A stretch of DNA of 64,000 nt from Paenibacillus sp. FSL W8-0426 (GTDB lineage Bacteria > Bacillota > Bacilli > Paenibacillales > Paenibacillaceae), in the NCBI RefSeq assembly GCF_037969725.1, contig NZ_CP150203.1, positions 202,001 through 266,000 on the forward strand, in the 5' to 3' direction. Shown in pieces: positions 1 to 64,000 of this stretch (position 1 is its first letter; every line of letters begins with the position of its first letter). The notes under the pieces were generated by a model. It was not told the origin of the DNA and made no database searches. It worked only from the letters and a program-made list of their open reading frames with translations. Made by a program: the position numbers and the translations under genes.

Positions 1-2070
1 CGTATGGTGTTCTCGACATATCCAACGATGATGAACGCGATTGATGAAGTGAAGCGTAAGGACGGCAATCGTTTATTTACGATAGGGCATTTCGATTTAA
101 TTATTATTGACGAATCACACCGTTCAATCTATCAGAAGTATAAAAGCATTTTCGATTATTTCGATGGGATGCTTGTCGGTTTAACTGCAACGCCAAAGGA
201 TGAACTTGATAAGAATACGTACACGATTTTTGATTTAGAAAACGGCGTACCGACCTTTGCCTATGAATTAGCGACGGCTGTAGAGGATGGCTACTTAGTT
301 GATTATCGCACGCGAGAAACAACGTTGAAAATTCTAGATGATGGTATTCGTTATGATGATTTATCCGAGGACGAAAAAGAAGAATTTGAAGAGATTTTTG
401 AAGATGAACCGCAAGTAAGGGATATTGATAGCTCAGCCATTAATCATTTTGTATTTAACAAGAACACAATTGATCACGTGTTAAATGACTTAATGGAATA
501 TGGCTTGAAGGTCGAAGGTGGGGACAAGTTAGGGAAGACTATTATTTTCGTCAAAAACCACAAGCATGCGATGGCCATTAAAGAACGCTTCGATTTGAAA
601 TTCCCTGAATACGATGGTAATTTTGCTGAAGTAATCGACTATAGTGTGGAATATTATCAGACGCTTATTGATGACTTCTCAACTCCGGACAAGATGCCAC
701 AAATTGCAATTTCGGTTGATATGCTAGATACTGGAATTGATGTGCCTGATGTATTAAACTTAGTCTTCTTCAAAAAGGTGCGCTCGAAAACGAAGTTCTG
801 GCAGATGGTCGGTCGCGGAACACGTCTCCGTAAAGACTTATTTGGACCAGGATTGGATAAGGGCTACTTCTTAATATTTGATTATTTAAGAAATTTTGAA
901 TATTTCCGTGTGAATGAAAAAGGTGAAGAGGTCAAAATAACTCAAACATTAACGGAAAGGCTATTTAACACAAAGGTTGACATTGTACGTGAATTACAAT
1001 CGCTTCAATATCAAGAAGCACCGTTTATATCTTATCGAGAACAGCTGTTGAAGGAAATCGTATCGGACGTTCGAGCATTAAATGATGAGAATTTCCGAGT
1101 GCGCCAATACTTACAATATGTGCACAGGTATCAAAATGAGGAGACCTGGCAAGCGTTATCGGTCGTGCAGACCAATGAAGTGAAAGAAAACATTTCACCG
1201 TTAATTACACCGATTGAAGATGATGAGTTAGCCAAACGCTTTGATCTGTTAATGCTGACGATTGAATTAGCAAGTTTGCAGTCAAATAATGCCACAAAGC
1301 CAATTCGCCGAGTGATTGATACTGCCGAAGCACTTTCAAAACTAGGGACAATTCCACAAGTATTAGCACAAAAAGATGTGATTGATGATGTACGAACGAT
1401 GGAATTCTGGGAAGAGGCTTCGCTTGCTGACCTAGAAAGGGTACGTATTGCACTACGTGATCTAATTCGCTATATTGAGCGTTCGAATCAGAAAATCTAC
1501 TACACGGATTTCCAAGATGAAGTGTTAACTGTTGCAGAAAATGCGTCGATTTATAATGTGAATGACTTACAAAGCTATCGAAAAAAGGTAGAGCATTACT
1601 TAAAAGAGCATCAACATGAGGATACATTAGCGATTTATAAGCTGCGTAACAACAAACCATTAACGAAGCAAGATGTGGAATACTTAGAGCAAATTTTGTG
1701 GAGTGAACTTGGTTCCAAAGAACAGTACGAAAAAGATTATGGCGATACCCCGGTAACAATGCTCGTTCGTAAAATCGTAGGTCTTGACCGCCAAGCCGCT
1801 GTTGAAGCATTTTCAACGTTTATTTCTGAACAGAATTTGAACTTACAACAAACGAAATTCGTTGAGTTGATTATTGATTATATCGTTAAGAATGGCACAT
1901 TAGAACGCCAAGCATTGCAGCAAGATCCGTTTAGTTCAGTAGGTGGGATCATGGTTGTGTTCAAGGACCAGCTTCCAAAGGCTCGAGGAATTTTAGATAT
2001 CATCGATCATATTAACCGTAATGCGGAGGATATTTCTAAGGACTATTCACAAAGTCCTTTTGCATATTAG
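1..2070 (+). CDS. hsdR: Type I restriction endonuclease R subunit (HsdR), 5'-truncated by window edge
   Basis: This is the motor and nuclease subunit of a type I restriction-modification complex; it translocates DNA and cuts unmodified DNA. The frame is open from base 1, and the first ATG at 4 is internal, so the N-terminal nuclease and Walker A part lie upstream. Visible motifs, numbered from that ATG, are the helicase motif II DESH at residues 36-39, TATPK at 61-65, and the motif VI-like QMVGRGTRLRKD. A long C-terminal helical region like the EcoKI/EcoEI HsdR tail follows. The frame is visibly AT-rich compared with the sugar locus downstream, which suggests transfer. No hsdM or hsdS gene is in the window, so they would have to lie upstream. 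The family call is firm; completeness of the system is not known. Confidence 0.88.
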   Translation, partial: RMVFSTYPTMMNAIDEVKRKDGNRLFTIGHFDLIIIDESHRSIYQKYKSIFDYFDGMLVGLTATPKDELDKNTYTIFDLENGVPTFAYELATAVEDGYLVDYRTRETTLKILDDGIRYDDLSEDEKEEFEEIFEDEPQVRDIDSSAINHFVFNKNTIDHVLNDLMEYGLKVEGGDKLGKTIIFVKNHKHAMAIKERFDLKFPEYDGNFAEVIDYSVEYYQTLIDDFSTPDKMPQIAISVDMLDTGIDVPDVLNLVFFKKVRSKTKFWQMVGRGTRLRKDLFGPGLDKGYFLIFDYLRNFEYFRVNEKGEEVKITQTLTERLFNTKVDIVRELQSLQYQEAPFISYREQLLKEIVSDVRALNDENFRVRQYLQYVHRYQNEETWQALSVVQTNEVKENISPLITPIEDDELAKRFDLLMLTIELASLQSNNATKPIRRVIDTAEALSKLGTIPQVLAQKDVIDDVRTMEFWEEASLADLERVRIALRDLIRYIERSNQKIYYTDFQDEVLTVAENASIYNVNDLQSYRKKVEHYLKEHQHEDTLAIYKLRNNKPLTKQDVEYLEQILWSELGSKEQYEKDYGDTPVTMLVRKIVGLDRQAAVEAFSTFISEQNLNLQQTKFVELIIDYIVKNGTLERQALQQDPFSSVGGIMVVFKDQLPKARGILDIIDHINRNAEDISKDYSQSPFAY

Positions 2071-2113
2071 GTAAATCCTTGTTTATATGATGACGTCAAT
2101 CGTATTTTTGCAA

Positions 2114-2132
2114 AGCCGTGGTTCGCCTCCAT
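2114..2132 (+). repeat. att-like copy A, resembling the 3' end of ssrA
   Basis: The 19-base sequence AGCCGTGGTTCGCCTCCAT matches 18 of 19 bases of copy B at 6037-6055. Its GGTTCG...CCTCCA core resembles the T-arm and acceptor end of tmRNA. The terminator that follows (2143-2177) resembles the one after the ssrA fragment at 6890-6927. I infer a recombination scar of an element that integrates at ssrA; no integrase gene is present to confirm it. Confidence 0.5.
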
Positions 2133-2142
2133 TAGAGTCAAG

Positions 2143-2177
2143 AAACCATCAACCAGTAATCTGGTAGGTGGTTTTTT
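2143..2177 (+). terminator. Intrinsic terminator after hsdR, ssrA-terminator-like
   Basis: The stem AACCATCAACCAG pairs, with mismatch, with CTGGTAGGTGGTT across a TAAT loop and is followed by a T run. Arm and loop sequences closely resemble the hairpin at 6890-6927, which follows the ssrA fragment. Confidence 0.8.
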
Positions 2178-2266
2178 GCTGTGTTCGATTAAAAGTGTAA
2201 AATCCGTAGCTATAAGTTTGCAAAGCAAGACACCTCACTCAAAGAGTGTCAAATGCACGTTTTGCT

Positions 2267-2297
2267 GAAGAAGGACCTCTAGAGGTCCTTCTTTTTT
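2267..2297 (+). terminator. Intrinsic terminator
   Basis: A near-perfect palindrome, AAGAAGGACCTCT followed by AGAGGTCCTTCTT, runs into a T tract. It probably acts as a second insulator upstream of the ABC transporter operon. Confidence 0.8.
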
Positions 2298-2429
2298 GCT
2301 GTCGCTCTTTATTTTCTGACATTTGTCATAACCGGCTTGTGACAACCCACACTAATTGAATCTCGCGCTTTTTCAATATAATGAGGACATCAGGTAACGA
2401 AAGAAAAAATTAGCGGAGGTCAGGACAAA

Positions 2430-3335
2430 ATGACAAAAGCCATTGAATGTATAAATCTAGTAAAGAAATTCGGCGATTACTGCGCTGTTGATCATATGAA
2501 TCTGTCGTTTGAGAAAGGTCAAATAACAGCATTGCTCGGACCGAATGGGGCGGGTAAGACAACAACCATTTCTATGATCCTCGGAATGATCAAGCCAACA
2601 TCAGGAGAAGTCAGGGTCTTGGGGGTTCCGTCTGGAACAAAGGAATTACGGCAGCGCGTCGGAGCGCTTATGCAGGATGTTAAAGCAGCAGATGGACTTA
2701 CGGTGAAAGAAGTGCTTCAATTGTTCCGCAGTTATTATCGTAATCCGATGTCGCTCGAGCGATTGTTAGATATTTCGGGTCTCCACGCGGATCAGAAACG
2801 ACGCGCATCCTCGCTGTCTGGAGGACAACGCCGTAGATTAGCTTTCGCCCAAAGCTTGGCGGGAAATCCAGAGCTTCTCCTGCTTGATGAACCAACCGTC
2901 GGAATGGATATCGAGGCTCGTGGCCGCTTTTGGGACACCATCCAAGCGCTAGCAAGTGACGGACGTACGGTGCTCTTAACTACACATCATTTAGATGAAG
3001 CGGATGCTGTCGCAGATCACATCGCAGTCATCACCAGTGGACAGGTTGTTGCGGAAGGGACTCCAGCACGTTTAAAGGCTCAAACAGCACTTAGAACCGT
3101 TTCATTTCGAGCGGCGAACGCGCCAGCTGAGCAGGAATGGCTCACATTACCTGGTGTAGAAAAGGCAGAATGCAACGGCGAGCGAATTCGCCTATATGCT
3201 CAAGAGACCGATGTATTGTTACTTAAACTGATGCAGTCTGAATGGGGAATTTCCGATATTGATATACAATCGGCCAGCTTAGAAGATACATTCCGAAGTC
3301 TTACAGGCTCAAATAAACAAGCGATTATACGATAA
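2430..3335 (+). CDS. ABC transporter ATP-binding protein (exporter type)
   Basis: This cytoplasmic ATPase should drive the adjacent permease. Its 301 residues carry Walker A GPNGAGKTT at 37-45, the signature LSGGQRRR near 133, Walker B LLLLDEPTVGMD, and the switch histidine in TTHHLDEADA. A C-terminal extension of about 80 residues resembles DrrA/CcmA-type drug or lantibiotic exporters. The start follows AGCGGAGG with good spacing. It is the first gene of an operon with the permease (26-base gap) and a two-component system, an arrangement often used for drug, antimicrobial-peptide or lipid export under self-sensing. The substrate cannot be told from sequence. Confidence 0.9.
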   Translation: MTKAIECINLVKKFGDYCAVDHMNLSFEKGQITALLGPNGAGKTTTISMILGMIKPTSGEVRVLGVPSGTKELRQRVGALMQDVKAADGLTVKEVLQLFRSYYRNPMSLERLLDISGLHADQKRRASSLSGGQRRRLAFAQSLAGNPELLLLDEPTVGMDIEARGRFWDTIQALASDGRTVLLTTHHLDEADAVADHIAVITSGQVVAEGTPARLKAQTALRTVSFRAANAPAEQEWLTLPGVEKAECNGERIRLYAQETDVLLLKLMQSEWGISDIDIQSASLEDTFRSLTGSNKQAIIR

Positions 3336-3361
3336 AAAAACATTTTTAGGAGGAGACAGCT

Positions 3362-4105
3362 ATGTTACATATGTTTGTTGCCCAGACCAAAGCAGAAAGT
3401 TTGCGAATTATCCGCAGTCCATTTTTCTTACTTTTCTCCATTGCGATGCCGCTTGCTTTCTACTTTTTATTTGCGAGTATGAATGGGGTAGATAAATCGA
3501 TTCAATCCACAACTTGGGGCGTCTTTTCATTAATGTCAATGACTGCATTCAGTTTGATTGGTACAGCCGTATCTCAATTCGGTATCCGTCTATCGTTCGA
3601 GCATCAAGACGGGTGGGTACGCCTGTTGAAGCTGACTCCACTATCTCCTGCAGTCTGGATTGGGAGCAAAATTGTATCGCAAATGGCTGTTCACTTGATC
3701 GTCATTGTGGTTATATTTTTATCTGCTGGCCTTGTTCATGATATACAATTGACAGCCGGGCAATGGATTTCATGCGGATTATGGTTATGGATCGGGAGCA
3801 TATCTTTTCTGGCGCTTGGTGCATTGTTAGGAACGCTTAAAAATGCGAATACCTCCGTTGCCATCGGAAATGTATTACAGATGGGACTTGCCATTGTGGG
3901 AGGGCTTTGGATGCCGCTTAGTACTTTGCCAAGTTGGATGGGCTCGGTCGGGGAATGGCTTCCATCTCACCGTTATGCCAATGGGGCATGGAATATGATC
4001 GCCGGGAAAAATCCAGCAAGTATTGATTTCATAATCTTGACAGGATGCGGTCTCTTCTTTATGCTACTATCAATCTATATATATAATCGACGGGATGCGG
4101 TCTAA
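3362..4105 (+). CDS. ABC transporter permease (ABC-2 type)
   Basis: This is the membrane partner of the preceding ATPase. The 247 residues show about six hydrophobic segments, with a cytoplasmic loop after the second that includes EHQDGWVRLLKLTPLSP, typical of the ABC-2 family. AGGAGGAGA lies just upstream of the ATG. The next gene starts directly after its stop codon (TAA then TTG), so the two are probably translationally coupled. The likely role is export of a drug, peptide or lipid. Confidence 0.88.
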   Translation: MLHMFVAQTKAESLRIIRSPFFLLFSIAMPLAFYFLFASMNGVDKSIQSTTWGVFSLMSMTAFSLIGTAVSQFGIRLSFEHQDGWVRLLKLTPLSPAVWIGSKIVSQMAVHLIVIVVIFLSAGLVHDIQLTAGQWISCGLWLWIGSISFLALGALLGTLKNANTSVAIGNVLQMGLAIVGGLWMPLSTLPSWMGSVGEWLPSHRYANGAWNMIAGKNPASIDFIILTGCGLFFMLLSIYIYNRRDAV

Positions 4106-5278
4106 TTGAATAGAGAAAAGTGGCGTCTCTTTCCAAAATCGGAAGGGGTCGCTCCTTATATTTTGTTAACAAATTTAATGATACCCATGTACTTTTTACT
4201 TTATGAGCCATCAAGTATACAGTGGCTTGGCTTTGTTCTGTTAGGCATATTCGTTCTATCGTTTCGACAATCCTACTTTTATACAAAGTGGGCCACGCCA
4301 ATATTGATCGTTCAGGTGGGAATACTTCTAATTTTAGCAGGTGTATTTCACCCTATGTATACGTTTATAGGTTTTATGATAGCTGCTCCGCTGAGCAAAC
4401 AAAAGCTGCCGATATTACTCTCCATAACGATCATTTTCACTGTGGCTATGGGATTTATCGCTGTTCCTTACTTGGAACGGATGGGCAGCCTAGTATGGAT
4501 AGGGCTGGTGCCTATGTTTGGCATCTGTATTCTGCCGTATATTATTCGAACTTCGACTCGCTTTCAACAGAAGTCTGCGCGGCTGCGGGCAGAAACGGCT
4601 GAACGAATGGCACAGCAGGAGGAGCGCCAGCGGATCGCGCGTGAATTACATGATACGTTGGGACATACGCTGTCATTAATTGCACTAAAAGGGGAGGTCG
4701 TTGAGAAATTGGTCAATCGTAACCCCGAGAGAGCGATCGAAGAGGCTCGTGAAATACGAGAAACGGCACGCGCAGCCTTGAAACAAATGCGTGAATTGGT
4801 TACGGAGATGAAAGTTACTTACTTCGCTGATGAATATAAGCATGCTGTATCGTTATGTTCAGCTGCAGGCATACCGCTTTTATTTCAATATCAATCGATT
4901 TCAGATCCCAGACCTTCTAATGTAGGGACGGAGGACGCTTTAGTAAACAGTCAGCTTCCTTTAACACCCTTGCAGGAGACGATTTTGGCGATGTGTTTTC
5001 GCGAGACGATTACAAATGTGGTTCGACATAGCCGAGCAACAAGTTGCAACGTTCTTCTCGACATTCAGGAAGGGGAGGTTCGTGTATCTGTACGTGATGA
5101 CGGTATTGGGGCAGATACGGAACAATTCTATACTAGCAGTAATGGCCTCGCCGGATTACGGCAACGGTTGGTTATGATCGACGGACGTATGTCGCTGTCT
5201 TCGTCCCCAGGCAAGGGGACGGAAGTCACCTTACATATACCTAGGGTAATACGAAATGAAAAGGTAGGTAGAGCTTAG
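4106..5278 (+). CDS. Sensor histidine kinase, DesK-like
   Basis: This membrane histidine kinase is of the HisKA_3 (NarX/DesK) class. Five or six hydrophobic segments fill residues about 18-148, with no large extracellular domain, so it probably senses the membrane or the neighbouring transporter. The phosphoacceptor is His182 in ARELHDTLGH. The ATPase domain has the N box ETITNVVRHSRA, DDGIGA and GLAGLRQR. The start is a TTG immediately after the permease stop, with a weak ribosome site (GGGATG), which suggests coupled translation. It should phosphorylate the next gene product. Confidence 0.88.
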   Translation: MNREKWRLFPKSEGVAPYILLTNLMIPMYFLLYEPSSIQWLGFVLLGIFVLSFRQSYFYTKWATPILIVQVGILLILAGVFHPMYTFIGFMIAAPLSKQKLPILLSITIIFTVAMGFIAVPYLERMGSLVWIGLVPMFGICILPYIIRTSTRFQQKSARLRAETAERMAQQEERQRIARELHDTLGHTLSLIALKGEVVEKLVNRNPERAIEEAREIRETARAALKQMRELVTEMKVTYFADEYKHAVSLCSAAGIPLLFQYQSISDPRPSNVGTEDALVNSQLPLTPLQETILAMCFRETITNVVRHSRATSCNVLLDIQEGEVRVSVRDDGIGADTEQFYTSSNGLAGLRQRLVMIDGRMSLSSSPGKGTEVTLHIPRVIRNEKVGRA

Positions 5279-5884
5279 ATGATTCGTATTGTTTTGGCAG
5301 AAGATCAAAAGTTATTAAGGGGAGCGCTGGCAACGTTACTCTCGTTAGAAGATGATATTGAAGTAGTCGGTCAAGCTGAAAATGGGGAAGAAGTGATGTC
5401 CATGATCCAGCAATATGAACCAGATGTAGCTGTTCTGGATATTGAGATGCCACTGAAAACCGGGTTAGATATTGCGGAATTGATTCAAAAAAATAAGTCC
5501 GCTTGTCGTGTCATCATCTTGACGACATTCGCGCGTCCCGGATATTTCCAGCGGGCGATGCAGGCAGGAGTTTATGGATATCTACTTAAAGATACGGGCA
5601 GCGATGAACTGGCTGATGCGATTCGTCGGGTCCATGATGGGAAACGTGTCATCAATTCGGAATTATCCCTCGCGGCATGGGATGATCCATGTCCATTATC
5701 ACCCAGGGAGCGTGAAGTCATGAAGTTGGCTGCCCAAGGCTTAGTTCTTCAAGATATTGGAGCACAGCTGTTTCTATCCTATGGAACGGTACGGAACTAC
5801 ATGTCCGACGCGATTGGGAAGCTCGGGGCAAATACACGGATCGAGGCAATAGATATCGCGCGCAGCAAGGGATGGCTGGATTGA
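5279..5884 (+). CDS. Response regulator, NarL/LuxR family (DesR-like)
   Basis: The receiver domain (residues 1-120) has the acidic pair E8-D9, phospho-acceptor Asp54 in LDIEMP, and Lys104-type signature LLKD. A LuxR-type helix-turn-helix follows (SPREREVMKLAAQG to about residue 200). The start codon directly follows the kinase stop, so the four genes form one unit with an autoregulated ABC exporter as the likely target. A strong terminator follows at 5949-5974. Confidence 0.9.
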   Translation: MIRIVLAEDQKLLRGALATLLSLEDDIEVVGQAENGEEVMSMIQQYEPDVAVLDIEMPLKTGLDIAELIQKNKSACRVIILTTFARPGYFQRAMQAGVYGYLLKDTGSDELADAIRRVHDGKRVINSELSLAAWDDPCPLSPREREVMKLAAQGLVLQDIGAQLFLSYGTVRNYMSDAIGKLGANTRIEAIDIARSKGWLD

Positions 5885-5948
5885 GGAGAACTGCGAGGTA
5901 TGGAGGTAAGCGGATCGCCTACTCAAGGGATGATGTTGCCAGCCCATA

Positions 5949-5974
5949 GAGAGCTTTAGAAGCTCTCCTTTTTT
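5949..5974 (+). terminator. Intrinsic terminator of the ABC/two-component operon
   Basis: Stem GAGAGCTT pairs with AAGCTCTC across a TAG loop and is followed by C and a T6 tract, 64 bases after the response-regulator stop. Confidence 0.85.
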
Positions 5975-6036
5975 AGGACCGCAACTTAGCATACCGTAAC
6001 CTAATCCATACACTCCGGCGAATTGTGGTTTTACAT

Positions 6037-6055
6037 AGCCGCGGTTCGCCTCCAT
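6037..6055 (+). repeat. att-like copy B, resembling the 3' end of ssrA
   Basis: AGCCGCGGTTCGCCTCCAT differs from copy A (2114-2132) at one base. It continues into ATGTAGT, which is also found after the ssrA fragment (CCATATGTAGT at 6874-6884). It therefore shares its left side with copy A and its right flank with the ssrA fragment, as a hybrid recombination junction might. Confidence 0.5.
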
Positions 6056-6175
6056 ATGTAGTCAGTGTCGTACTGCAAGATAGGTGAGGAGCAATTAAAC
6101 GAAAGCAAAGACAAAACAAACTTGTAAATCAGCTCCAGTTGTGTTAGAGTTAGTTCATTGGAATTTCGACCTAAG

Positions 6176-6239
6176 ATCACATATTGTAGAGGGTTAGATT
6201 TTGATTATGTAGCCTTGTACAATATGTGATTTTTTTTTG
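6176..6239 (+). promoter_or_regulatory. Long AT-rich hairpin with T run in the csp leader
   Basis: Perfect 13-base arms ATCACATATTGTA (6176-6188) and TACAATATGTGAT (6218-6230) enclose 29 bases and are followed by a T tract. It has the form of an intrinsic terminator but sits 45 bases upstream of the csp start, after a possible promoter. It could be an attenuator, an RNA thermosensor element, or the terminator of an unseen transcript. Confidence 0.5.
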
Positions 6240-6283
6240 AATTCGAAGATCATGTAAAAATAAAAATATGGAGGTAATGGATC

Positions 6284-6484
6284 ATGGCACAAGGAACAGT
6301 AAAGTGGTTTAATGCAGACAAAGGCTTTGGTTTTATCGAGGTTGAAGGCGGAGACGACGTATTTGTACACTTCAGTGCAATTGTTAGTGACGGCTTCAAA
6401 TCTTTGGATGAAGGTCAAAGAGTTGAATTTAGTGTAGTACAAGGCAATCGAGGCCCACAGGCCGAGAATGTTGTTAAACTGTAA
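6284..6484 (+). CDS. cspA: Cold-shock protein, CspA/CspB family
   Basis: This small single-stranded nucleic acid-binding protein (66 residues, normal family length) acts as an RNA chaperone. RNP1 is KGFGFIEV at 13-20 and RNP2 is VFVHF at 26-30. ATGGAGG lies upstream with proper spacing. A terminator follows directly, and the next gene encodes a YdjO-type cold-inducible protein. The unusual leader hairpin (6176-6239) may set its expression. Confidence 0.95.
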
Positions 6485-6495
6485 AGCTGTAGTAG

Positions 6496-6530
6496 AAGGT
6501 CCCGGCACTTAGTGTTGGGACTTTTTTTTC
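6496..6530 (+). terminator. Intrinsic terminator after the cold-shock gene
   Basis: Stem GGTCCCGGCAC pairs with GTGTTGGGACT across TTA and is followed by a T8 tract. Expression of the next gene then depends on readthrough or its own promoter. Confidence 0.85.
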
Positions 6531-6563
6531 GCCATTATTCCAGAAGAGAAAGAGGGATGCTGT

Positions 6564-6776
6564 TTGTACTATTCAAGGAAAAGACTGATGATTGATCTTC
6601 CAGAGGAAATGACAACGATATGGTCATGCACCAATGAAAAGTGCAACGGATGGATGAGGGATAACTTTGTCTTTTCGATTCAACCCGTTTGTGGCCAGTG
6701 TAATTCCTTCATGGAGAAGAGTGAGAAAATGCTGTCTATTTTAGCTAATACAAGCCCTAATCAGACGAAGCACTAA
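6564..6776 (+). CDS. ydjO: YdjO-family cold-inducible small zinc-ribbon protein
   Basis: The 70-residue protein begins YYSRKR and has two cysteine pairs (Cys22/Cys27 and Cys43/Cys46) placed like a zinc ribbon, plus the segment WMRDNF; this matches my recollection of the Bacillus YdjO family. The start is a TTG at 6564 with AGAGGG about eight bases upstream; the conserved N-terminus supports it over later ATG codons. Its position after csp fits a cold-shock role. The biochemical function is unknown. Confidence 0.75.
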   Translation: MYYSRKRLMIDLPEEMTTIWSCTNEKCNGWMRDNFVFSIQPVCGQCNSFMEKSEKMLSILANTSPNQTKH

Positions 6777-6811
6777 TAGTGAGGACCAGTGACATCAAAA
6801 ATGTCACACTA

Positions 6812-6876
6812 CTACACACCCGTAGAAGCCTATGTTGCGTTATCTTCGGACAGGGGTTCGACTCCCCTCGCTTCCA
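6812..6876 (+). pseudogene. ssrA: 3' fragment of the tmRNA gene
   Basis: The segment from about CCCGTAGAAGCC to CTTCCA reads like the last 65 bases of a Firmicute tmRNA. It has a ...TTCGGACAGGGGTTCGACTC T-arm with AGGGG/CCCCT stem and the acceptor strand ending TTCCA. The tag-coding region and 5' domain are absent. This is what is left when an element integrates into the 3' end of ssrA and duplicates it. The left edge is uncertain. The full ssrA would lie outside this window. Confidence 0.65.
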
Positions 6877-6889
6877 TATGTAGTAAGTC

Positions 6890-6927
6890 AAAGAGCCATC
6901 GACCAGTCATCTGGTTGGTGGCTCTTT
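6890..6927 (+). terminator. ssrA-type intrinsic terminator
   Basis: AAAGAGCCATCGACCAG pairs with CTGGTTGGTGGCTCTTT across TCAT with one G-T type mismatch. It directly follows the ssrA fragment and resembles the hairpin at 2143-2177. A TATAAT-like box (GATATAATAAG, from 6930) comes immediately after and may serve the next operon. Confidence 0.85.
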
Positions 6928-6968
6928 ATGATATAATAAGCGTAATTATAAAGATGGAGGGATTCAAG

Positions 6969-7166
6969 ATGCTTTCAAATCGAGAACAGCTCCAAGAAAT
7001 TCTTAAAAAAGCTAACCAACATGCACGCAAGCAAGCCAAAGAATCAGGTGCATCAATATATTATATAAAAAATAATAAACGTATACGAGAAGATGCAGAA
7101 GGTAATAAATTCGAGATCGTTTTTGATGCAACCGGCAACCGGCGGGAGTTAGAGTATAATGAATGA
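6969..7166 (+). CDS. Small protein, putative antitoxin partner of the zeta-like toxin
   Basis: The 65-residue protein is basic, with a helical, Lys/Gln-rich N-terminal half and a C-terminal stretch FEIVFDATGNRRELEYNE that looks like a short beta hairpin. I do not recognise a named family. The start at 6969 follows GATGGAGG; an upstream in-frame ATG at 6789 would read through the ssrA fragment and is rejected. It overlaps the next gene by eight bases (ATGAATGA), the usual layout of an antitoxin before its toxin. It does not resemble the classical epsilon antitoxin. Confidence 0.65.
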   Translation: MLSNREQLQEILKKANQHARKQAKESGASIYYIKNNKRIREDAEGNKFEIVFDATGNRRELEYNE

Positions 7167-7734
7167 TACCCGACCCATTATGACGGTTTTTGCAGGTACC
7201 AATGGGGCTGGCAAAAGCACAATTAGCTTGCAGATGAGAGAATGGCTAGGTGAGCTAGTTGACCCAGACCAGATTGCACGAGAATTAAACCCTGATGATC
7301 CAAGAGGTGCCGATTTGTCAGCAGGACGGGAAGCAGTAAAAAGAATTCGTTCCCTTATCAAGGGAAGACACCCCTTTGCTATTGAAACGACATTATCAGG
7401 TACATTTGTTTTGAAGCATATGCAAATTGCCAAAGATGCCGGATATAAGATTGTCATGTATTATATCGGCCTCCAAGATGTCCAAATGCATATAGATCGT
7501 GTGGCTTCTCGTGCCGAGCAAGGTGGACATTGGATTGCTGAAGAGGATATTCGTTTTCGGTATGGTCAGTCGTTACAAAATCTTAAACCTGCTTTAGCCA
7601 TCGCAGAACAGGTTACCATCATCGATAATACATACGAGCCTTCGATTGTTGCTGAAATCATAAACGGTAATTTGCTTTATTGTGTGGAGTCAATACCTGA
7701 TTGGTCCAGAACTGTGCTTGTAAGGTACAGATGA
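7159..7734 (+). CDS. Zeta-toxin-like P-loop kinase
   Basis: The 191-residue protein has Walker A GTNGAGKST at 13-21, a VDPDQIARELNP segment, ETTLSG, and the Arg/Gly-rich stretch RAEQGGHWIAEEDI followed by an R-x-R-Y pattern, all typical of zeta/PezT-like proteins. Classical members phosphorylate UDP-N-acetylglucosamine and poison wall synthesis; whether this one does is inferred. It overlaps the small upstream gene, consistent with a toxin-antitoxin pair, and lies just downstream of the ssrA scar, a common place for island-maintenance modules. Short chromosomal members of the family may have other substrates. Confidence 0.75.
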   Translation: MNDTRPIMTVFAGTNGAGKSTISLQMREWLGELVDPDQIARELNPDDPRGADLSAGREAVKRIRSLIKGRHPFAIETTLSGTFVLKHMQIAKDAGYKIVMYYIGLQDVQMHIDRVASRAEQGGHWIAEEDIRFRYGQSLQNLKPALAIAEQVTIIDNTYEPSIVAEIINGNLLYCVESIPDWSRTVLVRYR

Positions 7735-7760
7735 TTAATTAGTTGCCAGTAAAACTGTGA

Positions 7761-7988
7761 CTACACGTAGAACCGTTCGCAGTGGATAAGTAACCCTTCA
7801 AAAACATCGCCATCTACTGTTTCCACTCGAACAAGTGCATTAGCATGGCTTTTACATATGTTTGCTATATGATCGTGAAAGGATTTTAAGTTATGCATAG
7901 TAGTTGGATCCATTCGAAACAGTGTTTGTTCTTGTTGTCCCTGCAGTTGTAAGCTCATGGTTTTGATCTCCAGCTTAGATTCATTCAT
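7761..7988 (-). CDS. Small hypothetical protein
   Basis: A 75-residue frame on the minus strand, convergent with the zeta-like gene. The C-terminal part VRVETVDGDVFEGLLIHCER looks like a folded beta-rich segment, and the composition is protein-like. The ribosome site GGAGAA lies very close to the ATG, which weakens the start. No family recognised. Confidence 0.45.
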   Translation of the reverse strand: MNESKLEIKTMSLQLQGQQEQTLFRMDPTTMHNLKSFHDHIANICKSHANALVRVETVDGDVFEGLLIHCERFYV

Positions 7989-8518
7989 TTCTCCATTGTA
8001 TGCAGAAGCCTATAGGGAGTGACGAATCTGTGTATGAGATTTTCTGGGGAAAAATGCAGGAGATCATGGAGAATGCACATCCAGCGTATTGTCGATCAGC
8101 CAAACACAATAACTCGCAGTTCGTTGCAGGCACCTAAACGGTGGACCTGCTCTTTTTATGCCCAAAATCGCAAAAAGGAGCGAGGAATTCCATGAAATCA
8201 ACTATTTATGTACATGTATCTTCAGATCGGTAAGCATAGAAAGAACGGTCCTTCCCAACTTGGAAGCTTCCTGGCATCTGTCGAAGTAAGACTGTATGGT
8301 CGCTTGAACGCTTTGCTGAACGATTCGGAAGTTTCGTAACCTGATTCGAGAGCAAATTTGTATGTATGGAAAATTCATACGGAATGGAGTTCCGGTGATA
8401 GCGATCACCTCTGCGAACACCCATTTAATTTTTTCCCCCACTGGTATTCGTCTATACAGCAGTGAAGTTTGATGAATATGCTCTTGTATCTGAGACCCAA
8501 GGGGAGAGATGAATATCA
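7989..8518. other. Gene-poor region upstream of the phosphonate operon
   Basis: No intact gene seen. A strong ribosome site (AAAAAGGAG) leads to ATG at 8192, but the frame stops after 13 codons (MKSTIYVHVSSDR), so this may be a decayed gene start or a leader peptide. A weak hairpin GCAGG...CCTGC followed by a T tract lies near 8126-8157. Fragments in different frames across 8220-8510 look protein-like but are interrupted. The operon promoter must lie here; I could not place it confidently. Confidence 0.4.
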
Positions 8519-9247
8519 ATGTCGATTGGGAAAATGAGGAAGTACAAGGAGATGTTGAGGAACCCTGTCCTGCGTCCATATTTGCCTGAAACTCATCGGA
8601 TGACGAAATCAAGGACCTTAAGGATGCTGAAAACCCATTCATCCCTCTTTATAAAACCTAATCACGGGAGCGGCGGTAGCGGAATCATCCGAGTCAAGAG
8701 ACTAAGAAGGGGATTTGAGGTACGGTGCGGCTCAAGTCGGAAAATGGTTCGACGTTCCTCAGTCCTCAAAGTGATTCATTCTTACCGGAAATCAAAGCAT
8801 CGGTATTTGGTGCAGAAAGGCCTGCGATTAGCGAAGTATCATGGGGTGATCTTTGATATCCGTGTATACCTGCAGAAGCCAAAGAATCATTGGATGATTG
8901 CGGGTATGGTCGCCCGTGTTGCCGCACCTCATAAGTTTGTGACCAATTATCATAAAGGGGGGCATGCCAAATCTTTGCGAAGGGTCCTCTTTAGTATTTT
9001 CAAGCATAACCATGCCAAAGTGAATGCCTATGAGCGCAAAATAAAAAAACTATCCATTTCCATCGCCAAAACAGTGAATAAGTGGCATTCCATTCATGAA
9101 CTAGGGGTTGATCTTGCCATAGACAAGAAAGGCCGGATTTGGATCATTGAAGCTAATTCGCATCCGGGTCATATGCTGTTTACTCAGCTCTCCGATCGCA
9201 CAATGATCAGGACGATTATGGCAAACAAACGATCCATCGGAATATAA
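8519..9247 (+). CDS. YheC/YheD-like ATP-grasp protein (first copy)
   Basis: The 242-residue protein has ATP-grasp features: the nucleotide-binding Lys46 in FIKPNHGSGGSGI, DIRVYLQK in the middle, and the metal-binding end GVDLAIDKKGRIWIIEANSHPG. These match the YheC/YheD family of endospore coat-associated proteins. It is shorter than those I know (about 350-450 residues) because the N-terminal domain is missing, and it is strongly basic. The start follows AAGGGGAGAG. The next gene, PEP mutase, is 42 bases downstream on the same strand. ATP-grasp enzymes join a carboxylate to an amine, so it could couple aminoethylphosphonate to a carboxyl acceptor; that role is inferred. Confidence 0.8.
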   Translation: MSIGKMRKYKEMLRNPVLRPYLPETHRMTKSRTLRMLKTHSSLFIKPNHGSGGSGIIRVKRLRRGFEVRCGSSRKMVRRSSVLKVIHSYRKSKHRYLVQKGLRLAKYHGVIFDIRVYLQKPKNHWMIAGMVARVAAPHKFVTNYHKGGHAKSLRRVLFSIFKHNHAKVNAYERKIKKLSISIAKTVNKWHSIHELGVDLAIDKKGRIWIIEANSHPGHMLFTQLSDRTMIRTIMANKRSIGI

Positions 9248-9289
9248 GCTCCATATTGATGATTGCAATGGGAAGGGGAAAAGTTTCAA

Positions 9290-10189
9290 ATGAAAAAAAC
9301 AAAGGAGCTTAGAAACCTGATCAACTCCGATAAGCTGGGGTTTATTATGGAGGCTCATAATGGCCTGTCTGCCAAAATTGTTGAGGAGGCAGGTTTTAAA
9401 GGGATTTGGGCCAGCGGTTTATCGATCTCTGCAGCGATGGGAGTAAGGGATAATAACGAAGCCTCCTGGACTCAGGTGCTGGATGTTCTGGAATTCATGA
9501 GCGACGCAACGTCCATTCCGATTCTAATGGATGGGGATACAGGATACGGCAACTTCAATAATGCAAGACGCCTGGTCAAAAAGCTGGAGCAGCGGGATAT
9601 TGCAGGGGTATGTATTGAAGATAAGCAATTTCCGAAAATGAACTCTTTCATAAACGGCCAATTGCAGCCAATGGCCGATATCGATGAATTTTGCGGCAAA
9701 ATCAAGGCGATGAAAGATACGCAAATGGACGATGATTTTTTGGTTGTAGCCAGAGTAGAGGCATTTATTACGGGCAGAGGGCTTGACGAGGCGCTGCGGC
9801 GGGCTGAAGCATACCGGAAGGCAGGTGCCGATGCGGTGCTCATCCACAGCAAACGGCCGGATATTATGGAGATTGAGGCGTTCATGAAGGAATGGGCGGG
9901 AAGATTACCCGTAGTCATCGTGCCTACGAAGTATTATCTGACTCCAACCGACAAGTTTCGGGAACTGGGGATTAGCCTTGTCATTTGGGCCAACCATAAT
10001 TTGAGATCATCCATCAAAGTCATGAAACAAGTATCCCGCAAAATTTATCAGGAAGAGAGCCTTGCCCATATCGAAAAAGATGTTGCGACACTGGACGAAG
10101 TATTCGGGCTTCAAGGGGCAGAGGAACTGCAGGCCGCGGAACAAAAATATCTCCCGGCGCCGAACTCCGGCTCGAATGAGGGAATATGA
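9290..10189 (+). CDS. aepX: Phosphoenolpyruvate mutase
   Basis: It rearranges phosphoenolpyruvate to phosphonopyruvate, making the C-P bond that starts nearly all phosphonate pathways. The 299-residue protein carries the diagnostic EDKX5NS motif ([10 protein letters not shown], 110-119), which separates true PEP mutases from isocitrate lyase-like relatives, plus DGDTGYG at 81-87. I chose ATG 9290 because GGAAGGGGA lies 11 bases upstream; an in-frame ATG at 9263 lacks a site and adds nine non-conserved residues. The next gene overlaps its stop. The equilibrium favours PEP, so the following decarboxylase is needed to pull the reaction forward. Confidence 0.93.
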
Positions 10190-11349
10190 TGGACACGAGA
10201 ATTTTTGGAGAAGAGCTCCGTAATTTAGGATTTACCTTTTTCAGCGGTGTACCCTGCTCCTACCTGAAAAATTTAATCAATTATGCCATCAACGAAACCG
10301 ATTACGTTGCAGCGGCCAATGAAGGGGATGCGGTTGCCATCGCATCCGCTGCTTCTCTAGGAGGGCAGAAATCCGTTGTACTTATGCAAAACTCAGGGTT
10401 AACCAACGCTGTTTCGCCGCTATCTTCCCTGATCCACCCCTTTCGAATTCCACTGCTTGGGTTTGTCAGCCTTCGCGGAGAGCCGGGTGTTCCCGACGAG
10501 CCTCAACATGAACTTATGGGCAGGATCACGACACAGCTGCTGGAATTGATGGAGGTGGAGTGGCAGTATCTCTCCAAAGATTTGGAGGAGGCCCGGAAGC
10601 AGCTGATTCACGCCAATGAGCAAATTGCCCGGAATCGACCGTTCTTCTTTGTAGTCAAGAAAGGGACCTTTGACGCTGAGCCTTTGAAAAAGCTACAAAA
10701 CTCCACTCATTCCAACCAGATCATACGGCATGCCCATAAAGACAATCAGATGCCGGCACGATATGAGGCATTAGCCGTAATCAATGCGGTGAAAGACAGG
10801 GACACGGTACAGCTTGCTACCACAGGCAAGACAGGACGGGAATTATATGAAATTGAAGATGCAGGCAACAATTTGTATATGGTGGGCTCTATGGGGTGTA
10901 TCGGTTCTTTTGGACTTGGGCTCGCCCTGAGTCAGCCTGGCAAAAATATCGTCGTGATTGACGGAGACGGTTCTTTATTGATGCGTATGGGAAGCTTGGC
11001 GACAAATGGGTACTACAACCCGAGCAATATGATTCATGTTCTTCTCGATAATAACGCTCACGAATCGACAGGCGGACAGAGCACGGTATCCCATAATGTT
11101 GATTTCGTAAACATTGCTGCTTCCTGCGGTTATACGAAGTCGATCCATGTCCACAACCTCGAAGAACTGAAAGCTTGTTTGCAACAATGGAAAGAGTCTA
11201 AAGGACTTACTTTCCTGTATTTAAAAATATCCAAGCAGTCCAAGGCACAGCTCGCTCGCCCGAGCATAAAGCCTCACGAAGTAAGAGAACGCCTACAGCG
11301 ATTTATCCAGAACGATTCCGTAAAGATCAAGGAAGTGGATGGCTCATGA
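10186..11349 (+). CDS. aepY: Phosphonopyruvate decarboxylase
   Basis: This thiamine diphosphate enzyme converts phosphonopyruvate to phosphonoacetaldehyde and makes the pathway irreversible. The 387-residue protein has the conserved cofactor glutamate Glu46 (AANEGDAV) and the cofactor motif beginning GDGS at 260-263 and ending in Asn289-Asn290. Its start overlaps the PEP mutase stop (ATGATGG), and its own stop overlaps the transaminase start, so the three are tightly coupled. Confidence 0.93.
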
Positions 11350-12446
11350 GTTCTGCCGTAAAGAGAAACATTTTGCTGACCCCCGGTCCGGCAACGACTA
11401 CAGAAAGTGTGAAATGGTCACAGGTCGTTCCGGACATATGCCCTCGCGAGGCTGAATTTGGCGAGGTGATGGAGCATATTTCCACAGAGCTCACCCGCTT
11501 GGTTGCGGATCCGGACCATTATCAAACCGTATTGTTTGGCGGGTCGGGCACGGCAGCCGTTGAATCCATGATCAGCTCCGTCCCGGATAACGAAGCCATG
11601 ATCATTGTCAATAATGGCGCTTATGGGAAACGGATGTGCGAGATCGCCAAGGTCTATGGAATCGATTATTTAGAATTCAGGAGTCCCTTTGATGATGCTA
11701 TTAATATAGATGCATTAGAGGAGTGCATCCGCTCCTCCGACCGCATGATTTCTCATCTCGCTGTAGTCCATCATGAGACCACAACCGGCCTTCTGAACAA
11801 GGTGAAGGATATTGGCTTGTTATGCCAAAAGTATCATATCAACATGATGGTGGACGCGATGAGTTCATTTGCTGCGATCCCGATTCAAATGAAAGAAATG
11901 AACATTTCGTTTCTCGCATCAAGTTCCAATAAGAATTTGCAGGGAATGCCCGGGGTTTCGTTCGTGATTGCAGAAAAAAGCAAATTGGATCATTTGAAAG
12001 GCAGGAAACCACGAAATTATTATTTGAATTTGTACGCCCAATATCAATATTTCGCTGAAAATGCGCAAATGCGGTTTACACCGCCGGTACAGACTTTGTA
12101 CGCGCTCAGGCAAGCCATTCAGGAATTAAAGCAGGAAGGCGTGGCACAGCGTTACGATCGATACAAGGCATCCTGGAAAACCTTAATCACTGGTCTGACC
12201 AGGCTGGGATTAACCTATCTCGTTCCAGAAGAGCATCATTCCAAGATCATAACCTCCATTCATGAACCTTATGCAGGTTATGATTTTCAATCCATGCATG
12301 ATTATTTCTACAGCAAAGGCATTATGATTTATCCCGGCAAACTAGATGAACTGAAGACGTTCCGGATTGCCAATATCGGGGATATTACGTCCAAGGATAT
12401 CGAGGTGTTTTTGGAATTGCTTGAAAATTATTTAGGCAGCATTTAA
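11346..12446 (+). CDS. phnW: 2-aminoethylphosphonate:pyruvate transaminase
   Basis: This PLP-dependent class V aminotransferase interconverts phosphonoacetaldehyde and 2-aminoethylphosphonate (AEP). The 366-residue protein has the N-terminal LLTPGPATTT, Asp170 in MMVDAMSSF, and the probable PLP lysine Lys196 in SSSNKNLQG. PhnW is often catabolic, but here it follows aepX and aepY with ATGA overlap and no phosphonatase (PhnX) gene is present, so it should run in the direction of AEP synthesis. Confidence 0.92.
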   Translation: MSSAVKRNILLTPGPATTTESVKWSQVVPDICPREAEFGEVMEHISTELTRLVADPDHYQTVLFGGSGTAAVESMISSVPDNEAMIIVNNGAYGKRMCEIAKVYGIDYLEFRSPFDDAINIDALEECIRSSDRMISHLAVVHHETTTGLLNKVKDIGLLCQKYHINMMVDAMSSFAAIPIQMKEMNISFLASSSNKNLQGMPGVSFVIAEKSKLDHLKGRKPRNYYLNLYAQYQYFAENAQMRFTPPVQTLYALRQAIQELKQEGVAQRYDRYKASWKTLITGLTRLGLTYLVPEEHHSKIITSIHEPYAGYDFQSMHDYFYSKGIMIYPGKLDELKTFRIANIGDITSKDIEVFLELLENYLGSI

Positions 12447-12471
12447 GTGAACATGAGAAAGGCGGAGTCCC

Positions 12472-13212
12472 ATGGGATCGGTGACAAAAAATAAATGGTT
12501 GAAATATTTGCTTTTGAAGAAGTATGGCCCCCTTGCTCCTTACGTACCCACAACGAAAAGGATGAGCCGACATTCCTTCTGGGCTCTTCTGCGAAAATAC
12601 CGGCATGTCATTGTTAAACCGGTATGGGGGAGTCGCGGTCGGGGAGTCATTCAAGTCTCGTATTTGGGTAATGACAAGTTTGCCATACACTACGAGAACG
12701 TGAGAAAAGTGATTCAAGGAAAAAAGAATATTTATCGTTATATCCGAAAAAAAATAGGGTCTGCCGATTACATGGTTCAACGGAGAATTAATCGCCCGAC
12801 CATCAACAAACGTCCCTTTGATATGAGAGTCATCGTTCAACGGAAACACCACTCATCCCGATGGGTAGTTACGGGAAAGGTGATCAAGGTTGCGGGCAAA
12901 GGTTATATTGTGTCCAATAATACCCGGAGTAAGGGGAAATTGCTTAGGTTTAGGTCGGGTATTCGGAGGTCATCCATTAGGCGTTTGTCTGTCTCCGGTT
13001 TGGAATCCAAAATCGATGGAGTTTCAATTCTTTCCGCTAGGAGATTAGGAGCCTTTTTTCCCGGGCACCGTATTTATGGCCTCGACATTGCAACAGATCA
13101 GCGAGGGCATGTATCCATTATTGAAGCCAACCTTTATCCGGCCATGTCACATTTCCGTAAGCTAAAGGATAGAAGGGTGTATCGGCGAATACTCTCATAT
13201 AAGAGAGGTTGA
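12472..13212 (+). CDS. YheC/YheD-like ATP-grasp protein (second copy)
   Basis: The 246-residue protein is the same type as the gene at 8519: KPVWGSRGRGVIQV for nucleotide binding, DMRVIVQRKHHS in the middle, and GLDIATDQRGHVSIIEANLY with the metal-binding Glu-x-Asn. It too lacks the usual N-terminal domain and is very Arg/Lys-rich. Identity with the first copy is only moderate by eye, so they may handle different substrates or act in series. It lies 25 bases after phnW and is followed by a terminator, so it closes the operon. A bracketing pair of ATP-grasp proteins suggests AEP is further conjugated. Confidence 0.8.
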   Translation: MGSVTKNKWLKYLLLKKYGPLAPYVPTTKRMSRHSFWALLRKYRHVIVKPVWGSRGRGVIQVSYLGNDKFAIHYENVRKVIQGKKNIYRYIRKKIGSADYMVQRRINRPTINKRPFDMRVIVQRKHHSSRWVVTGKVIKVAGKGYIVSNNTRSKGKLLRFRSGIRRSSIRRLSVSGLESKIDGVSILSARRLGAFFPGHRIYGLDIATDQRGHVSIIEANLYPAMSHFRKLKDRRVYRRILSYKRG

Positions 13213-13289
13213 TATACAGCCAATGCGTTAGGATTGGAAGTCGCAGAAGGTACTGAGCTAAGCCGAGAATTTGTATGTTAAAGCAAAGA

Positions 13290-13323
13290 AAAAGGAGAAC
13301 TGTCATTGCAGTCCTCCTTTTTT
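13290..13323 (+). terminator. Intrinsic terminator of the phosphonate operon
   Basis: AAAGGAGAACTG pairs with CAGTCCTCCTTT around TCATTG and is followed by a T tract. It also lies at the 3' end of the convergent small membrane-protein gene. Confidence 0.8.
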
Positions 13324-13328
13324 ACGAT

Positions 13329-13505
13329 TCATTGCTTTTTGGTAGGCATTTTTATTACAAAGAATAAGATCGATAAGGCAAACAGAGCATGTGAGGTTGT
13401 AACCAATAATCTATAACCCTCACCTAGGTCCTTTATACCGAAGAGAATATTAATTAAGGATACCAAACCTGTAATTATAAGTATCACCAGTGCGAGTAGG
13501 TACAT
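13329..13505 (-). CDS. Small two-segment membrane protein
   Basis: A 58-residue hydrophobic protein with two membrane segments (MYLLALVILIITGLVSLI and, after a short KDLGEGYR loop, a second one) and a Lys-rich end. I chose the start at 13505, preceded by AAGGGGG at good distance; the longer frame reaching 13646 has a Cys-rich, non-membrane extension without a ribosome site. No family recognised. Confidence 0.65.
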   Translation of the reverse strand: MYLLALVILIITGLVSLINILFGIKDLGEGYRLLVTTSHALFALSILFFVIKMPTKKQ

Positions 13506-14146
13506 GTTTAGTCCCCCTTGAAGATTGACAACTTGGTTTTCCAACCTTGGGTAGTAACATCCGCCTAACATGAGCGCTAGTAAAAGCCGGTAAAGAGAAT
13601 GAGGACAACAAGAGTGTGGATAGTTGTTACAGGAATATAATAGCATTCAGCGTTTTATTTGTATATATATGTAAAAATAAACGAGTTCGTTGAGTTCTCG
13701 CAGCTTGAAAAGGATTCTGGGGATGTGGAAACAATGCATTAGGACTAGCATTCAAAAATCAAGGAGCAGATGAATGCTCACTCTGTATACGGAGCACAAG
13801 GTATAAAATTGCATTTGTTGAATCGGAAGAATCCCATGAGTCTATCCCGGCATATCATTGATACATATATGGGAATTTCAACACGACTATACAAGGCTCA
13901 GCTTCTTCCTGAACATTTCGACTAGAACATTAGGTGCCCATTTTCCGCTTTGTGATATAATATCCGTAAATTACTAATTAGAGGGCGAAGATACTTTTAA
14001 ATAATGACTGCTTTAAGAAATTCCAAAGAAAGCAAATCTTTAGTATGCTCTCAGGAATTTTAGTACCGTGAGTGAACCCAAGCCATGTGTCCTGTATATC
14101 CGGATAGAGAATTGACTCACGAACAGACTAAAAAGGAGTAGTTCCA
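13506..14146. other. Intergenic region with one doubtful short frame
   Basis: No clear gene. An ATG at 13770 just after AAGGAG opens 51 codons to 13925; the product has no recognisable features and may be spurious. A TATAAT box (TGATATAATATCC, from about 13953) could serve the gene at 14147. Confidence 0.4.
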
Positions 14147-15073
14147 TTGGATCCTTATCTATATTTGTTTTTTCATGTCTTATCACATGCCGTTCTTGGG
14201 GCAGCAATTGCATGCTGCTTTTTGCCAAAGAATAGTTGGAAGGACCGTATGATCGGCCTATGTTCAGGTGCATTGTGTGGTGTAATTCCTGATATTTTTG
14301 GGGACAGAAGTATAGCCCCATGGTCGCATTCTGTATTGATTGCCCCATTTTTAGCTTTAGGTGTAGCATTTTTGACAAAACTGTTCTATAAAAAGACATC
14401 TTTCAAGTTAATTTGGGGATCATCTACTTTGTCTGTTTGGTTTGGACACTTGCTTCTTGACTATATGGGACATGATCTACCAGCATTTTATCCAGTTAAC
14501 GACAAGTCCTATATTATGGGGGCTATTACATTGGGAGACCCATGGATATGGTTTCCGTTAGTTGTCGGTCTTGGATGGAGCTTTTTCTTAAAAAACAAGC
14601 CTAGATTACCTGTAATAACCTCAATAATATTCGTAGTGATATATTTAATTTTCCGAGTAATGGCAAAAGAGATAATCGAACATAAAGTGCAAGTTCAGTA
14701 TCCTGTTTCCGAAAAGTCATATATAACAGTAGAGCCTGATAGTCATTATGAGTTTCCGTTAAACCCCAGCGAATGGTTAAAGTTCAGGTTTGAAATTATT
14801 AGTTCTCATTATTCAAGAGGTGGGGATGCAGGTTTTTTGGGGGAGAAATCGGATGTGCTACTTTGGTACGATTTTTATCCAGTTGCGCGTGATATTACCA
14901 TAATGAATGGAAAACATAGTTTGATGTATTCGGCCGAGTCTAAAGTTAGTCTTTCCGTTACTGACGAATGGACAGAAGCTGGTCTCAACTTTATTAGGGG
15001 AGAGTATGAGGGTAATCAGCTTACCTTCAAACAAACGGAAAACGGTCAGTGGGAGGAAGTTCTATCGAAATAG
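14147..15073 (+). CDS. Membrane-bound YdjM/DUF457-like putative metal-dependent hydrolase
   Basis: The 308-residue protein has an N-terminal half of about four membrane segments with conserved polar motifs facing them: HVLSHAVLG near residue 10, PDIFGDRS, WSHSV, and HLLLDYMGHD. These His/Asp patterns resemble the DUF457/YdjM family of membrane-bound putative hydrolases. The second half (from about 175) is soluble, beta-rich and not recognised. The start is TTG 14147 with AAGGAG eight bases upstream. The family call is moderate and the substrate unknown. Confidence 0.6.
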   Translation: MDPYLYLFFHVLSHAVLGAAIACCFLPKNSWKDRMIGLCSGALCGVIPDIFGDRSIAPWSHSVLIAPFLALGVAFLTKLFYKKTSFKLIWGSSTLSVWFGHLLLDYMGHDLPAFYPVNDKSYIMGAITLGDPWIWFPLVVGLGWSFFLKNKPRLPVITSIIFVVIYLIFRVMAKEIIEHKVQVQYPVSEKSYITVEPDSHYEFPLNPSEWLKFRFEIISSHYSRGGDAGFLGEKSDVLLWYDFYPVARDITIMNGKHSLMYSAESKVSLSVTDEWTEAGLNFIRGEYEGNQLTFKQTENGQWEEVLSK

Positions 15074-15289
15074 TTTGACGACTGATCCTGGCCTGACGAA
15101 ATTATAAAACGCAGCGGGTAGCAAAGTACTTCCACCATGACATGAATCTTGGTGATTACTCCGTTGTGCTACGTCTGGCGGCTTTCTGCTCATACCTATG
15201 TTCGATTATGGCATTTTTCTTGAAGGCCAGATCTTCTCCTCACGCAATTCTAGTGAAGTATATAATTGTAGATTGGCTGGTGAATCTCA

Positions 15290-15652
15290 ATGGGTGGAAA
15301 ATCCTGGCTAGTGGTGCAATATCCATTGAAAAGTGCAAAAGGCAACCAGCGTGACCAATGGTTAAAAGAGAAGGTAACGGAATGTTTGGAGAGCTCCCTC
15401 GCCAATGCTGACCTGGGATATGTCGATGGTTCAGATATGGGGAGGTGCGTTTCCGACCCCAAAAAGTATGCGCTTAATATATTTTGTGTAGTTACAGAGG
15501 AGGAACAGAGCATAGCTTTGGTGAAGAGAGTTTTAAGAGAGAGCAGGCTCGACCATACACGAATTCAAATAGCCACCATGCCCTATGGAGAAGAAGAGAC
15601 CTATACGCTGAAATATGGCTATAAAAAAGGGGTTGCCGACTTTTCTCTTTAG
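15290..15652 (+). CDS. Hypothetical protein
   Basis: A 120-residue soluble protein with alternating helix and strand character (WLVVQYPLKS, an amphipathic helix, IFCVVTEEEQSIALVKRVL). The layout suggests a small alpha/beta fold. GGTG before the ATG is a poor ribosome site. It lies 59 bases before the polysaccharide deacetylase gene on the same strand. Not recognised. Confidence 0.5.
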   Translation: MGGKSWLVVQYPLKSAKGNQRDQWLKEKVTECLESSLANADLGYVDGSDMGRCVSDPKKYALNIFCVVTEEEQSIALVKRVLRESRLDHTRIQIATMPYGEEETYTLKYGYKKGVADFSL

Positions 15653-15711
15653 CGTAATTTGGAGAAGTAAAAGAGCGTTGGCAGGATGTATAAGAGAGGA
15701 GACACTCATAA

Positions 15712-16338
15712 ATGGGGAAATTATCGTTGGTAGAACAGGTTAACGTTGGGGAAAAGGTAGTTGCCTTCACATTTGACGATGGACCGCACCCGGTATATAC
15801 GTATCAGTTGCTTGAGATCTTCCGCGGCGCGGGTGGACGGGCGACCTTTTTTATGATTGGTCAGGAAATGGAAGCGCATCCAGATCTTGCGGCGGCTGTG
15901 CACCGTGAAGGGCACGAGATCGCCAACCACACCTATTCGCATCCCGATCTGACCAAACTGACGCTGGAGACAGCCAGAGAGGAGCTATTGCGGACAGAGG
16001 AGCTCATCCGAGAGGTCACGGGGGAAACGGCACGGATCTTCAGGCCGCCTTATTTCGGGGTGAATGATGACATTCTGTCCCTGGCTGCGGAGCGTGGATA
16101 CCAGACGATCGGAGCGGTCAATGGCGGGGCAAAGGATTGGGAGAATCCTGGCATCGAGTATATTGTCGAGCACACAAGGCCAACCGTCAGGCCGGGCAGC
16201 ATCTTGATCTTCCATGACGGATACGGGGAGCGCTCCCAGACGGTGGAGGCTGTCCGGACATTGGTCAAGGAACTGGCCGCAGAGGGGTATCGCTTTGTCA
16301 CGGTCAGTGAACTGCTGGACATGGCAGCTTGTACGTGA
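15712..16338 (+). CDS. Polysaccharide deacetylase (NodB homology domain)
   Basis: The 208-residue protein is a bare NodB domain of the CE4 family, which removes acetyl groups from N-acetylglucosamine polymers or peptidoglycan. The motifs are in order: TFDDGP (Asp22, Asp23), HxxxH metal ligands His73 and His77 in NHTYSH, RPPYF at 111-115, and ILIFHDG near the end. No signal peptide is seen, unusual for a wall-acting enzyme, so it is cytoplasmic or exported some other way. GAGGAGA lies before the ATG. Confidence 0.9.
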   Translation: MGKLSLVEQVNVGEKVVAFTFDDGPHPVYTYQLLEIFRGAGGRATFFMIGQEMEAHPDLAAAVHREGHEIANHTYSHPDLTKLTLETAREELLRTEELIREVTGETARIFRPPYFGVNDDILSLAAERGYQTIGAVNGGAKDWENPGIEYIVEHTRPTVRPGSILIFHDGYGERSQTVEAVRTLVKELAAEGYRFVTVSELLDMAACT

Positions 16339-16480
16339 AGCGGCGAACAAGCGACGAATGGACACCATCTTAGGTGTCCGTTTTTGTATTTGCGAATATC
16401 GTCCATGGTATTTACTCGCAAACTTTGCCCGGCACCGCTCTCAGATGATAAGCTGATACAAACTGCATTAGGAGGAGACA

Positions 16481-17737
16481 ATGGACTTTATCAGAAATCA
16501 ACTAGACGGATTTGGCATCAACGAACCTGCCATTGGATATCTCTCGAATATGATCATGGTCGTTTTTATCGCCGTGGTCTCGGTACTGGCTAATTTTATC
16601 GCAAAGAGAATCGTGCTGCGGACGATCCTTCATATCGTCAATAACCATCGATTCAAATGGGGCCACATCATCGTGGAGAAAAAATTGTTCCACAAGCTGT
16701 CGCATCTCGTTCCGGCCATCATTATCTATTATTCCGCGAGTCTTTTTCCGACTTATCAAGCGTTGATTGAAAAGGCTGCGATGACTTACCTGATCGTCGT
16801 GACCATCACCGTGCTGAATGCATTTCTTAATGCGTTTGAGGCGATCTATCGCTCGTTTGAGGTTTCCAAAATTCGCCCGATCAAAGGATATATCCAGGTT
16901 GCCAAGATTATTCTTTTCATCATCGGAGGCATTATCGTCATTTCGAGCCTGATCGGTCAGAATCCATTAATCATTCTCAGCGGGCTTGGCGCGTTATCGG
17001 CCGTATTGATGCTGGTCTTTAAAGACTCCATCCTAGGCCTTGTGGCTGGCGTTCAGCTATCGTCGAATGATATGGTGCGCGTAGGCGATTGGATTGAGAT
17101 GCCGAAATATAATGCGGACGGCGACGTAATCGATATTACCCTAAACACGGTAAAGGTGATGAATTTCGATAAAACGATTACGATGATTCCGAGCTACGCT
17201 TTGATTTCGGATTCGTTCAGGAACTGGAGAGGCATGCAGGTATCCGGCGGACGAAGGATTAAGCGAAGCTTTTATATCGATATCAGCAGCATCCGTTTCT
17301 GCACCGAGGAAATGATCAGCGAATTTCAGAAGATCCACTACCTTACGGATTATATAACGACAAAATTAAATGAGATCCAAGCGTACAACCTTGAACATGA
17401 AATCAATACGGAAAGCAATGTGAACGGCAGGCAACTTACGAATGTGGGCGTATTCAGAGAGTACATCCATCAGTATCTTCGGAATCATCCCAAAATCAAT
17501 CAGAACATGACGATGATCGTCAGACAGTTGGCGCCGGGAGACACGGGGCTACCGCTTGAAGTATACGCATTTAGCAATGATACCAACTGGGGAGTATATG
17601 AATCGATTCAAGCCGATATCTTTGACCATATTTTCGCCGTTGCGCCGACGTTCGGGCTGCGTGCGTTCCAAAACCCAACGGGGCACGATATTGCGCAGCT
17701 TAAGGACAGCAGGGAATTTTCGCGAGGGTACTCATAA
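16481..17737 (+). CDS. Mechanosensitive ion channel, MscS family (YbdG-like)
   Basis: The 418-residue membrane protein has about five hydrophobic segments in residues 20-190. The pore helix is ILSGLGALSAVLMLVFKDSI, and the MscS beta domain begins at VRVGDWIEMP. A long C-terminal cytoplasmic part with an insertion resembles YbdG/YnaI-type channels. It protects against osmotic downshift. GGAGGAG precedes the ATG and a terminator follows at 17789. Confidence 0.9.
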   Translation: MDFIRNQLDGFGINEPAIGYLSNMIMVVFIAVVSVLANFIAKRIVLRTILHIVNNHRFKWGHIIVEKKLFHKLSHLVPAIIIYYSASLFPTYQALIEKAAMTYLIVVTITVLNAFLNAFEAIYRSFEVSKIRPIKGYIQVAKIILFIIGGIIVISSLIGQNPLIILSGLGALSAVLMLVFKDSILGLVAGVQLSSNDMVRVGDWIEMPKYNADGDVIDITLNTVKVMNFDKTITMIPSYALISDSFRNWRGMQVSGGRRIKRSFYIDISSIRFCTEEMISEFQKIHYLTDYITTKLNEIQAYNLEHEINTESNVNGRQLTNVGVFREYIHQYLRNHPKINQNMTMIVRQLAPGDTGLPLEVYAFSNDTNWGVYESIQADIFDHIFAVAPTFGLRAFQNPTGHDIAQLKDSREFSRGYS

Positions 17738-17788
17738 ATCATTCAATTCATACCATCGCATATGGCGTGAACTGTTGAACGAAGCGAT

Positions 17789-17825
17789 AAGCCGTTGACC
17801 AACTTTTGGTTGATGGCTTTTTTTC
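17789..17825 (+). terminator. Intrinsic terminator after the MscS gene
   Basis: AAGCCGTTGACCAA pairs with TTGGTTGATGGCTT with a short loop and is followed by a T tract. Confidence 0.8.
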
Positions 17826-17950
17826 GATAAAAGTACTCCGGAATCGCTTCTGACCCATGCCGAATTGATTCACTCCCGCGTACAGGGGTAGAATAGACAA
17901 GTAGGCAAGTAAATTTTTCCATTATCCCCCCAGCAAAGGAGAGATTTCAG

Positions 17951-18805
17951 ATGTACCATCGCATTCCGGAGCATACGTTGAATGATGGCTTAAAGGTGCC
18001 CGCAATCGGGCTTGGTACCTACAGCCTGAAAGGGGAAGCCGGCGTCAAATCAATCGCGGGCGCAATAGATGCGGGTTATCGCCTGATCGATACGGCGTAT
18101 AACTACGAGAATGAGGGAACGGTCGGCAAGGCCATCCGGCAGAGTTCCGTATCCAGGGAAGAGCTCATCATTTGCTCCAAGCTGCCAGGACGTTACCATA
18201 GCTATGATAAAGCCATCGTGGCTGTAGAAGAATCGTTGTATCGGGCAGGGCTCGATTACTACGATCTGTATTTGATCCACTGGCCGAACCCCAAACAGGA
18301 TCTGTACGTGGAGGCGTGGCAGGCTCTGATCGAGGCTAAAAACCGTGGTTATATCCGTTCGATCGGGGTTAGCAACTTCCTGCCTGAGCATAATGATCGT
18401 CTGGTGAAGGAAACCGGCGTAGCACCGAGCTTGAACCAAATCGAGCTCCATCCGTTCTTTAACCAGGGCGATCAGCGGCAAAAGGATGCCGAGTACGGCA
18501 TCATTGCGGAATCCTGGAGCCCGCTCGGACGCGGCAACGATATCGTGCAGGACATCGTGAACGATGAAAAGATCCTCCAGATTGCAGAAACGTATGGCAA
18601 AACGGGGACGCAGGTCATTTTGCGCTGGCATACCCAGCTCGGTGCCATTCCGATTCCGAAAGCAAGTTCTCTCCAGCATCAGAAAGAGAACATCGATATT
18701 TTCGATTTTGAGCTGACCGCGGAAGAGATGGGAGTCATCTCTTCGTTCAGCCGTGAGGACGGACGGTTGTGGGGACAAGATCCGAGCGAATACGAAGAGT
18801 TTTAA
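17951..18805 (+). CDS. Aldo/keto reductase
   Basis: This NADPH-dependent carbonyl reductase (284 residues) has the full catalytic tetrad Asp47, Tyr52, Lys77 and His110 in the contexts RLIDTAYNY, CSKLPG and LIHWPN. The C-terminal PIPKAS cofactor motif is present. AAAGGAGAG precedes the ATG. It is convergent with pdxA2 across a shared terminator and shows no link to it. The substrate is unknown. Confidence 0.92.
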   Translation: MYHRIPEHTLNDGLKVPAIGLGTYSLKGEAGVKSIAGAIDAGYRLIDTAYNYENEGTVGKAIRQSSVSREELIICSKLPGRYHSYDKAIVAVEESLYRAGLDYYDLYLIHWPNPKQDLYVEAWQALIEAKNRGYIRSIGVSNFLPEHNDRLVKETGVAPSLNQIELHPFFNQGDQRQKDAEYGIIAESWSPLGRGNDIVQDIVNDEKILQIAETYGKTGTQVILRWHTQLGAIPIPKASSLQHQKENIDIFDFELTAEEMGVISSFSREDGRLWGQDPSEYEEF

Positions 18806-18870
18806 ATGAACATATGATGCAATGATGAGTATCACCGAAAACGAGACGGCAAGATATGCGCATGAACCAA

Positions 18871-18910
18871 AAAGCAGCGATTCTCCATCCCAAAGAGAAT
18901 CGCTGCTTTA
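18871..18910. terminator. Bidirectional terminator
   Basis: Perfect arms AAAGCAGCGATTCTC and GAGAATCGCTGCTTT flank CATCCCAAA between convergent genes, with a T-rich tail on the plus side and TTGG on the minus side. Confidence 0.85.
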
Positions 18911-18933
18911 TTTATGCTTCTAGCACAAGCTTA

Positions 18934-19935
18934 TTAAGCCTGCGTTTTCGGTGCCAGCTCAATCGCCGAACGGATGGCGGCCAGCATGCTTTTGTCGTCA
19001 GCAATATTTTTACCGGCGATGTCGAAAGCCGTGCCGTGGTCAACCGATGTGCGGATGATGCCGCCTTTGAGGCCAACCGTGATGTTCACGCCTTCCTCGA
19101 TGCCCATGACTTTGATCGGGGCGTGCCCCTGGTCATGGTAGCAGGCAACGACGATGTCGAAATCGCCGCGGCCCGCACGGAAAAAGAGCGTATCGGCAGG
19201 CAGAGGTCCAACGACGTTGATGCCTTCTTGCTGCGCGCGCTCGATGCCTGGCTGCAGCTTCTCTTCTTCTTCGCCGTTGCCGAACAGGCCGTTTTCGCCC
19301 GCATGCGGATTAATGCCGCATACCGCAACGCGGGGGTTGTCGAAGCCGGCTTTTTTCAGTGTATCGTGAGCCAGTTTGACGACAGTGTATGTTCTTTCCG
19401 GATTGATACTTTGGATCGCTTCAATCAGTCCCATGTGGGTGGTCAGGTGAATGACGCGCAGATTAGGCGTCGTCAGCATCATGGAGAAATCTTTGGTATC
19501 CGTCAGGTCGGCCAAAATTTCAGTGTGCCCTGGGTAGAGATGGCCGCCTTTGTGCAGAGCGGCTTTGTTTAATGGCGCTGTGCAAATGGAGTTAATCTGC
19601 TGTTTTTTGGCCAGGTCAACGGCTTTGGCCAGGAACTGGAAGGCGGCATCTCCGGCAATGCCAGATTCTTTTCCGTACTCGAGATCGGCAGGAACGAGGT
19701 CGAGGTCGATAACGTCCACGGTGCCGAATTCGTATTTGGCGTCAGCCGGGTCTTGAATCGCATGGATATTCAGGTTCGAGCCGATAATAGGCAGCACGCG
19801 TGCCAAAATTTTGGCGTCACCGATAACAAGCGGTTTGCAATTGTCGTAAATCTCCTGATGGCCCAGTGCTTTCATAATGATCTCGGGTCCGATGCCGGCG
19901 GCATCGCCCATAGTTATTCCAATAATCGGTTTCAT
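18934..19935 (-). CDS. pdxA2: PdxA2-type 4-phospho-D-threonate/erythronate dehydrogenase
   Basis: A PdxA-family dehydrogenase (333 residues) with ITMGDAAGIGPE at the start, the metal-binding HLYPGHTE and CYHDQGHAPIKV. PdxA2 members oxidise and decarboxylate 4-phospho-D-threonate or -erythronate to dihydroxyacetone phosphate rather than making vitamin B6. The neighbour is a DUF1537 sugar-acid kinase overlapping by four bases (ATGA), and a sugar-acid permease follows, which supports the catabolic assignment. It is the last gene of the minus-strand operon. Confidence 0.88.
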   Translation of the reverse strand: MKPIIGITMGDAAGIGPEIIMKALGHQEIYDNCKPLVIGDAKILARVLPIIGSNLNIHAIQDPADAKYEFGTVDVIDLDLVPADLEYGKESGIAGDAAFQFLAKAVDLAKKQQINSICTAPLNKAALHKGGHLYPGHTEILADLTDTKDFSMMLTTPNLRVIHLTTHMGLIEAIQSINPERTYTVVKLAHDTLKKAGFDNPRVAVCGINPHAGENGLFGNGEEEEKLQPGIERAQQEGINVVGPLPADTLFFRAGRGDFDIVVACYHDQGHAPIKVMGIEEGVNITVGLKGGIIRTSVDHGTAFDIAGKNIADDKSMLAAIRSAIELAPKTQA

Positions 19936-21227
19936 GCTGGAACGCCTCCTTTTAATTTTTGAATGGCATGAATGAACACGTCCGGTTTGCCGAATCCACC
20001 TGCTTTGGTGATCACATGCAGGTTGTCGATGCCGATGAATTTGGAGATCGGCACGCCGATTTCGAGCTCGTCCAACAATTCGAATCCGCTAATGTTCCAT
20101 TTGATGCAAATCTGCTTAGCCGTATCTCCGCCGGTCATCGATACCCCTTTGAACCAGCCCTCTTCCAGCAGCTTGGCGCACACTTCGCCAATGGCCCGCA
20201 CGATTTCGTTGCTGACCTCCGTGTGGTCGAGACCATTTGCTTCTCCAGTGGCGCGAGCCAATTCGATATCTACCGGCTCTGCGGTAGAGTAGATCACGAC
20301 GTCTTTGCCTTCCAGCGCTTTCGCTTTGACTTCCTCGTACACGCGGTCAATTTCCACCGTCCGATCTTCGGCTCCCCCCACTGCTTTGAAAGAATGGAAC
20401 GGGATCGATGTGACGTCCGTTTGTTCCAGCAGCAGCTTGAGTTGTGCGCGTGAGTTTTTGTTCACGCTGCCGACGACGGTAAGAATCGGTCCGCCATTTT
20501 CCGGGATGGTCAGCTCGGAGGAGTTGGCCCCCAGATCGTAATGATCGGGAAGGTAATTGGCAATCCCTGCCGATCCTGCCCAAGCAAACGTGTAGTCCAG
20601 CTCGCTGGTAATGCTCAGAATTTGTTCCAAATGGCTCTCTTCCGTCGAATCTACGAGCACATAAGGAATGCCCTGCTCCTTGAAGCCTCGCAATTGCTCC
20701 TGAATGCGATCTTTTCCTGCCGCAAGGTCGTTGACCGTGATTTCACCGATCTCATACTTCGTTTGCTGTTTCAGCAGATCCGGAAGATAGGAGAGGGTCA
20801 CCGGCGTTTTCGGGTCGTTCGCAATTTCGGTTTCCGCCAGCGGAATGCCGTTCAAATAATGTGTGCCGTTCAGGATCGTGCGGTTGTTTTTGGGATAACC
20901 CGGAGCGATCATCATGAAATCAGGTTTCACGACGTCGTAGACGGCATCGATCTCGATGCCGATATTTCCGCGCATGGTCGAGTCCATTTTTTTGAAAATG
21001 GACTCATATCCGCTTCGCTTCAGCAGCTGGGCTGCGCCAGCGACGCGTTCATAAGCTTTCTCCGCCGCGATGGAACGGCTGTCGGTATCAAAGACGACGG
21101 CATCGTACTTGGTGATGTGATCCTCGTCCATGTCAAATAATACGCTTGTTTTCAAACCATGACGGGCCAGCTGTACACCGCTGTCATTGGCACCGGTCAA
21201 ATCGTCAGCAATAATGGCTAATTTCAT
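19932..21227 (-). CDS. dtnK: Four-carbon acid sugar kinase (DUF1537, DtnK-like)
   Basis: The 431-residue kinase has the family N-terminal motif IADDLTGANDSG, KKMDSTMRGN, and the C-terminal nucleotide-binding SMTGGDTAKQ and KAGGFG. The family phosphorylates D-threonate, D-erythronate and related acids at O4. Pairing with PdxA2 in one operon points to D-threonate or D-erythronate; which one cannot be told from sequence. The GGAGG site before the ATG is clear on the minus strand. Confidence 0.87.
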   Translation of the reverse strand: MKLAIIADDLTGANDSGVQLARHGLKTSVLFDMDEDHITKYDAVVFDTDSRSIAAEKAYERVAGAAQLLKRSGYESIFKKMDSTMRGNIGIEIDAVYDVVKPDFMMIAPGYPKNNRTILNGTHYLNGIPLAETEIANDPKTPVTLSYLPDLLKQQTKYEIGEITVNDLAAGKDRIQEQLRGFKEQGIPYVLVDSTEESHLEQILSITSELDYTFAWAGSAGIANYLPDHYDLGANSSELTIPENGGPILTVVGSVNKNSRAQLKLLLEQTDVTSIPFHSFKAVGGAEDRTVEIDRVYEEVKAKALEGKDVVIYSTAEPVDIELARATGEANGLDHTEVSNEIVRAIGEVCAKLLEEGWFKGVSMTGGDTAKQICIKWNISGFELLDELEIGVPISKFIGIDNLHVITKAGGFGKPDVFIHAIQKLKGGVPA

Positions 21228-21290
21228 GCGGCTATCGCCTCCCTGTAAGCTAAATGAATACGAAGTTGCATCAAAATGATGAAGCTCGGT

Positions 21291-22280
21291 TTATGAAGTC
21301 GTTTTCGGTTGATTGTATTTCGCCACGCCGCCTGATTTCTCCAGCCGTTTGGACAGGAAACCGATGAAGATCGGCAGCAGGATGGCCGTGGTCACTACGC
21401 TTGCGGCAATCTGTACAGTAGCGATTTCGGCGATTGGAGCAAAGGATGCGTTTGCAGCTACGATCGCGGCAGGCGTACCTACTGCGTTACCGGCAGTGGA
21501 ACCTTCCGAAGCCCCAACGATCGGGTTCCATCCAATCGCTTTGAAGAGCAGAAATCCAATCCCGCCCGTAAGCAATACGGTCAGCACGCCAAGCAGAATA
21601 CCGCTCAGTCCGCCTTGAATGATGGCCGAGAAGTTGATGCCCATACCGAGCGAAAAGGCAAAGAACGGAACCAGCTTGTCGCTGCCTTTATGCAGCCATT
21701 CCGCCAGATTGCGGTCCAGGTTACCAAGAATGACACCTACGATCAACGGCAAAAGTACCGCCACGAAAGACATCGGGGAGAACATGCCGTTGGCAAAGCC
21801 CATGGCACCGAAGATGGAGAGTGCAACCATCGTCAGGAACGGGCCGTCGCTCAATGCAAGAAAAGGATAAGCGGCTTTGTCGTCTTCCTTGCCGTACTGG
21901 CCGGCCAAGGCAATGTACAGACCGCCGTTGGAGTTCGTCATTGCAGCAATGATGGCAAGTGGCGCAAGGCCAAGAAACAATCCGTTCGAATCAGCGAAGA
22001 AAATGGCGATCAAACCTATTATCGCACCAATCCCCCACTTGAACGCAAGCAGCGTGAGACCTTTACCTACAGAAGAACCTGCCGTTTTGAACGTGATTTG
22101 CGTTCCGGCGATCAACAGGAACAATGCGATCAGCGTGCTTGAACTATTCACGAACAGCGCTTCGGTGAATCCGCCGATGCGGAGTGCGTTTGGAGCAAAC
22201 GTATTGATGCATGCGCCGATGAGCAAGGGAACAACCATCATGCCGCCAGGGATACGATCTAATGTCGCTTTGATTTTCAT
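21291..22280 (-). CDS. kdgT: KdgT-family sugar-acid permease
   Basis: The 329-residue protein has about ten hydrophobic segments and the family motifs RIPGGMMVVPLLIGACINTF, TNSNGGLYIALAGQYG and SEGSTAGNAVGTPAA. KdgT members carry 2-keto-3-deoxygluconate by proton symport; in this operon the likely cargo is the four-carbon acid used by the kinase. It is the first gene of the operon, with AAGGAG before the start. Confidence 0.88.
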   Translation of the reverse strand: MKIKATLDRIPGGMMVVPLLIGACINTFAPNALRIGGFTEALFVNSSSTLIALFLLIAGTQITFKTAGSSVGKGLTLLAFKWGIGAIIGLIAIFFADSNGLFLGLAPLAIIAAMTNSNGGLYIALAGQYGKEDDKAAYPFLALSDGPFLTMVALSIFGAMGFANGMFSPMSFVAVLLPLIVGVILGNLDRNLAEWLHKGSDKLVPFFAFSLGMGINFSAIIQGGLSGILLGVLTVLLTGGIGFLLFKAIGWNPIVGASEGSTAGNAVGTPAAIVAANASFAPIAEIATVQIAASVVTTAILLPIFIGFLSKRLEKSGGVAKYNQPKTTS

Positions 22281-22353
22281 AAGTGATAGCTCCTTAGTAA
22301 TCGTTTTATAAAAGCGTTTGCAGGGACTATCTTATCTCATGGTGTTTATTTTG

Positions 22354-22412
22354 GCAACACATAATTACTGTAAATTTAAATATCCCATCAATAATGTTTA
22401 AAAATGCAACAC
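22354..22412 (-). promoter_or_regulatory. Paired GTGTTGC elements upstream of kdgT
   Basis: Two direct copies of GTGTTGC (on the minus strand; plus-strand positions 22354-22360 and 22406-22412) lie 52 bases apart, about five helical turns, upstream of the sugar-acid operon. They are candidates for binding by the neighbouring PrpR-like regulator. No sigma-54 promoter was recognised here. Confidence 0.35.
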
Positions 22413-22427
22413 TATAGCGTGAAAAAA

Positions 22428-22463
22428 GGGCGAAAACTTAAAGTCACTCTTTAAGTTTTCGCC
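22428..22463 (-). terminator. Terminator overlapping the regulator stop codon
   Basis: Perfect 15-base arms, GGCGAAAACTTAAAG and CTTTAAGTTTTCGCC, flank a 5-base loop, with a T tract on the minus strand. The TGA stop of the regulator gene (22444-22446) sits inside the loop, so the last codons form part of the hairpin. Confidence 0.85.
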
Positions 22464-24126
22464 ATAAGGTGGCTCGGTTGATACCCAAGCGTTCGGCTGC
22501 TTTGGATTGATTGTTGTTTTCCTCGCGCAGCACATATTCGATGATTTCTTTTTCGATTTCTTTCAGCGTGCCATCCAATCGGATCGTATTCGAGACCGGA
22601 CGTTGACGAAGCAGCCGGGATAATGTTTCGGTCGAAATGACGAAATCCCGTTCGTTCAGCGCCGCCTGTTTGACGAGATGTTTCAATTCGCTCACCGTCA
22701 TTTGTGCCGATTGTTCCCGAATGAAGCGCAGCGCGTCTTCTTTGATTTTTACGGCATTCGTTCCATATTGCTGATGATAACGGCTCAAGAACTGCTGGAT
22801 TAGAGCCGGCAAGTCCTCCTGCCTGTCGGCCAGGCTTGGCATGATAATCGTATTCAGTTTCATATGGAGGGGCCAGTGATCGTCCAGCGCTTGCTCGCTC
22901 AGAATAAACACGCCGATTTTCATGTCCAGGCAGGTCTCGACAAAAGAGAGCAATTCCTGATCCTGAATTCGGTGTTCCACATGGTTAATTTCAACGTTGC
23001 GCACTTTCGCTAGCGGAATATTGTGCAAATGGCCGGGAGGAAGCTGCGACATGTCTATCTGCAGGAGCAATCCGCCGTCCGAGTACATTTGATGGAGATG
23101 TTTGATCAGGAATGACTTGCCGGAATCCGGCTCGCCAAGCAGATGTATCGCTTCATGCTTTTCATGGAGCGCCTTGGTGTTCTTCAGGACGGCCTGCATG
23201 GCCGGCGATTCGGCCACGATCGGTTCGATCGAAGCCTCGGTATATGACTTGATACCGAATTGTGCAAATGAATAAGGATTTCCTTTTTCCATGTAATATA
23301 TCTTATAGTTTTGGTTATCCAGGGTCGTTTCATGCGCCGTGACTGTCAGTTGGTAGTCGTCCACCATAAAAACGTTTTGTACTTTCGATTGGTGGAACTC
23401 CAGGTTGGTGTTAATGATATGAATCTGGTTTTCGGTGAGCGGATTGCGCTCAAAGTCGGCAAGACTCTCGAAGATCACCTTATTATGATCGTTCAAAATG
23501 AGCAGGTTCGGATGTTCCTGTGTTGCCAAATTGTTCAGGATCACGGAAGCCGTTTGATTTTGGCTCAGATAACGGTATACGAGCTGTGCGTCTTCCAACG
23601 CCCGCATAATCGATTCTTTGCCGGACTGGATCAGGAAACCTTCCAATCCATAGGTCTTTGCCGTATTGACGGTGATGACGTCGCCGACAATCTGTCGGTA
23701 ACCGGATGCCTTCAGCTCCAGCAGCAGCGGAGCCACTTCCTCGGAGCTGTTGATCGTATACACTTTCAAAGGCAGGTCCATCAGATCAATGATTGCCTGC
23801 GCGCCGGACGTGATGTTGGAAAAACCGACAATGGCGGTAAGGCCGTTGAATTGGCTGGCCAATGTCAAGGAACGAATCATGTCGTATCCCGACAGCTGCA
23901 CGTCAATGACGGGGATGGACACGGCATGTTTGATCAATTTGGCCGTTCCTCCGCGGCTGATGATGATCTGCGCTCCGTTTTTTTCCGCTTCGACGGCGTG
24001 TTCCACGCCTTTGGCCAAGTCGCCCACGTTCAGCTTGACGGCCAATTGGGGGAATTGGGGAATGCAATCTTGTATGATAGGAATCATCGCTTCGTAAGGA
24101 GCGACAATGTGAACTCGTGTACGCAT
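22444..24126 (-). CDS. PrpR_N-domain transcription regulator with degenerate AAA+ domain
   Basis: The 560-residue regulator has an N-terminal PrpR-type sensor domain (about 1-185, with SRGGTAKLIK), a PAS-like middle, an AAA+-like domain and a Fis-type helix-turn-helix at the end (NNQSKAAERLGINRATLWRK). The P-loop is preserved as GEPDSGKSF near residue 330. The GAFTGA loop that contacts sigma-54 is missing, and the Walker B strand reads GVFILSE without the usual acidic pair. It therefore probably no longer activates sigma-54 promoters. It lies beside the pdxA2-dtnK-kdgT operon in the same direction and likely controls it, sensing a small acid through the PrpR domain. Confidence 0.82.
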   Translation of the reverse strand: MRTRVHIVAPYEAMIPIIQDCIPQFPQLAVKLNVGDLAKGVEHAVEAEKNGAQIIISRGGTAKLIKHAVSIPVIDVQLSGYDMIRSLTLASQFNGLTAIVGFSNITSGAQAIIDLMDLPLKVYTINSSEEVAPLLLELKASGYRQIVGDVITVNTAKTYGLEGFLIQSGKESIMRALEDAQLVYRYLSQNQTASVILNNLATQEHPNLLILNDHNKVIFESLADFERNPLTENQIHIINTNLEFHQSKVQNVFMVDDYQLTVTAHETTLDNQNYKIYYMEKGNPYSFAQFGIKSYTEASIEPIVAESPAMQAVLKNTKALHEKHEAIHLLGEPDSGKSFLIKHLHQMYSDGGLLLQIDMSQLPPGHLHNIPLAKVRNVEINHVEHRIQDQELLSFVETCLDMKIGVFILSEQALDDHWPLHMKLNTIIMPSLADRQEDLPALIQQFLSRYHQQYGTNAVKIKEDALRFIREQSAQMTVSELKHLVKQAALNERDFVISTETLSRLLRQRPVSNTIRLDGTLKEIEKEIIEYVLREENNNQSKAAERLGINRATLWRKLKE

Positions 24127-24642
24127 AATGATCCTGCCTTTTAATCAATATCGCCATTCATCAAGAGGATCGGTGATCCCAATGAATGAGCGCTTCCCTT
24201 ATTATAGCCAACTTACAAGAGGAAGGCACCTTTTGTGTATATTGACGATGAGCTGGCCCGTGCGAATGCGACCCGATATGTGCAGGGGGAATGGAAAGGG
24301 GATCTCGAATGATTCACATTTTCACTAATCTATTAACGAATATATATATTTTGCAATGTGACAAAAAATGCCTTACTTCGACAAGGAGGACCCTTTAATA
24401 TGAGGTTTAGTGTAGGGTTTGGAGCACCAAGTCGCTATACTTAATTCTAGAGAAGGAGGGTGTTAATGTATATATTCATAAATTAGTGAAAACGCATTCT
24501 TTTTGAAATGAATGGAATTGGGGCATTCGGAATGATTGGCTTTTTTTGTTTTGTAAGCGCTTCATATAAGAGTGACTCGTTAAATTACGGAGATATCGAT
24601 TCTGCAATATATCATCCAAAATGAAGGGAGATTGGCCCGATC
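24127..24642. other. Intergenic region between the regulator and the arabinanase gene
   Basis: It holds the promoter of the minus-strand regulator and that of the plus-strand arabinanase, with a catabolite-response-like element at 24552-24565. A short plus-strand frame at 24128-24328 has no protein-like features and is not called. Confidence 0.5.
24552..24565 (+). promoter_or_regulatory. Candidate cre (CcpA) site
   Basis: TGTAAGCGCTTCAT agrees with the catabolite-response consensus TGWAARCGYTWNCW at all but one position. It lies about 80 bases before the arabinanase start, as expected for glucose repression of a polysaccharide hydrolase. Confidence 0.55.
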
Positions 24643-26751
24643 ATGCAGCATATTCATAAACGATGGAACAAGCTGGGTTCGATGTTGTTGGTTTTCGTGC
24701 TGTTGGCCGTTACTTTGGGAAGCGGGAACGCGTTGGGCGCCGCAAGCTCGTCGACCACTTCGAACACAACCCGGGTTTCCGTGCACGACCCGTCGATCTA
24801 TTACGATTCGGCTACGAACAAATACTATATTTACGGTTCGCATCTGGCTCAGGCCAGCAGCACGGATCTTAGGAACTGGTCGTATGAAGGAACGCAGGGA
24901 TACGCCAACAGCACCCTGTACGCACCGTCCACGTTTGAAGGATATTACTACCTCAAAAATAAAAACAGCGGCTTGTACCTGGACGTGGCCGACGGCTCGG
25001 CCGCGGACGGAACAAGCCTTCGTCAATGGTCTTATAACGGTTCCGATGCGCAGAAATTCAGAATCATGCATTACGGGAACGGGGACTACTACCTGCTTAC
25101 GGCCAATTCGGCCTACAAAAGCGCTATTGACGTCAATGGCGGATCGGCTACGGATGGTGCTCCGATTGAGCAGTGGGCATATTGGGGCGGTGCGATGCAG
25201 CTGTTCCGGATTCAGCAAAATGCGGACGGCACGGTCGCATTCCTGACCAAGGCATCCGGGTATACCGGGGCGTTGGATGTGGCTGGCGGCAGCACGACTG
25301 CCGGAGCAAGCATACAGCAATGGAACTACTGGGGAGGAGATATGCAGAAATGGGAGCTGGTCAAAGCAGGCGGCACCGGCAATGCGTCCCGCAGCGCCGG
25401 GGCGGCGCTGACGTCCGCTCTGGCGGTATCGTATGCTTGGGCCGGATATAACGATCAGGACAGCTCCGGCGGCCATGCGGTATGGGCACCGGCTTCGCCG
25501 ATCTACAATCCTTCCTATACGTGGGCAGACGGTTCCAAGGGCGCCTACATGTTGTATTACTCCACGTCTTCGACCTATATTCGCTCAGCCATCGGTTTTG
25601 GCGTATCCAAGTCCGTAAAGGGGCCATACGAGTACATTGATACCATCATTTACTCGGGCTTCACCAGCGGAAGCAATCCAATAACCACCACGTCATCCCT
25701 CGGCTCCAAAACGGTAAACACGTGGTACCAGAATACCAACATTCCCGAGCTGATCGACAAAGGCACGCTTTCCGGCACGCGGAGCGGCTGGTTCCTGGGC
25801 AATGGCGGTTACAACAACACGCTATTCCCGAATGCCATCGATCCTACATTGACTTACGATAGTTCCGGAAAACTGTGGATGAGTTACGGCTCTTGGTCAG
25901 GGGGAATTTACATTCTTCAGATCAATCCCGATACAGGGCAGCCGATTTATCCGGGATCGGATAGCGGCAATACGGACCGTTATTTCGGGAAACGCATTGC
26001 GGGCGGTTACGGCAAAACCGGAGAAGCGCCGTACATCATTTATGACAAGGATGCAGGCTACTACTACCTTTACGTGACGTACGGCGGTTTGGCCAATGAA
26101 GGCGGGTATCATATTCGCGTGTATCGTTCCACAACGATCGACGGAACATATACCGATGCTGCCGGCAATCAGGCAGTCTATGCATCCGCTTCCGTCGATC
26201 AGTCGACCCGGGGAGTGAAGCTCTTCGGCAACTATGCGTTGGCCGGCATACCGCTCGGGTACAAATCGGGCGGGCATAATTCTGCCTTCGTCGATACGGA
26301 CGGTGCGAGGTACTTGATTTACCATACCCGCTTCAATAATGGGACCGAGTACCATGAGGTTCGGGCGCATCAGCAATTTTTGAACGCCGACAAATGGCCG
26401 GTGACGGCCGTATACGAATTTTTGGGCAGCAGCATCTCTTCCACCGGATATAGCGCGAGCGACATGACGGGAACGTACCAATTCGTCAATATGGGGCTGG
26501 ATGCTTCCATTAGCGGCGTGGGCATGCTTCCGACCCGAAGCGTGACGCTGAACGCCAACGGGACGATTACCGGCGACGTGACAGGCACATGGTCGAACAC
26601 CGCCGGTACGTATTACTGCACCATGGTCATTAACGGGGTGACGTACAAAGGCGTATTCTTCAAACAAAAAAATGAGCTGTCCGGCCATAACGAAGTGATG
26701 ACATTCTCACTGATCGGTTCCAACAACCAATCCATCTTTGGTTCCAAATAG
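24643..26751 (+). CDS. Secreted GH43 arabinan endo-1,5-alpha-L-arabinosidase with internal ricin-type domain
   Basis: The 702-residue enzyme starts with a signal peptide (about 1-33). The GH43 beta-propeller opens with VHDPSIYYD (Asp49 is the probable base). It is then interrupted at about 98-240 by a ricin-type beta-trefoil lectin domain with three repeats (GLYLDV..., SAIDV..., GALDV..., each with a QW motif). The propeller resumes at AWAGYNDQD and includes the WAPA and NAIDPTL segments. A C-terminal beta domain ends the protein. It should cut arabinan outside the cell while the trefoil binds sugar polymer. AAGGGAG precedes the ATG. Confidence 0.87.
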   Translation: MQHIHKRWNKLGSMLLVFVLLAVTLGSGNALGAASSSTTSNTTRVSVHDPSIYYDSATNKYYIYGSHLAQASSTDLRNWSYEGTQGYANSTLYAPSTFEGYYYLKNKNSGLYLDVADGSAADGTSLRQWSYNGSDAQKFRIMHYGNGDYYLLTANSAYKSAIDVNGGSATDGAPIEQWAYWGGAMQLFRIQQNADGTVAFLTKASGYTGALDVAGGSTTAGASIQQWNYWGGDMQKWELVKAGGTGNASRSAGAALTSALAVSYAWAGYNDQDSSGGHAVWAPASPIYNPSYTWADGSKGAYMLYYSTSSTYIRSAIGFGVSKSVKGPYEYIDTIIYSGFTSGSNPITTTSSLGSKTVNTWYQNTNIPELIDKGTLSGTRSGWFLGNGGYNNTLFPNAIDPTLTYDSSGKLWMSYGSWSGGIYILQINPDTGQPIYPGSDSGNTDRYFGKRIAGGYGKTGEAPYIIYDKDAGYYYLYVTYGGLANEGGYHIRVYRSTTIDGTYTDAAGNQAVYASASVDQSTRGVKLFGNYALAGIPLGYKSGGHNSAFVDTDGARYLIYHTRFNNGTEYHEVRAHQQFLNADKWPVTAVYEFLGSSISSTGYSASDMTGTYQFVNMGLDASISGVGMLPTRSVTLNANGTITGDVTGTWSNTAGTYYCTMVINGVTYKGVFFKQKNELSGHNEVMTFSLIGSNNQSIFGSK

Positions 26752-26887
26752 GATCATCTGCGATCGGCGATGCCAGTTCCCTTTGGATTAGGCGTGTGAT
26801 ATTGATCACGGAAACAGAGCCTGCCGTTTTCCAAAATAACCATAGTGAAGTGATGCTGTGTTTAGGGAAAAGGAGGCACGATCATAG

Positions 26888-27106
26888 ATGGCAGGAAGCC
26901 GCGAAATGGTTCAACCTGATTACATTATCGAACAAGTCGTCGACCGGTTCCCGTGCAGGGCACTGTGGAGCGAAGGCCGCCCTTGTCTGGAGTATCAACG
27001 GGAAGGCGATCTGGTGCAGATTGCGGAATATGTTCGAGAGCACTTTGGAGTCGAGCTGCTGGACGTCTTTTTCACCGCCGTGGAGAGTCTTCCGCTTGAA
27101 CCGTGA
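26888..27106 (+). CDS. Small hypothetical protein
   Basis: A 72-residue acidic soluble protein (IIEQVVDRFPCRALWSEGRP, then an EYVREHFGVELLDVFF helix). AAGGAGG lies 12 bases before the ATG. It resembles short conserved Paenibacillus proteins, but I cannot name a family. A bidirectional terminator lies just downstream. Confidence 0.55.
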   Translation: MAGSREMVQPDYIIEQVVDRFPCRALWSEGRPCLEYQREGDLVQIAEYVREHFGVELLDVFFTAVESLPLEP

Positions 27107-27161
27107 TGAACTGATGACTACATGTAACAGGAGCCCAAATAATCAACACAAACGCAATAGA

Positions 27162-27211
27162 AAAACTCACGAGACAGATGGCCGCAAGGCCTGGCATCTC
27201 GTGAGTTTTTT
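27162..27211. terminator. Bidirectional terminator
   Basis: AAAACTCACGAGA pairs with TCTCGTGAGTTTT, with an inner GGCC/GGCC stem, between convergent genes. T runs lie on both strands. Confidence 0.85.
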
Positions 27212-27258
27212 AATCCTGCCTTCATGCGCAGGTGATGCGGTCGGGAAGACAGGATGTC

Positions 27259-29019
27259 CTATGCCTGCAATTTGAAGCGGCTGATCAGCTCGCCCATCCG
27301 GATGACGCTGGCCTTGACCTGTTCGGACTGGTCGGATACGTCGCCGGATTGTTCTGTTGCCGATACCATCTGTTCGGCAATATGCTGCGTGGACACGGCC
27401 GATTGTTCGCTGGCTGCGGCAATTTCCTGAATGGAGCGAACCATCGTTTCAATGGATTCATTCGTCTCCTGTATGATGTGGAACAAACTAGCCGATGCAT
27501 TTTTGTTCTGGTTTGCATGCTGTGCGTACTGTTCTGCCGTTTCTTGAAGCAGCATCGCATTTTCATTGACTTGTTGGGACACCCAGGCGAGCAGTTCCCG
27601 AACATGGGAGGACAAGTTGGTAACGGAATCGACGACCTCAACGGTCACCTGCTGGATTTGATCGGCAGCCTGGCGGGAGCCGTCCGCAAGCTTGCGGATC
27701 TCATCGGCCACGACCGCAAAACCTCTGCCGGCGTCTCCGGCTCGTGCGGCTTCAATCGAAGCGTTGAGGGCAAGCAAATTGGTTTGTGCCGAGATGTTCA
27801 GGATGGACTGGGAGAGCAGGCTGATTTGATCCACCGCCTGCGCACGCACTAAAGCATTGCTCAACCGGGTCTCGGTTTGTTGATACACTTGTTCCGCGGC
27901 CTTGCCGGATTCCTCTGCACGGGCTACCAACTGATGAGCTTGTTCAATGCTTTCTTCGGCTTGGACCACGCTCTCCTGGGCTTTGCTGCCGATGAAATGG
28001 GCCGATTCACGGATGTTATCCGCCGATGAGTTCATCGTTTCCGTATACGCGGACGTCTCCTGCATCGTGGCTGACAGCTGCTCTACGGTAGCGGAGACGT
28101 CCAGGACGCTTTTGTTCAGCTCCTGCATGCTGGCATTGGTGTTTTCGCTCATCGCATGAATGGAGCGGGATTCTTCCGCTACGCCCGTAATGATATTCAC
28201 CGTGCTTGCCGTCATTTGGTCAATGGAGCGGGCGATGACGCTGATCTCGTTTTTCCCCTGTAATAGCTCGGGATTCAATGTCGCATACATGCGCCCTGCC
28301 GTGATTTCCTGGCAATACTGGGTGATGCCTTTCATTCGGCGGTGAAGGTTGCGAACGGTGATCCAGGTCCCGCCGACCATAAGAACCAGAAGAATGATTT
28401 GAAGGAAGCCGAGTATGCTGGCATGGTTTTGTATGTTGGTTTCGGTTTGTTCGAACAGGGCGGCCGATTGTGCTTCATTGTACTCGGCCAGAGCGGTTAA
28501 CGATTCAACGATCGCGGTGCTGTTCGAGTTGATGCGATTGCGTTCCTCCTGGTCGTAGGTGCTGGTATTTTTCTTGGCCTCCATAATCTTTTCGATATCT
28601 GCATAGTATGTATCCAGCTTTTGCTTCAAGTCGCCGTACATGCCCTGTTCTTGCTCGTTAAGATGTTGTGAGGAATAGCTGTTCAAGCCTTCGGACACGA
28701 GCCCTTTTCCTTTTTGAACCTGTTGATATTGCTTGTCCGTGTATTCCGATTTATCAAGCACCTTGGTATAGTTGGCACGCATGTTGTAGAAGTCGGCTTT
28801 GATGCCGAGAATGATGGCTTGATGCTGGAACCGGTCCTTGTATAACGTTTCCTGACCGTCTTGCGCGCCTTTCATGCCGTCCATGCCGACGAGAAATACG
28901 ACGAACAAGGCGATCACGTTGAAACTGACCATCAAAATGAAGGTTGTCGTCAGCTTCAGGCGGTTTAGCCAAGCGAACCTGCCTGAAGAAGATGGTTCCG
29001 AATCGGATTTGCGAAACAT
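27259..29019 (-). CDS. Methyl-accepting chemotaxis protein
   Basis: This transmembrane chemoreceptor (586 residues) has a first membrane segment near 25-45, an extracellular four-helix-bundle-like domain, a second membrane segment and HAMP linker near 205-260, and a long coiled-coil signalling domain with the conserved hairpin region around [20 protein letters not shown] chose the start at 29019 because AAGGGGG lies before it; the frame extends to 29103 without support. The ligand is unknown. It is divergent from pspA. Confidence 0.93.
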
Positions 29020-29228
29020 ATAGAATCCCCCTTGTTGTATCGATCCGTGCCGTGATTGGGCCGGATGTAATGCTATCCTGCTCAAGCATCGTGCACTTGC
29101 CACGAATCGTGATATCTATATGGATATATCGGAATATGGGACATTATGGAACAGGTAGAAAGTGGATGATTTTTAAATAAATGATTTAATATTGAAAGTT
29201 GTTATATGTTTGAATCGTCATAGAAAAA

Positions 29229-29254
29229 TGAAACCTCTGATGTAAATTCATGTA
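29229..29254 (+). promoter_or_regulatory. Sigma-W-like ECF promoter upstream of pspA
   Basis: TGAAAC (29229-29234), 16 bases, then TGTA (29251-29254) fits the sigma-W pattern TGAAAC-N16-CGTA with one change. The pspA-ydjGHI operon is a sigma-W target in B. subtilis. Confidence 0.5.
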
Positions 29255-29293
29255 TTATAGTAAAAATGGTTACTTACTGTAGGAGGTACGGAC

Positions 29294-29992
29294 ATGGGCG
29301 TGTGGACGAGATTCAGGGATGTCATGAAGGCAAATGTAAACCATCTGCTGGAACGGGCGGATGATCCGGAGAAGGTTGTGGATGCATGCATGCGAAGCAT
29401 GAACAGCGATCTGGGCCAGGTTAAGGCAGAAACTGCAGGCGTATTGGCTGAAGAGAGCCGGGCGAAGCGGGCGGTGGATGAGTGCGCAGCAGAAATCCGG
29501 AAACTCCAGCGGTATGCCGAAAAATCGGTTCAGGACGGCGATGAGGACAGGGCAAGAGGATTTCTGGAGAAGAAAGCAAAGCTGGCGGGTAAAATGGGCG
29601 AGCTTCAGGCGGCCCATGAACGGGCGTCGGCCAAGGCGAAAATGATGAAACACATGCAGGATAAGCTGGTATCCGATCTGAATCGGCTTGAATCCAGGCA
29701 TGCGGAGCTCAAGGGAAAAATGGCCGATGCCCGGGCGCAGCAGCAGGCAAATGAACGGAATGCCGCGCTGCGGAGTGCGGATGCTGCCTTTAAAGCGATG
29801 GAGGAGAAGGCAAATCAGGCGCTAAATGAAGCAACGGCGCTTGCCGAGTTGCGTGCAGAAGCACAAGGCGACGATTTGGATGAATTGATTGCGCAGCTGG
29901 AGCGCGAGATGAATGCTGAGCCACGCGGTGGAAACGAGGCACTCACAACCGAGGAGGAGCTCCGGGCCCTGCAAGAACAGCAAAGGAAGTAA
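29294..29992 (+). CDS. pspA: PspA/IM30 family envelope-stress protein
   Basis: The 232-residue, nearly all-helical protein begins GVWTRFRDVMKANVNHLLE, an amphipathic membrane-binding helix, followed by long coiled coils; this is typical of PspA/IM30. It oligomerises on the inner membrane face to keep it sealed under stress. GTAGGAGG precedes the ATG. It is first in a four-gene set equivalent to pspA-ydjG-ydjH-ydjI. Confidence 0.92.
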   Translation: MGVWTRFRDVMKANVNHLLERADDPEKVVDACMRSMNSDLGQVKAETAGVLAEESRAKRAVDECAAEIRKLQRYAEKSVQDGDEDRARGFLEKKAKLAGKMGELQAAHERASAKAKMMKHMQDKLVSDLNRLESRHAELKGKMADARAQQQANERNAALRSADAAFKAMEEKANQALNEATALAELRAEAQGDDLDELIAQLEREMNAEPRGGNEALTTEEELRALQEQQRK

Positions 29993-30064
29993 TCGTCAGC
30001 TCTGCGTAACTTGACTTGTATGGAAGGAGCAAACGACCGATATTACAGACATGGGGGTGGGCAA

Positions 30065-31096
30065 ATGCCTGTCATTGAATATAAATGCCCCAATTGCGGC
30101 AGCGGCATGATGTTTGACAGCGTTACAGGAGCATTGTCCTGTCCGAGCTGCGGACGGAAGGACGACATTGAGCAGCTTCCAGACCCTTTGAAGCGGCAGG
30201 TCTTCGAGGCAGGAGAGGTGAAGGAGTACCATTGCACCAGCTGTGGAGCCGTTATCGTAACCGAACCGGAGACAAGCGCCACGACATGCAGCTTCTGCGG
30301 ATCGGCGGTGGTGCTGGCGGACCGATTGAGCGGGGAGTTGGCGCCTGCCAAGGTCATTCCGTTTTCGATTGGAAAGGAAGAGGCGAAGCGAGCGTTTAAA
30401 AAATGGTGCAAAAAAGGTTTACTGACACCCAGCTTTTTCATGACAGCGGACCGGATCAAGGGAATCACCGGAATATACGTGCCGTTTTGGTTGTATGAGC
30501 TACATAATAAGGTTGTTGTAAGCGGTACGGGGACCAAGATAAGGACCTATACCCAAGGAGATTTTGATTATACGGAAACCAGGTACTTCAACATTTATCG
30601 AAGAATACGGCTAAATTTCGTAAATCTTCCTATTGATGCTTCCGCCAAGATGAACGATGCATTGATGGATAAACTGGAGCCGTTTCCTCAGAACAAGATG
30701 AAGGAGTTCAAAACCCCTTACTTAGCCGGATACATTGCAGAGAAGTACAGCTATACTGATGAAGAGCTGCTTCCTAGGGCGAAGGACAAGATGATGCCAT
30801 ATATCGACGAGTATGTGTCTTCAACGGTATCACAGTACAACAGCGTCAGCTTCACGGATGAACACATCGATACTGCGATGAAAAAGGCGGATTATGCATT
30901 GCTCCCGGTGTGGATGGTGCAGTACGACTATAAGGGGAAGGAATATACCTTCGCTATGAATGGTCATACGGGCAAGATTGTAGGCAAGCCTCCTATAAGC
31001 AAAGTTAAGGTTACCGCTTGGTTTACGGGGATCGCAGGAATTTCTTTCGTGGCCCTCAAGACGGTTTCATGGATAATGGGAGGGGGATTCCTTTGA
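30065..31096 (+). CDS. ydjG: YdjG-like zinc-ribbon protein of the psp operon
   Basis: The 343-residue protein opens with two zinc ribbons: Cys8/Cys11 with Cys26/Cys29, and Cys57/Cys60 with Cys75/Cys78. A soluble alpha/beta region follows, and a C-terminal hydrophobic segment (about 322-340) anchors it. I chose the ATG at 30065 (GGGGGTGGGC before it; the following PVIEYKCP is the natural beginning) over 30011. It overlaps the start of the next gene. It probably recruits PspA or the SPFH protein to the membrane. Confidence 0.82.
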   Translation: MPVIEYKCPNCGSGMMFDSVTGALSCPSCGRKDDIEQLPDPLKRQVFEAGEVKEYHCTSCGAVIVTEPETSATTCSFCGSAVVLADRLSGELAPAKVIPFSIGKEEAKRAFKKWCKKGLLTPSFFMTADRIKGITGIYVPFWLYELHNKVVVSGTGTKIRTYTQGDFDYTETRYFNIYRRIRLNFVNLPIDASAKMNDALMDKLEPFPQNKMKEFKTPYLAGYIAEKYSYTDEELLPRAKDKMMPYIDEYVSSTVSQYNSVSFTDEHIDTAMKKADYALLPVWMVQYDYKGKEYTFAMNGHTGKIVGKPPISKVKVTAWFTGIAGISFVALKTVSWIMGGGFL

Positions 31097-31896
31097 AAAA
31101 TAGGGCGAGAGGATTTTCATTGATTGCTCTTGTCTTGTTGGCGGCCTGTTGGTTGTTTCCATTATTCGCAGTGGATAAGGTGGCGGCAGCCGGAAACAAA
31201 AATTTGATTTACGATAAGGCTGGACTGCTCTCCAAACAGGAGAAGGACGAGTTGAATCGGCTTGCCAATGAGTACGGTGCCGAACGGGAAACGGACTTTA
31301 TTATCTATACGTCCAACAATGAGGCAAATAAGGATGTACAGCTAATGACAGAGGATTTCTATGATAAAAAGGGTCCCGGTTACGATAAGGCTCACGGCAA
31401 TGCCGTCATCTTGGCCATGGATATGCACAATCGAGAAATATACTTGGCCGGCTTTTATAAAGCGAAGGAGTATCTCGATGACAGCAGGCTGGATAAGATC
31501 AGGGACAAGATCACGCCTGATCTGACTGACGGAAATTATGAGATGGCCTTTGAAAAATACATTCGATTATCGTACAAATACATGGGATATGAGCCTGGTG
31601 TAAACCCAGAAAATATTGTATTTAAGTTGTGGTTTCAGCTTGGTGTTTCCATTGTGATAGCTTGGATCATCGTAGCTGTGATGGTCTCGCGTTCAGGAGG
31701 CAAGGTGACCGTCGATCGAACAACATACCAGGATTCGGCAACTTCCAGCGTAGTAGATCGGCGAGACGAGTATACTCACACTACCGTGACCAAACGCAGA
31801 ATTGAAAGCAGCAGCGACAGTTCAAGCGGCGGCGGAGGCGGCGGGGGTACGACCAGTGGCGGGCACTCGCACAGCGGCAGCCGGGGATCTTTTTAG
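31093..31896 (+). CDS. ydjH: YdjH-like TPM-domain membrane protein
   Basis: The 267-residue protein has an N-terminal signal or anchor segment (about 9-30), a TPM domain (LIYDKAGLLSKQEKDELNRL onward), a second membrane segment near 180-200, and a Ser/Gly/His-rich tail of low complexity. The start is a TTG at 31093 overlapping the previous stop (TTGA), with GGAGGGGG upstream; a longer ATG start at 31018 would sit inside ydjG and lacks a site. This is the equivalent of B. subtilis YdjH. Confidence 0.82.
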   Translation: MKNRARGFSLIALVLLAACWLFPLFAVDKVAAAGNKNLIYDKAGLLSKQEKDELNRLANEYGAERETDFIIYTSNNEANKDVQLMTEDFYDKKGPGYDKAHGNAVILAMDMHNREIYLAGFYKAKEYLDDSRLDKIRDKITPDLTDGNYEMAFEKYIRLSYKYMGYEPGVNPENIVFKLWFQLGVSIVIAWIIVAVMVSRSGGKVTVDRTTYQDSATSSVVDRRDEYTHTTVTKRRIESSSDSSSGGGGGGGTTSGGHSHSGSRGSF

Positions 31897-31938
31897 GATG
31901 ATGGCGGCTTATTGATTTCAGGAAAGGAAGGGATAAGG

Positions 31939-32949
31939 ATGGGTTTTTTCAGGAACCAATTTGCAAACGTGGTGGAATGGGAAGAATTCAGGGATGACAT
32001 GATTTTTTGGAAATGGAGCAACCGGGAAATCAAAAAAGGCAGCAAGCTGGTGATCCGTTCGGGGCAGGATGCCATTTTCCTCAACAACGGCAAAATCGAA
32101 GGCATATTCGAGGATGAAGGTTCGTTCAGTATCGAATCGGACATCATTCCGTTTCTGTCTACATTAAAAGGATTCAAATTCGGCTTCAACAGCGGCATGC
32201 GGGTTGAGGTGCTGTTCGTCAACACCAAAGAGTTCACCGTACGGTGGGGCACGCAGAGCCCGATTCTGATCCCGACGCCGCAGCTTCCCGGGGGCATGCC
32301 GATCCGAGCGAACGGCACGTTTAATTTCAAAGTGAGCGACTATGTCACACTGATCGATAAAATTGCGGGCATCAAACAGAGCTATCTCGTCGAGGATGTC
32401 AAAATCCGCATGACCGCCGTATTGGATCAATTGCTTATGAAGTGGATCAGCCGGGAAGGCAAGGACATGTTCAACCTGCAGGCCAATGCCGCCGAAATTG
32501 CGCGCGGAATCCGCGAGGATCTGGACATGGAAATGATGGACATCGGCATTGGCATTACCGGTTTCCAAGTTATGAGCTTTAATTATCCGCAAGAAATCCA
32601 GGACATGATTACGAAAACAGCCTCCCACGAAATGATCGGCAACCTTCAGAAATACCAGCAGGTCAGCATGACGGACGGCATCGCTTCGGGCAAGGTGAAG
32701 GGTGGGGGAGCAGCTTCGGACATGGCAAGCATGATGATGGGCATGAACATGGCGAACGAAATGCTGAAGAACATGAATCAGGGCAATGCAGGTCAACATC
32801 AGAACCCGAACCAGCAGCAAGAAGCCGGTCAGTCCAATGCGCAGGGAGGAAGCGCCCCTTCTTCCAATGCACCGAATTTTTGTCCGAATTGCGGAACCAA
32901 AAACGAAGGCTCCAAATTTTGTCCGAACTGTGGTCATAAACTGGGGTAA
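31939..32949 (+). CDS. ydjI: YdjI-like SPFH/band 7 protein with C-terminal zinc ribbon
   Basis: The 336-residue protein begins GFFRNQFANVVEW, has an SPFH-type core, a Met/Gly/Gln-rich linker (about 255-305) and a final double CxxC zinc ribbon (NFCPNCGTK and KFCPNCGHK). It matches B. subtilis YdjI, which works with PspA at the membrane. The start at 31939 follows GGAAGGGATAAGG. A terminator closes the operon at 32980. Confidence 0.87.
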   Translation: MGFFRNQFANVVEWEEFRDDMIFWKWSNREIKKGSKLVIRSGQDAIFLNNGKIEGIFEDEGSFSIESDIIPFLSTLKGFKFGFNSGMRVEVLFVNTKEFTVRWGTQSPILIPTPQLPGGMPIRANGTFNFKVSDYVTLIDKIAGIKQSYLVEDVKIRMTAVLDQLLMKWISREGKDMFNLQANAAEIARGIREDLDMEMMDIGIGITGFQVMSFNYPQEIQDMITKTASHEMIGNLQKYQQVSMTDGIASGKVKGGGAASDMASMMMGMNMANEMLKNMNQGNAGQHQNPNQQQEAGQSNAQGGSAPSSNAPNFCPNCGTKNEGSKFCPNCGHKLG

Positions 32950-32979
32950 CACGAATGTCTCCCGCCGGGGAGGCGGTAT

Positions 32980-33024
32980 AAGCTGGCGGACGGGTGAACT
33001 TGCACCCGGTGGCCGGCTTTTTTT
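32980..33024 (+). terminator. Intrinsic terminator of the psp operon
   Basis: AAGCTGGC and GGGTG pair with CACCC and GGCCGGCTT in an interrupted stem followed by a T tract. Confidence 0.75.
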
Positions 33025-33097
33025 CTCTCCCTGTAGTTGTACGGCAAGGCATTACCCGCCGGGTGGAAAACAATGATTTATTTTTAGTTGAAAAGTG

Positions 33098-33138
33098 TTG
33101 ACAAAGTGAACGAGATATATTATCTTTAAATCAAGATA
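33098..33138 (+). promoter_or_regulatory. Promoter with MhqR-like operator
   Basis: TTGACA (33098-33103), 17 bases, then TATCTT (33121-33126). The -10 box forms the left arm of a palindrome ATCTT-N6-AAGAT (33122-33137). The same palindrome precedes mhqO, so one MarR-type repressor may control both genes. Confidence 0.65.
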
Positions 33139-33183
33139 TTTAATATAAAACAAAACAAACACCACAATAAAGGAGAGATCAAG

Positions 33184-33420
33184 ATGATTATTCCAATGCT
33201 GGACAGAATCAACGAGTTGTCGAGACAGGCGAAAGAGAATGGTTTGACGGAAATGGAGAAAATGGAGCAGGCCCGCCTGCGCCGGGAATATCTTCAGGTC
33301 TTCCGCGGCTCGGTCAACGACATTCTGCTGAACGCAACCATCTATGATCCGAATGGCGATGACGTCACTCCTGACAAACTGAAAGCAAGACAGGAAGAAA
33401 TCGCGAAAGACAAAGAATAA
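33184..33420 (+). CDS. DUF896 (YnzC-like) small protein
   Basis: The 78-residue helical protein fits the DUF896/UPF0291 family: MLDRINELSRQAKENGLTE, then EKMEQARLRREYLQVFRGS. The family forms a helical hairpin of unknown function; B. subtilis YnzC is associated with the SOS gene yneA. Here it has its own promoter with an MhqR-like operator and lies before the ring-cleavage dioxygenase gene, which suggests a quinone or electrophile-stress link. AAGGAGAG precedes the ATG. Confidence 0.85.
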   Translation: MIIPMLDRINELSRQAKENGLTEMEKMEQARLRREYLQVFRGSVNDILLNATIYDPNGDDVTPDKLKARQEEIAKDKE

Positions 33421-33436
33421 ATTTTTTTACTCATAT

Positions 33437-33452
33437 ATCTTAAAATAAAGAT
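33437..33452 (+). promoter_or_regulatory. Second ATCTT-N6-AAGAT operator, upstream of mhqO
   Basis: ATCTT (33437-33441) and AAGAT (33448-33452) with a 6-base A/T spacer, the same spacing as at 33122-33137. It lies 63 bases before the dioxygenase start. Confidence 0.6.
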
Positions 33453-33514
33453 TATATAATTCAAAATAAATAAACAAAACAAATAAAAATGGTATACACT
33501 TAGGAGGAATTACA

Positions 33515-34480
33515 ATGACTATTCAAACGACAGGCATCCACCACATTACCGCATTCGCTGGAGACCCACAGGCTAACGTTGACTTCTATGCCGGGGTTCT
33601 CGGACTGAGACTGGTGAAAAGAACCGTTAATTTTGACGCACCAGACGTGTACCATCTGTATTTCGGGGATGAACACGGCAGTCCAGGCACCATCATCACG
33701 TTCTTCCCGTCAGCTGGTGCACGTCGCGGCCAGATTGGCGGCGGCCAAGTCGGCGTAACGACGTATGCCATTCCGGTCGGTGCGCTCGATTTCTGGCAAG
33801 AGCGTTTGGAGGGTTTCGGTCTTAACGTGACGAGAACAACCCGCTTCTCCGAAACATTCCTACAATTCGAGGACACCGAGGGGCTGCGTTTGGAACTCGT
33901 TGAACGTGAGGAAGGAGCAAACAGCACTTGGACGCAAGGAAGCATCCCGGCTGATAAAGCGATCAAAGGATTCGGCGGCGCCGTGTTGTTCAGCGTCAAT
34001 CCGTTGAGAACGATGGATGCGCTGGTACGCATTCTGGGCTTCGTCAAAGTGGATGAGAACGCAGAGTATGCCCGCTTCCGCTCCATCGGTGACCTGGGCA
34101 ACGTGATCGATGTGCCTGTAGAGCGTATTCCGCTTGGAACGGGCGGGGCAGGTACGGTGCACCACATTGCATGGCGTGCCAAAGATTTCGAGGAGCATGA
34201 TCAATGGAGGGATGCCGTGTATCAATACGGATACCAGCCTACACCGATCCGGGATCGTCAATACTTCAATGCCATCTACTTCCGTGAAGCGGGCGGAATC
34301 TTGTTCGAAATCGCGACGGATCCTCCGGGCTTTGCAAGAGACGAACCCGCCGAGACCATGGGAGAAAAATTGATGCTGCCGGATTGGTTCGAACCGCACC
34401 GCGATCAGATCGAGGCGAATCTGCAGCCGATTGAAGTACGGGTATTGGAACCTGCGGGCACGACTTTGGAGCAAGGCTAA
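33515..34480 (+). CDS. mhqO: Ring-cleaving dioxygenase, MhqO-like
   Basis: The 321-residue protein has two tandem vicinal-oxygen-chelate (glyoxalase) modules. Likely metal ligands are His9 (TGIHHITAF), a His in TVHHIAWR, and Glu in ILFEIATDPPGF. It matches MhqO/YdfO dioxygenases that open hydroquinone rings and give resistance to methylhydroquinone and catechol. AGGAGG precedes the ATG. The operator at 33437 supports control by an MhqR-type repressor, which is not in the window. Confidence 0.88.
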   Translation: MTIQTTGIHHITAFAGDPQANVDFYAGVLGLRLVKRTVNFDAPDVYHLYFGDEHGSPGTIITFFPSAGARRGQIGGGQVGVTTYAIPVGALDFWQERLEGFGLNVTRTTRFSETFLQFEDTEGLRLELVEREEGANSTWTQGSIPADKAIKGFGGAVLFSVNPLRTMDALVRILGFVKVDENAEYARFRSIGDLGNVIDVPVERIPLGTGGAGTVHHIAWRAKDFEEHDQWRDAVYQYGYQPTPIRDRQYFNAIYFREAGGILFEIATDPPGFARDEPAETMGEKLMLPDWFEPHRDQIEANLQPIEVRVLEPAGTTLEQG

Positions 34481-34515
34481 TTAACATTTATTTTGCTTAA
34501 GAGAAAGGGAAGAGG

Positions 34516-35604
34516 ATGATGGAAAAAAAGGTAACCTGGCTGGAGCTGTTCTATGATCTGCTCTTTGTCGCAGCCGTGTCCAAGGCAGGCCATGTCCTGC
34601 TCCACGCCGAGCATGGCATTATCCCCTATGATTATCTGCTGAAATTTGTGTTGATTTTCATTCCTGTCTGGTGGGCCTGGGTCGGCCAGACGATGTTTAT
34701 CAACCGCTATGGACAGGATATTCTCGCACATCGCGTGTTCCTTATCCTGCAGCTCCTGTCCGTGTTGGTCATGACGGCGAGCCTATCGGTTGATTTTGAC
34801 CAGTATTATCTTCCCTTTTTCATCGGCTACATCGGTTCAAGAGCCTTCACGGCGATCCAGTATTTCTTGCTCCATGGGTCCAAAAGCGACCATCACCTCA
34901 ATGCGGCGCGTTTCTTGGGCCTAAGCTTCCTGATCGGCATTGCGATCTCGTCGTTCTCCCTGTTCTTCGATTCTTGGGTTCGATACCTCATCCTGTACGC
35001 CGGCATTGCGGTCGATATCATTCTTCCGCTGATCGGCCGCAGACGCTTGGTGAAAGTGCCGATCCATACGCACCATTTGATGGAACGCTTTGCCTTGTTC
35101 ACCATCATCTTGCTTGGGGAATCCGTCGTTAGCATGATTGCAGTGCTGCAGCTGGACCGCTGGAACCTGGAGTCGATCCTGTTCATTGCCTTTACGGCAG
35201 TATTCGTGATCGCGATGTGGTGGCAGTACTTCGATAATGTGGAGAAAAACGTGAGCAAAGAAATTCGCACCTCCGGGCAGGCGATGATTTACGGCCACCT
35301 GTTCATCTATATCTCGATGAGCATGATCGCAGCCTCGATCCAGCTGCTGTACTTGAACAAACTGAACTACGGCTTCATGCTTGCCTTTGCATTCGGTTCG
35401 TTGCTGCTGTACTTCGCTTCCACCGCGCTGGTGTTCCACCAGTACAAACACGCACATCTGCGCATGCGCCCACTGCAATTGGCGATACTGCTTGCAATCG
35501 TGGGAGTCAGCATCGTCGTGGATCTTGTCTACCATGTGCCTAATTATGTCGTGATGGGGGAGAATATGATTTTCTTCCTGGCTTATGCGAAGCTGACGAC
35601 TTGA
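34516..35604 (+). CDS. ltrA: Low-temperature-requirement protein A (LtrA) family membrane protein
   Basis: The 362-residue protein begins KVTWLELFYDLLFVAAVSK, the family signature, and has about ten membrane segments with GRRRLVKVPIHTHHLMERF and ILLGESV motifs between them. The name comes from Listeria mutants unable to grow in the cold; the molecular role is unknown. It lies 35 bases after mhqO and may be cotranscribed. A terminator follows at 35626. Confidence 0.88.
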   Translation: MMEKKVTWLELFYDLLFVAAVSKAGHVLLHAEHGIIPYDYLLKFVLIFIPVWWAWVGQTMFINRYGQDILAHRVFLILQLLSVLVMTASLSVDFDQYYLPFFIGYIGSRAFTAIQYFLLHGSKSDHHLNAARFLGLSFLIGIAISSFSLFFDSWVRYLILYAGIAVDIILPLIGRRRLVKVPIHTHHLMERFALFTIILLGESVVSMIAVLQLDRWNLESILFIAFTAVFVIAMWWQYFDNVEKNVSKEIRTSGQAMIYGHLFIYISMSMIAASIQLLYLNKLNYGFMLAFAFGSLLLYFASTALVFHQYKHAHLRMRPLQLAILLAIVGVSIVVDLVYHVPNYVVMGENMIFFLAYAKLTT

Positions 35605-35625
35605 TTTGAAGTAATCTAGAGTTTT

Positions 35626-35660
35626 GAGAAAAGCTGCGAACATTGTTCGCGGCTTTTCTT
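35626..35660 (+). terminator. Intrinsic terminator after ltrA
   Basis: GAAAAGCTGCGAAC pairs with GTTCGCGGCTTTTC across ATT and is followed by T-rich sequence. Confidence 0.85.
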
Positions 35661-35718
35661 TAATTTTTTCGCAGCATCGTTGGGATTTTCCATTGTAAAC
35701 GGGTGATTGAATAGCGCC

Positions 35719-35742
35719 AAAAAACTCCCGCCGGAACGGGAG
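35719..35742 (-). terminator. Intrinsic terminator of the sortase gene
   Basis: On the minus strand, CTCCCG and CGGGAG flank a short loop and are followed by a T6 tract, 50 bases after the sortase stop. Confidence 0.7.
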
Positions 35743-35791
35743 CCTCTTTTTCAGCAAGAACATATGGAAACCAACGGATAAGAATCGATAT

Positions 35792-36466
35792 CTACGTATG
35801 GGAAGCGGAAGATGGAGTTGCAACCGCTCTGACAATCAGACGGTGAGTCGGGTTAATGAGCGGATCACAAGTGATCAATGTAAGCACTTGGCCCAGTTTG
35901 GGATCTTCCAACACCGATAAATCGGTAGGCTCAACGACGGTGATTCGGTCAACCTTGTAGTTGATCGTTGTTCCGCCAGCCAGGGTGACCTGAATATCGT
36001 CGCCGATCTCAAGCTCTCCGAGCCGATTGAACAGACGGCCTTTCTTGTGCGCGCGATGGGCTGCGATGGCAGCGTTCCCTTCAGACCCAATCGGGGAGGT
36101 CTCTACCAGATGAGTCGCCGCGACCTTCATGTTTTGCACGGTGGCATCCTCCAGGATCGGCAGACGGACGTCGATTTTGTCGATGGAAATCAAACCGATT
36201 GCGTCTTGGGTGGAGTCCAATAGCTGATTCACTTCCGACCCCGAGAGATTTGCTTCCTCTGCTCCTTCTGTAAAGGAGGAGTTCAATTTGGACAGCCCGC
36301 TTTGCAGGTTTTGCGGAGAAGCGGCAGTCTTTTTAGGGGCTGCGAGCTCCTGTTCCAGCCGACTCATGACCCTTGCCTGCTGCCAGTCGTTCCATTTTTC
36401 CTGCAAATATGGAAAGCTAATCACCAATGCTCCAACCAATATGAACAGCATGGAGAGTTTTTTCAT
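35792..36466 (-). CDS. Sortase, class D-like
   Basis: This membrane-anchored transpeptidase (224 residues) has an N-terminal anchor (about 4-20), a helical stem, and the catalytic set His137 (AAHRAH), Cys200 (TLITCDP) and Arg209 (THRLIVRA). It joins proteins with a C-terminal sorting motif to the wall. Length and TLITC context fit class D, common in spore formers. No protein with a sorting signal is encoded nearby. It lies 86 bases downstream of the response regulator gene on the same strand. AAAGGAG stands 12 bases before the ATG. Confidence 0.85.
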   Translation of the reverse strand: MKKLSMLFILVGALVISFPYLQEKWNDWQQARVMSRLEQELAAPKKTAASPQNLQSGLSKLNSSFTEGAEEANLSGSEVNQLLDSTQDAIGLISIDKIDVRLPILEDATVQNMKVAATHLVETSPIGSEGNAAIAAHRAHKKGRLFNRLGELEIGDDIQVTLAGGTTINYKVDRITVVEPTDLSVLEDPKLGQVLTLITCDPLINPTHRLIVRAVATPSSASHT

Positions 36467-36552
36467 GGAATTGCAATGCTCCTTTGATTCAAGAATGACG
36501 ATTCATTCTTTAGTGTAAGGAATGAACATCTACAAAAACTCAACAATGCAAT

Positions 36553-37734
36553 TTATGCCTGCTTTAGAGAGCGCTTCTGGGGTTCGATACCGGCCTGCTC
36601 GACAGACCATTCCTCAAAAGTAGCGGGCAGCGTAATGCCAAGCTCTTCCCAGTACAAGTCTTTCATTTCCTGATAATGAGCCGTCGCTGCATCATGCTCG
36701 CCCAGATCCACATAGAGTCCGATGAGTCCCAGATGCGTTTTTTCACTATAAGGGTGGACGCCGAGGATTCGTTTATACTCATTGATCGCCTCGTGAACCT
36801 TGCCTGCCTGGATGTAGAACTGGACGAGATTCATGGAGTGATGGAGCCAGAGCAGCCGCAGCCGCTGACGTTCTCCTTCTGCCCAGTGGTAATCATGGTC
36901 TGCCAGATAGTCGTTGACATACAGCTGGTTCAGCTGGTAGTGCTCTTCGTAGTTTTCTTCCGTGATCTCGCCCAAATTGCGGATTCCCTGTTCGAATCGA
37001 TCCACGTCAATGATTACTTGCAGCGTATGAAGCGTATACCCTTCGCCGCCGCTTGCATTTACAATTTCCACAGGCATGCCCGCTTGTTCAAGACATTTGC
37101 GGATATGGTATATGGTAGTGTACAGATAAGTCGATGCTTTTTTGAAATCCTGGTCGGGCCAAAACTCCTGAATGAGCAGGTCCTTGCTGACAAACTGGTT
37201 GCGATTATGCAGCAAGTAGGCGAACAGCTCCTGAGCTTTGGTTGTGCGCCAGCGAAATTGGGCCTGACCCGCTTCGCGGTTCGGTCCGTTTGGGACGTAG
37301 GCTGGACGCAGCGTCTTGAAACAGCAGATCATCTGGCCTGCAGGCTCATTGGGCAGCGATTTCGTCAGCGTCATACGTTCCATCACACGTTTCATCGATT
37401 TGGCCAGGCGCTCGGCTTGAACTGGTTTGAGCACGTAATCGAGGGCATTCATTTCAAAAGCATCAATCGCATAACGGTCATAGCCGGTTACGAAAACAAT
37501 ATCGGATTGCGGGCTCGCCGCTTGCATCATCTCCGCTGCTTGCATCCCGTTCACCTCCGGCATGACGATATCCAGGAAAATCACGTCAGGTTTGTGTATT
37601 TTCGCCTGTTCGATGGCTTGTAGCGGATTGGTGCAGCTGTCCACGATTTCGACATCGGGCAAAATGTTTAAAAGTTGTTTGGTCAGAACTAAAATAGCAA
37701 GTTTCTCGTCGTCCACCAACAATGCTCTGATCAT
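36553..37734 (-). CDS. Response regulator with SARP-type winged helix and BTAD domain
   Basis: The 393-residue protein has a receiver domain (phospho-acceptor Asp55 in FLDIVMP) and then a winged helix of the OmpR/SARP type (TTKAQELFAYLLHNRNQFVSKD). A bacterial transcriptional activation domain of tetratricopeptide-like helices completes it. I chose the start at 37734 because IRALLVDDE is the natural receiver beginning; the frame reaches 37860 without support. No histidine kinase gene is adjacent, so it is an orphan. It is upstream of, and may control, the sortase gene. Confidence 0.88.
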   Translation of the reverse strand: MIRALLVDDEKLAILVLTKQLLNILPDVEIVDSCTNPLQAIEQAKIHKPDVIFLDIVMPEVNGMQAAEMMQAASPQSDIVFVTGYDRYAIDAFEMNALDYVLKPVQAERLAKSMKRVMERMTLTKSLPNEPAGQMICCFKTLRPAYVPNGPNREAGQAQFRWRTTKAQELFAYLLHNRNQFVSKDLLIQEFWPDQDFKKASTYLYTTIYHIRKCLEQAGMPVEIVNASGGEGYTLHTLQVIIDVDRFEQGIRNLGEITEENYEEHYQLNQLYVNDYLADHDYHWAEGERQRLRLLWLHHSMNLVQFYIQAGKVHEAINEYKRILGVHPYSEKTHLGLIGLYVDLGEHDAATAHYQEMKDLYWEELGITLPATFEEWSVEQAGIEPQKRSLKQA

Positions 37735-38263
37735 GAGATATACAACCTTCTTCCCCAACATTATAAAAATAAGTATATATACGTTCCAGTGAAGCCGTAA
37801 AATTCCCGTAATGAGAGGAAAAGCCCATTTTAACAAGGACCATTTCCCTTGAACGCGCATCGAATGATGCCTTTTTTATGTATGGGCCGCGGCCCCCATA
37901 AATAATGACTTGCTTTCGTGCTAGGTGTGATGCTGCACCAAACAAAGAAATCATGCAAATCAAAACAGACTACTAAACCTAACCATCATATCAAACATTG
38001 AAACATCTCCATAGTAAATCGGTTTTTTTCTCAAGTTTCTTAATATAATCTCGTGTTTTGAATAGCCATGCAAGTCCTAATTGTCAGCCGGAGAACGTCC
38101 GATTTATGAACAATATTAATGAAGTTTCTAAGAAAAACGTTTTCGTATTTATTTTCCGCCATGGAATCTGGTAATATGAGACTAGATACAGGTGAATTAC
38201 TCGGCTTCAGTCAACGAGATCGAGATTCATGGGTATGGAGATGATAATCAGGAGGGGAAACGG
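37735..38263. other. Divergent intergenic region
   Basis: It carries the promoter of the minus-strand response regulator and that of the plus-strand GH3 gene. A cre-like GAAAAACGTTTTC (38132-38144) lies upstream of a weak -10 TAATAT (38172-38177). An in-frame GTG at 38192 has no ribosome site and is not used. Confidence 0.5.
38132..38144 (+). promoter_or_regulatory. Candidate cre or LacI-type operator
   Basis: GAAAAACGTTTTC is a near-palindrome centred on CG, like catabolite-response or LacI-family operators. It lies about 120 bases before the GH3 start. Confidence 0.45.
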
Positions 38264-41050
38264 GTGAGCACAAATCAGATTGGTGTTCCTTTGGAAGGGT
38301 TTGCAGAATTTAGCCGGACGGTTGCTGCCGAAGGGGCCGTTTTGCTTAGAAATAACGGAGATTCACTTCCTATTCGAAAATCCGAAAACGTTTCAGTTTT
38401 TGGCCGAATTCAAGTGAATTATTATCGCAGCGGAACGGGTTCCGGCGGTAGTGTGCATGTCGCCTATACAACCAACTTGTTGGATGGGCTGCGCAGCAAA
38501 AAACAGATCAGCGTCAATGAGGAACTCGCGGCCGTTTACGAAAAATGGATTGAGCAGAATCCGTTCGATGATGGTGGCAAAGTCTGGGCGGCAGAGCCGT
38601 GGAACCAGAAGGAAATGCCGCTGACGGATGAATTGGTGGCTCAGGCAAGAGCGAAGTCGGATAAAGCAATCATCGTCATCGGCCGTACGGCGGGAGAAGA
38701 CCAGGATAACGCTGACGCGCCGGGAAGCTATCAATTGACGGAAGACGAGAAAGCGATGCTGAAGCTGGTTACCAACCACTTTGAACAAACGATCGTAGTT
38801 CTGAACGTATCCAATATCATCGACATGAGCTGGCTGGATGACGAGAGTTACGTCAACCCGATTCAAAGCGTGATCTACTCGTGGCACGGCGGCATGGAAG
38901 GCGGAAACGCGATTGCGGACGTTCTGGTCGGCGAAGTGACGCCAAGCGGTAAACTGACGGATACGATTGCTTATTCGATCCATGACTACCCTTCGACCAG
39001 CAATTACGGAAATGAATTCAAGAACTTGTACCAGGAAGATATTTATGTAGGGTACCGATATTTCGAAACGTTTCGACCGGAAAAGGTCCAGTTTGAATTC
39101 GGGTACGGCCTCTCTTACACCACATTTGCAGTAGAGACCGAAGAAGCCCAAGTCGTAGCCAAGAACGACAAAACTTGCATTGAGATCAAAGCTGTGGTAA
39201 CCAACACGGGTTCTGTCCATGCTGGCAAAGAAGTTGTGCAGGTGTACTACGAAGCTCCTCAGGGTAAATTGGGACAGCCTGTCAAAGCGTTGGTTGCCTT
39301 TGGCAAAACAAGCTTGCTGCAGCCGGGAGAATCGCAGACGCTGACGATCAGCTTCCCGGTAGATTCCATGGCTTCTTACGATGACGCCGGGGTGACCGGA
39401 CATGCTTCCGCTTATGTAATGGAAGAAGGAACATACCGTTTGCATGTCGGAACCAGCGTCAAACAAACGGAACATGTGAAGGTCGATGGGCAGGAAGGCT
39501 ACGTCGTGGAGTCCGTACGGGTTGTCGAGCAGCTTGAAGAAGCGATGGCACCCGTCGAGTCGTTCACACGCATGAAACCGGGAGCGCGCAAGGAAGACGG
39601 GTCATATGAGCTGACCTATGTGGAGGCTCCGAAACGCAAGGTCGACATGGCTCAGCGGATCGAACAGCGTCTGCCGGCGACGTTGGAGCAGACCGGGGAC
39701 CAAGGGTACAAGCTTCAGGATGTGAAGGATGGCAAAGTGAGCCTGGAAGCCTTCGTCGCCCAATTGAGCGATCAGGATCTTGCAACCTTGATCCGCGGTG
39801 AAGGCATGAGCAGTCCGCTCGTTACGTCGGGAACGGCCTCGGCATTCGGCGGCGTGAGCGATAGCTTGTTCAAGCTTGGGATCCCGGTGGCTTGTACAGC
39901 CGACGGCCCGTCCGGCATCCGTATGGACAGCGGCGAGAAGGCCACGCAGGTGTCCATCGGAACACTGCTGGCAGCCACATGGAATACACAGCTGGTGGAA
40001 GAATTGTACGTGATGGAAGGTCAAGAGCTGCTCCGAAACCAGATCGACACGCTGCTCGGCCCTGGCCTCAACATTCGCCGCAGCCCGCTGAACGGCCGCA
40101 ACTTCGAATATTTCTCGGAAGATCCGCTCATTTCGGGACAATTCGCGGCGGCTTGTACGCGTGGCATTATGAAGGGCGGATCGAACGCCACGCTGAAACA
40201 CTTTGCCTGCAACAACCAGGAGAAACACCGCAGCAAAGTGGATGCCGTCGTATCCGAGCGTGCGCTCCGCGAGATTTACTTGAAAGGCTTCGAAATTGCC
40301 GTCAAGGAAGGCGGAGCCAACTCCGTGATGACGTCTTACAATCCGGTTAACGGACACTGGGCAGCTTCGAACTACGATCTGAACACAACCATTTTGCGTG
40401 GAGAATGGGGCTTTGAGGGTATTGTCATGACCGACTGGTGGGCGATCATGAATGATGTCGTTCAAGGCGGAGCAGCCGACCGTAAATACACCAACTGGAT
40501 GATCCGCGCCCAGAACGATCTGTACATGGTTGTGCCGAACTATGGCGCGGAGATCAACGGATGGGACGACAACACGCTGGAGTCGTTGGAGAACGGCACG
40601 TTGACGCGTGGTGAGCTTCAGCGCTCGGCCAAAAACATTTTGACGTTTATTCTGAACGCTCCGGTCATCTCCAGAAAACTGGAATTGAACGAGACGGTTG
40701 CCGCGTTCAAAGCTGATTCAGCCCTGTCTGCCGAAGGTGCGCAGGCATTGGCGAACGATCCTCAAGTGAAGCCGGCAGTAGGCGAGCCTGTGCGCATGAA
40801 CGTGACTCAGGCCGGCGAATACCGGATCATCGTGCAAATCATGTCACCGGAACCGGAGCTGGCCCAAAGCGCCTGCAACGTGCTGCTGGGCGGCCAATTG
40901 ATGACGACCATCCAGACGAACGGAACGGAAGGCAAATGGATCCGGCAGCGCCTGGTGAAAGTGCAGCTGGAGGAAGGCGTGTACGAATTGACGCTGGACT
41001 TCACCAAGCCAGGTTTGCAGATCGATTGGATTGAATTTAAACTGGTTTAA
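38264..41050 (+). CDS. GH3 beta-glycosidase with permuted domain order
   Basis: The 928-residue enzyme has no signal peptide. The half usually found at the C-terminus of GH3 enzymes comes first (EGAVLLRNNGDSLPI, then the alpha/beta sandwich and a fibronectin-like domain). The TIM-barrel half follows, with KHFACNNQE and the nucleophile Asp724 in GIVMTDWW. A carbohydrate-binding-like beta domain ends the protein. This reversed order is known in some GH3 enzymes such as that of Ruminococcus albus. The start is GTG 38264 with AGGAGGGG seven bases upstream. The substrate is probably a beta-glucoside or beta-xyloside. Confidence 0.87.
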   Translation: MSTNQIGVPLEGFAEFSRTVAAEGAVLLRNNGDSLPIRKSENVSVFGRIQVNYYRSGTGSGGSVHVAYTTNLLDGLRSKKQISVNEELAAVYEKWIEQNPFDDGGKVWAAEPWNQKEMPLTDELVAQARAKSDKAIIVIGRTAGEDQDNADAPGSYQLTEDEKAMLKLVTNHFEQTIVVLNVSNIIDMSWLDDESYVNPIQSVIYSWHGGMEGGNAIADVLVGEVTPSGKLTDTIAYSIHDYPSTSNYGNEFKNLYQEDIYVGYRYFETFRPEKVQFEFGYGLSYTTFAVETEEAQVVAKNDKTCIEIKAVVTNTGSVHAGKEVVQVYYEAPQGKLGQPVKALVAFGKTSLLQPGESQTLTISFPVDSMASYDDAGVTGHASAYVMEEGTYRLHVGTSVKQTEHVKVDGQEGYVVESVRVVEQLEEAMAPVESFTRMKPGARKEDGSYELTYVEAPKRKVDMAQRIEQRLPATLEQTGDQGYKLQDVKDGKVSLEAFVAQLSDQDLATLIRGEGMSSPLVTSGTASAFGGVSDSLFKLGIPVACTADGPSGIRMDSGEKATQVSIGTLLAATWNTQLVEELYVMEGQELLRNQIDTLLGPGLNIRRSPLNGRNFEYFSEDPLISGQFAAACTRGIMKGGSNATLKHFACNNQEKHRSKVDAVVSERALREIYLKGFEIAVKEGGANSVMTSYNPVNGHWAASNYDLNTTILRGEWGFEGIVMTDWWAIMNDVVQGGAADRKYTNWMIRAQNDLYMVVPNYGAEINGWDDNTLESLENGTLTRGELQRSAKNILTFILNAPVISRKLELNETVAAFKADSALSAEGAQALANDPQVKPAVGEPVRMNVTQAGEYRIIVQIMSPEPELAQSACNVLLGGQLMTTIQTNGTEGKWIRQRLVKVQLEEGVYELTLDFTKPGLQIDWIEFKLV

Positions 41051-41156
41051 AGCAGCTTGTCGCCTGTGACGCGAAACATGATCATATAAATGCTGCTATG
41101 GAGGAATCCGTGAGAGGGCTGAACGCTGAACAAACTGTTCCGGGAGGTCGCGAAAC

Positions 41157-41348
41157 GTGAGAAGGTACAATTTCTGGAGTCCGATCCTGTTGATTGCGGT
41201 GGCGCTGATTACGAGAAGCCTGGTGACCAACTTGGCCCTGCTCTTTGGCCTGTCGCATGAGGCAGCCAGCAATCTCGCCATGATTGCCATGATCATCGCT
41301 GCACTTATTATGTATACCCGCATGACGAAGGCACGGCGCAAAAAATAA
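41157..41348 (+). CDS. Small two-segment membrane protein
   Basis: A 63-residue protein with two hydrophobic segments (FWSPILLIAVALITRSLV and LAMIAMIIAALIMY) and a basic tail. It starts with GTG 41157 after GGGAGGTC. No family recognised. A terminator follows. Confidence 0.65.
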   Translation: MRRYNFWSPILLIAVALITRSLVTNLALLFGLSHEAASNLAMIAMIIAALIMYTRMTKARRKK

Positions 41349-41398
41349 TAAAACAGTTCACACAAAGGCCCCTGCATTTTAGCAAAGGCCTGCCATTC

Positions 41399-41424
41399 AG
41401 ACACCCTTGAGGTGTCTTTTTTTC
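41399..41424 (+). terminator. Intrinsic terminator
   Basis: AGACACC pairs with GGTGTCT across CTTGA and is followed by a T tract. Confidence 0.85.
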
Positions 41425-41520
41425 GTTATTTCTAGGAGGGGGCATCCCCGTCGACGCCTCCTACGGCGAATGCAGGGAGAGACTTTCATTCCTTTCATTC
41501 CTTTCTTCCGTACAATCCCC

Positions 41521-42426
41521 TCAGGCCCGAGGCCGCGGGCGAAACTGGTTGGGCGATAATCCCGTGCCCCGCCTGAACTGCCTGGAGAAATGACTGACGG
41601 AATGATAGCCGAGCTCATCGGCGATGTCCTCGACCGTTTTGCTTGTGCTTACCAGCATTTGCTTGGCTCGGTTGAGTTTGGTTTCAGTGAGGTACTGGCG
41701 TGGTGATATGCCGTATATTTCTTTGAACACTTTGGTGAATTGGCTGCGGCTCAGATTCAGTTCGTCCGCTGCCTGGCTTATGGAGCCTTCGCCCGAGATG
41801 AGGTGCTGCAGCTTCTCTTCAATGAGATGGGCCGTGTCGGCTTTATGAATGGTCGAATGCAGCGGTTCGGCGGCCATCGACTCCTCTTCTACCTTCACGG
41901 CCAGTCGGAGAATTTCCTGAATAATGAGCAGAATGTAGGCCTGGAGCGCGATTTTCTGGACAGGGTTCAGCGTCAGGCGTCGTTCCGTCTCCGCGGCGGG
42001 CATCTCGCCTGCAGACGCCAAACTGGGCTGCATCTCCCGTTCGATGTGTGCGACGTATTCCGTCAACCCAGCCATTTCCGCCATGGAGGCGGGAAGAAGA
42101 TGGTATTCGCGTTGGCTCAGCGTCTTGCGTATGGAGTAATCGTCCATATCGAAGTGTATGTCGAAGAAACGAAAGCAATCCTCGCTTTCGGCCATATTCT
42201 CCATTTCGTGCCGGGTACCCGAACGAATGAACAGCCAATCTCCGGGCCGAAGCCGGATCTCGAGATGCTGCAGCTTCAGCCTAGCTGTTCCGGCCTGGCA
42301 ATACATGATTTCATACAAATGATGGTGATGTCTGGGATATCGCCAACCGGGCGGTTTGGCGCCGAAATGGCAGCCCGTAATGTGCAGCGTGTTGGTCATA
42401 TTCGGAAAAATCACGTCAGTGTACAT
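41521..42426 (-). CDS. AraC family transcription regulator
   Basis: The 301-residue protein has an N-terminal cupin-like sugar-sensing domain (RYPRHHHHLYEIMYC) and a C-terminal pair of helix-turn-helix motifs (ISQAADELNLSRSQFTKVFK and VEDIADELGYHSVSHFSRQF). It is divergent from the GH29-GH35 operon with 231 bases between, so it probably controls it. I chose the start at 42426, where TTGGGGGCGACGAA precedes the ATG; 42447 is possible. Confidence 0.88.
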   Translation of the reverse strand: MYTDVIFPNMTNTLHITGCHFGAKPPGWRYPRHHHHLYEIMYCQAGTARLKLQHLEIRLRPGDWLFIRSGTRHEMENMAESEDCFRFFDIHFDMDDYSIRKTLSQREYHLLPASMAEMAGLTEYVAHIEREMQPSLASAGEMPAAETERRLTLNPVQKIALQAYILLIIQEILRLAVKVEEESMAAEPLHSTIHKADTAHLIEEKLQHLISGEGSISQAADELNLSRSQFTKVFKEIYGISPRQYLTETKLNRAKQMLVSTSKTVEDIADELGYHSVSHFSRQFRRGTGLSPNQFRPRPRA

Positions 42427-42657
42427 TTCGTCGCCCCCAACGGTCATGTTGCCAAGATTATATCACTCGGATGTAGGCTGTAAAAGATGAACTTGACGCT
42501 TGGCGCATGTCGCAGAAAAGGTAGTCCGCTGAGGATGAAATGGCACAAAAGGTCAAAAAGCCGGACGTTTTGTGAATGGTGGTTGGCAATCTCGGCTTTT
42601 ATGATAGATACAAGGGGTTAGCCCACCATTGCGGTACGGAAAAGGAGGAGGGCATGC

Positions 42658-44124
42658 ATGGTACATTCGGGAACACCTGCGAGCGATTGGATCAAAGCGG
42701 CGGCACGGATCGTTCCATCCGAACGGCAGCTGGCTTGGCAGGAGATGGAATTCTACGCGTTCATACATTTTACGGTAAACACGTTCACGGATCGCGAATG
42801 GGGAACGGGAGACGAGGATCCGGCGTTATTTGCTCCCACGGAACTGGATGCGCGCCAGTGGGTGCGAGCGTGCAAGTCGGCCGGCATGACCGGGCTGATC
42901 CTGACCTGCAAGCACCATGACGGATTCTGCTTATGGCCAAGCAAGCACACGGATCATACCGTGTCCGCGAGCCCGTGGCGCGAAGGGAGAGGCGACCTCG
43001 TTCGCGAGGTCGCGGAGGCGTGCCGCGAAGGCGGGCTGCGTTTCGGCATATACCTTTCCCCATGGGATCGGCATGAGCCTTCATACGGCGATTCGGCGCG
43101 TTACAACGCGTTTTTCCTGAACCAGCTGCGTGAACTGTTGACCGGTTACGGCGAGCTGTTCTGCGTATGGTTTGACGGTGCTTGCGGGGAAGGACCAAAC
43201 GGCAAACGGCAGGAATACGACTGGCCAGCGTACTACGCGCTTATTCGCGAGCTTCAACCGGGGGCGGTCATTTCGGTTTGCGGTCCGGACGTGCGCTGGT
43301 GCGGCAATGAAGCCGGATGTGTGCGTTCTTCGGAATGGAGCGTCGTCCCTGCGCATATGCAGGATAATGAGAAGATTCAGGCCGAATCGCAGCAGGTGGA
43401 TGACGGACAATTCGCCAGCCGCATCGGCACGCAGGATGACGATCTTGGCAGCCGGGAGGTGATCCGGCGCCATTCGCGGTTAATCTGGTATCCGGCCGAA
43501 GTGAACACGTCGATCCGTCCCGGCTGGTTCTATCATGCCAGCGAGGATGACCAGGTCAAGTCGCTGAAGGAATTGCTTGCCGTCTATTATGGGGCGGTTG
43601 GCGGCAATGCCACCTTTTTGCTGAACCTGCCGCCTGACAAGCGGGGGTTGATCCATGAACGCGATCTGGAGCGGTTGAACGAGCTGGGCAATCATCTGAG
43701 GGAGACGTTCAGGGACAATCTGGCGTTACGAGCACGTGCCGAAGCATCGGAAGCCCGGGGTGGGAAGCATACACCCGCCATGGTGCTGGACGGCGACAAG
43801 CAGACATACTGGTCCCCTCGCGAGGGCACGGAGCAGGCATGGTTGCAGCTGGAACTGCCGGGAAGGGCGATCTTTGACCGAATCGTGCTGATGGAACATA
43901 TCCGATCCGGCCAGCGGATCGAACGATTCAGACTGGACGCGCGTACTTGCGATGGATCATGGCAGGAGATCTACTGCGGAACCGTGGTGGGTTACAAACG
44001 AATTTGCTGTTTTGATCCAGTTGAGGCTGACGCTGTTCGTCTGACTATAGAGCAATCCCGGTGGTGCCCGACATTATCCGGGTTTGGCATATATAGAAGC
44101 ACCGCGAAGGAGGCGAGGGCATGA
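42658..44124 (+). CDS. Alpha-L-fucosidase, GH29, with C-terminal discoidin-like domain
   Basis: The 488-residue enzyme releases L-fucose with retention. The barrel holds FIHFTVNTFTDREWG, KHHDGFCLWPSKHTDHTV and the nucleophile Asp173 in VWFDGACG. A C-terminal F5/8 type C-like domain (from about 355, HTPAMVLDGDKQTYW) probably binds sugar. No signal peptide, so it acts on imported oligosaccharides. AAGGAGGAGG precedes the ATG. The next gene overlaps by four bases. The acid/base is less conserved in this family and not assigned here. Confidence 0.9.
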   Translation: MVHSGTPASDWIKAAARIVPSERQLAWQEMEFYAFIHFTVNTFTDREWGTGDEDPALFAPTELDARQWVRACKSAGMTGLILTCKHHDGFCLWPSKHTDHTVSASPWREGRGDLVREVAEACREGGLRFGIYLSPWDRHEPSYGDSARYNAFFLNQLRELLTGYGELFCVWFDGACGEGPNGKRQEYDWPAYYALIRELQPGAVISVCGPDVRWCGNEAGCVRSSEWSVVPAHMQDNEKIQAESQQVDDGQFASRIGTQDDDLGSREVIRRHSRLIWYPAEVNTSIRPGWFYHASEDDQVKSLKELLAVYYGAVGGNATFLLNLPPDKRGLIHERDLERLNELGNHLRETFRDNLALRARAEASEARGGKHTPAMVLDGDKQTYWSPREGTEQAWLQLELPGRAIFDRIVLMEHIRSGQRIERFRLDARTCDGSWQEIYCGTVVGYKRICCFDPVEADAVRLTIEQSRWCPTLSGFGIYRSTAKEARA

Positions 44125-45884
44125 CGGTCCTGCAGATTGAAAACGGGCAATTCCTCTGGGAGGATCGCCCCTTCCGGATCATTTCCGGCGCGATCCATTA
44201 TTTCCGGGTGGTCCCCGAATATTGGGAGGATCGCCTGCTGAAGCTGAAGGCTTGCGGTTTCAACACGGTCGAAACGTATGTGCCGTGGAACCTGCATGAG
44301 CCGGAACCTGGCAAGCTTCGTTTCGATGGGCTGGCCGATATCGAGCGATTTGTCCGGTTGGCCGGCAGCATGGGGCTGCACGTCATCGTTCGGCCCAGCC
44401 CGTATATTTGTGCGGAATGGGAATTCGGCGGTTTGCCCGCCTGGCTGCTCGCGGAAGAGGGCATGCCGCTGCGGTGCGCGGACAGCCGGTTCCTGGAGAG
44501 AGTGGACCGGTATTATGATATGCTGCTGCCCAAGTTGAAGCCGCTGCTCAGCACGCAAGGCGGACCAATCATTGCGCTGCAGATCGAGAACGAATACGGC
44601 AGCTACGGGAACGATGCCCGTTATTTGTCCCATTTGCGGGACAGCATGCTGAGGCATGGGATGGACGTGCCGCTGTTCACCTCGGACGGACCGACGGATG
44701 CCATGCTGCAGGCAGGTTCGGTACCGGGCCAACTGGCAACGGTTAATTTCGGTTCGGGCAGCGAAGGCGCATTCTCCAAGCTGCGTGTATATCAGCCGGA
44801 CCAACCGCTGATGTGTATGGAATTTTGGAACGGCTGGTTCGATCATTGGGGTGAGCGGCACCATGTCAGGGATGCGGCGGATGTGGCGCAGGTTCTGGAT
44901 GACATGCTGTCTGCCGGAGCTTCGGTGAATGTCTACATGTTCCATGGCGGCACGAATTTTGGGTTTTATAATGGAGCCAACTGCCAGGAGAAAGAACGGT
45001 ACGAACCGACCGTCACCAGCTACGATTACGATTCGCCGCTGAGCGAATCGGGGGAACCGACCGCCAAATTCTATGCGGTAAGAGAGGTCATCGGGCGGCA
45101 TATCGAGCTCGGAGAGCTGGAGCTTCCCGAACCGGTCGGCACGATGGCGTACGGGAAGGTGGAACTGCCGGAACAGGCGCCGCTGTTTACGCGGCTGGAT
45201 GCGCTTTCGTCAGCGGTGCGGCGCAATTGCCCGGAGCCGATGGAGAAGCTGGGCCAGGATGTTGGCTTTATTTTGTACCGTACACGGATCACTGGCCCAA
45301 GGGAGGAGCAGGAGCTGGTGGTGCAGGAGGTGCGGGACAGGGCGCTCATTTTTGTGAACGGGACATACCGGGGAGTATTGGAACGGGGCAATGCCGAATT
45401 GTCGGTTTCCTTTGCCGTGCCGGAGGAAGGTGCCGACATCGCCATTCTGGTGGAAAACATGGGACGCATCAATTACGGGCCGTATCTGAAGGACCCTAAA
45501 GGCATCACGGAAGGCGTGCGGCATGGGTTTCAATTTTTGTACGATTGGACGATCCATTGCCTGCCGTTGTCCGAACTGTCCGGATTGCAATTCGAACGGG
45601 TTGAGAGCGCCGAGGGACCGTGTTTTTATCGGGGGCAGTTTGACGTGAATGAAGCCAAGGATACGTTTTTGCGGCTGGATGGTTGGACGAAGGGGGTTGC
45701 GTTTATCAACGGATTTAATCTGGGGCGTTACTGGAACAAAGGGCCGCAGCAGACGTTGTACGTGCCAGCTCCCTTGCTTCGTCCGGGTGGGAACGAACTG
45801 ATCGTGTTTGAGCTTCACGCTCCGGCGGAGAGGGCCGTCACCTTTGTGGATCGGGCGGTGCTGGACGTGGAAAATGGAAAATAG
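44121..45884 (+). CDS. Beta-galactosidase, GH35
   Basis: The 587-residue enzyme begins with SGAIHYFRVVPEYWEDRL, the family signature. The acid/base is Glu158 in QIENEYGSYG and the nucleophile Glu234 in MEFWNGWFDHWG. C-terminal jelly-roll domains end with GFNLGRYWNKGPQQTLYVP. Cytoplasmic. The start overlaps the fucosidase stop (ATGA), so fucose and galactose removal are coupled. GH35 members favour beta-1,3- or beta-1,4-linked terminal galactose. Confidence 0.93.
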   Translation: MTVLQIENGQFLWEDRPFRIISGAIHYFRVVPEYWEDRLLKLKACGFNTVETYVPWNLHEPEPGKLRFDGLADIERFVRLAGSMGLHVIVRPSPYICAEWEFGGLPAWLLAEEGMPLRCADSRFLERVDRYYDMLLPKLKPLLSTQGGPIIALQIENEYGSYGNDARYLSHLRDSMLRHGMDVPLFTSDGPTDAMLQAGSVPGQLATVNFGSGSEGAFSKLRVYQPDQPLMCMEFWNGWFDHWGERHHVRDAADVAQVLDDMLSAGASVNVYMFHGGTNFGFYNGANCQEKERYEPTVTSYDYDSPLSESGEPTAKFYAVREVIGRHIELGELELPEPVGTMAYGKVELPEQAPLFTRLDALSSAVRRNCPEPMEKLGQDVGFILYRTRITGPREEQELVVQEVRDRALIFVNGTYRGVLERGNAELSVSFAVPEEGADIAILVENMGRINYGPYLKDPKGITEGVRHGFQFLYDWTIHCLPLSELSGLQFERVESAEGPCFYRGQFDVNEAKDTFLRLDGWTKGVAFINGFNLGRYWNKGPQQTLYVPAPLLRPGGNELIVFELHAPAERAVTFVDRAVLDVENGK

Positions 45885-45996
45885 AATACCGCGCGATTAT
45901 CGGCAATTGTGCGATGGAATGAAACACGGTATACGTTGGATATAAGCAAATAAGTGAGTGGTTCAACTACACGAAACGGGAGAGAGGATGGGAAGA

Positions 45997-46863
45997 ATGA
46001 AAGTTGGCCTTAGCACCTATAGTTTGCAGCAAGCGTTAAATCGCGGGGACATGACGGTTCTGGATGCCATTCGTTTCATCGCCGAGCAAGGGGGCGAGCA
46101 TGTGGAGATCGTGCCGATGGGTTACAGTCTCGTGGATCAGCCGGATTTGATTGGCCAGATTCGGGACACGGCCGCCGAAGTCGGGATCGACATTTCCAAC
46201 TATGCCATCGGGGCGAATTTCGTTGCTTTGGAGAGCGAAGAGGCATTGGAGCAGGAAATTCGGAATGTGATGAATCATGTGGACATTGCCGCCGCGCTCG
46301 GCGTGACGCGAATGCGCCATGACGTGGCTTTCCGCCCTGCGCATGAGGGAACGGTGGCCCAATTCGAGACCGATCTGCCGATCATTGTGCAGGCGTGCCG
46401 GCGTATTGCGGATTATGCGGCAGAGCGCGGCATTACGACGAGCCTGGAGAACCACGGCTATTACGTGCAATCGAGCGAACGCGTTCGCCGGGTGCTGCAT
46501 GAAACGGCGCGGGACAACTTTAAGACAACGCTCGACGTTGGCAACTTCCTGTGCGTGGATGAAGATCCGATCAGTGCGGTGAAAAACAACATCCCGTATG
46601 CTTCGATGGTTCACGCGAAGGATTTTTACTTGAGGCCGGAATCCCGGAATCCGGGGGAAGGCTGGTTCCAAACCGCCCATGGCAATTATTTGCGCGGGGC
46701 GATCGTAGGTCATGGCGACATCGACATGTACGGTGTGTTCCGCGTATTGAAACAGTCCGGGTATGACGGATATATCTCGGTCGAGTTTGAAGGCATGGAG
46801 GATTGCCGCACCGCCTCGTGCATTGCCATGGATAACGTGCGCAGGCTGTGGGAGGAAGCTTAG
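45997..46863 (+). CDS. TIM-barrel sugar phosphate isomerase/epimerase (first)
   Basis: The 288-residue protein is an AP-endonuclease-2-like barrel: MKVGLSTYSLQQALN at the start, SLENHGYY, TLDVGNFLC, MVHAKDFY and the final SVEFEGMED, which carry the usual metal ligands. The family isomerises or epimerises sugars or inositols. It starts at 45997 with GGATGGGAAG upstream (45988 is also possible). A paralogue with the same opening is at 63477. Confidence 0.83.
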   Translation: MKVGLSTYSLQQALNRGDMTVLDAIRFIAEQGGEHVEIVPMGYSLVDQPDLIGQIRDTAAEVGIDISNYAIGANFVALESEEALEQEIRNVMNHVDIAAALGVTRMRHDVAFRPAHEGTVAQFETDLPIIVQACRRIADYAAERGITTSLENHGYYVQSSERVRRVLHETARDNFKTTLDVGNFLCVDEDPISAVKNNIPYASMVHAKDFYLRPESRNPGEGWFQTAHGNYLRGAIVGHGDIDMYGVFRVLKQSGYDGYISVEFEGMEDCRTASCIAMDNVRRLWEEA

Positions 46864-47054
46864 GGGCCTGATGGAGGTTAGACGGCCGGAAGAGCTTTAG
46901 TGTAACACGGTAGGGAAAGCAGCCACAGATGCATGGGCAAAGCTTAGTGTCTGGGCAAATGCCCAGATAATGACCGGAAGGAATAGTTCAAGAATGATGC
47001 TCTGTGTAAGGTGTTCCGAGGAAAAGTAGTTGAAGAGGCCGACACCTGAAGAGT

Positions 47055-47240
47055 TCTAACGAACATTAAACACCTTATACTGTCTGATTAGCTTCCTTTT
47101 AAATTCTAACGAACCTCAGCAGCGCTATTTGGGTCGAAACACAAGTAATATGCCCGAATCTGGTGGAATAACGTGCCTGAGGTTCGTTACAGCACCGACA
47201 ACCTGGATTTCCGATAAATAAGGTGTCTGAGGTTCGTCAG
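47055..47240. repeat. Cluster of four intergenic repeat units (two direct, two inverted)
   Basis: Units of about 23 bases, TCTAACGAACCTCAGCAGC-like, occur at 47055-47077 and 47105-47130 on the plus strand and as reverse complements (CTGAGGTTCGT type) at 47167-47190 and 47217-47240. They fill most of the 477-base gap between the isomerase and dehydrogenase genes. The same unit recurs at 56546-56733. The arms could fold into a long hairpin. The rest of the gap (46864-47340) shows no gene. Confidence 0.8.
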
Positions 47241-47340
47241 CGGGTAGCCGTGCGTTGCCATTATGCATTTCATCCTAAATGAAAAATCGAAAGCGATAAC
47301 AACACCAACACCAATACCACAATCATGGAGGGGAAAACCC

Positions 47341-48399
47341 ATGTCCAAACTGAAAGTTGCCGTCATCGGCGCAGGTTCAATCTCCGACTGCCATTTGCAG
47401 GCATATGCCGACAATCCTGACGTTGAAATCTATGCCATATGCGATCTTAACGAAGAGCGTGCCAAAGACATGGCGAAGAAATACGGCGCTTCCCGCGTGT
47501 TTACCGATTATCGCGACCTGCTCGCTATGCCGGAAATCGATTCCGTGAGCATCTGTACCTGGAACAACTCGCATGCCGAGATCAGCATCGCCGCGCTGGA
47601 TGCGGGCAAAAACGTGCTGTGCGAAAAGCCGCTCTGCCAGACCGTGGAAGAGGCGCTCGCGGTCGAGCAGGCCGTCAAACGCAGCGGCAAGCTGCTGCAG
47701 GTCGGCTTTGTCCGCCGCTATAGCGACAACGCCCAGATTTTGAAGCAGTTCATCGAAGCGGGCGAGCTTGGCGACATTTATTATGCCAAGGCTTCCTGCC
47801 TGCGGCGGCTGGGCAATCCGGGCGGATGGTTTTCCGACCGGGAACGCTCGGGCGGGGGTCCGCTGATCGATATCGGGGTACATATCATCGACATCTGTTG
47901 GTACCTGATGGGCAAGCCGAAGGTGAAGTCCGTTTCTGCCAACGTTTCGAACATTTTGGGCAATCGGGCGCATATTCGCAACCTGTCGTTCTACAAGGCG
48001 GCCGATTACGATGCCTCCAAAAATAACGTGGAGGACATGGCCAATGCGATGATTCGCTTTGAGAACGGGGCAAGCCTGCTGATTGACGTCAGCTTCACCC
48101 TGCATGCCAAATCGGACGAAATGTCGATCAAGCTTTACGGCGACAAAGGAGGAGCCGAGCTGGAGCCGGAGATTATGGTCATTGGCGAGAAGTTCAACAC
48201 CATTTTGAACATGACGCCCCAGGTCGATTCCAAGTCCTTTGATTTCATGGGTTCCTTCCGCAACGAAATCAATCATTTCATCGATAGCACGCGAGGCCGC
48301 AAGGAAACGCTCAGTCCGGTCGAGGACGGCGTCGAGATCATGAAGATTTTGTGCGGCATTTATGAGTCGGCGCGCCAGGGGCGCGAGATCGAATTGTAA
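47341..48399 (+). CDS. Gfo/Idh/MocA family oxidoreductase
   Basis: The 352-residue NAD(P)-dependent sugar dehydrogenase has an N-terminal Rossmann fold (VAVIGAGSISDCHLQAY), the conserved CEKPLCQT, and a catalytic His in GVHIIDICWYL. It starts at 47341 after ATGGAGGGG. Together with the isomerases it should process a sugar freed by the glycosidases; which sugar is not clear. Confidence 0.9.
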   Translation: MSKLKVAVIGAGSISDCHLQAYADNPDVEIYAICDLNEERAKDMAKKYGASRVFTDYRDLLAMPEIDSVSICTWNNSHAEISIAALDAGKNVLCEKPLCQTVEEALAVEQAVKRSGKLLQVGFVRRYSDNAQILKQFIEAGELGDIYYAKASCLRRLGNPGGWFSDRERSGGGPLIDIGVHIIDICWYLMGKPKVKSVSANVSNILGNRAHIRNLSFYKAADYDASKNNVEDMANAMIRFENGASLLIDVSFTLHAKSDEMSIKLYGDKGGAELEPEIMVIGEKFNTILNMTPQVDSKSFDFMGSFRNEINHFIDSTRGRKETLSPVEDGVEIMKILCGIYESARQGREIEL

Positions 48400-48616
48400 A
48401 AGAAGGCTGAGTCACGCGCATATAGCCATGCCATCGAGCAAGGTAACACGGTAAAACGAGATTACGCGAGCTTGATTGAACCATCGTTGACCGACATACC
48501 GCCGCTCCATCATCGAGCGACGAATATAATACGGGGATCCAACCGAACTATCGCACGCCACCATTGCTGCGCTATAGTTGGACCCTCGGATCATGCCGAA
48601 CGAGGAGATGAACGCC

Positions 48617-50032
48617 ATGAGCGAAACGCAGGATACCGTATTGGAGCAGGAAGAACAGGTGGTCGAGGCGGGAGTGCACAATTTCAGCAAGGAGGACGAG
48701 TGGGTCAAGCCTGAAGACCCGCTGCTCTTGGAGCGCTTGGAGTGGTTCAAAGACCAGAAGCTGGGATTCATGATGCACTGGGGCCCTTACTCGCAGCTTG
48801 GATTGGTCGAATCGTGGGCGCTGAGCGATGAGGATGGCGACTGGTCGCGCAACGACGTGGACTGGACGGACGACATGGAGCAGTTCAAGCGGGAGTATTT
48901 CGATCTGAACAAAACGTTCAACCCCATTCGTTTTCAGCCCGATGAATGGGCGCAATTGGCGGCAGACAACGGCTTCAAATACCTGCTGTTCACCACCAAG
49001 CACCATGACGGCTTCTGCATGTGGGACACGCATACGACCGATTACCGCATTACCGGCCCGGATACGCCGTTCCATCGTCATAAATACGCGGACATCTGCC
49101 GCGTGCTGTTTGATGCGTTTCGTGCCCGCGGGCTCGGCATTTCGGCGTATTTCTCCAAAGCGGACTGGCATACCCCTTATTACTGGGCACCGGGAATGGA
49201 ACGGGGACGCCATATGTGGCGCGGCCCTTCCTACGATCCGAAGCAGTACCCGTGGCTATGGGAAAAGTTCGTGGAATTCACGCATGAGCAGATCATGGAG
49301 CTGCTGACCAAGTATGGACGGATTGAATGCTTGTGGCTGGATGCCGGTTGGGTCCGTCCCGGACGGCACGGTCAGGATATACGCCTGGGCGAAGTGGTTG
49401 AGCGGGCCAGACGGAGCACGCAGCCATGGCTGCTGGCAGCGGATCGTACCGTGGGGGGCCCTTACGAAAACATCGTGACGCCGGAGCAGACGATCCCCGA
49501 CCGGCCCATGAACATTCCGTGGGAAAGCTGCATTACGGTGGGGCATTCGTTCGCCTTTGGCTTCGATGACCAGTACAAGTCGCCAAGGCAATTGGTTCAC
49601 CTTTTGCTTGAAGTGGTGTCCAAAGGAGGCAATCTGGCACTCAACATCGGTCCGCAGCCGGATGGGCGACTGCCCAAAGGCGCTGTGAGAAGCATTCAGG
49701 GCCTTGGCGAATGGCTTGGCGTTCACGGCGAAGGCGTATACGGCACCCGAATCTGCGAGCCTTTTTATACGGGAGAGTGGGCGTTTACCCGCAAGGAAAA
49801 CGTGGTGTATGCTTTCCGTTTATACCAAAAAGACGAAGTCCCGGAGCAACCAGGCGGTCGGCTAATCATCCCTTACCAAGGCGAGGTCAAGCAGATCGAA
49901 ATGATTGGCATCGACGGAGCACTGGCATATCAGCGTACGCATGATGGATTTGCCGTGGAGCTTCCACGAACGGAAAGCACAGATGAAGGAGTGCCGATTA
50001 CCTATACCTTCCGTTTGATCGGAGCGGAGTAA
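48617..50032 (+). CDS. Second GH29 alpha-L-fucosidase
   Basis: The 471-residue enzyme has the GH29 barrel: KLGFMMHWGPYSQLGLVESW, TTKHHDGFCMWDTHTTDY and the nucleophile Asp242 in LWLDAGWV. It lacks the discoidin-like domain of the first copy and has a small C-terminal beta domain. No signal peptide. I chose ATG 48617 with GAGGAG 10 bases upstream over earlier in-frame starts. The two enzymes are quite different, so they probably cut different fucose linkages. Confidence 0.88.
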   Translation: MSETQDTVLEQEEQVVEAGVHNFSKEDEWVKPEDPLLLERLEWFKDQKLGFMMHWGPYSQLGLVESWALSDEDGDWSRNDVDWTDDMEQFKREYFDLNKTFNPIRFQPDEWAQLAADNGFKYLLFTTKHHDGFCMWDTHTTDYRITGPDTPFHRHKYADICRVLFDAFRARGLGISAYFSKADWHTPYYWAPGMERGRHMWRGPSYDPKQYPWLWEKFVEFTHEQIMELLTKYGRIECLWLDAGWVRPGRHGQDIRLGEVVERARRSTQPWLLAADRTVGGPYENIVTPEQTIPDRPMNIPWESCITVGHSFAFGFDDQYKSPRQLVHLLLEVVSKGGNLALNIGPQPDGRLPKGAVRSIQGLGEWLGVHGEGVYGTRICEPFYTGEWAFTRKENVVYAFRLYQKDEVPEQPGGRLIIPYQGEVKQIEMIGIDGALAYQRTHDGFAVELPRTESTDEGVPITYTFRLIGAE

Positions 50033-50391
50033 TTTTAACGAGTTGCCCGATGACTAACTTTTACTATTTCACCCGAAAAATCCTTGAAGACCACGACGGT
50101 TTTTGGGGATTTTTTGGTGCATGCTTTTTTTCGCAGATTCACGGAACGTGGAGGATAAAGTGCCGTTTTTCCTTGATGGTACAAGGGGTTTTCGAATTTG
50201 GAGAGGTGGGAGAAAAGTGTGAATTGATCGTTGAGGGTGCAACAGAGTACGATCAAATTCAAGAAAGCGCTACCTGACATGATTGTTCACATCATTAATG
50301 TCCAGACAAGAGATGTCGCAAAATTAGAGGCTGTTTGAGGGATGTAAATGTAATGTATCATTACAATTGAAGTATAGAAGGAGTGACGCGA
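50033..50391. other. Intergenic region before the ABC importer
   Basis: No gene is seen; short frames here are not protein-like. An AAAATCC...GGGATTTTTT hairpin near 50083-50118 may end the fucosidase transcript, and a perfect operator-like palindrome lies at 50349-50365. Confidence 0.5.
50349..50365 (+). promoter_or_regulatory. Perfect 17-base palindrome, candidate operator
   Basis: TGTAATG-TAT-CATTACA is a perfect inverted repeat 27 bases before the first permease start. AAGGAG follows at 50378-50383. It fits a dimeric repressor rather than an AraC-type activator. Confidence 0.55.
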
Positions 50392-51372
50392 ATGAGTCGA
50401 GCTACGGAAACCCTACCCACCAAGCTGGAACTACAGCAACGCAGAAACGACGCTGAGCCGAAACGGCAGCATCCGTTTATCAAAAGCCTCAAAAAGCATT
50501 GGGAGCTCTACCTGCTGGTGCTGCCTCCGGTATTGTACCTGCTGATCTTCAAATACATTCCCATGGTGGGTGTGCAGATCGCTTTTAAGGATTTTAGCGT
50601 GGTCAAGGGCATTTGGGACAGTCCATGGGTTGGGCTGAAACACTTTGAGGCGTTCTTCGAGTCCCCCAACTTCTGGCTGCTTATTAAAAATACGATCGGC
50701 ATCAGCTTCTACTCTCTCCTTGCCGGTTTCCCGATTCCGATCTTGCTGGCGCTGGCGCTAAACGAAATCCGGACGGGCTTCTTCAAAAAGTCGGTACAGA
50801 TGGTAACCTATGCTCCGCATTTCATCTCGACCGTTGTCATGGTATCGATCATCATTCTGATGCTCTCGCCGCATGTGGGCGTGGTGGACCGGCTATTCTC
50901 ATTCCTCGGTTTTCCGATGACCAACTTCATGGGCATCCCTGAATATTTCAAATCAATCTATGTCTGGTCCGGCGTGTGGCAGGGCATGGGGTACTCCTCC
51001 ATCATCTACATCGCGGCGCTGGCGTCAGTCGATCCTTCGCTGTATGAAGCGGCCCGAATGGACGGGGCGTCGAGACTGCGAAAAATATGGCATATCGACA
51101 TTCCCGCATTGGTGCCGGTCACGGTCATCATGCTGATTCTGAGCCTGGGCAGCATTATGGGCGTAGGCTTCGAAAAAATATTTCTGATGCAGAATCCGCT
51201 CAATACGAGCGCTTCGGAGGTCATTTCGACTTACGTGTACAAGGTGGGGCTCATCGGAGCCAACTTCAGCTTTTCCTCGGCAGTGGGATTGTTCAACTCG
51301 ATCATCAACCTGATCCTGCTGGTCGTCGTCAACGCGATCTCGCGCAAAGTATCCCAAAACAGCCTGTGGTAA
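50392..51372 (+). CDS. Sugar ABC importer permease, LplB type
   Basis: The 326-residue protein has six membrane segments from about residue 36 and the EAA loop (YEAARMDGASRLRKIWHIDIP) that contacts the ATPase. It starts at 50392, with AAGGAG eight bases before. With the next two genes it forms a carbohydrate uptake transporter of the CUT1-like LplB/YtcP class. No ATPase gene is adjacent; a shared MsmX-type ATPase elsewhere is expected. Confidence 0.92.
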   Translation: MSRATETLPTKLELQQRRNDAEPKRQHPFIKSLKKHWELYLLVLPPVLYLLIFKYIPMVGVQIAFKDFSVVKGIWDSPWVGLKHFEAFFESPNFWLLIKNTIGISFYSLLAGFPIPILLALALNEIRTGFFKKSVQMVTYAPHFISTVVMVSIIILMLSPHVGVVDRLFSFLGFPMTNFMGIPEYFKSIYVWSGVWQGMGYSSIIYIAALASVDPSLYEAARMDGASRLRKIWHIDIPALVPVTVIMLILSLGSIMGVGFEKIFLMQNPLNTSASEVISTYVYKVGLIGANFSFSSAVGLFNSIINLILLVVVNAISRKVSQNSLW

Positions 51373-51387
51373 AGGAGGACGATGCAT

Positions 51388-52296
51388 ATGCTCAACCTGT
51401 TTAATCGCAACCGGATCAAGGACCCGCTCGGAGACCGTGTGTTCATGTTTTTCAACTACCTGTTCCTGACGCTGGTGCTGCTCATCGTGTTCTACCCGCT
51501 GCTTTACATTATCAGCTCCTCCTTCAGTTCCTCCCGGGCCGTGACGTCAGGCCAGGTATGGCTGTTCCCGGTCGATTTCAACATCAAAGCATACATTTCG
51601 ATCTTCAAAAGCCAGCAGCTGATGCTCGGCTTCTGGAACACGATCATCTATACCGTGGTCGGTACGCTGATCAACGTCACGCTTACCGTCATGCTGGCCT
51701 ACCCGCTATCGCGCAAATCGTTCTATGGCCGCGGCATTCTCATCATTTTCATGATGATCACGATGTTTTTTGATGGGGGACTCATTCCGACGTATCTGTT
51801 GATGAAAGACCTCCATCTGCTGGATACGCGCTGGGCGATGTGGCTGCCGGGAGCGCTCGCGGTGTTCCAGGTCATCGTGGCACGGACGTTCTTCCAGTCT
51901 TCGATTCCGGAGGAATTGGCCGAAGCGGCAGAAATGGACGGCTGCCGGGACATCCGCTATCTCATCAGCGTGGTGCTTCCTTTATCCAAGCCGATTCTGG
52001 CCGTCATGACCCTGATGTACGCGGTCGGGCACTGGAACGCTTACTTCGATGCATTGATCTACCTGCGCTCGGAAAATCTGTTCCCGCTGCAATACGTGCT
52101 GCGCAATTTGCTGATTCTGAACGCCGCCGATCCCGCCATGCTTGCCGGAACAAGCCAGCAATTGCGCGATCAGGGCTTCGAGCAGGTGCTGAAATACGCG
52201 CTGATCGTTGTCGCGAGCGTGCCGATCCTCATCCTGTACCCGTTCGTGCAGAAGCATTTCGTCAAAGGGGTCATGATCGGGTCCCTGAAAGGATAA
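51388..52296 (+). CDS. Sugar ABC importer permease, YtcP type
   Basis: The 302-residue partner permease has six membrane segments and an EAA loop (AEAAEMDGCRDIRYLISVVLP). I chose ATG 51388 since AAAGGAGGA lies eight bases upstream; an ATG at 51382 would be too close. It follows the first permease by 15 bases. It ends QKHFVKGVMIGSLKG, as this class usually does. Confidence 0.92.
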   Translation: MLNLFNRNRIKDPLGDRVFMFFNYLFLTLVLLIVFYPLLYIISSSFSSSRAVTSGQVWLFPVDFNIKAYISIFKSQQLMLGFWNTIIYTVVGTLINVTLTVMLAYPLSRKSFYGRGILIIFMMITMFFDGGLIPTYLLMKDLHLLDTRWAMWLPGALAVFQVIVARTFFQSSIPEELAEAAEMDGCRDIRYLISVVLPLSKPILAVMTLMYAVGHWNAYFDALIYLRSENLFPLQYVLRNLLILNAADPAMLAGTSQQLRDQGFEQVLKYALIVVASVPILILYPFVQKHFVKGVMIGSLKG

Positions 52297-52467
52297 CGGA
52301 CGAAGCGATTCTTTCGTTCGCGCATCTTGAAGGGAGGTGAGGGAGCGCTCCGGCATCCGGATTCGCGTTTAGAGAAGCGAGCAGCCGAATGGAACCCGGA
52401 AACCCAAATCAACATGGAAGACGTGAAGGGGCATAACTATCGTTCTCATTCAAAAGGAGGAGTCAGG

Positions 52468-54105
52468 TTGAAAAAATCATGGTTGTCGATGTTGTTTCTG
52501 ATCATAGCTTCGGTGATGCTGCTGTCGGCGTGCGGTTCATCGGACGGGGCGGACACGGGGAGCGGGGATAGCGGCGAGAGCGGCGGGCCCGTGACGATGA
52601 CGTTCTTCGCTCCGCAGGGCAAAGCGCCGATGGAGGAGAACGAGTTCACCCGGTTTATCGAGAACAAGTTCAACGTGAAGCTGAAATGGGACCTGGCACC
52701 GACGGACGCGCTTCAAGACCGCAGGCAGCTGCTTCTGGCGAGCGGAGACTATCCCGAAGTTTTCCTGCACGGCAAGTTCACGACGTCCGACCTTCAGAAC
52801 TACGGCAAGCAAGGGGTATTCATTCCGCTGAACGACCTCATTCAGCAATACGGTCCGAACCTGACCAAAATCATGGAAGAGAAGCCGTATTTCAAGGAAG
52901 CCATCACGGCACCGGACGGCAATATCTATGCACTTCCTATTTTCAATGAATGCTACCACTGCACGTATGCGCAAAAGTACTGGATCAATACCGAATGGCT
53001 GGATAATCTCGGACTGGAGATGCCAACCACGACGGATGAATTGTACACCGTGCTGAAGGCGTTCAAGGAGAAGGACCCGAACGGCAACGGCAAAGCGGAT
53101 GAGATTCCGCTGACAGGTGCCCCAAACAAATATGTATGGAACGGCAATATCGATGCCTACTTGATGAACAGTTTCATATATAACGACAATGATAAGTATT
53201 TGATTCTGGAAAATGGAAAAGTCGACTTTGCCGCCAACAAAGAAGGCTGGAAAAAGGGACTGGAGTACATGAACAAGCTGTATTCCGAAGGTTTGATCGA
53301 TCCGGCGGCGTTCACGCAGAACGATCAGGCAATCGGACAGCTCGGCAATAAGGAAGGCGATGAAACGGTCGGCTCGGTCACGACGGCGCTGCTCAGTTAC
53401 CTGGTGAATACGTACGACAAAACGATTACGCGCCATCAGCACTGGGATATCGTGCCTCCGCTGAAAGGGCCGGATGGCGTGCAGACGACTGGAGCAACGC
53501 AGAGCGTAGGCGAATTCGAATTCGCCATCACGAACAAAGCGACGGAAGCCCAACAGATTGCGGCCATTCAGATCGTCGATTACATGTTCAGCGAAGAGGG
53601 TGCTCTCTATGCAGAGTACGGTCCAACGGAAGGAAAGGGATGGAAGAAGGCCGAGGCGGACGAAAAAAACATCAATGGCGAACCTGCCAAGTATAGTTAC
53701 TACAACCTGCCTGAACGCGATCCGAATATCGTCGTGAACGAGAGCTGGTCGCAAATCGGTGCTCACGATTTGTCCAATACGTTCCGCAACCTGTTCGCTG
53801 AAGGGCAGAACCCGCTTGAAGCCGAAGGTTACGGCACGCGCCTTGCCCAGGCTACCAATGTGTATGCGCCGTACGCCCCGAAAGAGGTCTATCCTGCCAA
53901 TGTCTTCATCCGTCCCGAGGATACGGAAACGGCCGCTCAGCTGACCACAGCCATCAAGGATTACGTGCAAACCAACATGGCCCAGTTCATTATCGGCAGC
54001 AAGAGCATCGACAAGGAGTGGGACGCGTACGTGAAAGGATTTGACGGGCTGGGTCTGAGTCAGTACCTGGAGATCTACCAGCGCGCGATCGAGAAAAACC
54101 AATAA
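52468..54105 (+). CDS. Extracellular solute-binding lipoprotein of the sugar importer
   Basis: The 545-residue protein has a lipoprotein signal peptide ending LLSACGSS, then a Gly/Ser-rich linker and a large binding protein of the LipO/LplA type (VTMTFFAPQGKAPMEENEFT onward). It should capture oligosaccharides outside the cell. The start is TTG 52468 with AAAAGGAGG upstream; the frame extends to 52327 without support. The large size fits oligosaccharide rather than monosaccharide cargo. Confidence 0.9.
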   Translation: MKKSWLSMLFLIIASVMLLSACGSSDGADTGSGDSGESGGPVTMTFFAPQGKAPMEENEFTRFIENKFNVKLKWDLAPTDALQDRRQLLLASGDYPEVFLHGKFTTSDLQNYGKQGVFIPLNDLIQQYGPNLTKIMEEKPYFKEAITAPDGNIYALPIFNECYHCTYAQKYWINTEWLDNLGLEMPTTTDELYTVLKAFKEKDPNGNGKADEIPLTGAPNKYVWNGNIDAYLMNSFIYNDNDKYLILENGKVDFAANKEGWKKGLEYMNKLYSEGLIDPAAFTQNDQAIGQLGNKEGDETVGSVTTALLSYLVNTYDKTITRHQHWDIVPPLKGPDGVQTTGATQSVGEFEFAITNKATEAQQIAAIQIVDYMFSEEGALYAEYGPTEGKGWKKAEADEKNINGEPAKYSYYNLPERDPNIVVNESWSQIGAHDLSNTFRNLFAEGQNPLEAEGYGTRLAQATNVYAPYAPKEVYPANVFIRPEDTETAAQLTTAIKDYVQTNMAQFIIGSKSIDKEWDAYVKGFDGLGLSQYLEIYQRAIEKNQ

Positions 54106-54130
54106 TCCAGACGGATCTATAAAAGAGGCT

Positions 54131-54159
54131 GTCCCGGTCCGATGAATCGCGACCGGGAC
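54131..54159 (+). terminator. Hairpin after the binding-protein gene
   Basis: GTCCCGGTC and GACCGGGAC form a perfect 9-base stem with an 11-base loop. The tail is only partly T-rich, so termination may be incomplete and the regulator gene may be read through. Confidence 0.55.
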
Positions 54160-54301
54160 GGTCTTCTCCTATACTCCTTGCATTGGGGCTCATGTGAGTT
54201 GAATTTGAATGAAGGTTTCATAAGCGGAGGGGATATTTGCCGCTCCAGGCAAGGGCGGGTGATGTATTTCATTCATATATCAGTGGCGGGGGGTTCCGGA
54301 G

Positions 54302-56521
54302 ATGAGGAGCAATTGGTTCAGACGTTTGCTGTTGTCGTATTTGCCCGTGTTTTTTATCGTGACCACCATTTTGTTTTTTATCTTTTTCCAGGTGTTCAAT
54401 GAACAGAATCGGAGGGAAGCCCTCAAAGCCAATGAATTTCTGGCCTCGCAGGTGACCCAATACCTGGACAATTCGCTGCGGTCGATCGATTTCAAGGTAT
54501 TGCGCGAAATGTTGACCAACAGCACCCTCAAAAATTATTACGCCGGCTACGGCGGCGGGGATGTCTATGCGGACATTCAGGCGATGGAGGCCATTGACGA
54601 GCTGAAAATCGAATACCCGCTAATCGATTCCATCTATCTCGTTCGAAATACGGACGATACGGTGTTTAGCAATGGAAAGCGGGTTGCGGTCGCCGATTTT
54701 CCCGATGCCGGTTTTATCCGGGACAGCCGCGAAGCGGACATTCAAAAATGGGTCGGTGCCAGAGCGTTCAAGGCGTTTCCGTCCCAGGCGGCCAAACAGG
54801 TCGTCACCTTGATCCGGGGAGCCAGCAATGGTGCCGGACTCATCGTGGTCAATGTGGACTTGGCCACCCTGCGCAAATCGATCATGCAGATGTATGATCC
54901 GGAGTTCACGTTCGTTCATATCTATAACAACCAGGGAGGCAATCTGTGGGATGGAGCAATGGGTGAGCGATCTGCCGTCAAAGCAGCATCCGGCGAAGTA
55001 TTCTCGGAGTTTACGTCCAGCTACAGCGGATGGAAGGTCCAAACCGGGCTGAATAACGGCAAAATCGTCAAATTTGCCCTGAAGTTTTACGATATCTGGT
55101 TTGTGTTTGCGCTGGCCGTGGTGTTGACCGGCGTGATCTGGGTGATTTACGTCACCCGTAGAAATTACAAGCCGCTTCAGCAGATCGTTACGCTGATCGA
55201 GACGGTGGCCTCGCAGAAGCAGCCTGCGCCGGGGGTCAACCAGGCGAAGGAAAACGAATTCCGTTTCATCCATGCCACGCTGGAGCGCATGATCGAGCAA
55301 TCCAGGCATTATCAGGAGGAACATGAGGAGAACCTCATTTTGCATAAAAAGTACCTGTTCCAGGAGCTGCTCGAAGGCACTTCCGAATTTTCCGCAGAGG
55401 AATTGGCCGCAGGCATGCGCAGGTTCAACCTGCCCGAGCCGGGAACGCGGTGGTCCGTCATGGCGGTGGAGATTGACCGCTATGCCCGCTTTACTGCCGA
55501 GTACCATCTTCAGGATCAGTCGCTCCTGAAGTTCGTCCTGTCGAGCATGCTGCAGGAGAACGCCCGCAAGGAAGGCATGGAAGTATGGGCAGAGTGGATT
55601 GCGGGGCATAGGCTGTACGCCATTGCATGGCTGCCGGAAGGGGTGCTGCTGGAGGATGCGGAACAGCGGCTTCTCTCAGGGTACATGGAGCAGGTGGGCC
55701 AATATCTGAACTTTACGGTCACGATCGGCGTCGGGCGGGTGGCTGTTGATCTGCGCGGCTTGCGCGCCTCCTTCAAGGAGGCGGTCCGTACACTCGATTA
55801 CAAAGCTGTGCTTGGTCTTAACCGGATTATCCCTTGTTCGGACGTTCCGGACTCGACCAACGACGTCTACGAGTTCCTGAAAACCATCTCTTCGCTGGTG
55901 CAGGCCATGCGGCTGTCCGATGGCGATTGGGAGAAGCATTTCGATCGGTTGTTCGAGCAGATCCGCGCTTCGGTTCTGTCCAGGCAGGAGATCATGAACA
56001 CGGTCCAGCTGCTGTTCCAGCACTACAACCGGGAATTCGCTGAGCTTCCCCGCGAGTACCATGAGCTTTGGGCCGAAGTGTTCGGAGGTCTGCTGCCGCG
56101 GCTGGAGGAATGGGAGACGGAGGAGGATTTGCGCCTGCTGTGCCTGGAAGGATTCCGGGAGCTTGCACGGCGGATGAACGAGCTGCGCTGTTCCAAGAAA
56201 CACGGGACGAACATTTTGGAGATTCGAAAGTATATCGAGGAGAATTATAGCAATCCGGACCTTTCTCTGAATTATTTGAGCGATCTGTTCGATATCAATC
56301 CGAAGTACCTGAGCAAGCTTTTCAAAGACGAAATCGGGGAGAAGTTCGTCGACCTGCTGATCAGCCAGCGGATCGAGAAGGCCAAACAGCTGATGCAGGA
56401 AACCGACAAAGCTATTCAGGAAATCAGCGAGGAAGTAGGGTATACCAACTACAACTCCTTTAACCGGGCATTCAAAAACGTGGTCGGCATGGCGCCGAGC
56501 GATTACCGTAAAGCTATTTGA
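54302..56521 (+). CDS. Membrane-bound AraC-type regulator (sensor fused to DNA-binding domain)
   Basis: The 739-residue one-component regulator has a membrane segment at about 9-31, an extracellular sensing domain, a second membrane segment near 262-287, a linker domain, and a C-terminal AraC helix-turn-helix pair (about 633-739, with LSLNYLSDLFDINPKYLSKL and IQEISEEVGYTNYNSFNRAF). This architecture is common beside LplB/YtcP/LipO importers, where it likely senses the sugar or the loaded binding protein. GGGGGG-type purines precede the ATG. Confidence 0.9.
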   Translation: MRSNWFRRLLLSYLPVFFIVTTILFFIFFQVFNEQNRREALKANEFLASQVTQYLDNSLRSIDFKVLREMLTNSTLKNYYAGYGGGDVYADIQAMEAIDELKIEYPLIDSIYLVRNTDDTVFSNGKRVAVADFPDAGFIRDSREADIQKWVGARAFKAFPSQAAKQVVTLIRGASNGAGLIVVNVDLATLRKSIMQMYDPEFTFVHIYNNQGGNLWDGAMGERSAVKAASGEVFSEFTSSYSGWKVQTGLNNGKIVKFALKFYDIWFVFALAVVLTGVIWVIYVTRRNYKPLQQIVTLIETVASQKQPAPGVNQAKENEFRFIHATLERMIEQSRHYQEEHEENLILHKKYLFQELLEGTSEFSAEELAAGMRRFNLPEPGTRWSVMAVEIDRYARFTAEYHLQDQSLLKFVLSSMLQENARKEGMEVWAEWIAGHRLYAIAWLPEGVLLEDAEQRLLSGYMEQVGQYLNFTVTIGVGRVAVDLRGLRASFKEAVRTLDYKAVLGLNRIIPCSDVPDSTNDVYEFLKTISSLVQAMRLSDGDWEKHFDRLFEQIRASVLSRQEIMNTVQLLFQHYNREFAELPREYHELWAEVFGGLLPRLEEWETEEDLRLLCLEGFRELARRMNELRCSKKHGTNILEIRKYIEENYSNPDLSLNYLSDLFDINPKYLSKLFKDEIGEKFVDLLISQRIEKAKQLMQETDKAIQEISEEVGYTNYNSFNRAFKNVVGMAPSDYRKAI

Positions 56522-56545
56522 TAAGACGGTGCATCTCGTGAACAG

Positions 56546-56733
56546 TTTAACGAATCTCAGACACCTTATATCGTCGAAATCGGCCGATCTGTCGCTCTAA
56601 CGAACATGAGACACGTTAATTTCGCCTTAAATGCTGCATCGACCCTCGATTTTCAGCAAATAACGCTGCTGAGATTCGTTAGAGCTGAGAAGGCTGCTGT
56701 TTATTAGAAGTAACGTGTATACGATTCGTTAGA
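56546..56733. repeat. Second cluster of four intergenic repeat units
   Basis: Plus-strand units at 56546-56569 and 56596-56619 (TAACGAATCTCAGACACC type), then reverse-complement units at 56659-56684 and 56709-56733 (CTGAGATTCGTTAG type). Order, orientation and roughly 50-base spacing match the cluster at 47055-47240. The rest of the 325-base gap shows no gene. Confidence 0.8.
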
Positions 56734-56846
56734 AACTGAGGAACCCTTTTGAATTGTTCATTTGACGTTTGGCAGGGAATGAAAAGTTGGCGCCGATGCG
56801 CTCGTACTTCTCGCATACTATTTTGATGTACAAAAGGAGAACGCAC

Positions 56847-59168
56847 ATGGACTACAGAGATGCTTCACGTCCGGTACCCGAGCGGGTGCAGGATCTGCTC
56901 GGGCGCATGACGACCGAGGAGAAGATTGGGCAGTTGATCCAGCCGATGGGCTGGAAAGCGTACGCCAAAGAGGCGGACGGCACCGTGCAGGTGACGGAAG
57001 CATTCAAGCAGGACGTGGCGGATGGAGGAGTCGGGTCGCTCTATGGCGCGCTTCGTGCCGATCCGTGGACCGAGGTGACGCTGGAGACCGGACTTTCGCC
57101 GCGCCAGGGTGCGGAGGCGATGAACGAGATTCAGCGATACGCGATTGAGCATTCCCGGCTCGGCATTCCCGTTCTCTTCGGCGAAGAATGCTCGCATGGT
57201 CACATGGCGATCTGCGCAACCGTGTTTCCCGTACCCTTGCTGGTCGGGAGTACATGGAATCCTGCGCTGTATCGGCAAATGAGCGAAGCCATCGCACTGG
57301 AGACGCGCAGCCAGGGAGGGGCGGTGACTTATTCGCCGGTGCTTGACGTGGTACGTGATCCACGCTGGGGCCGTACCGAGGAGTGCTTTGCCGAGGATCC
57401 TTACCTTATTGGGGAGCTGGCTGTGGCTGCCGTCGAAGGTTTGCAGGGCGAGCGTTTGGATTCTCCGCATACCATTGCGGCGACGCTGAAGCATTTCGCG
57501 GCCTACGGCAGTTCGGAAGGCGGGCGCAACGCGGCACCCGTACATATGGGCATGCGGGAGCTGCATGAGATCGACCTGCTTCCGTTCAAAAAAGCGGTGG
57601 AAGCAGGCGCCTGCTCCGTCATGACGGCGTACAACGAAATCGACGGCGTGCCTTGCACATCAAGCACATATCTGCTGAATGACGTTTTGCGCGAGCAATG
57701 GGGATTCGAGGGTGTGGTTATCACGGACTTTGGCGCGATCCAGATGCTGGTGCACGGCCACAACACGGCGGAGAATGGCGAACAGGCCGCAGCTCAGGCG
57801 CTGAGGGCGGGTGTGGACATGGAAATGTCGGGATATATGTTCCGTAAGCATCTGAAACAAGCGTTGGAGCAGGGATTTATGGCTGAGCACGATCTGGATC
57901 AGGCGGTGAGCCGCGTGCTGGAGCTGAAGTTCAGATTGGGACTGTTCGAGCAGCCGTTCGTCGATCCCGCCTTTGCGGAACGGGTCATCGGCTGCGAAGC
58001 GCACAAGGAGCTGGCTCGGCAGGTGGCCCGGGAAGGCATAGTATTGCTGAAAAACGAAAACGGCACGCTTCCCCTCGCTAAAAAAGGGTATACACTTGCC
58101 GTCATCGGTCCGAATGCCAACCACGTTTATAATCAACTCGGCGATTACACCTCGCCTCAGCCGAAGGGAAAGGTCGTTACCGTACTGGAGGGCATTCGCG
58201 CCAACCTGGCGTCGCTCGGGGAAGATGCGGCCGAGGTGCTTTACGCGCCGGGCTGCCGCATCAAGGGCGAATCGCGCGAAGGGTTCGCTCAAGCGCTTGA
58301 CGCTGCGGAGCAGGCCGATGCCATCGTGATGGTCATGGGCGGCTCCAGCGCCCGGGACTTCGGCGAAGGCACGATTGATTTGAGAACGGGGGCCTCTGTC
58401 GTTACAGACGACCCTTGGAACGACATGGAGTGCGGCGAGGGCATCGACCGCTCTTCGCTCAGTCTGACGGGCGTTCAGCTGGAGCTGGTGCAAGAGGTAC
58501 ATAAGCTCGGCAAACCCGTCATTGTGGTGTACATCAACGGTCGGCCGATCGCAGAGCCGTGGATCGACGAGCACGCGCATGCGATTCTGGAAGCATGGTA
58601 TCCCGGACAGGAGGGCGGAAATGCCATCGCGGACATTTTATTCGGGGATGCCAACCCCTCCGGCAGGCTCAGCGTGTCCGTTCCGAAGCATGTCGGCCAG
58701 CTTCCGGTGGTGTACCATGCCAGACGAACCCGTGGCAAACGGTACTTGGAGATGGAACTTGCACCGCAATATCCGTTCGGTTTCGGGCTCAGCTACACCA
58801 CGTTTGACTACGCTAATATCCGGGTGACGCCCGAAGTGATCGGACCGGACGAGGAAGCAGAGCTTCATGTAGACGTGACGAACAGCGGCACCGTTGCCGG
58901 AATGGAGGTCGTTCAGCTCTATGTCACGGACGTTACCGCCTCCGTTACGCGACCTGAACTGGCGCTGGGGGGATTCACCAAGATTGAGCTTGAACCTGGA
59001 CAGACACGGACTGTTACACTCAAGGTCGGCTTTGAGCAGCTCTCGCTCGTGGACTCGCAGCTGCGCCGCATCGTGGAACCGGGTGAGTTCAGGTTGAAGG
59101 CAGGCCGTCATTCGCAGGATGGAATCGAGTGCACGCTGCGTGTACGGAACAAGGGGGGAGAAGCATGA
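56847..59168 (+). CDS. GH3 beta-glycosidase (normal domain order)
   Basis: The 773-residue enzyme begins with the catalytic barrel (PERVQDLLGRMTTEEKIGQL, ATLKHFAAYG, nucleophile Asp294 in GVVITDFGAI). The alpha/beta sandwich (REGIVLLKNENGTLPLAKKG) and a fibronectin-like C-terminal domain follow. The acid/base glutamate, variable in GH3, is not assigned. No signal peptide. I chose ATG 56847 with AAAAGGAG upstream. The next gene overlaps its stop. It may be a beta-xylosidase or beta-glucosidase. Confidence 0.9.
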   Translation: MDYRDASRPVPERVQDLLGRMTTEEKIGQLIQPMGWKAYAKEADGTVQVTEAFKQDVADGGVGSLYGALRADPWTEVTLETGLSPRQGAEAMNEIQRYAIEHSRLGIPVLFGEECSHGHMAICATVFPVPLLVGSTWNPALYRQMSEAIALETRSQGGAVTYSPVLDVVRDPRWGRTEECFAEDPYLIGELAVAAVEGLQGERLDSPHTIAATLKHFAAYGSSEGGRNAAPVHMGMRELHEIDLLPFKKAVEAGACSVMTAYNEIDGVPCTSSTYLLNDVLREQWGFEGVVITDFGAIQMLVHGHNTAENGEQAAAQALRAGVDMEMSGYMFRKHLKQALEQGFMAEHDLDQAVSRVLELKFRLGLFEQPFVDPAFAERVIGCEAHKELARQVAREGIVLLKNENGTLPLAKKGYTLAVIGPNANHVYNQLGDYTSPQPKGKVVTVLEGIRANLASLGEDAAEVLYAPGCRIKGESREGFAQALDAAEQADAIVMVMGGSSARDFGEGTIDLRTGASVVTDDPWNDMECGEGIDRSSLSLTGVQLELVQEVHKLGKPVIVVYINGRPIAEPWIDEHAHAILEAWYPGQEGGNAIADILFGDANPSGRLSVSVPKHVGQLPVVYHARRTRGKRYLEMELAPQYPFGFGLSYTTFDYANIRVTPEVIGPDEEAELHVDVTNSGTVAGMEVVQLYVTDVTASVTRPELALGGFTKIELEPGQTRTVTLKVGFEQLSLVDSQLRRIVEPGEFRLKAGRHSQDGIECTLRVRNKGGEA

Positions 59169-62100
59169 TCCGCATTCATCGTTTCATTCAGGATATGGAG
59201 CAGAGCCGCTGGCTTGATTGCATTGAGCTGCCACAGTGGCAGGTGCAGAGGACCAAATACGTTGTTCCAGCCGAATATGAAGACGAGCAAGAGGCGGCTG
59301 CCTTGGAGGACATTACGGCGCTGCAAGGCGTTCATGGCACGACGTATCGACTGGGCACTACATTGGATATTCCGCCGGAGTGGGAGGATGGCGCGATTGG
59401 CTTAGTTTTTGAAACCCGAGGCGAAGGATTGCTGCGAGTGAACGGCCAGCCGTATCACGGCTTGGACCGGAACCATGGCTTTGTGCCATTGCCAAGAAGC
59501 CGGACCGGCATGAATCCGCTGCTTGAGGTGGAGCTTTACGATCCGATTCCGGAGCCCCACGATCCCTTAAACCGGCAAGCCACGATCAACCCGCCGATCC
59601 GCGGCATCCGCGCAGCGCTCGTACACGTCAATCGCCCGCTGCAGAGCTTGATGTACAGCGTAAAAGTGCTCGCCGAATCGCTGCGCGAATTGCCGGAAGC
59701 CGACCTGAAGAGGGGCCGCTTGATCCAGGCCGTGCATCGGATTATGGATGAGATGTACGACAATCCGGAACGCTGGAGCGACGCAGGCTGGGTCGGCGAG
59801 TTCGAGCATACGCTCGCTCTTGCCGTACAGGAGGTGGACCCGGAGCCAGCCCGTTCCGGATTCATGCATCTGATCGGGCAATCGCATATCGACGTCGCTT
59901 GGCTGTGGCCGGTACGCGAAACGGTGCGCAAAACCAGCCGCACCTTCTCGACGATGTGCGCCCTGATGGACGAGTATCCGGACTTCGTCTACTCCCAGAG
60001 CCAGCCGCAGCTCTATGCCTTTGCGAAAGAGCATTATCCTGAGCTGTACGAACGCGTCAAGGCCCGGATTGCCGAGGGGCGATGGGAGCTTGTCGGCGGC
60101 ATGTGGGTCGAGCCGGACCTGAACATTCCGAGCGGTGAATCGCTGGTGCGCCAGATGTTGTACGGACAGCGATTCTACGAGGCCGAGTTCGGCAAGCGGT
60201 CGAAGATCGAGTGGCTGCCCGATACGTTCGGATATTGTGCGTCCCTGCCGCAGCTGCTGAAGCAGGCAGGCATTTCCTACTTCATGACGACCAAGCTGAA
60301 TTGGAATGACACGAATGTTTTTCCGCATGACTTGTTCGAGTGGGTAGGGATTGACGGTACGTCTGTGCTCTCCTACTTGAACCACGGCGTGAATGAGCAT
60401 ACGCGCCCGAAAGATGTGGCGGAGCATTGGCAGTCCTACAGGCAGAAGGGAGTTCATCCCGAGCAGTTGCTCCTATACGGGCATGGCGACGGCGGCGGCG
60501 GGGTCACGAGCGAAATGGTGGAGATGGCTGAAAAAGCCGCCTTTATGGTGGGTCAACCTGTCAGCAGGTTCAGCACGGCCGCTTCATTCTTCGAAGGCAT
60601 AACAGAGCGGCAGCCGGAATTGCCGCAGTGGCATGGCGATCTTTATTTGGAGCTGCACCGCGGAACGTACACGACGCATGCACGGAACAAACGCAGCAAC
60701 CGCAAAGCGGAGGTGTTGTACCGGGAAGCGGAAGTGTGGGGCCAACTCGCGGGTCTCTCGAGCGCTGCCACATCAATGGCCATCCCAAAAGAGCGCGTCT
60801 CGAGCGCTGCCGTTCACGGAGCAGACCCGGCACAGTTGAAAAGCAAGCTGGATGAAGGATGGAAGCTGATCATGCTGAACCAGTTCCATGACATTATTCC
60901 GGGAACATCGATTCCCGAGGTTTATGTGACATCGGCGCAAGAATACGCTCAGGTCTTTGAACTGGGAACGTCGGCCTTGACGGGCGCACTGGATAATATT
61001 GCAGGGCAAATCGCCACCGATGGTGCAGAGGGACAGCCGTATATTATTTTCAACAGCATGGGCTGGGAACGAAATGAAGTGATTGAAATCACGCTGGATT
61101 CATCGATTCCGGAAATGGCTGCCTATGATCAGGAGGGGCATCGTCTTGAAGGCGAGCTTGTTCGGAGCGAAGGCGTGCATAAGCTGATGATTCACGTGAC
61201 TGGCATCCCGGCATTTGGATATACAACGTTGTGGCTGCGCCAAGCCGACCGATCTGTAGCATCCGGTGAATCGGACCGTGTGGTCGGTTCGGATCATGCC
61301 GGCGATACCGGCAATTCCGTCCCTTCGCGTTGGGAAACGGACGAATATGTGCTCGAATTCAACGAGGCGGGCGAGATTACCCGCTGGTATGATAAATCGC
61401 TGCAGCGCGAGTGGCTGAAGCCCGGTGAGTTGGCGAACGAGCTGCAGCTGTTCCATGACAGGCCCACGTATTGGGATGCATGGGACATCGATCCCCGGTT
61501 CGAGTCGCAGCGCGCCGATCGGGCACGTTTGATCTCCAGCGAGGTCGTTCGACAGGGCGGCGTGCAGGATGTGCTGCGCTTCCGATGGGAGCTGGGCGCA
61601 TCCAAGATCGAGCAGGATATCGTGCTGTGCCGCCATCAGCGCCGCGTCGATTTCAGGACGCGTGTGCAGTGGGCGGAGAGTCATAAGCTGCTGAAGGTAG
61701 CTTTTTCCGTAGATTTGGTAGCGACCCGGGCGACCTACGAAATTCCGTTTGGCGCGTTGGAGCGGTCAAGTCATGCCAATACAAGCTGGGAACAGGCGCA
61801 ATTCGAGGTATGCGGCCATCGCTGGGCAGACCTTTCCGAAGGCAATGGCGGGGTCAGCCTGCTGAATGATTGCAAATACGGCTATGACATTAAAAAGCAG
61901 ACGCTCCGGTTGTCGCTGCTGCGGGCTCCGAAATGGCCTGACGAACATGCCGATCAAGGGGAGCATGAGTTCACCTACTCCTTGCTGCCACATGCGGGAG
62001 ATTGGCGTGAGGCGGGCGTGGTGCGCCGCGCCATGGAACTGAACCATCCGGTGCACGTGGTCGCTGCGGAGCAGCATGCAGGTATAATGCCCGGCGTATA

Positions 62101-62365
62101 CGCGTATTTCCGCTTTGACAGCAAACACGTCATTCTGGATACGGTCAAAGCGGCCGAGGACGGCTTGGGAACGATTTTGCGTTTCTATGAATCTTCCGGT
62201 GGCAGGGAAACCGTGGAGCTGCGCTTGCCCCAAACATCGATAAGAGCGTGTACAGTCAATCTGCTGGAGGATGAGGGCGAAGAACTCTTTTGTCAGGACG
62301 GAGTGCTTCGACTGGCATTCAAGCCGTATGAGGTGAGGTCAGTGAAACTGATGCCAATGCACTAA
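59165..62365 (+). CDS. Alpha-mannosidase, GH38
   Basis: The 1066-residue zinc-dependent enzyme removes alpha-mannose. Metal ligands His241 and Asp243 lie in GQSHIDVAWLWP and the nucleophile Asp353 in LPDTFGYCASLPQ; helical and beta-sandwich domains follow. Cytoplasmic. The ATG at 59165 overlaps the GH3 stop (ATGA) with AAGGGGGGAG before it, so both enzymes are made together. GH38 points to mannose-bearing glycans such as N-glycan cores. Confidence 0.92.
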   Translation: MIRIHRFIQDMEQSRWLDCIELPQWQVQRTKYVVPAEYEDEQEAAALEDITALQGVHGTTYRLGTTLDIPPEWEDGAIGLVFETRGEGLLRVNGQPYHGLDRNHGFVPLPRSRTGMNPLLEVELYDPIPEPHDPLNRQATINPPIRGIRAALVHVNRPLQSLMYSVKVLAESLRELPEADLKRGRLIQAVHRIMDEMYDNPERWSDAGWVGEFEHTLALAVQEVDPEPARSGFMHLIGQSHIDVAWLWPVRETVRKTSRTFSTMCALMDEYPDFVYSQSQPQLYAFAKEHYPELYERVKARIAEGRWELVGGMWVEPDLNIPSGESLVRQMLYGQRFYEAEFGKRSKIEWLPDTFGYCASLPQLLKQAGISYFMTTKLNWNDTNVFPHDLFEWVGIDGTSVLSYLNHGVNEHTRPKDVAEHWQSYRQKGVHPEQLLLYGHGDGGGGVTSEMVEMAEKAAFMVGQPVSRFSTAASFFEGITERQPELPQWHGDLYLELHRGTYTTHARNKRSNRKAEVLYREAEVWGQLAGLSSAATSMAIPKERVSSAAVHGADPAQLKSKLDEGWKLIMLNQFHDIIPGTSIPEVYVTSAQEYAQVFELGTSALTGALDNIAGQIATDGAEGQPYIIFNSMGWERNEVIEITLDSSIPEMAAYDQEGHRLEGELVRSEGVHKLMIHVTGIPAFGYTTLWLRQADRSVASGESDRVVGSDHAGDTGNSVPSRWETDEYVLEFNEAGEITRWYDKSLQREWLKPGELANELQLFHDRPTYWDAWDIDPRFESQRADRARLISSEVVRQGGVQDVLRFRWELGASKIEQDIVLCRHQRRVDFRTRVQWAESHKLLKVAFSVDLVATRATYEIPFGALERSSHANTSWEQAQFEVCGHRWADLSEGNGGVSLLNDCKYGYDIKKQTLRLSLLRAPKWPDEHADQGEHEFTYSLLPHAGDWREAGVVRRAMELNHPVHVVAAEQHAGIMPGVYAYFRFDSKHVILDTVKAAEDGLGTILRFYESSGGRETVELRLPQTSIRACTVNLLEDEGEELFCQDGVLRLAFKPYEVRSVKLMPMH

Positions 62366-62587
62366 GCGAAGGGAGCGTTTTTTGGCCGAACATGACATAT
62401 TCTTTTCGTGAAGGCAGCAGGTAAGCAGCCGGAAAACGACGGGAAAAGTTTATGATGGAAAGCGGGCGTATCGGCAGGAAAAACAGGCAGCTATGGCAAA
62501 AGGTAAGCTTGTAAGCCGCACAGCAGCAACACGTCATGAAGAGGGCAGTACCAATCTGGGAAGCGAACATAACAGGGAGGGTAACGC

Positions 62588-63472
62588 ATGAAATTAACCA
62601 ACAACATCGGCGTCATCGTGGATAGCTTTGGCGTAGGCGTACGCGAGGGACTGGTCAAAGCCAAGTCGGCCGGAGCGGAGGGCGTGCAGATTTATGCGGT
62701 CAAAGGCGAGATGGACCCGGCGAACCTCACGCCGGCAGCCCGCAAGGAACTGAAGGATTACATCGCATCCCTCGGGCTGGAGATTTCGGCATTGGTCGGC
62801 GATTTGGGCGGGCACGGTTTTCAGGTGAAGGAAGACAATGCATGGAAAGTCGAAAAATCGAAGCGCATCGTCGATCTGGCCCTGGATCTGGGGACCAACA
62901 TCGTGACCACGCACATCGGCATCGTTCCCCATGATCCGGCATCGGAAGTCTATCATACGCTTCACGCCGCTTGCGAAGAATTGGGGCAATATGCCAAAAG
63001 CGTAGGGGCCTATTTCGCCATCGAGACCGGGCCGGAGACGGCAGCCGATTTGAAGGGATTTCTGGACACCCTCTCGACCAACGGCGTATCCGTCAATTTC
63101 GACCCGGCCAACATGGTCATGGTCACAGGAGATGATCCGGTCCAAGGAGTGCATCTGTTGAAGGATTACATTGTGCATACGCATGTAAAGGATGGCGTTC
63201 GCCTGAAGGAAGTTGATCCGAGGGATGTTTACGGAGCCGTTGGTTATGCGCCGATGGACCATGACAAAATCGCGGAAATGGTATCATCGGGCGTCTTTTT
63301 CCGCGAGGTTCCGCTAGGTGAGGGAAGCGTTGATTTTACCGCTTATTTTGCAGCCCTTCAGGACATCGGGTACACCGGTTACCTGACCATCGAGCGCGAG
63401 GTCGGCGACCAGCCGGAGCAGGATATTCGCAAAGCGGTGGAGTTTATCCGAAAATACAGAGGAGAGGCGTAA
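62588..63472 (+). CDS. TIM-barrel sugar phosphate isomerase/epimerase (second)
   Basis: The 294-residue AP-endonuclease-2-like barrel has IGVIVDSFGVGVREG at the start, AIETGPETA, VNFDPANMVMV, VHTHVKDGV and a final LTIEREVGDQ; these supply the usual metal-binding Glu, Asp and His residues. It is only distantly like the other two barrels in this window. GGGAGGG precedes the ATG. It is followed after four bases by the third barrel gene. Confidence 0.85.
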   Translation: MKLTNNIGVIVDSFGVGVREGLVKAKSAGAEGVQIYAVKGEMDPANLTPAARKELKDYIASLGLEISALVGDLGGHGFQVKEDNAWKVEKSKRIVDLALDLGTNIVTTHIGIVPHDPASEVYHTLHAACEELGQYAKSVGAYFAIETGPETAADLKGFLDTLSTNGVSVNFDPANMVMVTGDDPVQGVHLLKDYIVHTHVKDGVRLKEVDPRDVYGAVGYAPMDHDKIAEMVSSGVFFREVPLGEGSVDFTAYFAALQDIGYTGYLTIEREVGDQPEQDIRKAVEFIRKYRGEA

Positions 63473-63476
63473 GCAT

Positions 63477-64000
63477 ATGAAAATCGGCCTGAGTACCTAC
63501 AGCCTGCTGAACGAGTTGAACGCAGGGAGCATGACGGTGCTGGACGTGATCGACTGGATTGCCGCAAATGGCGGCGAACACATGGAGATGGTTCCATACG
63601 GTTATACCGTGGAGGACAATCCGGAACTGGCTGACGCTATTCGGGAGCGTGCGGCTGCCGCAGGCATTGAGCTGTCCAATTATTCGATGCCCGCCAATTT
63701 CGTGCAGGAGACGGAGGAAGCCTTCGAGGAAGAGGTTGCCCGGGTGAAGCGTCACGTCGACGTGGTTCATCGGATGGGCGTGAAGCATATGCGGCACGAC
63801 GTCACAGCGTTCAAGCTGCCGAAAGAGCACATGACGATTGCCTGGTTCGACCAGCATTTGCCGCTCATGGTGAAGGGCAGCCAGTTGATTGCCGATTATG
63901 CTGCAGGCTTCGGCATTACAACGACGATCGAAAACCATGGTTTCAGCGTGCAGGCGAGCGACCGGGTGCAGCGGGTGCTGCATGCCGTGGATCGGCCCAA
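63477..64000 (+). CDS. TIM-barrel isomerase (third), truncated by window end
   Basis: The 174 visible residues start MKIGLSTYSLLNELNAGSMT and contain MRHDVTAF and TIENHGFSV, matching the protein at 45997 over its whole visible length, so the two are close paralogues. The start at 63477 follows AGAGGAGAGG at the end of the previous gene, a four-base gap. The 3' part lies beyond the window. Confidence 0.85.
   Translation, partial: MKIGLSTYSLLNELNAGSMTVLDVIDWIAANGGEHMEMVPYGYTVEDNPELADAIRERAAAAGIELSNYSMPANFVQETEEAFEEEVARVKRHVDVVHRMGVKHMRHDVTAFKLPKEHMTIAWFDQHLPLMVKGSQLIADYAAGFGITTTIENHGFSVQASDRVQRVLHAVDRP

Follow-up and report, generated by a model that had tools for sequence, protein, structure and literature searches.

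A 2-aminoethylphosphonate gene set bracketed by short YheC/D-type ATP-grasp genes in Paenibacillus, and a proposed amide fate for its product

Some described systems come close to the locus analysed here, and several likenesses emerge. First, the pnt clusters, as set out in the available portion of PMC6697681, combine a PEP mutase, PntC and PhnW; the 2-aminoethylphosphonate (AEP) enzymes are common to those clusters and to ours, and in both an enzyme beside or fused to PhnW is proposed to act on AEP. Secondly, the phosphonoalamide clusters, from the part of PMC11867202 available, contain a PEP mutase and two ATP-grasp ligases, as does the present locus, the comparison being one of organisation. 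Thirdly, the YheC and YheD proteins of Bacillus spores share the family PF14398 with the ATP-grasp proteins described below and also occur in spore formers; YheD is characterised in the accessible text of PMC7911427 as a spore-shell protein without a determined function. Our literature search found no link between YheC/D proteins and AEP, and an earlier remark is possible in the amidoligase review by Iyer and others.

In the 64,000-nucleotide stretch of the Paenibacillus sp. FSL W8-0426 genome that was analysed (the window), positions 8519–13212 hold five collinear rightwards-transcribed genes in the order AG1-aepX-aepY-phnW-AG2, with a conserved block and a hairpin on either side:

8451..8483, + strand: conserved block 5′ of AG1, from an alignment of eight Paenibacillus sequences, the window included
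8519..9247, + strand: AG1, short YheC/D-type ATP-grasp protein of 242 aa, pI 11.56, likely amide ligase (PF14398, 200.5 bits)
9290..10189, + strand: aepX, PEP mutase, 299 aa from its ATG (TIGR02320, 384.9 bits, cut-off 319.55)
10186..11349, + strand: aepY, phosphonopyruvate decarboxylase (TIGR03297, 413.2 bits, cut-off 312.5)
11346..12446, + strand: phnW/aepZ, 2-aminoethylphosphonate aminotransferase (TIGR03301 PhnW-AepZ, 392.4 bits, cut-off 360.8)
12472..13212, + strand: AG2, short YheC/D-type ATP-grasp protein of 246 aa, pI 11.57, proposed AEP-amide ligase (PF14398, 160.6 bits)
13289..13322, no strand assigned: hairpin 3′ of AG2 with a 14-pair stem, listed on the − strand, its T-rich end visible on the + strand

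The intergenic distances are, in order, 42, −4, −4 and 25 bases, both overlaps being ATGA, and these coordinates bear out the initial annotation, which had described five collinear genes with end gaps of 42 and 25 bases and ATGA overlaps within; aepX has an alternative, longer reading from a TTG at 9263. The hairpin is probably a terminator in both directions, although a full scan yields three terminator-like sites where 4.8 are expected in shuffled sequence, so that stem length is the sole argument for this assignment. The conserved block may, tentatively, be a promoter or operator. None of the sigma patterns tried on the window sequence 5′ of AG1 matched, sporulation promoter patterns included, and among 19 upstream sequences matches were seen only in L046 (loose sigma-E + sigma-K), L054 (loose sigma-E) and L051 (sigma-F + sigma-A).

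The aepX-aepY-phnW trio appears to encode AEP biosynthesis, an assignment supported at the family level, and the initial annotation of these genes as an AEP pathway stands. Each product scores above its own NCBIfam cut-off; that of phnW also exceeds the cut-off of NF010006 (344.8 against 296) and falls below that of TIGR02326 (338.8 against 400.8). AepX carries a ten-residue stretch fitting EDKXXXXXNS, given as the PEP-mutase motif in the portion of PMC6697681 available, and does not have the C-terminal extension found at other AEP loci.

AG1 and AG2 belong to PF14398, a family that we take to be that of B. subtilis YheC/YheD; YheC/D genes are common, with 12 matches in this genome. Against a cut-off of 26.8 bits their matches begin at residues 4 and 6, respectively, and cover the ATP-grasp part only, without the region that classically precedes it; for comparison, the domain spans residues 108–364 of 427 in another YheC/D protein (L079), and six other YheC/D proteins of the genome are 295–485 aa long with pI 9.7–10.2. 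The two are the most basic of the 45 non-overlapping window ORFs of at least 150 aa (the next has a pI of 9.71), with net charges of about +44 and +48, and thus correspond to the basic, N-terminally short ATP-grasp proteins first noted. High pI is, however, common to the YheC/D proteins of this genome.

In a tree of YheC/D proteins those adjoining the trio belong to more than one lineage, and AG1, directly 5′ of aepX, forms its own clade (A1), in which DxR, ExN and the Asp preceding ExN are conserved; the choice of which ATP-grasp residues of AG1 and AG2 are catalytic is our assumption. AG1 is not exclusive to AEP, since paralogues without AEP genes occur in the P. polymyxa clade. The AG2 lineage carries a histidine (H227 in AG2) within an SHF motif that follows ExN. 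H227 is nevertheless not universal. Of 55 rows located after phnW, 11 come from other lineages and were kept apart from the alignment for this residue, as were 12 of the 29 rows that have no adjacent trio; viewed separately, the former 11 do not have H227, whereas four of the latter 12 do, three of these four being in genomes with AepX. The predicted model of AG2 resembles ArgX/LysX, RimK and the tubulin ligases (TTL/TTLL), whose matched chains are longer, at 16–21% identity. Sequence searches of the PDB gave no match for the AG1 profile and TTLL6 as the sole match for that of AG2 (E 0.0025).

The association of the two ligase genes with the trio is tight. A close unfused trio is present in 10 of 75 Paenibacillus genomes, and every one of these has AG1 immediately 5′ of the trio and AG2 on its 3′ side; the remaining 65 have no AG2 orthologue (at least 336 bits), and in the genus and class searches together the high-scoring AG2 orthologues are confined to genomes carrying the trio. 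In two sequences AG2 is fused to PhnW as one protein. A chance neighbourhood of common YheC/D genes is ruled out by the 10/10 pattern together with the separate clades. Sixteen Paenibacillus genomes have AepX, six of them without the unit; L224, L228, L229 and L230 have no YheC/D gene at the locus, and for G003 and G012 3.9 kb of sequence was inspected. A plasmid search returned 28 records, every one below 60% identity.

Two wider sets of loci were compared. The first comprises 80 of the 111 AepX loci in genome contigs; 19 of the 80 do not have the full trio and were excluded from adjacency counts. The second derives from a class search over 398 genomes, 35 of which gave hits at 37 places; the 30 outside the genus with at least 70% identity were taken, leaving out five at 43–51% outside it and G003 inside it, and with our own locus make 31, four of them without the full trio. 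Six genomes are in both sets (L062/L194, L065/L196, L067/L199, L069/L200, L091/L218 and L095/L202), and their second copies, as well as L043, were dropped from the YheC/D and AepX trees. The term cytidylyltransferase-type domain denotes a match to either of two L071 queries, the N-terminal part of PhnW and the C-terminal extension of AepX. The latter is not assigned any domain by Pfam, although in G032 an AepX-type extension weakly matches the PhnW query.

Among Bacilli-like trio loci without such a domain, a YheC/D gene adjoins in 41/46 and 19/22 of the two sets, and among those with it in 0/15 and 1/5. The view that the ATP-grasp genes belong with the trio is thus upheld by the module genomes, the wider loci and the fusions, and trios without ATP-grasp neighbours, which the initial annotation had named as evidence against it, are a minority (5/46 and 3/22 have none within 600 bp); at L087, L099 and L057 the adjoining gene is a short or split ORF. 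A YheC/D gene, often of a different kind, nevertheless lies within 7 kb in 7/15 and 4/5 domain-bearing loci, so the presence of YheC/D proteins does not in itself preclude nucleotidyl activation. Only three changes of the cytidylyltransferase label occur on the AepX tree, which holds 85 loci, and the either/or pattern thus reflects few events, with one (starred branches) to three independent pairs; this weakens the proposal that the two are strict alternatives.

We propose, with a probability of roughly 0.55, that the unit synthesises AEP and consumes it by amide formation, AG2 joining the AEP amine to a carboxylate in replacement of CMP activation, and AG1 forming a second amide bond. AepX would convert PEP to phosphonopyruvate, AepY would decarboxylate this to phosphonoacetaldehyde, and PhnW would transaminate the aldehyde to AEP. 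AG2 would then use ATP to turn a carboxylate into an acyl phosphate, which the AEP amine would attack to give R-CO-NH-CH2CH2-PO3; because AEP has no carboxylate, it should be the nucleophile. AG1 may add a further amide linkage to this product, or it may prepare the acceptor. Amide ligation would in this way replace the activation to CMP-AEP on which most known AEP pathways depend. The role of AG2 is suggested by how tightly the genes are coupled, by the fusions of PhnW to AG2 and by the chemistry of ATP-grasp enzymes. Of the earlier suggestion that AEP is coupled to a carboxyl-bearing acceptor, the gene coupling holds and an amide is the best reading of the chemistry.

As to the acceptor, we favour, less firmly, a peptide or protein of acidic character, probably one located in the mother cell during sporulation. 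The charges of the ligases and the predicted fold of AG2, nearest to enzymes acting on peptides and proteins, point to such a partner, and inside the mother cell export would be unnecessary. Neither the locus nor its surroundings yielded an acceptor gene, and window positions 5000–17000 hold no LysW-like acidic small ORF (30–130 aa, >24% D+E). Co-occurrence with SpoIVA in 20/20 is weak evidence, as SpoIVA is present in 67% of the sample. We speculate, rather doubtfully, that YheC/D proteins are in general amide ligases that covalently attach small amines to acidic polypeptides of the spore surface, the present unit being the AEP branch; some spores would then bear amide-linked phosphonates, and the clusters with KamA would also add a beta-amino acid. 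We know of no pathway for protein modification by amide-linked phosphonates.

It is also possible, though we favour amide ligation to an acidic acceptor, that AG1 and AG2 extend AEP by one or two amino acids to give a small diffusible phosphonopeptide, in the manner of PnaC and PnaB in the phosphonoalanine tripeptides. The plan of a PEP mutase with two ATP-grasp ligases is that of the phosphonoalamide clusters (PMC11867202, available part), the unit is patchy in the genus (10/75), and in relatives a single trio is surrounded by three to five YheC/D ORFs together with a KamA-family enzyme, the pattern expected if the product is a peptide containing an unusual amino acid. The KamA-like enzymes of related clusters are equally compatible with a small peptide and with a protein acceptor.

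Very unlikely is that AEP serves phosphate storage or catabolism, with the AG genes as unrelated spore genes flanking by chance. The phnW, ppd and pepM genes of P. polymyxa CR1 and E681 are interpreted in this sense, as phosphonate degradation or storage, in the available text of PMC4209062; however, the restriction of high-scoring AG2 orthologues to genomes with the trio and the AG2-PhnW fusions argue against it, as do a best PhnX score of 41.8 bits against a cut-off of 220 and no match to PhnJ (C-P lyase) in the window's genome; the PhnX result extends to the whole genome the initial remark that PhnX is missing. That a cytidylyltransferase elsewhere activates AEP for lipids or glycans, the AG proteins acting separately, is most improbable: AEP is commonly activated as CMP-AEP (PMC6697681, available portion) and loci of both kinds are present in G032, but no cytidylyltransferase lies in the unit and a single query of the PhnW-fused type (E 1e-8), which may miss remote types, has no match in 9/10 module genomes, the window's included. 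Within the reach of that query, the initial remark that a cytidylyltransferase is missing thus extends to the whole genome.

If AEP is indeed spent in amide bonds, amide ligation would be a second main AEP fate beside CMP activation, and Cohnella, Thermoactinomyces and the relatives of P. polymyxa would be among the spore formers likely to produce phosphonates. The recurrent pairing of a YheC/D relative with a single defined amine offers a direct substrate guess, testable by one enzyme assay. It is seen in many spore-forming bacteria, and the poorly understood YheC/D family may gain testable chemistry from it.

There are also differences from the described systems. Compared with the pnt clusters (PMC6697681, available portion), ATP-grasp proteins here occupy the place of the cytidylyltransferase, of which neither the unit nor, by one query, the genome has a copy, and the PhnW-AG2 fusion mirrors the published PntC-PhnW fusion. 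Whereas the head group of the phosphonoalamide clusters is phosphonoalanine, here it is AEP, an amine without a carboxylate, and the ligases are of PF14398. The predicted model of AG2 has the ligase fold of the LysX/ArgX-LysW systems. In contrast to YheC and YheD of Bacillus, the AG proteins are about 245 aa long, consist of the ATP-grasp part alone and are encoded in an operon with AEP genes, and the AG2 lineage has H227.

The AEP (2-aminoethylphosphonate) unit of the window comprises the biosynthetic trio aepX-aepY-phnW flanked by AG1 and AG2, two short YheC/D ATP-grasp genes, as the initial annotation had proposed:

8519–13212, plus strand, AG1-aepX-aepY-phnW-AG2, intergenic gaps of 42, −4, −4 and 25 bases
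13289–13322, hairpin with a 14-pair stem, at the end of the operon after AG2

The aepX, aepY and phnW products each score above the curated model cut-off (PEP mutase, phosphonopyruvate decarboxylase and AEP aminotransferase, respectively), and AepX, which is identical to that of the nearest named record, Paenibacillus sp. JJ-223 (L043), contains the EDKXXXXXNS motif. PF14398, the YheC/D-like ATP-grasp family, is matched by AG1 at 200.5 bits and by AG2 at 160.6 bits, and DxR, the Asp preceding ExN, and ExN are kept in alignments of both. Both consist of the ATP-grasp part only, six other YheC/D proteins of the same genome being 295–485 residues long, and they are the two most basic products among the 45 window ORFs of at least 150 residues. 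A Zeta-toxin-like protein (PF06414) is encoded at 7159–7734, 0.8 kb upstream of the unit, and a decayed-looking YheC/D gene with three in-frame stops lies elsewhere in the genome (G000:C1:5702518-5703198, L009).

The absence of a cytidylyltransferase and of PhnX, noted initially for the window, extends to the whole genome (6.9 Mb, one contig), for the cytidylyltransferase by one query. That query has no match at E 1e-8 in nine of the ten Paenibacillus genomes with the unit, the window's included; the exception, G032, has its matches inside a second, fused locus. The best PhnX score in the window's genome is 41.8 bits against a cut-off of 220, which one of the ten genomes passes, and PhnJ has no match there and is present in one of the ten. 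With the trio in place and the usual consuming routes not found, AEP should be made in this organism, judging from its gene content.

The pairing of the trio with YheC/D genes is real. Among 75 Paenibacillus genomes, 16 encode AepX (E 1e-40 or better), ten of them in a close, unfused trio, and the co-occurrence that the initial annotation suggested looking for is seen in all ten: AG1 immediately precedes the trio, and AG2 lies some 3.2 kb away from the aepX start. The AG2 profile scores at least 336 bits in these ten genomes and at most 214 bits in the remaining 65; the AG1 profile scores at least 442 bits in nine and 281 in G021. An AG1 paralogue (374–392 bits) is present in eight genomes that lack this trio; in seven that have it, the paralogue lies roughly 9 kb away from the unit. 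Three instances are:

L222 13339–14118, AG1 paralogue, P. polymyxa clade
L225 7947–8729, AG1 paralogue, P. polymyxa clade
L226 7995–8777, AG1 paralogue, P. polymyxa clade

Because the paralogue region is syntenic in this clade with and without the unit (L222 versus L225 and L226), the unit was probably inserted next to the paralogue.

Beyond the genus, we kept 80 of 111 AepX loci found in the genome_contigs set (whole trio in 61) and took 31 from 398 evenly sampled Bacilli genomes (trio in 27), counting as neighbours YheC/D ORFs in the same orientation at a distance of up to 600 bp; domains were labelled by phmmer with our own query set, not curated models. Trios without an ATP-grasp neighbour, which the initial annotation had named as counting against its proposal, do occur as a minority: where no cytidylyltransferase-type domain is present, a YheC/D neighbour accompanies 41 of 46 genome_contigs loci (30 of these AG2-type) and 19 of 22 in the Bacilli sample, as against 0/15 and 1/5 with the domain. 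At a distance of up to 7 kb, however, 7/15 and 4/5 of the cytidylyltransferase-type loci also have a YheC/D gene of some kind, for the most part the COOH-NH2 ligase fusion (see below). The cytidylyltransferase-type label changes only three times on a tree of 85 AepX loci, so the either/or pattern reflects few events. The adjacent YheC/D ORF is short or split in three loci (L057, L087, L099); in P. tyrfis MSt1, AG1 is split into two frames (L057 9250–9985), and in Paenibacillus sp. P25 AepY lies in three (L068 10897–12040), through decay or sequencing errors. Two AEP loci occur in one Aneurinibacillus genome, L067 10001–13070 (= L199) and L065 (= L196): one is a full trio with no ATP-grasp gene beside it, the other AepX-AepY with an AG2-like gene and no PhnW.

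AG1 and AG2 form separate clades in a FastTree of 180 YheC/D domains, in which 50 of 177 inner branches have support under 80. The AG2 clade (44 rows, support 90) lies directly after phnW in 42, the other two being from G367, whose AepX is on another contig; the AG1 clade (34 rows, support 99) precedes aepX in 26, and its remaining rows are the AG1 paralogue. In Cohnella, Chengkuizengella and a Bacillaceae/Sporosarcina group, YheC/D genes of other lineages adjoin the trio. With at most six candidates scored per genome, AG2 reaches at least 300 bits in 20 of the 398 Bacilli genomes, all 20 with a strong AepX; weaker AG2-like genes of AEP-free genomes have no common partner genes around them.

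Two further kinds of AEP cluster were seen:

L079 5078–13215, KamA-type AEP cluster: trio, KamA-family radical SAM enzyme and 3–5 YheC/D ORFs
L061 5889–14911, COOH-NH2 ligase AEP cluster

The first also occurs in L080, L084, L086, L088, L193, L197 and L205; the one KamA scanned (L079) passes only the subfamily model TIGR00238 and none of the equivalog models for Lys, Glu or Arg, and these clusters suggest a modular chemistry that can take in a beta-amino acid, which the product would then contain. The second, also in L066, L069, L071, L072, L216 and L217 (L070 is cut at a contig end), encodes an 876–908-residue protein in which a COOH-NH2 ligase (PF14395) is joined to YheC/D, together with a MurF-like ligase, AepY, a nucleotidyltransferase-PhnW fusion, NUDIX, and AepX, in some loci extended at its C-terminus; as predicted from its genes, it joins ligases with nucleotidyl activation.

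We propose, with a probability of about 0.75, that the product is an AEP amide. AG2 would convert a carboxyl donor to an acyl phosphate, to be attacked by the AEP amine, and AG1 would add a second amide bond or build the donor. The charge and fold of the ligases lean towards an acidic acceptor, either a peptide or a protein, and an acidic polypeptide is tentatively put forward; by analogy, a small peptide is favoured by the KamA clusters and by the phosphonoalamide precedent, ATP-grasp phosphonopeptide ligases being known for phosphonoalanine (PMC11867202). SpoIVA is encoded by 268 of the 398 Bacilli genomes, including all 20 with AG2. In B. subtilis, yheC and yheD belong to the sigma-E genes, and SpoIIID increases their expression (PMC517825); the YheD protein assembles into a shell on the spore, its function being stated as undetermined (PMC7911427). 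A block upstream of AG1 is conserved across eight aligned sequences, and no sporulation sigma-factor pattern matches upstream of the window's unit. The spore is thus a plausible, unproven site of action.

In P. polymyxa CR1 and E681, phnW, ppd and pepM have been listed and interpreted as serving degradation or storage (PMC4209062), and in clinical P. thiaminolyticus isolates an insert carries an AEP operon of three genes (PMC9765702); the passages on these genes make no mention of an ATP-grasp neighbour. Judged by title, none of the papers found to join ATP-grasp and aminoethylphosphonate concerns YheC/D or Bacilli, and our literature search found no description of the pairing, which a review of amidoligases may mention.

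PhnW and AG2 share one 623-residue open frame in Gorillibacterium timonense (L091 12046–13917), and a second such fusion, of 621 residues on a 2 kb contig, is 52% identical to it. An AepY-PhnW fusion of 764 residues (P0081) was also seen. By the usual fusion argument, the PhnW-AG2 proteins suggest that AEP is what AG2 acts on, in parallel with the cytidylyltransferase: PhnW is fused to a nucleotidyltransferase in L071, much like the crystallised T. denticola protein, in which the same two parts are joined (PMC6697681).
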